Source of the DNA: a virus
Reading direction: 5' to 3' (one strand)
IMG/VR virus record: IMGVR_UViG_3300049811_000255
Location: 1-25,833 of that record
DNA length: 25,833 nt
Shown in pieces: positions 1 to 25,833 of this stretch. How positions within the stretch are numbered: position 1 is the stretch's first letter; each line of letters starts with the position of its first letter. A program made the position numbers and the translations under genes. The notes under the pieces were generated by a model. The model worked only from the letters and a program-made list of their open reading frames with translations. It searched no databases and was not told where the DNA came from.

Positions 1-1
1 G

Positions 2-406
2 CTGCTGTCGCGCGGCGAGCCGGTGCCGCCTGGCTACCGCGCCGCGCTGACCTGCGCAAGCGGGGACTGCGCGAACCCCGCGCACCGCCGCCTGATGCTG
101 CCCGGCGACGTGGTACGCGCGCAGTTCCAGACCGGCCGCATGGACACCCCTCGCCGCCGCGCCGCGCTGCTGCAGGCCGGCCGCGCCATGCGCAAGCTGA
201 CCGACGAGCAGCGCGCGGAGATCGCCCGCACGCCGGAGATCAGCGGCGCGGAGTGGGCGCGGCGGCTGGGGGTCACGCAGAGCCGCATCAACGCGATCCG
301 CGCGGAGATGCGGGCGCGGCTGCCGCTGCAGACGACGGGCGTGCCGTCGGTGTTCGCGCTGGGGCGCGTGGTGGCGCGCGGAAAGCGCGCCAAACAAGGG
401 ACATGA
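2..406 (+). CDS. HNH-like zinc/HTH phage protein, 5' partial
   Basis: The frame is open from base 2, so the start lies off the left edge; 134 residues are visible. A GTG at 23 is in frame but falls inside the conserved domain, so I treat the gene as partial. The motif C-x4-C-x-NPAH near the visible start resembles the zinc-binding half of HNH-fold phage proteins, which usually read 'G-x-VPxG...C..xxCxNPxH'. The second half (KLTDEQRAEIA...GVTQSRINAIR) looks like a helix-turn-helix of the resolvase/sigma type. Proteins with this two-part layout are common in Burkholderiales prophages and are often annotated HNH endonuclease. Whether this copy is catalytic cannot be judged, because the upstream part is missing and a canonical HNH histidine pair is not evident. 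It overlaps the next gene by ATGA, so the two are probably co-translated. Confidence 0.7.
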   Translation: MLSRGEPVPPGYRAALTCASGDCANPAHRRLMLPGDVVRAQFQTGRMDTPRRRAALLQAGRAMRKLTDEQRAEIARTPEISGAEWARRLGVTQSRINAIRAEMRARLPLQTTGVPSVFALGRVVARGKRAKQGT

Positions 407-1446
407 CGATGCAGGCACCCTACCCGGCAGACACCCGCGCGCGGGGCTGGCGATTCGCGCTGGACACCGAGCGCATCCGGCAGTCGGACACGTGGGCCAT
501 CACGCCCGCGGAGGCCAGGCCCTGGCTGCTGATGCTCTGGATGGTCGCCTGGGAACAGGTGCCGTGCGGATCGCTGCCGCGTGACGAAGCGCTGATCGCA
601 GCGCGGATCGAAATGCCGCCGAAGCTGTGGGCGAAGCACCGGGCGGCGCTACTGCGCGGATGGGACTTGGCCGATGACGGCCGGCGCTACCACCGCGTGC
701 TGACCGAGCGCGTGGTCGAGATGATGACCACGCGGCGCCGCGAGTCCGACCGGAAGGCGCTGGCCAGGGCGCGGAAGGGCGATGCAAGCACCGAGGAGTC
801 CCACGGATGTCCCACGGATGTCCCACTGGACAACCACGGGACAACCGCGGGACTCCACCCGGAATCCGACACCGGAACCGGAACCGGAACTGGAACCTAT
901 ACCAACACCAAAGACACACACCCCCTACCCCCTCTCCCGGCCAGCCCGCCGCCATCGCCGCCACCGACCCCGGCGCCGGCCGCATCGCCGCCCGCCGCCG
1001 TGGCGGCTGCGCCGCCGGCCCCACCGCGCAAGCGCGGCGGGGCTGTCTCTGCCCCTGGGCTGGGGGTGCCGGAGCTGGTGGCCGAAGGCGTCGAGCCGCA
1101 AGCCGCCGCCGACTGGCTGGCCGTGCGCAAGGCCAAGGGCATGCCGCTGACGGTGACTGCCTGGCGGCAGACATGCGACGAGGCCGCGAAGGCCCGCATC
1201 GCCCCGGCTGAGGCCGTGCGCATCGCCGCCGGCAGCGGCTGGGCCGGCTTCCGGGCCGACTGGCTGCACGCCGATGGCGCCGCGGCGGCCGGCGGCGGCC
1301 GGCTATCGGCCCGCGTCGCCGAGGGCGCGAAGTGGTCGCGCCACCTGGGACTCGACCGCCCGTCACCGCCGCCGGCCGAGCGCCGCGGCACCGCCGAGAT
1401 CATCGACTTGGAGGCCATCAATGCCGCTCGACCTGCGCTGGGTTGA
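403..1446 (+). CDS. Phage replication initiation protein (lambda O-like role)
   Basis: This 347-residue protein has three parts. Residues 15-125 are a DUF1376/YdaU-like domain (WxFALDTERIRQSDTWA..., GSLPRDEALIAARI, RYHRVLTERVVEMM), probably a winged helix. Residues 126-215 are a low-complexity Thr/Gly and Pro/Ala linker. Residues 218-290 are the C-terminal module seen in phage replication proteins (GVEPQAAADWLAVRKAKG...GSGWAGFRADWL). The ATG at 403 overlaps the upstream stop as ATGA; longer upstream starts lie inside the HNH-like gene and were rejected. The following gene resembles lambda P, so this pair matches the O/P replication module: an origin-binding initiator followed by a helicase loader. 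The linker DNA carries an ordered set of short repeats that may be the origin. The role is inferred from domain layout and position; no helicase or primase motif was seen. Confidence 0.75.
   Translation: MTMQAPYPADTRARGWRFALDTERIRQSDTWAITPAEARPWLLMLWMVAWEQVPCGSLPRDEALIAARIEMPPKLWAKHRAALLRGWDLADDGRRYHRVLTERVVEMMTTRRRESDRKALARARKGDASTEESHGCPTDVPLDNHGTTAGLHPESDTGTGTGTGTYTNTKDTHPLPPLPASPPPSPPPTPAPAASPPAAVAAAPPAPPRKRGGAVSAPGLGVPELVAEGVEPQAAADWLAVRKAKGMPLTVTAWRQTCDEAAKARIAPAEAVRIAAGSGWAGFRADWLHADGAAAAGGGRLSARVAEGAKWSRHLGLDRPSPPPAERRGTAEIIDLEAINAARPALG
798..925 (+). other. Candidate phage replication origin inside the initiator gene
   Basis: GTCCC occurs at 798, 809 and 820, each 11 bp apart within perfect or near-perfect copies of TCCCACGGATG. 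Its reverse complement GGGAC follows at 838 and 849, again 11 bp apart. Next come four ACCGGA-type hexamers (871-894) and a less GC-rich, purine/pyrimidine-biased stretch (895-925). Iterons followed by an easily melted segment inside the initiator gene are the known arrangement of the lambda origin in gene O. The function here is inferred from that layout. Confidence 0.5.
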
Positions 1447-1945
1447 CCGCCTGCACCAGAGGCTGCTGGTGCGCTACGGCAGCCGCTGGACGTCCCTGTG
1501 GGCCGGGGTGGACCCGCAGCTGGTCCGCGCCGACTGGTCCGACGTGCTCGACGGTATCTCGCCCGAGGGGATCAGCTACGCGCTCGCGCATCTGCCGCCC
1601 GAGTTCCCGCCCAGCGCGATGCAGTTCCGCGCGTTGGCCGCCAGCCGCCCGGCCAGCACCGCGCACTTGGCGCTGCCGCCGCCGCGCGGCGAATGCGAGA
1701 TGGGCGACGAGGTGCGCCAGCGCATCGAAGCCGCGCAGCAGCGCGCGAACCAGCAGCGGCTCACGCCGGCGCAGTGCGTGCTGCGCAACATCTTGGCGCG
1801 CGTCAACGGGCACCAGGGCGGCAAGTGGTCGACGGCGCAGCGCGACCAGGTGCAGCGGATGCACGACCTGCGGCTGGTCGACGCCTCGGCGCACGGGTTC
1901 GTGCGCTCCGAGCAGGCCGCGCCCTCAGAGGAGGCTGCAGCATGA
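1421..1945 (+). CDS. Lambda P-like replication protein (putative helicase loader)
   Basis: This 174-residue protein begins MPLDLRWVDRLHQRLLVRYG and contains LPPEFPPSAMQFRALA around residue 65. The pattern 'WVDRL...YG..W...W.GVD...V..DW...L.....I..AL..LP...PP....FR.L' is shared with small replication proteins of Burkholderiales prophages annotated as replication protein P. The ATG at 1421 has TGGAGG six bases upstream, and the gene overlaps the replication initiator by 26 bp. Lambda P-type proteins deliver the host DnaB helicase to the initiator at the origin. The position directly after the initiator supports this, but no AAA+ motif is present, so it is not a DnaC-type ATPase. The C-terminal half, rich in Gln and Arg, is probably helical. 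Confidence 0.6.
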   Translation: MPLDLRWVDRLHQRLLVRYGSRWTSLWAGVDPQLVRADWSDVLDGISPEGISYALAHLPPEFPPSAMQFRALAASRPASTAHLALPPPRGECEMGDEVRQRIEAAQQRANQQRLTPAQCVLRNILARVNGHQGGKWSTAQRDQVQRMHDLRLVDASAHGFVRSEQAAPSEEAAA

Positions 1946-2256
1946 CCCCCGACCTCTTGTCCGCCGACTGCCCGAGCTGCGCCGCGGCGCTGGCCGACCC
2001 ACTGTCCGGCGCCTACCACTCCGACTGCCGCGAGTGCCAAGCGCGCGCGCTGTCGCATAGCCCGGTCTACTGGGCGTCCATGCTGGCGCGTAAGTTCCGC
2101 GGCGACTACGCCGAGGCGCTGCGCCGCATCGCTGGCGGCGGCGCGACGGAACGCGAAGCGCTGCACCGCCGCGTCAAGTGGTGGGCTGAACACCTGGCCG
2201 AGGCGCGCGCCGCGCGCACCGAGGCGCAGACGGCCGCCGTGTGGGGTGCAGCGTGA
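1942..2256 (+). CDS. Small zinc-finger-like phage protein
   Basis: This 104-residue protein has two CxxC pairs, C10/C13 and C29/C32, the spacing expected for a zinc ribbon. After them comes a mostly helical, Arg- and Ala-rich segment. The ATG overlaps the upstream stop (ATGA) and the 3' end overlaps the next gene as GTGA, so it belongs to the replication/recombination operon. I do not recognise a characterised family. Small phage proteins with this layout occur beside rusA and are usually hypothetical. Binding of nucleic acid is plausible from the zinc motif but unproven. Confidence 0.65.
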   Translation: MTPDLLSADCPSCAAALADPLSGAYHSDCRECQARALSHSPVYWASMLARKFRGDYAEALRRIAGGGATEREALHRRVKWWAEHLAEARAARTEAQTAAVWGAA

Positions 2257-2486
2257 CCCGCCGCCCGGCGCTGCAGGACATGGCCGCGATCGTCATGCTG
2301 CTGGTGCGCAAGACCCGCACCGTGGTCGAGCTGGCGACGCTGGCCGACGTCGCCGAGACCACCGTGCGCGACGTGCTGCGGGCGCTCGAGGTCGAGGGCC
2401 TGGTGCGCCGTGACGACGTGCCGCCGGGGCCTGGGCGCGTCGGCGAGCCTGGGTACGTATGGACCTGGACCGGGGGCTCCGCATGA
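2253..2486 (+). CDS. Small winged-helix DNA-binding protein
   Basis: This 77-residue protein reads as one winged-helix domain. The helix-turn-helix is TVVELATLADVAETTVRDVLRALE, followed by a wing-like segment (GLVRRDDV...GYVWTWTGG). The GTG at 2253 overlaps the upstream stop as GTGA. A GTG at 2241 is also in frame but would overlap the previous gene further, so it was not preferred. The fold suggests transcriptional control or a replication accessory role. It sits between the zinc protein and rusA with overlaps on both sides. Similar small proteins appear before rusA in many Burkholderiales prophages. Confidence 0.65.
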   Translation: MTRRPALQDMAAIVMLLVRKTRTVVELATLADVAETTVRDVLRALEVEGLVRRDDVPPGPGRVGEPGYVWTWTGGSA

Positions 2487-2932
2487 CCACCGAGCCGCTG
2501 CAGATCGTCGCGTACGGCCTGCCGGCGCCGCAGGGCAGTAAGCGTTTCGTCGGCCTCAGCAAGGCCGGGCGTGGGCTCATGGTCGAGAGCAGCGCCAAGG
2601 TCAAGCCCTGGCGCGAGGCCGTGAAGCACGCGGCGCTGGCGATGCTGCAGGCGCGTGGTTCGCCGCCGCCGATGGATGGTCCGCTGCAGGTGACGATGGC
2701 GTTCACGCTGCCGAAGCCGAAGTCGGCCCCGAAGCGCCGCCGCACCTGGCCCGACCGCACGCCGGACCTGAGCAAGCTGATCCGCGCCACCGAGGACGCG
2801 CTGACCGATGCCGGCGTGTGGGCCGACGATGCGCGCGTGGTGCAGCTGGTGGCGACCAAGAACTACCCGACCGAGGGCGTGCGGGCGCTGCATTGCCCTG
2901 GGGTGTGGGTCCGGGTGGAGGGCGTGGTGTGA
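2483..2932 (+). CDS. rusA: RusA-type Holliday junction resolvase
   Basis: This 149-residue protein has the RusA family features. QGSKRF (residues 17-22) follows the first strand, VKPWREAV lies near residue 42, and the acidic active-site region is PDLSKLIRATEDALTDAGVWADDARVV. D95, D105 and D115/D116 there are candidates for the metal-binding aspartates, and K98 matches the family lysine. RusA is a dimeric endonuclease that cuts four-way junctions; in phages it resolves recombination and replication intermediates, often before packaging. The ATG overlaps the upstream stop (ATGA), and the gene overlaps the terminase small subunit start (GTGA). Length is normal for the family (about 120-150 residues). 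Confidence 0.9.
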   Translation: MTTEPLQIVAYGLPAPQGSKRFVGLSKAGRGLMVESSAKVKPWREAVKHAALAMLQARGSPPPMDGPLQVTMAFTLPKPKSAPKRRRTWPDRTPDLSKLIRATEDALTDAGVWADDARVVQLVATKNYPTEGVRALHCPGVWVRVEGVV

Positions 2933-3474
2933 GCGCGGCCGAACTGACACCGAAGCAGCAGCGGTTCGTCGAGGAGTACCTGCTGTCACTGAACGGCGCC
3001 GACGCGGTCAGGAAGGCCGGCTACAAGGTGCGACGGCCGGACCAGCAGGCGCACGAGCTGCTGAGGAAACCTGAGATCGCCAAGGCCATCCAGGCCGCGA
3101 AGGCCCAGCGCAGCGAGCGCACCAAGATCGACGCCGACTGGCTGCTGCGCAGGCTTGCCGCGGAGGCCGATGCGGACATTGCCGCGATCTTCAACGACGA
3201 TGGCAGCGTGCGCGCGGTCAGCGAATGGCCCGAGGTGTTCCGCAAGGGGTTGGTTGCAGGCATCGAGAGCTTCGAGGAGTACGAAGGCCGCGGCGATGAG
3301 CGCCGGCCGGTCGGCATGGTGCGCAAGATCAAGCTCGCCGATCGCACGAAGCACCTGGAGCTGATCGGGCGGCACATCGATGTCGGGGCGTGGCGGGACA
3401 AGGTGCAGCACGACCTGGGCGAGGTCGGGCCAGACTGGCGGGCGCTGTTGCGGCAGCCGGAGGGTCGGTCCTGA
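2929..3474 (+). CDS. terS: Terminase small subunit
   Basis: This 181-residue protein starts at GTG 2929 with GGAGGG at 2917-2922 upstream. The N-terminus (ELTPKQQRFVEEYLLSLNGADAVRKAGY) is the classic terminase_2 family start, which contains the DNA-binding helix-turn-helix. QAHELLRKPEIAKAIQAAKAQ follows, then a family-typical central stretch (WLLRRLAAEADADIAAIFNDDG) and a C-terminal KHLELIGRHIDVGAW. The small subunit recognises the packaging site and recruits the large subunit. The stop overlaps the large-subunit start as TGATG, so the two are translationally coupled. I am confident of the family; the pac or cos type cannot be told. Confidence 0.92.
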   Translation: MSAAELTPKQQRFVEEYLLSLNGADAVRKAGYKVRRPDQQAHELLRKPEIAKAIQAAKAQRSERTKIDADWLLRRLAAEADADIAAIFNDDGSVRAVSEWPEVFRKGLVAGIESFEEYEGRGDERRPVGMVRKIKLADRTKHLELIGRHIDVGAWRDKVQHDLGEVGPDWRALLRQPEGRS

Positions 3475-4700
3475 TGCTGCACGAGGGCCAGCGCGAAGTG
3501 CTGCGCACCGCCGCGCGTTTCAACACTGTCGCGTGCGGCCGCCGCTTCGGGAAGACGACGCTCGGCCTAGCGCTGGCCTACTACGGCGCGCCGCACGCCC
3601 CGGGCGGTCTCTCGCGCGGCTATGACGTCGGCTGGTTCGCCCCGAGCTACAAGCTGCTCGACGAAGCATGGCGCGGCGCGAAGGGGTTCCTGCGCAGCAT
3701 GATCGCCCGCACCGACAGCCAGCAGCACCGGATGGAGTTGAAGAGCGGCGCGGCGCTGGACTGCTGGACGCTGGAGGACACCGACGCCGGCCGCGGCCGG
3801 AAGTACGGGCTTGTGATCGTCGACGAGGCGGCGATGGCGCGGCACCTCGAGGAGGCATGGAACGCGGCCATCCGCCCGACGCTGACCGACGCCAAGGGCG
3901 GCGCCTGGTTCTTCAGCACGCCGAAGGGGCGGAACTTCTTCTGGCAGCTGCACCAGCGCGGCGCGCGCGAGGCCGAGTGGGCCGCGCACCACGCGCCCAG
4001 CAGCGCGAACCCGCACCTAGACCCGGCGGAGATCGAGGCGGCGCGCAGCGACCTGCCCGAGCGCGTGTTCGCTCAGGAGTACCTGGCGCAGTTTCTGGAG
4101 GACGGCGGAGGCGTGTTCCGGCGAGTCATGGCATCCGTCGACACCAGCCTCCCGACAGACCCGCATCAGGCGCGCGACGCTGGCGACGGCCGGGCCTACG
4201 TCATCTCCGTGGACTGGGGCCGGCACAACGACTTCACCGTGATCTCGGTGCTGGACGCGAAGGAGCGCGCTGTCGTGTCGGTGCAGCGCTTCACGCAGCT
4301 CGCCTACGCCATCCAGCTGGCCCGGTTGCGCGCGGTGCACGAGCGTTTCCCGCGCGCGCCGATCCTGGCCGAGAGCAACAGCATGGGCGGGCCGCTGGTC
4401 GAGGCCCTGCAGCGTCAGCGCATGCCCGTGCAGGCCTTCCAGACCACGCAGGCGAGCAAAGCCCAGGCCATCGAGGCCCTGGCGCTGGCCCTGGAGCGCG
4501 GCGAAGTACGGCTGCCGCCCGTTCAGTGGCTGCTCGACGAGCTGCTGGCCTACGAGCAGGAGCGCATGGCCTCCGGTGCCATGCGCTACGGCGCACCTCC
4601 CGGCGGGCACGACGACGGTGTCATGGCGCTGGCCATCGGCTGGCACGGCCTGCACCCTCCGAGCGCGAAGCCGGCCACGGTCATGGTGAGCGGCCTATGA
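3474..4700 (+). CDS. terL: Terminase large subunit
   Basis: This 408-residue packaging motor has both expected domains. The ATPase domain shows Walker A CGRRFGKTT (21-29), Walker B LVIVDE (113-118) and the coupling motif STPKG (148-152). The RNase H-like nuclease domain shows ISVDWG (D247), ILAESNS (E300) and GHDDGVMAL (D380/D381). It drives DNA into the procapsid and makes the headful or cos cuts. The ATG at 3474 overlaps the small-subunit stop; an in-frame upstream start at 3390 lies inside that gene and is rejected. The portal, its partner, is not adjacent as in most phages but about 12 kb away at 16686, an unusual layout. Confidence 0.95.
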   Translation: MLHEGQREVLRTAARFNTVACGRRFGKTTLGLALAYYGAPHAPGGLSRGYDVGWFAPSYKLLDEAWRGAKGFLRSMIARTDSQQHRMELKSGAALDCWTLEDTDAGRGRKYGLVIVDEAAMARHLEEAWNAAIRPTLTDAKGGAWFFSTPKGRNFFWQLHQRGAREAEWAAHHAPSSANPHLDPAEIEAARSDLPERVFAQEYLAQFLEDGGGVFRRVMASVDTSLPTDPHQARDAGDGRAYVISVDWGRHNDFTVISVLDAKERAVVSVQRFTQLAYAIQLARLRAVHERFPRAPILAESNSMGGPLVEALQRQRMPVQAFQTTQASKAQAIEALALALERGEVRLPPVQWLLDELLAYEQERMASGAMRYGAPPGGHDDGVMALAIGWHGLHPPSAKPATVMVSGL

Positions 4701-4921
4701 GCGCCGATCAGGTGCTGGCCGCCGTCGCGCTGCTGAACCGGCGCACGCTGGAGCGTGCACGCGCCCTGGCGCTGGCCGTCGAACTGCTGGCCCAGGGCAA
4801 GACCCGGCGCGACGCCTGCGCGGCCCTGCGGGCGCGGCACGGGCTGTCCAAGACCCGCGCATGGCGCGTGGTGGACATGGCGGCGGACATGGCCGGGCCG
4901 ACCGGGGCCGAGAAGTGCTGA
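4697..4921 (+). CDS. Small helix-turn-helix-like protein between terL and the MuF gene
   Basis: This 74-residue, mostly helical protein overlaps terL by ATGA and the next gene by a few bases. The segment TRRDACAALRARHGLSKTRAWRVVDMAADM looks like a helix-turn-helix of the resolvase or MerR-like kind. I do not recognise a named family. Its place inside the packaging/head operon suggests a small head or regulatory protein, but nothing in the sequence decides between these. Confidence 0.55.
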   Translation: MSADQVLAAVALLNRRTLERARALALAVELLAQGKTRRDACAALRARHGLSKTRAWRVVDMAADMAGPTGAEKC

Positions 4922-6024
4922 CCGACGAACAGGAGCGAGCCCTCATCGCCGCGGCGACTGCGGGCCTTGACGATGAGCTGCGCGACCTGCTGGGCGAGAT
5001 CATGGCAGACATTCGCGCGGGCATGGCGCCGCGCGACGCGGTGGCCGCGGCGATGGCCACGTTTCAGGGCGCGATGGCCGAGACGATGGCGACGGCGCTT
5101 TCGGCGATGCTGCAGCAGAGCGTGGGCGCGGCTGCGGTCATGGCGCTGCAGGTGGGCACGGTAAGCCTGTCGGGCAAGCTGTACGCCGAGGGACAGCGCG
5201 TGAGCGCCGACGTCGAGGGCATCGTGCGCCGGCACGCCGCCGGACTGACCGATGCGCGGCGCCTGGCGCTGCAGCTATTCGAGGGCTACGCCTTCCGGCC
5301 GCCGGGCGCCGAGCCGCTGCAGTGGAACGCGAACAATCCGGCCTTGCCGCGCTACCTGCGCGAGGCGCTGCTGGACGATGAGGGCATCGTCAGCACGCTG
5401 AAGCGACAGTTCGCGCGCCTGGAGGTCGACGGCCTGACGACGGCGGCTCTGCGCGCGGCCTACAGCCAGGTTCTGGAGGCCATCGATCAAGTCGAGGCGG
5501 GCGCTGGCGCAGAGCTGCTGCAGAAGCGCCTGAAGGTGGCGTGGTACGAGCGCATGCGGTACTTCTCGTCCCGCATCGCTCGCACCGAGCTTCACCGGGC
5601 CTACGCGGAGCGCGAGGCGCAGATCATGGCCGACGACCCGGACATCGAGTATGTGCAGGTGCGCCGAGTGCCTGGCCGGACCACGCCGTGCATCTGCTCG
5701 CTGATGGCCGGCCGCGACCGCTACGGCCTGGGCCCGGGTGTGTACCCGAAACGCGAGGCCCCGGTGCCGCCGTTTCACCCGTTTTGCCAGTGCCGCACGG
5801 TGCCGCGCACGGACCTGACGGGCCGCCGGCTGCCGCGCGAGGCCGACGAGAGCGCCGACCGCTACTTCTTGCAGCGCGTGGGTCAGCCGTTGGCCGGCAG
5901 GATCATGGGCAGCCAGGCCAAGGCCGAAGCGGTGCTGCGCGGCGTGGCGCCGGAGGCCGTCATCAACAGCACGCGCGACCCGGCCTACCGGATCAAGACC
6001 GCCGCGCAAGTCACGGTGCCGTGA
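4915..6024 (+). CDS. Mu F-like minor head protein (head morphogenesis)
   Basis: This 369-residue protein ends in the phage Mu F/SPP1 gp7 domain. IARTELHRAYAER (221-233) leads to a cysteine/histidine cluster: CIC (259-261), PPFHPFCQCRT with H288, C291 and C293. The N-terminal 200 residues are Ala-rich and helical. MuF proteins bind the portal and enter the head in a few copies. GTG 4915 was chosen because it overlaps the previous stop slightly; an in-frame ATG at 4861 would lie deep inside the upstream gene. It normally sits right after the portal, but here follows the terminase, with the portal 10.7 kb away. Its last 14 bases overlap tail-to-tail with the minus-strand gene at 6011. Confidence 0.88.
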   Translation: MLTDEQERALIAAATAGLDDELRDLLGEIMADIRAGMAPRDAVAAAMATFQGAMAETMATALSAMLQQSVGAAAVMALQVGTVSLSGKLYAEGQRVSADVEGIVRRHAAGLTDARRLALQLFEGYAFRPPGAEPLQWNANNPALPRYLREALLDDEGIVSTLKRQFARLEVDGLTTAALRAAYSQVLEAIDQVEAGAGAELLQKRLKVAWYERMRYFSSRIARTELHRAYAEREAQIMADDPDIEYVQVRRVPGRTTPCICSLMAGRDRYGLGPGVYPKREAPVPPFHPFCQCRTVPRTDLTGRRLPREADESADRYFLQRVGQPLAGRIMGSQAKAEAVLRGVAPEAVINSTRDPAYRIKTAAQVTVP

Positions 6025-6430
6025 TGGCGTAGCTGCTGCGCAGCGTGGAGGCCGCGGACAGCCGCCGCGTGTCGGGCAACTCCACCAGCAGCGCCATGAT
6101 CTTGTAGGTGTCCAGGCGGTCCTCGTCGGCGATGGTCTCGACGTACCGCGCGCCCAGCTCGCGCAGTGCATCCAGCAGCGCCAGCTCCATCGCGAAGAGC
6201 TGCGAGTAGACCGCGGACAAGCCCTCGCTGTTGCTGATCGGCGCGCCGAAATAGACCAGGGTCTCCACGCGCCGCGCTTGGTAAGGCTGCCCTGGCACGA
6301 TGCGCCGCGGCACCAGGCGGACCATCGGGTAGTCCTCCGGGCTGAGGTTGGCCTCCAGGCCCACGGCGCACGATGCGACCCCAGGCACCTGCGCCAGCCG
6401 GCGGCGGGCGTGTTCGAGCGCGGCCAGCAT
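6011..6430 (-). CDS. Putative tail terminator/neck protein
   Basis: This 139-residue protein is the last gene of the minus-strand morphogenesis operon. It has an N-terminal helix (LAALEHARRRLAQVPGV), strands around YPMVRLVPRRIV and ETLVYFGAPIS, and a helical segment (LALLDALRELGARYVE). Size, alpha/beta pattern and position after the HK97 gp10-like gene fit the lambda gpU/tail-terminator class, but the match is by pattern only. The ATG at 6430 overlaps the upstream stop as TGATG; a GTG at 6433 is an equally close alternative. The 3' end overlaps the plus-strand MuF gene by 14 bp. Confidence 0.55.
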   Translation of the reverse strand: MLAALEHARRRLAQVPGVASCAVGLEANLSPEDYPMVRLVPRRIVPGQPYQARRVETLVYFGAPISNSEGLSAVYSQLFAMELALLDALRELGARYVETIADEDRLDTYKIMALLVELPDTRRLSAASTLRSSYAITAP

Positions 6431-6759
6431 CACGCACGCTCCAGCGGGACGGACATGAGACCGATGTTGCTGATCGTCCCGGCCGTGCGCCTGGCGGCGG
6501 CGATGGCCTGCGGCATCAGCGCGTCAAGCTGCTGTCGGTAGGCCTTGAGTTTGGCCGCGAACAGATCCTCGGGGTCTGCCTGGTTCTCCAGCGCCGCCAG
6601 GACGTAGGTCTGCGCCACGGTCACGCGCTCCAGCCAGTCGGCGGAAAGCGTCACGCCGGCCGTTGTGGCGCTGTCCTGCACGATGGCCAGGGCGCGCGTC
6701 TCGCGCTCGGAGGTGCAGAACTTGCCGAGGTAGGCGTCGGGGTAGCTGTAGGTCGTCAC
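6430..6759 (-). CDS. Putative head-tail connector/neck protein
   Basis: This 109-residue protein starts MTTYSYPDAYLGKFCTS and is mostly helical (DWLERVTVAQTYVLAALENQADPEDLFAAKLKAYRQQLDALMPQAIAAARR). The GTG start at 6759 has AGGAGG upstream and overlaps the previous stop (GTGA). Phage proteins of this size lying between gp10-like and terminator-like genes are usually neck or connector components, which is the basis for the call. No specific motif decides it. Confidence 0.5.
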   Translation of the reverse strand: MTTYSYPDAYLGKFCTSERETRALAIVQDSATTAGVTLSADWLERVTVAQTYVLAALENQADPEDLFAAKLKAYRQQLDALMPQAIAAARRTAGTISNIGLMSVPLERA

Positions 6760-7196
6760 GGTGCCTCCTTGAGGGCTTGGTCAACGATGGCCGCGAACTC
6801 GCGCAGCGCCTGCGTGGCAGCGAGGGTAAGGTAGGCGTCGCCGCGGTAGCCAGGATGATCGACCCGGCCGGCGAAGATGAACCGGCCGCCCGCGGCCCAG
6901 CGCAGCGCCTTCCGCCGCCGCGGCCGGATCGTGTGCGGCCTGGTGCCGAACTGCACGAACACCGCGTGCGGCGCGCGCTGCAGGTCGTGGCCGATCTCGC
7001 GGCCCTTGGGTACCGGGCGGTTGAAAAGCGACTGCAGCAGCGCCCCGGTCTTGTTGTGCCGCGCGGCGCCGGCCTCCGCGACGTCGAAGGCCCGCTGGGC
7101 CATGCGCAGGATCGTCTGCCGCTCCAGATGCGCAGGCAGCGCCCGCAGCGTGCCCTGGGCTTCGCTGAGACCGTTGAAGCGGACGAAGATGGTCAT
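6756..7196 (-). CDS. HK97 gp10-like tail completion protein
   Basis: This 146-residue protein has the HK97 gp10/tail-component pattern. A long N-terminal helix region (LPAHLERQTILRMAQRAFDVAEAGAARHNKTGALLQSL) precedes a strand with HAVFVQFGTRPHTI, and a GYRGDAYLTLAATQALREFAAIV C-terminus follows. The combination 'KTGALLQS...V..GT..H.I.P' is typical of this family, which helps join the tail to the head. The ATG overlaps the upstream stop (ATGA). In most siphophages this gene lies between coat and tail-tube genes; here it lies after the tail-tip genes. Confidence 0.7.
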   Translation of the reverse strand: MTIFVRFNGLSEAQGTLRALPAHLERQTILRMAQRAFDVAEAGAARHNKTGALLQSLFNRPVPKGREIGHDLQRAPHAVFVQFGTRPHTIRPRRRKALRWAAGGRFIFAGRVDHPGYRGDAYLTLAATQALREFAAIVDQALKEAP

Positions 7197-8761
7197 TCTT
7201 CAAACTCGTAGTTCAGCCGCGCCAACGGCGTGTTTCCTGCTGCAATGTAGCCCGGCGGAAGCATGATGCCGCCGTCCTTTATTGCAACGCGAGCGAGCGA
7301 GCCGTTTCCAACCGAAAATGCTCCATGAAAAACAGTGTCACCGCCGGCAACAATGCGAAACTCCACAATCTCAGGCACGGGCAAATTGAAAGGACGAATG
7401 TATAGCTCCAAGCCTGAGCCAAAGCCGCTTTCGTAGCGAAAATCCACGACGAAATCGTAGTATGGCCGTTCGTGAGGGAAGAGCCCCCCGCGGTCCCAAT
7501 GACTGGGCGGCGGCGTCAGCCAAGGCTCCCACACCCCAAGCCGTAAAGACGCACTGGGCGCAGACCCGAAGGTTGTGCCGCCGCCGGTGGTCCAAAACGG
7601 TGAAATTGCTACAGGAGTGAATGGGCCACCAGGCCCGCAGAAGTCGCCGGTGTCTGAAAGTATGCGTCCCGGCTCTGCGTGCAGAGTGTGCCAAGAGCCG
7701 CCTGCCGGCCTCACTTGAGCGAAAGCATCAGGACTAATGAAAAGGGGCTGACCATAACCGAAGGTGTATCCCTCCATCAGCGCTGATCTTATTGCTGCTT
7801 CAACAGATTCGTTTCGATGCCTGAAATAGAAGTAAGTGTCGCCAGACAATCCTCGGGCGCCGCTGCAAATCCAGGAAAAACACCGTCTTGGGTTGTCCAG
7901 AAACCCGATCACGCGCGGCGAGTCCCAGGACTGGCCGACGAACTGCACCACGACCCGATCGAACAGCTCGAACGCCGCCGAGTTACAGTCCATGTAGGTG
8001 ATTGGCACGTCAGCCAGAGTCGCCGCCGCGTTGACCGGCAGCCGCTGTGCGGTGCTGCGCTGGTCGAAGAGCGCCACCGTGCAGGTGTCGGCCTCGTAGT
8101 TGATCCCGACGATCTCGCCCCAGCGGTAGGTGGGAAGGTGCCGCTGCCAGCCGGGCAGCACCGCGGCGTTCCAGAATGCCTGCCCGGGCGACATGATCTC
8201 GCGCGCCACCAGCTCGCCGTCGCTGGCCTGCGGCGCCCGGGCCCCTGGGGCGATGACGACCAGGTCGGACTCGCCCCCGGGCTCGACCGTCGCCACCACC
8301 TCGCCGGGCTGCGCGTCTTCCGTGAAGTCGGCGCACCAGGCTGGCCGGGTCTCGACCATCTGCAGCGCAGCCATCCGCGCGCGCTCGGCTACCAGCCGCT
8401 TGCGGTCGAACTCCAGCGCCTGGGCCAGCAGCCGCAGCGGTGCGTGCGCGCGCTCCAGCTGCGCCGCTGCAGCCAGCTCGAACCGCACCTGCGCGTCGCT
8501 GTAGCCGGGCGAGCCGGCCGGCAGTGGGCGGGTCTGCAGCTCCACCAGCGCCGCGATCGCCGCGTTCACGCGCTCGCGCTGCGCCGCCTCCTTCGCGTCG
8601 GCCTCGGCGATCTTGGCTGCCGCCTCTGTGCGTTGGGCCTCGATCTTCGCCAGCGACTCTTCGAGCGCCGCCACGATGGCGTCGCGCTTGGCCGCGCCGA
8701 AGTCCAGCTCGACCACGTACCGGCCCTCCGGGCCGCCGCTGATGATGCGTGCCGAGCCCAT
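7193..8761 (-). CDS. Tail-tip/receptor-binding-type structural protein with exchanged C-terminus
   Basis: This 522-residue protein starts MGSARIISGG, then has an Ala/Glu/Arg-rich coiled coil (about 25-110) and a beta-rich middle containing ITYMDCNSAAFELFDRVVVQFVGQ and SPRVIGFLDNPRRCF. That middle resembles tail proteins of Burkholderia- and Pseudomonas-type siphophages. The C-terminal 220 residues, from about nt 7860 to 7193, are Gly/Phe/Tyr/Trp-rich and encoded by visibly more AT-rich DNA than its surroundings, as expected for a swapped host-range domain. The ATG at 8761, two bases after the previous stop and preceded by GGTAGG, was chosen. The longer open frame up to 9259 is an Arg/Gly-rich shadow of the upstream gene. 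The exact tail role is inferred. Confidence 0.65.
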   Translation of the reverse strand: MGSARIISGGPEGRYVVELDFGAAKRDAIVAALEESLAKIEAQRTEAAAKIAEADAKEAAQRERVNAAIAALVELQTRPLPAGSPGYSDAQVRFELAAAAQLERAHAPLRLLAQALEFDRKRLVAERARMAALQMVETRPAWCADFTEDAQPGEVVATVEPGGESDLVVIAPGARAPQASDGELVAREIMSPGQAFWNAAVLPGWQRHLPTYRWGEIVGINYEADTCTVALFDQRSTAQRLPVNAAATLADVPITYMDCNSAAFELFDRVVVQFVGQSWDSPRVIGFLDNPRRCFSWICSGARGLSGDTYFYFRHRNESVEAAIRSALMEGYTFGYGQPLFISPDAFAQVRPAGGSWHTLHAEPGRILSDTGDFCGPGGPFTPVAISPFWTTGGGTTFGSAPSASLRLGVWEPWLTPPPSHWDRGGLFPHERPYYDFVVDFRYESGFGSGLELYIRPFNLPVPEIVEFRIVAGGDTVFHGAFSVGNGSLARVAIKDGGIMLPPGYIAAGNTPLARLNYEFEE

Positions 8762-8763
8762 GC

Positions 8764-10155
8764 CTACCCGTCGGTCGCGTTGCCAACGTCCATCCACTGA
8801 TCGGCCGCGGCCTGGCCCGAGTCCGAGATGGTGACGTAGTAGTTCACGAAGCCCGTGAACGACGGCTCCACCAGCCCTGGCACCCGGAACTGCATGCCCG
8901 GCCGCAGCAGCCAGTCGATCGCGCACCGCACGCGCCGGCTGCCGCCCGAGCCGGTGGCGGTGAACACGGCGCGAACCTGCCGCAGCGTGCGCGTCACCGG
9001 CGATGCCTCGCCCAGGGCCGGAAAGGCCCCGCCGTATCCCTGCAGCGTGGCGGTGGTGTTCGTGGGCCCGGTGGCCAGCTGCAGCGTGTCCAGTGGCGCC
9101 CTGGCCATCTCGAACTCCTCCGACCCGCCGGCGGCCAGCGCGCCGACGCGCGAGATGCGGAACTCCACGGCCGCGGCCAGCGCTGCGGTGTAGGGGCCGA
9201 CGGCCGGCACGACGGCCTGCAAGAAGCTGGGCGAGCCGCTGCGCAGGGTGCCCTGCCAAGAGCTGATCGGAACGCGCGTGCGCTCGCCGCCGGCCGCGTA
9301 GACGTCCATCACGTACAGGCCCGAGTCGCCGGCCAGGCGTCCGGTGAAGTCGTGCATCACGATGCCGCGCGGCGGTCCCAGCGGCCCCGGCGCCGAGATG
9401 CGCCCGCCGACAATGGCCCGACCGGCGAGCATGGGCGCGCCCAGCGGGCCCGGAGCGTCGATCCGGCCGGTGACGGCAGGCGTAGGCGCCGCGCCTGCCG
9501 CGATGCGCAAGGTGATCGCGCCCAAGCCATTGAAGTCGGCGTCGGCCGCCCCAGGCGCCATGTCGAAGGTGCCGCTGTTGGACTCGCCCGTGCCGATGGC
9601 CCGCCGTGCCCCGGCCAGCCTGTAGGCCGAAAGCGAGCTGCCGCTGAAGAGCGTGAAGCTGGCCTGCGGCGATGGCGTCACCGAGCCGCTGGTGGCGTAG
9701 ATCGTGCTGGCGAAGACCAGCAGCATCTGCCCCGCGGCCGAGCCCGTCAGCGCCGGCGGTGTGACCAGGAACGTAATCGGCGGATCGTCGAAGGGCGTGC
9801 TGTCAGCCACCGTGGCGCCGGCATGCTCGGCGATGCCGTCGTGGTCGCGCACGGCCGCGTAGACCACGCCCATGCGCGCGTTGTCGACCTGCTCCCAGGT
9901 GAACGACGCGCCGACGTCCCCGGCGACTACCGTGTCCTTGCGGTAGACCGCCAGGCGCTGCGAGATGCCGGCGCCGTTGTTGTCCCACTCCACCTGGCGG
10001 ACCTGGGTCCACCCGCTGGGCGCGGTGATCGCCGAGCGGGCGAAGACCGCGGCCACCAGCAGGTCGCCCGGGCTGATCGTGCCCGGCACCGCCGCCGAGA
10101 TGCTGGTGGCGGTCGTGTGAGAAAGGGTGGTCCCGGCGACCCAGGTAACCGCCAC
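8764..10155 (-). CDS. Minor tail protein with APGPLG repeats
   Basis: This 463-residue beta-rich protein starts at GTG 10155. The N-terminal 220 residues (SISAAVPGTISPGDLLVAAVFAR, WTQVRQVEWDNNGAG) look like a jelly-roll/lectin-type domain. Residues about 228-262 hold two short repeats of G-R-I-(D/S)-APGPLG-x-P, a motif that recurs in tail proteins of Burkholderiales phages. The C-terminal 180 residues (MHDFTGRLAGDSGLYVMDVY..., WLLRPGMQFRVPG, FVNYYVTISD) continue as beta structure. It belongs to the tail operon downstream of the tape measure and probably forms part of the tail tip. Assignment within the tip is not possible from sequence alone. Confidence 0.65.
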   Translation of the reverse strand: MAVTWVAGTTLSHTTATSISAAVPGTISPGDLLVAAVFARSAITAPSGWTQVRQVEWDNNGAGISQRLAVYRKDTVVAGDVGASFTWEQVDNARMGVVYAAVRDHDGIAEHAGATVADSTPFDDPPITFLVTPPALTGSAAGQMLLVFASTIYATSGSVTPSPQASFTLFSGSSLSAYRLAGARRAIGTGESNSGTFDMAPGAADADFNGLGAITLRIAAGAAPTPAVTGRIDAPGPLGAPMLAGRAIVGGRISAPGPLGPPRGIVMHDFTGRLAGDSGLYVMDVYAAGGERTRVPISSWQGTLRSGSPSFLQAVVPAVGPYTAALAAAVEFRISRVGALAAGGSEEFEMARAPLDTLQLATGPTNTTATLQGYGGAFPALGEASPVTRTLRQVRAVFTATGSGGSRRVRCAIDWLLRPGMQFRVPGLVEPSFTGFVNYYVTISDSGQAAADQWMDVGNATDG

Positions 10156-10159
10156 GACG

Positions 10160-10552
10160 TCACCCGATCAGGATGGTCAGCAGCTCCACCGGCCCGCCGG
10201 CGCCGATGGTGACGGTGTTGAGGACCAGGAACCCGGGGATCGCCGTGCTGCCGACGATGGCCGGCAGCGCCAGGTGCACGGCGCCGGTGCTGTCGCAGAT
10301 CTCGCCGTAGGCCGCGGTGCCCGTGGCGTCGGCGCTTTCGTCGCGGCCGGAGGTGGTCAGCGTGAGGATGCCGGTCGTGCCGTTGACCGTGCCGCATGGG
10401 TCGGTCAGCGGAATTTGCGCCAGCAGCGTGTCGGTGTTGGTGCGGATGCGGACGAACCCGGCGCCGCTGCCGCTGTCGATGCGGTCGCGCAGGGCGGTGT
10501 GCGCGTCGATGCGCACGGCCAGGCTGTAGGTGGGGCCACTCGGTGCGGGCAT
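10160..10552 (-). CDS. Tail-associated hypothetical protein
   Basis: This 130-residue protein has alternating short strands (YSLAVRIDAH, GFVRIRTNTDTLLAQIPL, GILTLTTSGRDE, VHLALPAIVG) and no helix-rich segment. The start has AAGGAG upstream. The phrase AHTALRDRIDSGSG...VRIRT resembles small tail-tip proteins that sit after the tape measure in GC-rich siphophages. It lies between two other tail genes with gaps of a few bases. A role in the tail tip is inferred from context only. Confidence 0.6.
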   Translation of the reverse strand: MPAPSGPTYSLAVRIDAHTALRDRIDSGSGAGFVRIRTNTDTLLAQIPLTDPCGTVNGTTGILTLTTSGRDESADATGTAAYGEICDSTGAVHLALPAIVGSTAIPGFLVLNTVTIGAGGPVELLTILIG

Positions 10553-10574
10553 GGGCGCTCCTTCGTTGTCAGGC

Positions 10575-10928
10575 TCAGGCCGACAGCCGCGCCAGCACCA
10601 GCAGGCGCAAGCTCGACTCGGGCTGGCCCGGGGTGTAGGTCTCAGGCACGGCCGCGAACACCGCGCCGGGCAGCGCCACCTGCACGCGCGCGTGCAGTCG
10701 CACCAGGCGGTCGACGGCGGCCTCCTGGGCCGGCGTGCGTGCCTGCCAGCGCAGCGTGATCGTGCGGTCAGCGTCGGCCGCGCCGGCGTCGTTGACGGCC
10801 GCGCCGCCGTCCAGGGTCGCCACGCGCGTGACGCGCCGCGTGGTCTGCCCGGCGGTGGTGTCGTCGGCCACGTCCAGCTCCAGGAACCCGGACGGGTCCA
10901 CGGTGGCGGCGCTGAGTGTCACCAGCAT
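10575..10928 (-). CDS. Tail-associated hypothetical protein after the tape measure
   Basis: This 117-residue beta-rich protein starts MLVTLSAATVDPSGFLELDV and contains ADRTITLRWQARTPAQEAAVDRLVRLH. It starts four bases after the tape-measure stop, the usual position of the distal-tail or tail-tip assembly gene. I do not recognise a named family. Co-translation with the tape measure is likely from the spacing. Confidence 0.6.
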   Translation of the reverse strand: MLVTLSAATVDPSGFLELDVADDTTAGQTTRRVTRVATLDGGAAVNDAGAADADRTITLRWQARTPAQEAAVDRLVRLHARVQVALPGAVFAAVPETYTPGQPESSLRLLVLARLSA

Positions 10929-10932
10929 GGCG

Positions 10933-12903
10933 TCACGTCCCCAGCAGCAGCTTCAGGCCGTCGCGGTTCACGCGCACCTGGATGGTCCGCAAGATCTCCC
11001 ACATGAACGCCTCCAGGTGCGGCTGCAGGCCGGCGCCGTCGATCTTGATGAGCGAGTCGCCGCGCTCCAGCGCCTGCGTCTGCGCGCGGAACTGCGCGAT
11101 CTGCGCCTGCACCAGCTCGCGCTGCAGCTTGAGCGCATCGTCGCGGCGCTGGTTCTCCTTGTCGATCTGGTCTTCGATCTTGCGGAGCTGGCTGAAGCTG
11201 ATGTCGTTCTTGCTGAACAGCCCGAACAGGCTTTGCAGGCTCTTGCCCGTGTCCGCGACGGTGGCGTTGATGGACTCGAACGCGGCCTGGACCTGCTTGG
11301 TCTGCGCCTCAAGCTCGGCGGTGCGGATGCTGACGCGCGCCTCGATGTTCTTGATGCGCTCGTTGCTGGCGAGCTTCTCCAGCTCCAGCCGGTACTGCTG
11401 GGCCTTCTCTGTGGCTCGTTCTGCGGCCTTGGCCGCCTTGTCGGACTCCTCGCCTTGCCTGCGCACCGCGTCGGTCACGGGGCCGAAGCTGGGCGACAGG
11501 CCGCGCGCCTTGGTCTCGATCAGCGCCAGGCCCTGCGCGTACTCCTCCGCGCTGATGCGACCGTCCCGGAAGGCGAATGCAAGCTGCCGACGCAGCTCGT
11601 CCAGGTTCGCCTCCTGGGGTAGCGAGCGCAGCGCGCCGATGAGGCCGGTGACGATCTGGTCGCCACTGGCGGCCGGGTTCTTCGCCAGGTCGGTGAAGGC
11701 CTTGTCCAGCTCCTTGATCGGGTCCAGGAAGGTCTTCGGGTCGATGCCCAAGGCCTTGAGGGACTTGTCGACCTCCCTCGCCGCGGCCTCCAGCTCCTTC
11801 GCGGACAGCTTGCCGCGCTCGAAGGCGCCCGCCAGTTCGTTGCCGGCCTTGATGGCGCTGGCCGCTGTCGCGTCGGTGCCCTGGTTGACGCCCAGCACGG
11901 CCTCGCTTGCGCGGCGCATGCTGTTGGCCGCCTTGTTGAAGGACTCCTCGACCGCGGCGCCGAAGTTGAAGCTGTCTCCAAGCTGCAGCTTGGCGAACAC
12001 CGCGGCCGCGACCTCGCCCAGCAGCGTCAGGGTGCCGATGGCTCCGACGATGGCTGCCGTCCCGAGCTGCAGGCCCTTGGTCAGCACGTCGAATGCCCCG
12101 GTGTCGCCGAGCGTGACGAAGGCATCATCGATCGCGTTGCGCAGCCGGTTGAGGCTTGCCTGGTAGCCGTCGAACGTCGCGCCCGCGAAGGTCGCGTTCA
12201 GCGCACGGGCGAACGCCGGCAGGAACTGCGTGGCGGTGAGCTGCCCGTTCTCGACCAGCTTGATCAGTTCTTCTGTCGTGACTCCAAGGCCGCGGGCCGC
12301 GATCTGCAGGGCGCCAGGCAGGCGCTCGCCAAGTTGGCCGTTCAGTTCCTCCAGGCTCACGCGGCCCTTGGAGACGATCTGCGTGATGGCCAGGAAGGCG
12401 CCCTGCGTGTCTGCGCTGCTGCGGCCCAGCGCTCCCATCGCGCGGGACACGGCCTCGAAGATGTCCCGCGTCTGCTGGCCCTGCAGGTTCGTGCCGTTGG
12501 TCGCTGCCGCGAGGTTGGCGTAGGCGCCTCCGACGTCGCGCACCGCCAAGCCCAGCCGGCCGGCGACGTCGCGGACGAACTCGAACTCGGCCTTGGCCTG
12601 CTGGCTGCTGCCGGTGACCAGGGTCAGCGTGCGTTGGAACTGCTCGACCTGGACGTTCGCGTCGATGAACTCGCGCAGCACCAGAGACGCGGCCAGTGCC
12701 TGCAGGCCGGCGACTACGGCTTGAATGCGGCGGTCGTTGCTGGCAAGCTGCTGCAGCTCGCCGTCCAGCGCTGCGACCTTGCCCTGGGCGCCGCCGGCCT
12801 CCCGGCCGATGCCGCCGATCTTGGCCTCCACCTGGGCTGCGGCCGCGCTGGCGCGGTCCTCGCCGGTGAAGATGATGCTGACGGTGCGGTTCAGGTCAGC
12901 CAC
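10933..12903 (-). CDS. Tape measure protein
   Basis: This 656-residue protein is the tail-length ruler. Its N-terminal 270 residues carry the tape-measure domain (VEQFQRTLTLVTGSSQQAKAE, VSRAMGALGRSSADTQGAFLAITQI, SLEELNGQLGERLPGAL). A hydrophobic segment follows (AIVGAIGTLTLLGEVAAAVFA, near 280), then long charged helices (residues about 480-610). The C-terminus (LIKIDGAGLQPHLEAFMWEIL) matches tape measures of Burkholderiales siphophages. GTG at 12903 overlaps the chaperone frameshift extension by 8 bp. At roughly 0.15 nm per residue, known from other siphophages, the tail would be about 100 nm. The gene after a frameshifted chaperone pair is the standard place for the tape measure. Confidence 0.9.
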   Translation of the reverse strand: MADLNRTVSIIFTGEDRASAAAAQVEAKIGGIGREAGGAQGKVAALDGELQQLASNDRRIQAVVAGLQALAASLVLREFIDANVQVEQFQRTLTLVTGSSQQAKAEFEFVRDVAGRLGLAVRDVGGAYANLAAATNGTNLQGQQTRDIFEAVSRAMGALGRSSADTQGAFLAITQIVSKGRVSLEELNGQLGERLPGALQIAARGLGVTTEELIKLVENGQLTATQFLPAFARALNATFAGATFDGYQASLNRLRNAIDDAFVTLGDTGAFDVLTKGLQLGTAAIVGAIGTLTLLGEVAAAVFAKLQLGDSFNFGAAVEESFNKAANSMRRASEAVLGVNQGTDATAASAIKAGNELAGAFERGKLSAKELEAAAREVDKSLKALGIDPKTFLDPIKELDKAFTDLAKNPAASGDQIVTGLIGALRSLPQEANLDELRRQLAFAFRDGRISAEEYAQGLALIETKARGLSPSFGPVTDAVRRQGEESDKAAKAAERATEKAQQYRLELEKLASNERIKNIEARVSIRTAELEAQTKQVQAAFESINATVADTGKSLQSLFGLFSKNDISFSQLRKIEDQIDKENQRRDDALKLQRELVQAQIAQFRAQTQALERGDSLIKIDGAGLQPHLEAFMWEILRTIQVRVNRDGLKLLLGT

Positions 12904-13051
12904 CGCGGCGCCCCTCGCTGCGCTGCTGCGCGTCCTGGCGCTCGTAGTAGGCCGCCCACAGGGCCAGCTCCTCGGGGGTCAGAAAGCCGTGCGGCATGAT
13001 GTCCGGCCGGTGCTGGTAGAGGAAGCCGCCGCGCTGCTCGACCAGCCGCAT
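12896..13051 (-). CDS. Tail assembly chaperone T-like extension (small ORF / frameshift product)
   Basis: This frame is open from 13093 to the TGA at 12896-12898. Its own first ATG, at 13051, would give 51 residues including MPHGFLTPEELALWAAYYER. More likely it is translated mainly as the C-terminal part of a frameshifted chaperone, because the sequence before the ATG (LADDPGLTACMRLVEQ) reads as continuous protein. The -1 frame entered at GGGAAAG (13099-13093) leads exactly into it, giving a fusion of about 207 residues (142 plus 65). The end overlaps the tape-measure start. It corresponds to the T part of lambda gpGT. Confidence 0.75.
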   Translation of the reverse strand: MRLVEQRGGFLYQHRPDIMPHGFLTPEELALWAAYYERQDAQQRSEGRRGG

Positions 13052-13059
13052 GCAGGCGG

Positions 13060-13518
13060 TCAGGCCGGGGTCGTCTGCGAGGCGGCGGCCGGCTTTCCCA
13101 GGTCGAAGCCCTGGCCGGTCAGCTCGGTGATGACGTTGGTCAGCTCCAGGAACTCCACCGGGAACGCCTCAGCCAGCTTGACCGCGGTGGGCAGCTGGAT
13201 GGCCGGGCAGACCGAGCCGATGGCCAGCATCTCCATGCGCTTGGCGATCTCGCCCGGCACGTCCTTGGACAGCCCCAGCGCCTTGCGCAGCAGCTCCACG
13301 CGGTCGCCGCCTTCGGCCAGGGCCTTGACCACGTTGTCGAGGTCCGCCTGGCGCCTGCCGGCGTCGAATGCGCGCTGCAGCTCGGCGGCGGTGAGCCCCC
13401 GCACTTCCCAGCGCGGCGCCTCGCCCTCGTCGAACCACGGCGCCAGGCCGGGCACGTCGACGGTGCGGCGCCGGGGCTGCAGCGCCGCGGCGTCGAAGCG
13501 GTCGGCGGCGAAGGGCAT
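13060..13518 (-). CDS. Tail assembly chaperone (lambda gpG-like role)
   Basis: This 152-residue protein starts at ATG 13518, overlapping the tail-tube stop as TGATG; the longer open frame upstream is a shadow of the tail tube. It contains EAPRWEVRGLTAAELQRAFDA, a run of helices (LDNVVKALAEGG, VELLRKALGL) and LPTAVKLAEAFPVEFLELTNVITELTGQGFDLGK. This pattern is seen in tail chaperones of GC-rich siphophages, where 'L..AFP..F..LT..I..LTG.G...GK' precedes the shift site. Such proteins bind the tape measure during tail assembly. A fraction of translation probably shifts -1 at codon 142 to make the longer form. Confidence 0.8.
   Translation of the reverse strand: MPFAADRFDAAALQPRRRTVDVPGLAPWFDEGEAPRWEVRGLTAAELQRAFDAGRRQADLDNVVKALAEGGDRVELLRKALGLSKDVPGEIAKRMEMLAIGSVCPAIQLPTAVKLAEAFPVEFLELTNVITELTGQGFDLGKPAAASQTTPA
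13093..13099 (-). promoter_or_regulatory. -1 programmed ribosomal frameshift site GGGAAAG
   Basis: Read on the minus strand, the chaperone codons are CTG GGA AAG, giving the heptamer G-GGA-AAG in the correct phase for X-XXY-YYZ slippage. This is the same heptamer used by lambda for gpG/gpGT. Slipping back one base puts the ribosome in the frame that ends at 12896, bypassing the chaperone stop at 13060. Confidence 0.85.
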
Positions 13519-14489
13519 CAGGCCACCTCGCGCGCCGCGGCCTCGGCGCTGATCGTGCACGCGGCCTGGATGCTGTCCCCAGCCGGGAAGGTGCGCGCGA
13601 TGCCCAGCTTGCCCTGGCACAGCAGGTTCGGCAGCTTGAAGCGGTCCGGGTAGAACCGGAACCACAGGGTCTCGTTCTTCAGGCTCACGAGGCCGTCGGA
13701 AACCCCGTCCTCCAGGTACGCCGTGAAAGTTCCCTGGTTCAGCGTGCTGGACGTGCTGCCCAGCGTGGTGCCGTAGACCTGCGTCGAGGTGATCGAGTTG
13801 GAGGTCTCCGGCGGCACGAAGTCGCTCGCCAGCGGCACGTCGCCGAAGATCGGGGTGCTGTAGCTGGCGTGGGTGCGCTTCGGCGTGTCGCCGGTGTGGA
13901 TCAGCGGCAGCGCGGCCAGGAAGGTCACCGAGCCCAACGAGTAGTTGATGCTGAACAGCGGGAAGTCTGCGCGCTCGCGGTGCAGGCCCACGACTTGGAA
14001 GATCTCGCCCGCGGCCACGACGGCGGCCGTCGTGCTGTTGACGCGCACCTGCGCCAGCTCGACCGAGTCGACCGGGATGTACGGTGGTCCGCCAGAGGCG
14101 CCGCGCGTCTCGCTGAACGCAGTATGCGCAGAGCCGGCCACGGCCGCGATTGAGCCGGCGGCGTTGATCGTGATGGAGGTGATGCGGCAGATGTTGGTCG
14201 TGGCGCCGCGCGAGGCGGTCGCGGTGCCCGCGCTGACCGCAACGATCGAGCCGTTGAGGTTCAGGGTGCCCGCCGCGACGGTGACGGTGTCGTTGCTGGC
14301 ATGGGTGCTGACGGCCAGGCCGGTGAGCACGCCGTTCGGCCGCACGACGGGCGCGTAGCCGGCGCGGCGCGACCACAGGGTGGCCGCGCTGGTGAAGGTG
14401 GTCGCGTCACCGGAGTTGGTGAGCTGCGTCATGGGCGTGGCCTGCTGGCCGGCCTCGTACTGGAGGCGTGCGTTCTCTGCGGTGGGCAT
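13518..14489 (-). CDS. Major tail (tube) protein, putative
   Basis: This 323-residue, Ser/Thr/Ala-rich beta protein starts after GGAGAG. N-terminal residues about 30-160 (VRPNGVLTGLAVSTHASNDTVTVAAGTLNLNGS) form a repetitive beta region. The C-terminal half (SINYSLGSVTFLAALPLIHTGD..., FVPPETSNSITSTQVYGTT..., ETLWFRFYPDRF) carries features expected of a tube protein. It lies between the coat gene and the tail chaperone, where the tube gene normally sits. The long N-terminal addition may decorate the tail. The call rests mostly on position and composition. Confidence 0.65.
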   Translation of the reverse strand: MPTAENARLQYEAGQQATPMTQLTNSGDATTFTSAATLWSRRAGYAPVVRPNGVLTGLAVSTHASNDTVTVAAGTLNLNGSIVAVSAGTATASRGATTNICRITSITINAAGSIAAVAGSAHTAFSETRGASGGPPYIPVDSVELAQVRVNSTTAAVVAAGEIFQVVGLHRERADFPLFSINYSLGSVTFLAALPLIHTGDTPKRTHASYSTPIFGDVPLASDFVPPETSNSITSTQVYGTTLGSTSSTLNQGTFTAYLEDGVSDGLVSLKNETLWFRFYPDRFKLPNLLCQGKLGIARTFPAGDSIQAACTISAEAAAREVA

Positions 14490-14502
14490 GGTTGCTCTCC
14501 GG

Positions 14503-14700
14503 TCAGGTGTTCGGGGTGGCTTGAGCGCGCCCGCGGCGCTGCGGCTTCGGCTCTGCCGCCGCGCTGTCCTGCGCGGCCGTCTCCGGCTCTGCGTAGGCCG
14601 TGTGCACGGCAGGGTCGAAGTCGGCGACGTTGATGACGACGAACGGGCCTTGACTGGCCGGGTCCGTCGACACCACGCGCATGGTCGCGGGCGCGCTCAC
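14503..14700 (-). CDS. Small hypothetical head-region protein
   Basis: This 65-residue protein starts at GTG 14700, five bases after the coat stop. It has one beta-like segment (ATMRVVSTDPASQGPFVVINVADFDPAVH) and an acidic-then-basic tail (PETAAQDSAAAEPKPQRRGRAQATPNT). A longer frame to 14775 would overlap the coat gene and is less likely. No family is recognised. Its position after the coat gene suggests a head decoration or head-tail protein. Confidence 0.55.
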   Translation of the reverse strand: MSAPATMRVVSTDPASQGPFVVINVADFDPAVHTAYAEPETAAQDSAAAEPKPQRRGRAQATPNT

Positions 14701-14705
14701 GTCGA

Positions 14706-15857
14706 TCAGCCCAGCAGCAGGGCGATGTGTTCCGGCTTGATGGCCGCCACGCCCCATGCTGCGCTGATCTCCCATTGCATCTGGCGGTACTGCGGATACA
14801 TCGCCACCTCGAACGAGATCCCGGAGCGCGGGTCGGTGATCGTGGTCCGGTCGATCGCCACGTCGCCCGACTCCGGCAGCGAGGGCAGCCGGGTCGCCAG
14901 CACGATGGCCGTGCGCGCGAAGCCCATGCTGCGCCGGGTGCTGGCCAGGCGGGTGATGTTGGTCGCGCTGGCCGGGATCGCTTGGCGCAGGCCGGGCGCT
15001 GCCAGCGTGATCGTGCCGCCGTTGCTGACGTCGGTGTCACCGGACACGACCACGTACTGGTTGCTGTCGCCAGCGAAGGTGATCACGTCACCGGCCAGGA
15101 TCGTGCCGGTACCGGCCGAGGCCAGCGTGATGACCGTGGCGCCGACGGCGTACCCGGCGTTGTTGGTCGTGGCGCTGGCCGCGGTGCCGGCGGTGTGCGT
15201 GCGCACCTGGCCGGACTCGCGGATCATCATGCCGCTGTGGTCGAGCAGGACGCCCTGGCGCAGCATGCTCATGTCGCCGGCCACGTCCTGGCGCGACTGC
15301 ATGCCGCGCAGGTTGGCGCCCGCCGCGGTGTCCAGCACCAGCTGCATGTCGGTCAGCGGCGCGCCGTTGTCGGACAGCACGCGGCGGACGTTGGCGGCGT
15401 CCATGAAGTTGCCAGCCGTGCCGAAAGGCGTGCTCCCGGCCGAGCCGATGGCGCGCGAGGCGTTGATGTGCAGGGCGGCCAGGTCGCCCTCCATCTCGTT
15501 GACCAGCGTCCGCATGGCCTGTGCGATCTGGTTGACGCGGACGTTGCCCACCCCCACGCCGGTGCCGGCCTGGCGCTCCTGCTCACCCGTCCAGCGGATG
15601 GGCACGCGGCGGGCCTTGGAGATGGTGATGGCGACGTTGCCGATGGTCTGGTCGCCGTCGTTGGGCGGCGTCACGCCGGGCGTGATGTCGGTGGCCACGG
15701 CGGCCGGCGCGACGGGGCTGCGCACCTGCTGGTTGATGGCGCCGCGCGCGGCTTGCGGGTCGAGCGTGACGGCAGGGATGAAGCCGACCAGCTCGCGGCT
15801 GACGACGTCAAGGCCGGCGTAGAGGTCGGGGATCAGGCCGGTCAGGGTGGTGGACAT
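14706..15857 (-). CDS. Major capsid protein, P22-coat type
   Basis: This 383-residue protein has the P22 coat family pattern. The N-terminus (GLIPDLYAGLDVVSRELVGFIPAVTLDPQAAR) is followed by DGDQTIGNVAITISKARRVPIRWTGEQER, the E-loop region. A helix reads VNQIAQAMRTLVNEMEGDLAALHI, and TDMQLVLDTAAGANLRGMQ follows. A Gly/Thr-rich beta insertion (about 223-290) corresponds to the P22 I-domain. It folds as HK97-type coat and forms the icosahedral shell. AGGAG lies upstream of the ATG. It follows the scaffold gene directly, as in P22, and is the best marker that this siphophage uses a P22-like head. Confidence 0.85.
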   Translation of the reverse strand: MSTTLTGLIPDLYAGLDVVSRELVGFIPAVTLDPQAARGAINQQVRSPVAPAAVATDITPGVTPPNDGDQTIGNVAITISKARRVPIRWTGEQERQAGTGVGVGNVRVNQIAQAMRTLVNEMEGDLAALHINASRAIGSAGSTPFGTAGNFMDAANVRRVLSDNGAPLTDMQLVLDTAAGANLRGMQSRQDVAGDMSMLRQGVLLDHSGMMIRESGQVRTHTAGTAASATTNNAGYAVGATVITLASAGTGTILAGDVITFAGDSNQYVVVSGDTDVSNGGTITLAAPGLRQAIPASATNITRLASTRRSMGFARTAIVLATRLPSLPESGDVAIDRTTITDPRSGISFEVAMYPQYRQMQWEISAAWGVAAIKPEHIALLLG

Positions 15858-15882
15858 GGTGTAGCTCCTGGAGGTTTGGGGG

Positions 15883-16560
15883 TCAGGTCAGTTGCACGCC
15901 GGCCTTGGCCTGCTCCACCCGCTGCGCGGGCGGCAGGGCCTCGAACTCGGCCCGGGTCATGGTCTTGGTCGCACCGGCGCCGCTTCCCGCGTTGCCCTGG
16001 CGCACCCCGGCACCTCCCGTGCCCTGGGGCTTGAGCAGCTCCGGTCGCGTCTTGGCGATCGTGGCCACTCCGTCCTTCAGCGGGATCAGCTTCCCGCCGT
16101 CGTCCTTGAACAGCAGTTCTTCGCCCTCCCACGCCAGCCGCTGGCTGACGTAGGTCTCGACGATGTCGCGGGCGATGAACTCGTGCCCTCCCATCGCGTC
16201 GGCGATGGCCGCGCGCTGCAGGCTGGTGCGGTGCAGCGTGGTGGCCTTCTCCGCCGTCTGCCGCGCCTCGTCGCGCTCGCGCTCGGCGCGCTTGATGCGC
16301 GCTTCCAGCTGGCGCAGCGCCTCTGCCTGGCCCTTGCCGTCGGGCAAGGAGTCCAGTTCGTCGGCACTCTCGACGCCGAGCTTCTCCAGAGCGCGCGCAG
16401 CGGTGGCTCGCGCGGCCTCGAGTTCGGCCTTCAGCCCCTTGCGGCCCTGGATCGATTCCTGGCGCGCAGCGTCACGCTGGCCGGTCAGGTCTGCGATGTG
16501 GGCTTGCAGCTCGGCCAGCGTCTCGCCGTCGAGCTTGTCCTTGAGCTTGTCGAGGTTCAT
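15883..16560 (-). CDS. Capsid scaffolding protein
   Basis: This 225-residue, highly charged protein has a coiled coil across residues about 3-115 (MNLDKLKDKLDGETLAELQAHI..., ALRQLEARIKRAERERDEARQTAEK). Next comes a compact segment (ADAMGGHEFIARDIVETYVSQRLAWEG...) and a Gly/Ala linker with a helical end (MTRAEFEALPPAQRVEQAKAG). This is the typical layout of phage scaffolds encoded before a coat gene; the C-terminal helix would bind the coat. The ATG at 16560 lacks a clear Shine-Dalgarno. An in-frame start at 16650 would add 30 Arg-rich residues and is less likely. It is the first gene of the minus-strand operon. Confidence 0.8.
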   Translation of the reverse strand: MNLDKLKDKLDGETLAELQAHIADLTGQRDAARQESIQGRKGLKAELEAARATAARALEKLGVESADELDSLPDGKGQAEALRQLEARIKRAERERDEARQTAEKATTLHRTSLQRAAIADAMGGHEFIARDIVETYVSQRLAWEGEELLFKDDGGKLIPLKDGVATIAKTRPELLKPQGTGGAGVRQGNAGSGAGATKTMTRAEFEALPPAQRVEQAKAGVQLT

Positions 16561-16685
16561 GCGGGTTGGTTCGCGGCGTCGCGCCGCGATGGGTGGACGG
16601 TGGGGGCAGCGTAGGCCCCGGCGGTTGCGGTCTGCGCACCCTTCGCGCACCAGACTCGGCGCCGACTCGGCCGCCCAGTCACGCC
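16561..16685. promoter_or_regulatory. Divergent intergenic region between scaffold and portal genes
   Basis: These 125 bp separate the minus-strand head/tail operon from the plus-strand portal operon, so promoters for one or both must lie here or inside the flanking genes. The only clear structure is a perfect inverted repeat at 16572-16588 (CGCGGCG, 3-base loop, CGCCGCG), 12 bp before the scaffold start. No convincing -35/-10 pair was seen, and neither flanking gene has a strong Shine-Dalgarno. Confidence 0.4.
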
Positions 16686-18110
16686 ATGCCCAATCTCAGC
16701 GCGCAGCGCTTTCGCTTCATCGCGCACGCCCTGCGCGGCGATGGGCCGTTCGCGCCTGTCGTGCTGGACGATGGCCAAGGGCGCGCGCAGCTCCTGGGCC
16801 GCAGCTACCTGGTGCGCTACCCGCGCGAGAGCCAGGCGAAGTACAACCGGCGCAACGAGTTGGCGTTCTACGCATCGCCGCTGGCCCGTGCGGCGTCGCG
16901 CTTCGTGGGCTACCTGTCGGCGCGGCCGCCATCGCGCGATCTGGGCAACGAGCTGTGCCAGCGCGTCGCAGAGGACACCGACGGCCGCGGCAACGCGCTG
17001 CAGGTGTTCCTGTCCGACTTTGCGGTCCAGGCCAAGGCGCGCGGCTCCATGCTGCTGCTGGTGGACATGCCGCAGGACTTGCCGGCGTCGCGCGAGCAGC
17101 AGGTGAGAGCCCGGGCTGTGCCGTACTGGAGCGCCATCGCGCCGGAGGACGTCAGCGACTACAAGGTCGGCGACGACGGCAAGTTCGACTTTGTCGAGTT
17201 CGCGGGCACCTGGGGCCCGGAGGCCAAGGCCTGCACTTGGCACTTTGACCGCCAGGGGTGGTGGGCGAAGGACAACACCAGCCGCATGCTGGCCAACGGC
17301 GCGCACCCGCTGGGCGAGTGCCCCGTGATCATCTTCACCGAGCGCGGCGAGTACCCGTGCTTCGGGCCGTTCGCCGCCATCGCCGACCTGGCGAAGCGTC
17401 AGTTCAACCTGGACAGCGAGCTGGACGAGATCCTGCGCGCGCAGACCTTCTCCCTGCTGCACCTGCCCGTGCCAGAGGGCAGCACCGACGAGCAGAAGCT
17501 GGCCGCGGCGCAGACCGCAGGCGAGACCATCGGCACGAACAACCTGCTGGTGCACAGCGGCGCAGCGCCGGGCTTCATCGCGCCTCCCAACGGGCCGGCC
17601 GAGATCTACCTCCAGCGGATCGAGCAGATCGAGCGGCGCATCGCCGAGGTAGGCCTGGACGTCGTCAGCGACAACCCGCAGGAGTCTGGCGTCGCGCGCC
17701 GGCTGCGCTTCGCGGCCATCAACGGCGAGTTGGCGCACTTCGCCGAGCGCATGGAAGGCCTGGAGCGCCGCGCATGGGACATGACGCGCCGCTGGCTGGG
17801 CCTGACCGCAGCGCCGACGGTGCAGTGGTCGCGCGACTTCAACCTGGCGGACGTGGCGGCCGAGCTGGCCGTCCTGCGCGACATGCGCGACAACGGCATG
17901 CCGGACCAGGTGATCGTCGAGCAGGAGCGCCGCATCGTGGCCGTGCAGTTCGGCGGGCTGGATCAGCAGCGCCAGGACGAGATCGAGCAAGCACTGGCCG
18001 AGCGGTTGCTGGAGCCCAGCAACCCCGACAACGTCGTGCCGCTGCGGCCGGACCCCAACGCGCCAGTGCGCGAGGCCATCGTGAGGGCCCTGGGCAATGC
18101 CGGCGCGTGA
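16686..18110 (+). CDS. Portal protein (DUF4055-like)
   Basis: This 474-residue protein has features of the DUF4055 portal group. [41 protein letters not shown] lies near residues 41-80, and [22 protein letters not shown] follows. Later come [37 protein letters not shown] and a C-terminal helical segment ([24 protein letters not shown]). The portal is the dodecameric ring for DNA entry and exit. The ATG at 16686 begins the homologous region. The gene starts the right-hand plus-strand operon, far from the terminase (3474) and MuF (4915) genes it must work with. The collagen-like gene overlaps its 3' end by 14 bp. Confidence 0.8.
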
Positions 18111-18633
18111 CGACACCGACGCACTCGCTGCCGCTGCCCTGGCCGCGGAGGCGCTGCGCATCGCTCGCCAGGCGGTGGCGCGCGCAATGCTGCGCGGCCC
18201 CGAGGGCCCGCGCGGGCCGCAGGGCAAGCGCGGCGAGATCGGACCCGTTGGGCCCCAGGGCGAGCGCGGCCCGCAGGGCGAGCCCGGGCGCGACGGCCAG
18301 GATGGCCGCGACGGGCCGCAGGGCGCCGCAGGCCGCGACGGCGAGCGTGGGCCGCAGGGTGAGGCGGGGCCAGCCGGCGAGCGTGGCCCTGTAGGGCCCG
18401 AAGGCCCCCGCGGGCCGCGCGGCACCAAGGGCGACCCGGGCCAGGACGGGCGCGACGCCATGACGCTGGCCCCAGCGCGCGTGACCTTCGAGCGCGACAG
18501 CCAGGGGCGCGCGACGCTGCTGGTGGTGACGCCCATCGGCGGCGGCGACGTGCTGCGCATCGCGCCGGTGCGAGACGAGCAGAGCGGCCAGCTCGTGGCC
18601 GCAGACATCAGCCTGCAGCGCGCCGCGCTGTGA
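18097..18633 (+). CDS. Collagen-like structural protein
   Basis: This 178-residue protein has an Ala-rich helical N-terminus (1-33). Then come 29 uninterrupted Gly-X-Y triplets (residues 34-120, rich in GPQ, GER, GRD), and a beta-rich C-terminal domain ([25 protein letters not shown]...). Phage collagen-like proteins form trimeric triple helices in tail fibres or head fibres; the C-terminal domain may be the trimerising or binding part. It overlaps the portal gene by 14 bp, so it is co-translated with a head gene. That favours a head fibre or connector-attached fibre, but a tail fibre cannot be ruled out. Triplet runs are prone to length change by recombination. Confidence 0.85.
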
Positions 18634-18649
18634 TCAGGAGCAGCAGACC

Positions 18650-19147
18650 ATGCCCGTGACCATCCAGTGGCGCCTCTCAGGCGGCAGCAGCAACACCGAC
18701 CCCAACGCCGCCCTCGGCGGCGCCATGTCGTCGACCGCAGTGAGCGCCACGGAGATGAACAACATCTTCGACGATGCGACCTCCGCCGAGGCCTCTGCGG
18801 GGCGCACGGAGTACCGCTGCCTGTACGTCCGCAACGGCGGGGACCAGACCGCATTCGGCGTGCGGCTGTGGGTCAGCTCCGACACCACAAGCGCCACCAC
18901 GTCCATCGCGCTGGCGCTGGGCGAGGAGGGCAAGGGCGGCACGGCCGAGACCGTGGCGAACGAGGCCACCGCCCCCAGCGGCGAGACGTTCAGCAGCCCC
19001 AGCAGCGCCGGTGCCGGCTTGTCGCTGGGCGACATGGCCGCAGGCGAGCACTTCCCGATCTGGCTGCGGCGCACGGTCAACGCCAGCACATCGTCGGCGT
19101 CCAGCGACCCGTTCGCGATCCGGGTCGACTACGACTTCGTGCCCTGA
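18650..19147 (+). CDS. Putative structural protein (decoration or tail)
   Basis: This 165-residue protein starts after CAGGAG and is rich in Ser, Thr and Ala. It begins MPVTIQWRLSGGSSNTDPNAALGG, then AVSATEMNNIFDDATSAEASAGRTEYRCLYVRN, and ends IWLRRTVNASTSSASSDPFAIRVDYDF. The pattern 'GR.EYRCLYV.N........V.LW......' is seen in virion proteins of GC-rich siphophages. Beta structure dominates. It sits between the collagen-like and papain-fold genes, so a virion surface role is likely. I cannot name the specific function. Confidence 0.6.
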   Translation: MPVTIQWRLSGGSSNTDPNAALGGAMSSTAVSATEMNNIFDDATSAEASAGRTEYRCLYVRNGGDQTAFGVRLWVSSDTTSATTSIALALGEEGKGGTAETVANEATAPSGETFSSPSSAGAGLSLGDMAAGEHFPIWLRRTVNASTSSASSDPFAIRVDYDFVP

Positions 19148-19160
19148 CTGAGGACCGACC

Positions 19161-19640
19161 ATGCCCGGCCCGATTCGCTTCCTGCTGTCGCGCAGCCGCA
19201 GCCTGGGCGCTGCGGCCATCCGCGCCATGCCGCCCGTCGGCCAGTGGTCGCACGTCGGACTCATCACCGAGGGCGGCGGCGAAGTCATTGAGGCGCGAGC
19301 GTTCAAGGGCGTCGTTGTCACGCCGCTGTCGGATGCGATGGAGCGGGCGAGCCATTGGGCCATCGTCGATTTGCGCTGCCCGCGACCCGAAGACGCGCAC
19401 GCATGGGCGCGCAGCACCATCGGCGCCGGGTATGACTGGGGCGGGGTGTTCGGCATTCCCTTCAGGCAGCGTTCGTGGGAAGACGAGGGCCGGTGGTACT
19501 GCACTGAGTGGGCGGCGATGGCAGCACGCAAGGGCGGCAATCCAATCTGGAAAGTGCCGCAGCCGCACGGCCTGACGGTGAACCACTTGTTCAGTCTGCT
19601 GTTGGCCGCTGACGGCAAGATCACCGCGGAGAGGACATGA
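19161..19640 (+). CDS. YiiX/NlpC-P60-like papain-fold protein
   Basis: This 159-residue protein has the permuted papain-fold signature of YiiX and related phage proteins. WSHVGLI gives H31, VIEA gives E44, and RWYCTEW gives C114 with E116. GAGYDWGGVFGIPFR in between is also typical. Such enzymes are cysteine peptidases or amidases; in phages they may cut cell-wall peptides during entry or lysis. The likely catalytic residues are all present. It sits among virion genes (collagen-like, fibre), which favours a virion-associated enzyme, though a lysis role is possible as the endolysin is 2.7 kb downstream. It overlaps the next gene by ATGA. Confidence 0.75.
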   Translation: MPGPIRFLLSRSRSLGAAAIRAMPPVGQWSHVGLITEGGGEVIEARAFKGVVVTPLSDAMERASHWAIVDLRCPRPEDAHAWARSTIGAGYDWGGVFGIPFRQRSWEDEGRWYCTEWAAMAARKGGNPIWKVPQPHGLTVNHLFSLLLAADGKITAERT

Positions 19641-20707
19641 GCGTCTATCGCAACAACGTCGCCGTCACGGTATCGGGCACGCCCGGCACCGGCAACATCA
19701 CGCAGGGCTCTGCGCTGGCCGGCGCGCAGTCGCTGACGACCGCCTACGGCGCCGGGACGTGGAGCGTGGACATCGACGCACGCGGCACTGGCGTGTGGAC
19801 CGTCGAGCGCGACTGCTCACTCAACGGGGCGACAGGCGTCATCACGCGCGGCACCGTCGAGGACGGCAGCAGCGGCCCTGGTGTGCGGGTGTCGCTCCCT
19901 GCGGATACGGTGGTGCGGGTGGCAGTGCCTGCCGATGTCGTCAATGCGCTCGACAACTTCCTCGGCGCGTGGGGCGTTCTGTCCGGCGAGAACGCCATCA
20001 CCGGCACGGCCACGGCGCTTATCGGCCGACTCAATGTGTGCAGCGGCACGACGAGCGACTACACCGTGACGCTGCCGGCTGTGTCGGGCAACGCGGGGCG
20101 GTACATCGGGTTCATCATGGCCGCTGGGCTGACCCGGCGTGTGACGCTCGACGGAAACGGCAGCGAGACGATCGACGGCGCGCTGACCCGGGTGATGTGG
20201 GCGCGGGAAGCCGCGTTGTTGTACTGCGATGGCACGACGTGGACGAAGGTGGCGGGGCGCCCGCGGCCAATGATGGCGTCGATGATCCATGCGTCCGGCC
20301 CGCAAAGCATTGCGCATCTTACGCCCACGAAAATTTTGGTCAACTCCGCCATCCTGAATAACACCGGGGCGATGGTGAATGTCGCCAATAGGCGAATTGA
20401 TATTCTGCGGCGGTCAATGTACCGCTGTGTCGGGTTTTCGGTCATTGAGCTAGGGGCTACAGCTGTCCGCGCGTTGTCGCAGGTCTACGCAACGGTCAAC
20501 GGGTCAAGCATCCAGCAGCGCGCGGCCTCAGAGTCGTATGGGGTAAGTGGCTCTTACCCGACAGTGCCGGCTGTTGCGGAGCTGGAGCTTTGGCCGGGCG
20601 ATTTTGTAGAAGTCTGGGGATTCCATACCGCGGGCTCATCGCAGCCTTTGTTTGTCGGCAACCCCGGCGGCTCGCAAATCATGGTGACGGAGATGCCCGA
20701 ATGGTGA
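19637..20707 (+). CDS. Putative tail fibre / receptor-binding protein
   Basis: This 356-residue protein has an N-terminal segment common to phage fibres (NNVAVTVSGTPGTGNITQGSALAGAQS..., WSVERDCSLNGATGVITRGTVEDGSS...). Its middle domain (YTVTLPAVSGNAGRYIGFIMAAG...VTLDGNGSETIDG) resembles fibre shaft domains, and the C-terminal 140 residues form a beta domain (SMYRCVGFSVIELGATAVRALSQVYATVNG..., LELWPGDFVEVWGFHTAG) like C1q/TNF-type tips. DNA for that last domain (about 20290-20700) is visibly less GC-rich than its surroundings, consistent with exchange of the host-binding part. The ATG overlaps the upstream stop (ATGA). A DUF4376-like gene follows directly, as is common after fibre genes. Confidence 0.7.
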   Translation: MSVYRNNVAVTVSGTPGTGNITQGSALAGAQSLTTAYGAGTWSVDIDARGTGVWTVERDCSLNGATGVITRGTVEDGSSGPGVRVSLPADTVVRVAVPADVVNALDNFLGAWGVLSGENAITGTATALIGRLNVCSGTTSDYTVTLPAVSGNAGRYIGFIMAAGLTRRVTLDGNGSETIDGALTRVMWAREAALLYCDGTTWTKVAGRPRPMMASMIHASGPQSIAHLTPTKILVNSAILNNTGAMVNVANRRIDILRRSMYRCVGFSVIELGATAVRALSQVYATVNGSSIQQRAASESYGVSGSYPTVPAVAELELWPGDFVEVWGFHTAGSSQPLFVGNPGGSQIMVTEMPEW

Positions 20708-21273
20708 CCCTATCCGCGGTGTTGCAGTGCCTTTACCCGGGGATCGTCATCGGGATTCGGTCAATTGATCCAAGGGTGGATTGCGAACTGGCAAACGACG
20801 GCAGCGGCGACCGGTTGGTGTCGTGGCACCGCCCTGAACCCCAACCCACCCCCGCCGAGATTGAAGCCGCGCGCAAGCCGGCCGCGCTGGCGCTGGTGAC
20901 GGAGCGTATCCGCGCCGAGCGACTGCGCCGGCAGACCGAGCTGGGCTTCCCGGTCACGCTACCGGGCGTGGGCGCGGTGCGATTCCACTCCGACTCCCAC
21001 AGCCGGAGCCAGCACGCCGGTCTGTACGCCACGGCGCAACTGATGCTCATGCAGGGCGCCACGCAGACCACGCCGATCGGCAACCCTCAGGTGCAGTGGC
21101 GCACGATGGGCGGCGTGATGGTGCCTCTGACAGTGGGCGTGCTGCTGGCGCTGCTGCAGGCGTCGCTGGCGCACGAGGCGGCGGTGCATGCGGCGGCCGA
21201 CGCCCACATCGCCGCCGCCGCGCTGCTGGACGATCCGCTCGCCTACGACTACAGCACGGGCTGGCCGGAGTAA
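20701..21273 (+). CDS. DUF4376-like fibre-associated protein
   Basis: This 190-residue protein contains the DUF4376 pattern in its second half. VTERIRAERLRRQTELGFPVTLPG is followed by VRFHSDSHSRSQHAGLYATAQL and a helical end (LLALLQASLAHEAAVHAAADAHIAA). DUF4376 domains occur in phage tail-fibre assembly or fibre C-terminal proteins. The ATG at 20701 has GGAG upstream and overlaps the fibre gene by 7 bp; GTG at 20704 is a possible alternative. The first 40 residues, encoded by less GC-rich DNA like the end of the fibre gene, may have been exchanged together with that fibre tip. Confidence 0.7.
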   Translation: MVTLSAVLQCLYPGIVIGIRSIDPRVDCELANDGSGDRLVSWHRPEPQPTPAEIEAARKPAALALVTERIRAERLRRQTELGFPVTLPGVGAVRFHSDSHSRSQHAGLYATAQLMLMQGATQTTPIGNPQVQWRTMGGVMVPLTVGVLLALLQASLAHEAAVHAAADAHIAAAALLDDPLAYDYSTGWPE

Positions 21274-21276
21274 GCA

Positions 21277-21906
21277 GTGCTTCCGCTGAGGCTGCCATAC
21301 CCGTTTGCGCCGGAGTCGCCGGCGCTCGCGCAGGGCAGCGCTACGCTCAGCAGCACCTACGCGATCCGCTCAGCCGGCTTCGCAACGCGCAGCGGCACCT
21401 ATGCCGTGCGGGCCGCTGGCAGCGCTTCGCGCTCCAGCACCTACGCCATCCGGCAGGCCGGATTCGCCGCGTTGTCGGGCGCCTATGCCATCGGCGCGGC
21501 GATGTCGGCCGGCAGCTCGGCGCTCGCCGGCACCTACGCGATCAGGGCCGCGGGCAGCGCAACGCGCACTTCCAGCTACGCGATCCGCGGCGCGCAGTGG
21601 GCGGCGCTGTCCAGCGCGTTCGCCATCCGCGCCGCCGGCTCTGCCGTGCTGCCGTCGACCTACCAGATCGCAGGCGACGGCTCCGGCGCGACGGCGGGGC
21701 AGATCTGGAGCTATGTCCTGAGCAACGGCAAGACGGCGGGGCAGACCCTCGTCGAGGCGCACGCTTGGCTGTCTGAGCTGCACCTGATCCACGGCCTGCG
21801 CGCCGGGTCGCCGCTACAGGTGACGGAGACGGCCCGGGTGGCCGGCCACATCGCCCAGGCGCTGCGCGAGGCGCAGGGCACCGTCACCGTGGAGCGCCAG
21901 CCGTGA
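21277..21906 (+). CDS. 14-residue-repeat virion-type protein
   Basis: This 209-residue protein starts at GTG 21277. Residues 27-133 hold about eight copies of a 14-residue repeat of the form (T/S/A)YAIRxAGxAxxSS, one of them extended to 17. GF and GS alternate in the first copies, hinting at a 28-residue superrepeat. The C-terminal part (GATAGQIWSYVLSNGKTAGQTLVEAHAWLSELHLIHGLR) is the segment often found at the ends of phage structural proteins, with LHLIHGL typical. Strand-turn repeats of this length usually build an elongated beta structure. It lies between fibre-associated and lysis genes. I infer a virion surface protein; no family is named. Confidence 0.65.
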   Translation: MLPLRLPYPFAPESPALAQGSATLSSTYAIRSAGFATRSGTYAVRAAGSASRSSTYAIRQAGFAALSGAYAIGAAMSAGSSALAGTYAIRAAGSATRTSSYAIRGAQWAALSSAFAIRAAGSAVLPSTYQIAGDGSGATAGQIWSYVLSNGKTAGQTLVEAHAWLSELHLIHGLRAGSPLQVTETARVAGHIAQALREAQGTVTVERQP

Positions 21907-22145
21907 GCCTGCCCCCGCGCCAAGTCGCCACCCAGGGCATCGCGCCGCGCCGCGGGCCGCGCGTGCTGGCCGTGCAAGGCCTGTGGCCGCAGCCGCTGGG
22001 TGTGGCCAGCCGCGGCCGCCAGCGGGTGGTCGTGCCAGCGGAACTGACCGCGGCAGAGGAAGACGAAACGCTGCTGTTGATCGCCGCCGCCGCCGCCGCC
22101 GGCCTCGGCGTGCTGCAGCCCGAAACGGAGGGAATTGAGCCGTGA
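21903..22145 (+). CDS. Small hypothetical protein before the lysis genes
   Basis: This 80-residue protein starts at GTG 21903 (GTGA overlap) and ends overlapping the next start by GTGA. It is Arg- and Val-rich at first (RRGPRVLAVQGLWPQ, RGRQRVVVPAELTAAEED) and has an Ala-rich hydrophobic stretch (LLLIAAAAAAGLGVL, about 57-71) that could be a weak membrane helix. I do not recognise a family. Its place in the overlapping chain suggests it is translated with its neighbours. Confidence 0.55.
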   Translation: MSLPPRQVATQGIAPRRGPRVLAVQGLWPQPLGVASRGRQRVVVPAELTAAEEDETLLLIAAAAAAGLGVLQPETEGIEP

Positions 22146-22390
22146 ACGACCAATCTGAAATCGGCGTCCTGGAGCTGGTCGCCAGCGCGGTGCTGGGCGC
22201 CATCGTGTGGCTGATCGCGCGCGCCACGGGCGCGCACCTGGACAGCATGCGCGAGCTGGGCACCAAGCTGGAGGATCTCAGAGCCGAGGTGGTCGCCCTG
22301 CGCTCGGAGCTGCGCAGCGTCAGCGAGCGCCAGAGCGCGACCGAGCGCCGGGTGGAGCGTCTGGAGCAAGAGGAGCGCGCGCGCCCATGA
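22142..22390 (+). CDS. Small membrane protein with coiled coil (lysis module)
   Basis: This 82-residue protein starts at GTG 22142. A single membrane helix (VLELVASAVLGAIVWLIAR, about 9-27) is followed by a charged coiled coil (LDSMRELGTKLEDLRAEVVALRSELRSVSERQSATERRVERLEQEE). The layout, one N-terminal anchor plus a coiled coil, fits an inner-membrane spanin or a small holin-like protein, and the gene overlaps the endolysin start by ATGA. No lipobox partner was seen, so the spanin idea is weak. Confidence 0.6.
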   Translation: MNDQSEIGVLELVASAVLGAIVWLIARATGAHLDSMRELGTKLEDLRAEVVALRSELRSVSERQSATERRVERLEQEERARP

Positions 22391-23562
22391 TGCGCCTGAC
22401 GCCAGCGCTGCTGCAGGCCACCACCGGCTGCACGCCTGAGCTGGCGCAGCGCTACGCGTACCCGCTGGAGGTCGCGTGCCAGCACTACGGCATCACCACG
22501 CCGCGGCGGCTGGCCCACTTCCTGGCGCAGATCGGTCACGAGAGCGGCAGCCTGCGCCACGCGCGCGAGATCTGGGGACCCACGCCCGTGCAGCTGCGCT
22601 ACGAGGGCCGCGCGGACCTGGGCAACGTGCAGCCGGGCGACGGCGAGCGCTACCGCGGCCGCGGGCTCATCCAGACCACCGGGCGCAGCAACTACCGCCG
22701 CGCGGCGCAGCGCCTGCGCGACCGCGGCGCGCCCGACTTCGAAACCCAGCCCGAGCTGCTGGAGCTGCCCGAGTGGGCCGCGTGGAGCGCGGCCGACTAC
22801 TGGGCCATGCGCAGCATCAACGCCGCGGCCGACGCCGACGACCTGCTGCGCGTGACGCGCCTGGTCAACGGCGGGCTCAACGGCCTGCAGGACCGCCAGC
22901 GCCGCCTGGCGCAGGCCAAGGCCGTGCTGCTGCCGGCGCCTGGCGAGCCGCCCGCCGCGGCACCCAGCCCCCCACCCCTGGCCGCTGCCGCGCCGGCGCC
23001 GGCCGCCGCACCACCACAGGAGACCACCATGCCGCTGCCCGCCTTTGTCGCCGCCGCGCTGCCCGCCATCGTCCAGGCCGTACCCAAGCTGGGGCGGTTG
23101 TTCGGCAGCGGCAGCGACGTGGCCGAGCGCAACGTGCGCGCGGCCGAGCTGGCCGTGCAGATCGTCCAGCAGGCCACCGGCGCGCCCAACGCCCAGGCTG
23201 CGGCCGAGGCCGTGGCCGCCGACCCGGCGCTGGCCGCGGAGGCCGCGCGCGCCATCGAGCAGCGCTGGCTGGAGCTGGACGAGGCGGGCGGCGGCGGCAT
23301 CGCCGGCGCGCGCGCGGCCGACGCCGCGGCACGGCGCTCGCCCGACGGGCTGTGGCGCTCGCCCAGCTTCGTGGTGGCGCTGGGCCTGCTGCCCATGGTC
23401 TACATGGTCCTGGTGAGCATCCTCTTCGGCCTGGGGCCGGACTGGCCCAGCGACGTGCGCGCGGCGATCGCCACGGCGGTGGTCAGCAGCGTGCTGGGGG
23501 GGCTGCTCGGGTACTACTTCGGCCAGACCACCAGCCGCAACAGGACGGCCGCGGAGCGGTGA
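22387..23562 (+). CDS. GH19-type endolysin fused to a holin-like membrane domain
   Basis: This 391-residue protein has three parts. Residues 1-180 are a GH19/chitinase-like endolysin: HFLAQIGHESGSLRHAREIW gives the probable catalytic E52 and E61, YRGRGLIQTTGRSNYRRAA is the substrate-cleft motif, and VTRLVNGGLNGLQDRQRRL closes the domain. Residues 183-214 are a Pro/Ala linker. Residues 215-391 contain helices and two membrane segments (about 328-348 and 358-378), resembling phage 3TM holins. Endolysins degrade peptidoglycan and normally need a separate holin; here the two are in one frame. An internal ATG at 23029 with AGGAGA at 23018-23023 could also give the membrane part alone. Confidence 0.85.
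   Translation: MMRLTPALLQATTGCTPELAQRYAYPLEVACQHYGITTPRRLAHFLAQIGHESGSLRHAREIWGPTPVQLRYEGRADLGNVQPGDGERYRGRGLIQTTGRSNYRRAAQRLRDRGAPDFETQPELLELPEWAAWSAADYWAMRSINAAADADDLLRVTRLVNGGLNGLQDRQRRLAQAKAVLLPAPGEPPAAAPSPPPLAAAAPAPAAAPPQETTMPLPAFVAAALPAIVQAVPKLGRLFGSGSDVAERNVRAAELAVQIVQQATGAPNAQAAAEAVAADPALAAEAARAIEQRWLELDEAGGGGIAGARAADAAARRSPDGLWRSPSFVVALGLLPMVYMVLVSILFGLGPDWPSDVRAAIATAVVSSVLGGLLGYYFGQTTSRNRTAAER
23029..23562 (+). CDS. Possible internal translation product: holin-like protein
   Basis: The ATG at 23029 is in frame inside the endolysin gene and has AGGAGA five bases upstream. It would give a 177-residue protein beginning MPLPAFVAAALPAIVQAVPKLG. Its central helical part (VAERNVRAAELAVQIVQQ, ...AIEQRWLELDEAG) and two C-terminal membrane helices are the parts seen as a separate gene in related phages. 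If used, the phage makes both a membrane-bound endolysin fusion and a free holin. Alternatively the fusion arose by loss of a stop between adjacent genes. Confidence 0.5.
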   Translation: MPLPAFVAAALPAIVQAVPKLGRLFGSGSDVAERNVRAAELAVQIVQQATGAPNAQAAAEAVAADPALAAEAARAIEQRWLELDEAGGGGIAGARAADAAARRSPDGLWRSPSFVVALGLLPMVYMVLVSILFGLGPDWPSDVRAAIATAVVSSVLGGLLGYYFGQTTSRNRTAAER

Positions 23563-23578
23563 GGGATGCGGCGGCGGC

Positions 23579-23639
23579 TTCTAACGTCGCGCGCCCATCG
23601 TAGGGCGCAGCCGGTGGATAACTCGTCCGCGCGTTAGAT
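23579..23639 (-). other. attC-like recombination site 1 (degenerate)
   Basis: On the minus strand the site runs from ATCTAAC (23639-23633, fits RYYYAAC) to GTTAGAA (23585-23579, GTTRRRY except the last base), 61 nt. The outer arms pair, and an inner hairpin GCGCCC/GGGCGC lies between them. It contains the 3' end of the truncated integrase frame. It is the weakest of the four sites and marks the boundary with the convergent lysis gene. Confidence 0.55.
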
Positions 23640-23922
23640 GCAATGGGCCGGATCGCCGCGCCGTTGCTGGATTCAGCGGGTGCGTCTTGGCAGCGTGCCT
23701 GGGCATCACGTCGCGCTGCCAGGCGGCGCAGACGGCCGGCATGCGGTCGTCGGCCACGTCGCCGGCCAGCAAGGCCGCTAGGGCGGCGTACATGGCCGGC
23801 AGGCCGTCGCGCGTGGCCGACAGCCGCACCCACACGCGGCGCTTGCCCTCGGCGCGCACGAGGTAGTAGCTGGCGCCCTTGGCAAAGACTCGCGGCGGCA
23901 GGTGGTGGTCGCGCTTGGGCAT
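23581..23922 (-). pseudogene. Truncated phage tyrosine integrase, N-terminal fragment in a cassette
   Basis: This 113-residue frame starts MPKRDHHLPPRVFAKGASYY and continues VWVRLSATRDGLPAMYAALAAL and MPAVCAAWQRDVMPRHAAKTH. This is the N-terminal arm-binding part of Burkholderiales-type phage integrases, which are normally about 310-330 residues. After AAKTH the homology stops; the remaining residues are encoded by the attC-like site 1 and end at TAG. The core-binding domain and the catalytic R...HxxR...Y residues are absent, so it cannot recombine DNA. The start lies 8 bases after the upstream attC end, without a clear Shine-Dalgarno. It appears to be an integrase 5' end captured as a gene cassette. 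Confidence 0.7.
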
Positions 23923-23929
23923 GGGTGGA

Positions 23930-23982
23930 GCCTAACGGGTCATGGACCGGGCGCCTTGGCGCCGGTCATGTGGTGTTTAGGC
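23930..23982 (-). other. attC-like recombination site 2
   Basis: Minus strand, 53 nt: GCCTAAA (23982-23976, R'' with last base changed) to GTTAGGC (23936-23930, perfect R'). The inner arms form a strong hairpin centred on GGCGCC-AA-GGCGCC, extended by CATG and GACC pairs with unpaired bases. The stop codon TAA of the upstream gene lies in the R'' box, as is common in gene cassettes. Confidence 0.75.
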
Positions 23983-24429
23983 CCCAATCCCATGCAGCCG
24001 CTCAAGGTCGCGCACGCACCGCTCAAATGCGTCCACCTCCTCGCGCAGCAGGCTGCTTAGCGGGTAGTGCTCGGTCATCACGGCGTCGATCTGCTCGCGT
24101 GTCAGCGGCTGGCGTGGCTTGGCAAAGCGCTCAGCAGCCTTCAGTTCGCGTCTGAGTCGATCAATGTCCTCGCGCATCCGCGTGCGGCCTTTCGTCAGCC
24201 CGTCCCGGGCGTATTGCAGGTCGCGCTTCAGCGCCGCGTTCTCGGCCTCAAGCGCTGCCAGCCGCTCTGCAGTAAGCGGAAACCACTTCGCCAAGCTGCT
24301 GTCTTCGCGCCACTGTCGGCCTATCTCGGCATCCTTGCAGTCGCACGGCAGGTATACCGGCTCGCCCCACGGGTGCGTTCCGCCGCTGTCGCGTTCTCCG
24401 GTGTCGTTGCACTCAGGGCATGTCGTCAT
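23977..24429 (-). CDS. Cassette gene: zinc-binding/coiled-coil phage-type protein
   Basis: This 150-residue protein starts MTTCPECNDTGERDSGG. C4, C7, C29 and C31 form a probable zinc site (CPEC ... PCDC). A coiled coil follows (about 55-100: LAALEAENAALKRDLQYARDG..., MREDIDRLRRELKAAERF), then a C-terminal helical part (LTREQIDAVMTEHYPLSSLLREEVDAFERCVRDLERLHGI). The last part resembles small accessory proteins of GC-rich phages. GGAGGA precedes the start. It shares a cassette with the 49-residue gene upstream (17-bp overlap), and its TAA lies in attC-like site 2. Function unknown. Confidence 0.7.
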   Translation of the reverse strand: MTTCPECNDTGERDSGGTHPWGEPVYLPCDCKDAEIGRQWREDSSLAKWFPLTAERLAALEAENAALKRDLQYARDGLTKGRTRMREDIDRLRRELKAAERFAKPRQPLTREQIDAVMTEHYPLSSLLREEVDAFERCVRDLERLHGIGA

Positions 24430-24562
24430 CGTCTTCCTCCGCGTGGTCGTCAAGGTCGAACACTTCTCCGCAGGCTGCGCAACGCTGCAGCCGGTCGTCC
24501 TGCGGGCCATCTTCGTCGTCGTACTCGTACACGGTCTTGCAACCGCACTTAGGACATGCCAT
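24413..24562 (-). CDS. Cassette gene: 49-residue acidic zinc-ribbon protein
   Basis: This small gene encodes 49 residues starting MACPKCGCKT. CPKC (3-6) with C8 and a second pair CAAC (28-31) form a zinc ribbon, and the end is strongly acidic (LDDHAEEDDDDMP). GGAG lies about nine bases upstream of the ATG at 24562. The start is 26 bases after attC-like site 3, as expected for the first gene of a cassette, and it overlaps the next cassette gene. Two zinc proteins in one cassette is notable. Function is not known. Confidence 0.65.
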   Translation of the reverse strand: MACPKCGCKTVYEYDDEDGPQDDRLQRCAACGEVFDLDDHAEEDDDDMP

Positions 24563-24587
24563 CGTCTGCGCGCTCCGGTTGGTTGGG

Positions 24588-24639
24588 GCCTAACACTTCG
24601 TTCCAGCCGACCTACGGCGGCTGAACTCGGGCGTTAGGC
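24588..24639 (-). other. attC-like recombination site 3 (best match)
   Basis: Minus strand, 52 nt: perfect R'' GCCTAAC (24639-24633) and perfect R' GTTAGGC (24594-24588). Inside, GCCCG-AGTTCAGCC and GGCTGGAAC-GAAGT give the paired L boxes with the usual mismatches, and a short CGTAGG loop region. The layout and several bases match the classical aadA-type attC family closely. Confidence 0.9.
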
Positions 24640-25115
24640 GTCTTCAGGTTCGCCAGCGCCCATGCGCGCATCTGGCTCCAGCGAATGGCGCCGGCCTGCT
24701 CGTTCCACGTCCAGCGCAGTTGCGTGTGGCTTTCCCACGGGCGCATCGGGCCGCATACCGTGAAGTTGAAGGCCGTCTGATCCTGCGGTCCTTCTTCGTC
24801 GTTCAGGTACATGATTTCGGCCGCCATCGCCTCCGCAACGCCGAAAGCCTTTGCAACCGCCTCGCGGTCTTCCGGGTCAATGGGCGCCATGTCCATGCCG
24901 CGCGCACGGCCCAGCGCGCCCAGCGTGCAGTATTCGCCGTCCGCCGTCACCAGCGAGCCGGCCGCCAAGCGTTTCTCGGGCAGCGCGTCCAGCGCCTGCA
25001 CCAGCTCGCGCAGCATCGCCTGGCCTCGCGCTCCACTGATTGCCTTCTTCACTGCGCCGCGCCACCGGATAAGCGCCCATCCATCGCATTCGTCGCTGTA
25101 GCCGCTCCTGCTCAT
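24612..25115 (-). CDS. Cassette gene: phage-type hypothetical protein (167 aa)
   Basis: This 167-residue protein starts MSRSGYSDECDGWALIRWRG with AGGTGGAG upstream. GARGQAMLRELVQALDALPEKRLAAGSL, DGEYCTLGALGRARGMDM, VAKAFGVAEAMAAEIMYLNDE and WERTHTQL-like end (SHTQLRWTWN) follow. This is a family widespread in prophages and phages of Burkholderiales and related groups, of unknown function. The last residues (NARVQPP) are encoded by attC-like site 3, and the stop lies inside it. The phage-type gene as an integron-style cassette is the unusual point. Confidence 0.75.
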   Translation of the reverse strand: MSRSGYSDECDGWALIRWRGAVKKAISGARGQAMLRELVQALDALPEKRLAAGSLVTADGEYCTLGALGRARGMDMAPIDPEDREAVAKAFGVAEAMAAEIMYLNDEEGPQDQTAFNFTVCGPMRPWESHTQLRWTWNEQAGAIRWSQMRAWALANLKTPNARVQPP

Positions 25116-25149
25116 CGCACTCCACCTTTCTTTGCTTCGTCCACCGGCC

Positions 25150-25206
25150 GCCCAACACGCAATTCAAGCCGACGCCTGACGGCGCGGCTTAATTGCAACG
25201 TTGTGC
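25150..25206 (-). other. attC-like recombination site 4
   Basis: Minus strand, 57 nt: GCACAAC (25206-25200, R'' with one deviation) to GTTGGGC (25156-25150, fits GTTRRRY). The inner arms TTAAGCCGCGCCG and GGCGTCGGCTTGAA are the classical attC core with short loop TCA. It begins just after the stop of the 83-residue gene, the usual spacing for a cassette. Confidence 0.85.
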
Positions 25207-25207
25207 T

Positions 25208-25459
25208 TCACGCGGCGCTCGGGAGATCTGGCGCCTTCTTGCCGTGTTCTGCCTGCCAGTCGCGCATCCGCCGCGCGTGGTGCATCGCCATGCTGCCCAT
25301 CTCGGGCGCGTTGCCCTCGCGCAGCACCAGCGATGCCCAGAACGCCACCACCTCGGGTGCGTGCTTGTCCTGCGCCCGCAGTAAGAATACGGGTTCGTCG
25401 GCCGGAATCTTGCCGGCCGGGTCTTGGATGCGGTTGTAGTCGTCGCGTGCGTGAAGCAT
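25208..25459 (-). CDS. Cassette gene: phage-type hypothetical protein (83 aa)
   Basis: This 83-residue protein starts MLHARDDYNRIQDPAGKIP, then DEPVFLLRAQDKHAPEVVAFWASLVLREG and MAMHHARRMRDWQAEHGKK. The phrase YNRIQDPA...DEPVFLLRAQD is shared by a family of small phage and prophage proteins. The function is unknown. GAGGAA precedes the ATG. The TGA lies directly before attC-like site 4. It is the first cassette of the array on this strand; the insertion boundary upstream is unclear. Confidence 0.75.
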   Translation of the reverse strand: MLHARDDYNRIQDPAGKIPADEPVFLLRAQDKHAPEVVAFWASLVLREGNAPEMGSMAMHHARRMRDWQAEHGKKAPDLPSAA

Positions 25460-25505
25460 GGCGTTCCTCTATCTATCAGTCCCACGACGTAGATCGGGCC
25501 GGCGC

Positions 25506-25751
25506 TCACAACAGCGCCCCCTGCGCCGGCTCGCCCGCACGCCCGCTGTTCTCGACCTTGACGCCAGCGGCCACCAGCTCGACCAGCCTGTCCTGGCTGG
25601 CGACCTCGACCAGCAGCGTGTCGGCCGCGACGTGCCGCAGCGCCTGCGCGGCGTTCGGGGCGCGCACGAGGCGCGCGTGGGGCTTGCCGGTGTCGGCGTT
25701 GACATTGGCCGCGGTGTTGCTCACCAGGTAGATGCGGGTCGGTGCGGTCAT
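25506..25751 (-). CDS. Phage-type hypothetical protein (81 aa)
   Basis: This 81-residue protein starts MTAPTRIYLVSNTAANVNAD and contains LVRAPNAAQALRHVAADTLLVEVASQDRLVELVAAGVKVEN. The pattern 'LVRAPN.AQALRHVA.DT..V.VAS..ELV.L...GV.VE' is a recurrent small phage protein of early regions, function unknown. It overlaps the partial upstream gene by ATGA and its stop lies 46 bases before the first cassette gene. No attC-like palindrome follows it, so it is probably phage backbone. Confidence 0.75.
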   Translation of the reverse strand: MTAPTRIYLVSNTAANVNADTGKPHARLVRAPNAAQALRHVAADTLLVEVASQDRLVELVAAGVKVENSGRAGEPAQGALL

Positions 25752-25833
25752 TGCGCACCCCCGGCCGCCGCAGCGTCCATCTCGGCCAGGAAGTCGGCGC
25801 TGCCATCGCTGGAGCCTCCGGTGACTTCGCCGG
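25748..25833 (-). CDS. Phage protein, C-terminal end only (runs off the right edge)
   Basis: The open frame enters from the right edge and ends at TGA 25750-25748, overlapping the next start as ATGA. The visible C-terminus reads GEVTGGSSDGSADFLAEMD followed by an Ala/Gly-rich end. Such Gly/Ser-rich, acidic tails are found on phage DNA-binding or recombination proteins, but too little is visible to name it. Confidence 0.55.
   Translation of the reverse strand, partial: GEVTGGSSDGSADFLAEMDAAAAGGAQ

Follow-up and report, generated by a model that had tools for sequence, protein, structure and literature searches.

The region beyond the endolysin gene of a virus record of 25,833 nucleotides (the window, by which we mean the whole stretch analysed) is very probably an integron cassette array without an integrase, adapted to phage and read from a phage operon rather than from Pc; recombination and expression are the parts of this reading that we infer. 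The window is a tailed phage genome. Terminase, portal, major capsid and endolysin genes were identified by PHROG matches, and terminase and capsid by Pfam matches as well. No integron integrase (IntI) was detected, with 0 TIGR02249 matches in the whole record, and an Rfam search of the window gave 0 matches. The initial annotation had proposed an integrase-less integron-type array in a tailed-phage genome, and two secure attC sites, the lack of IntI and the phage structural genes bear this out. It had also taken the contents for ordinary gene cassettes; the array is indeed bounded by attC sites, but its genes run antisense to them, so it is not of the ordinary bacterial kind.

attC sites and cassettes of the window

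The features of the region, in window coordinates, are as follows.
22387-23562, + strand: endolysin gene of the left flank, matching PHROG endolysin families (best 1.5e-67), convergent with the array
23580-23637, strand not assigned: S1, not accepted as attC, with inverted TTCTAAC/GTTAGAT boxes only
23581-23922, - strand: 113-aa ORF between S1 and S2, not IntI but what is left of the N-terminal part of a phage tyrosine integrase
23930-23982, + strand: S2, a probable degenerate attC (R'' GCCTAAC 23930-23936; R' GTTTAGGC 23975-23982)
23976-24633, - strand: cassette C2, bounded by R' of S2 and R' of S3; two small genes called by a codon model at about 23977-24429 and 24413-24532
24588-24639, + strand: attC S3 (R'' GCCTAAC 24588-24594; R' GTTAGGC 24633-24639)
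24634-25200, - strand: cassette C3, bounded by R' of S3 and R' of S4; one gene, 24612-25115
25150-25206, + strand: attC S4 (R'' GCCCAAC 25150-25156; R' GTTGTGC 25200-25206)
25208-25459, - strand: 83-aa phage gene of the right flank, abutting R' of S4

Sites were scored with two models: R1, a covariance model built from 10 class 1 cassette attC sites on plasmids, to which the window contributed nothing and which was run over the whole window with filters off, and R2, whose training set consisted of attC sites from other phages plus a small number of prophages. S3 and S4 are secure attC sites, well above chance. On the + strand, R1 gave 60.1 bits (E 1.2e-16) for S3 and 38.0 bits (E 1.4e-9) for S4, which R2 scored at 54.0. 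Their bottom strands outfolded 200 of 200 dinucleotide shuffles (z -5.7 for S4), with fold energies, bottom versus top, of -15.4 versus -13.8 for S3 and -21.4 versus -18.5 for S4. The attC box plan (inverted R''/R' and L''/L', with GTTRRRY at R') is full in S3, including the perfect GCCTAAC/GTTAGGC boxes already noted in the initial annotation; it shows one R' deviation in S4 (GTTGTGC), is weak in S2 and comprises the R boxes only in S1. An attC covariance-model search and predicted bottom-strand folding were the checks that the annotation had named, with the absence of a model match as grounds for giving up the idea; S3 and S4 came through both, so those grounds fall away for these two.

The count of four attC-like sites held in part. 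S2 is probably an attC site: R1 gave 10.3 bits (E 1.1), which is noise level, and R2 gave 19.1 bits, with E 5e-4 over 3.5 kb and 0.04 over 307 kb and a preference for the + strand. S1 was rejected; R1 gave no match and R2 gave 7.4 bits on a partial stretch, although inverted CTAACG/CGTTAG boxes are present. A strict box heuristic failed to pick up S1 and S2. S3 and S4, 562 bases apart in a record with no TIGR02249 match, make the region a CALIN, which takes at least two attC sites with no IntI nearby.

Both secure sites recur in other phages. S3 is identical at 52 of 52 positions in phage contigs L034, L056 and L084 and is identical in G001, G020 and G044, while 40-57 nt of S4 are the same or nearly the same as attC in G024, G034, G004 and G029. 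With its flank, S3 is identical over 72 nt in G044, where the neighbours differ from those of the window and a homologue of the window endolysin gene adjoins the array. Positions 24426-24639 (about 220 nt) are 88% identical to phage contig G009, and the match stops exactly at R' of S3; the close match found elsewhere for C2 thus covers part of the cassette only.

A DNA search of phage records with the window found similarity mainly to the lysin. Homologues of the 83-aa flank gene were found in 15 viral loci, none of which has an accepted attC, weak matches in L003 excepted. Relatives by terminase (L018-L033) gave no attC but one weak match, in stretches that may stop short of the lysis/early junction and so do not establish that the site is empty there; among the relatives of the window phage that were examined, none with an empty site came to light. 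The 113-aa ORF shares 42.6% identity over 61 aa with an integrase at L282:12363-13352, which matches PHROG integrase families. The phage may have lost lysogeny, or may have captured this integrase fragment along with the array.

Orientation of cassette genes relative to attC

In the initial annotation the top strand of attC was taken to be the minus strand, and the gene stops were placed at or within R''; both points were overturned. R1 scored S3 at 60.1 bits on the + strand versus 14.9 on the - strand, and S4 at 38.0 versus 20.2, and together with the lower bottom-strand energies these scores give the strand asymmetry expected of attC. R'' was placed on the left and R' on the right from the L boxes, whose extrahelical base, on the + strand, falls in the left half (CAGCCGAC...GCGGCTGAA), as it does in the aadA1 site adjoining its gene. 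With S3 and S4 read on the + strand, therefore, the minus-strand genes end at or past R', not R'', and run antisense to attC. This is the reverse of a normal cassette, in which the gene is sense to attC and stops at or before R''. All genes called by the codon model from 23581 to the right end of the window are on the minus strand. That these minus-strand ORFs are true genes, as the annotation had supposed, follows from the codon-model calls and from the homology of the C3 gene, which encodes 167 aa similar to phrog_25637/DUF6197 (E 6e-42), is also called by the codon model, and has its stop inside S3, beyond the crossover point.

Gene strand was then compared across viral and bacterial arrays. 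Viral contigs were scanned with an exact pattern for aadA-type attC, which returned 57 loci; these scans require exact L boxes, so that counts are not frequencies and the viral sample is no census. Many viral loci were extended to longer stretches or whole contigs before the array scan. The strand count covers 23 viral contigs with arrays, the window included, with two double-array contigs trimmed and one left out, and used a home-made gene caller whose calls were checked by homology. Within the viral array spans, 118-129 genes were antisense versus 1-4 sense, according to which of three codon models was used. By the longest ORF of each cassette, a measure free of any model, 71 viral cassettes were antisense versus 18 sense. 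Longest ORFs also served for the bacterial control because codon models call few genes in bacterial cassettes. Integrons in genomes of the order of G051, a Burkholderiales MAG described below, gave 36 sense versus 4 antisense (of 40), and other bacterial loci, taken from among the matches listed by the pattern scan, gave 34 sense versus 3 antisense (of 37). This coarse measure separated the two orientations less clearly in the small set of viral arrays with IntI (15 to 9).

Homology agreed with the gene calls: 72 antisense ORFs of the viral arrays match 44 PHROG and 13 Pfam families, whereas 66 sense ORFs of the same arrays match 0 PHROG families and 1 Pfam family. Called antisense genes that stop inside the R' box numbered 36 in the viral set (112 attC sites) versus 1 in the bacterial set (70 sites). 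The antisense cases in bacterial loci are concentrated in L177, L207 and L157, all of which adjoin phage-type genes, and some loci of the viral set are sense integrons (L075), which were used as a contrast. Contigs L108 (G005) and L125 (G016) hold two arrays apiece, opposite to one another in attC polarity, and in every one of them the genes are antisense to their own attC.

Cassette exchange and integron integrases in related phages

Segments common to different viral contigs repeatedly end at R'. G020 shares one stretch of 676 nt with G016 and one of 680 nt with G018, at 88-91% identity, with no further stretch of at least 60 nt at 80% identity in the stretches compared. The cassette common to all three carries a gene matching Acb2/Tad1 (PF24729), and the G020 protein matches the phage Acb2 structures PDB 8h2j and 8ixz almost end to end. 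Acb2 acts against CBASS, which makes the gene of this cassette a candidate mobile anti-CBASS gene. In the numbering by locus, the Acb2/Tad1 cassette is seen at L101:5814-6098, again in L125 (G016) and L126, and in part in L117.

Cassettes also differ between close relatives. G059 and G060 show 98-99.9% identity across most of the array and the flanking sequence and, among other differences, one whole cassette is present in G060 only and two in G059 only. At 3 of 3 junctions examined between them, identity switches inside the YAAC core of the R' box, the location of the IntI crossover. Such exact gain and loss of cassettes between near-identical phages points to recombination, in relatives rather than in the window phage itself; the contigs are metagenomic, and chimeras are possible. 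The idea in the initial annotation that the array would be a vehicle between hosts was therefore an understatement, since phages pass the same sites and cassettes among themselves, and relatives have an IntI of their own.

In a prophage of the Burkholderiales MAG (L177/L282), the early operon includes an IntI gene with antisense cassettes alongside. With TIGR02249 (curated cut-off 265), relatives of this IntI in viral contigs G054-G063 reach 450-482 bits, and genomes of this type, where checked, carry phage terminase, head-tail adaptor or tail genes. In the contigs for which gene layout was drawn up, the phage IntI genes lie between early and lysis genes, and a phage integrase distinct from IntI is often present too. 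The arrays adjoining them hold 30 antisense versus 1 sense genes. The window, lacking IntI, is not a complete integron; IntI and array are both present in relatives G056, G057, G059, G060 and G063. Phage contig G006 begins with an IntI adjoining antisense cassettes, one of which matches phrog_5086, and its placement in the IntI tree is less sure owing to branch lengths. The orientation of intI relative to attC in phage arrays is canonical, and the genes alone are flipped. The active-site Arg, His and Tyr expected of a tyrosine recombinase are invariant in three aligned IntI sequences. No LexA-like box with at least 7 of 8 matches was found upstream of intI in 7 of the 8 phage genes examined.

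In the tree, 11 phage IntI rows form one clade (support 99/94) among bacterial IntI. The IntI of L267 falls outside this clade, among bacterial IntI, and yet its array is antisense (L267/L285). At least one further acquisition of IntI by phages is likely from this placement, and L267/L285 suggests an independent origin of the same antisense layout. More distant IntI-like integrases occur in viral contigs L269-L272 (36-38% identity); those scored (G064-G066) are slightly over the TIGR02249 cut-off. An enrichment-culture virus record, L353 (Virus Rctr41k, KX853513), has an IntI-like protein (40% identity) within a same-strand gene run.

Of 300 genomes from the order of G051, which may or may not include the host of the window phage, 113 have an IntI over the cut-off; a host search in 399 genomes of this order yielded one distant terminase only. 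A second IntI (G051:C93, L281) lies on another contig of the MAG with the prophage IntI, and R2 finds no attC nearby.

Proposed mechanism and relation to known integrons

We propose, as a moderately probable general account, that phages evolved integrons of their own, with a phage IntI lineage and inverted-gene cassettes that would be expressed by the phage operon and would serve the exchange of counter-defence and accessory genes, the attC bottom strand being the exposed non-template strand. In the window, cassettes bounded by true attC lie at the end of the probable minus-strand early operon, beside the lysis genes. IntI would fold the attC bottom strand and recombine it at R', so that single cassettes are inserted or removed. 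For the window, IntI would come from elsewhere, that is, from a co-infecting phage, from a part of the genome missing from the contig, or from the host. Transcription would run from the early operon toward the lysis genes and, where present, intI; with the operon running in this direction, only antisense genes would be expressed without Pc. As a side effect the attC bottom strand would be the non-template strand, and a boost to recombination from this is speculation. The cargo consists of accessory phage genes, in relatives with counter-defence genes among them, and the phage may benefit from it.

The window array may be decaying, as IntI is missing and no more than two sites are secure, with a marginal third. 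A rival reading, in which an ancestor acquired the cassettes by IntI-type recombination and the array is now immobile, is unlikely. In its favour, the record is without IntI, S2 is degenerate and S1 unsupported, and the adjoining integrase gene is truncated. Set against it are the 72 nt around S3 that are identical in another phage with different neighbours, the full or nearly full boxes of S3 and S4 and the strong folds of their bottom strands.

Chance capture of ordinary bacterial cassettes with sense genes is very improbable. Phage TJE1 does have sense ORFs beside an attC match (PMC9892861), but the window genes are antisense, in line with the 118-129 others counted in viral arrays and unlike the sense genes of bacterial arrays, and this already refutes the strand part of the idea. 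The least probable of the readings, that the palindromes resemble attC only and are in fact mRNA hairpins or transcription terminators that close the genes, would account for their location at gene 3' ends and for good folding on both strands. It is largely refuted by the attC model matches with clear strand asymmetry, by shared segments and cassette indels whose ends fall precisely at R', and by the IntI adjoining related arrays.

The preferred reading, an integrase-less, phage-adapted array, has published precedents in part. Phage CALINs as such are already published (PMC9892861): Qi et al. 2023 reported 17 among 10,705 genomes and found that 5 of 6 phage attC sites tested recombine with attI1 via IntI1. 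TJE1, PH101 and P12002L of that study resemble the window in having attC clusters without IntI in tailed-phage genomes; for PH101, we obtained no attC model match in the 45 kb searched. The ORFs of TJE1, which we checked, are sense to its attC, whereas those of the window are all antisense, and the study describes neither a phage IntI lineage nor a shared phage cassette pool. It also lists complete prophage integrons (Vibrio anguillarum p16, Shewanella M16-3, E. coli P1), which are alike in having IntI, attI and attC in phage or prophage records but are described mostly as host or plasmid segments carried by phage. The phage IntI reported here lies instead between phage early genes and phage integrase or lysis genes, forms an 11-row clade and accompanies antisense cassettes. 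Class 1 and chromosomal integrons share with the phage type the attC structure, the R' crossover, the TIGR02249 family and an intI divergent to attC polarity; they differ in that their genes are sense and read from Pc, whereas in the phage type the genes are antisense and belong to a phage operon whose direction intI shares. In bacteria, recombination at R' orients the cassette gene toward Pc, and sense genes read from Pc are stated as the rule (PMC8946536). Among the open-licence papers searched, we found none that reports a phage IntI lineage or cassette arrays with antisense genes.

Phage genomes are mosaic, and small accessory genes, those for anti-defence included, come and go among phages that are closely related. 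Part of this traffic would gain a concrete mechanism if phages possessed a site-specific cassette system dedicated to it. Gene orientation along attC polarity would then prove to be a rule of bacterial integrons, which are expressed from Pc, and not one of recombination itself.
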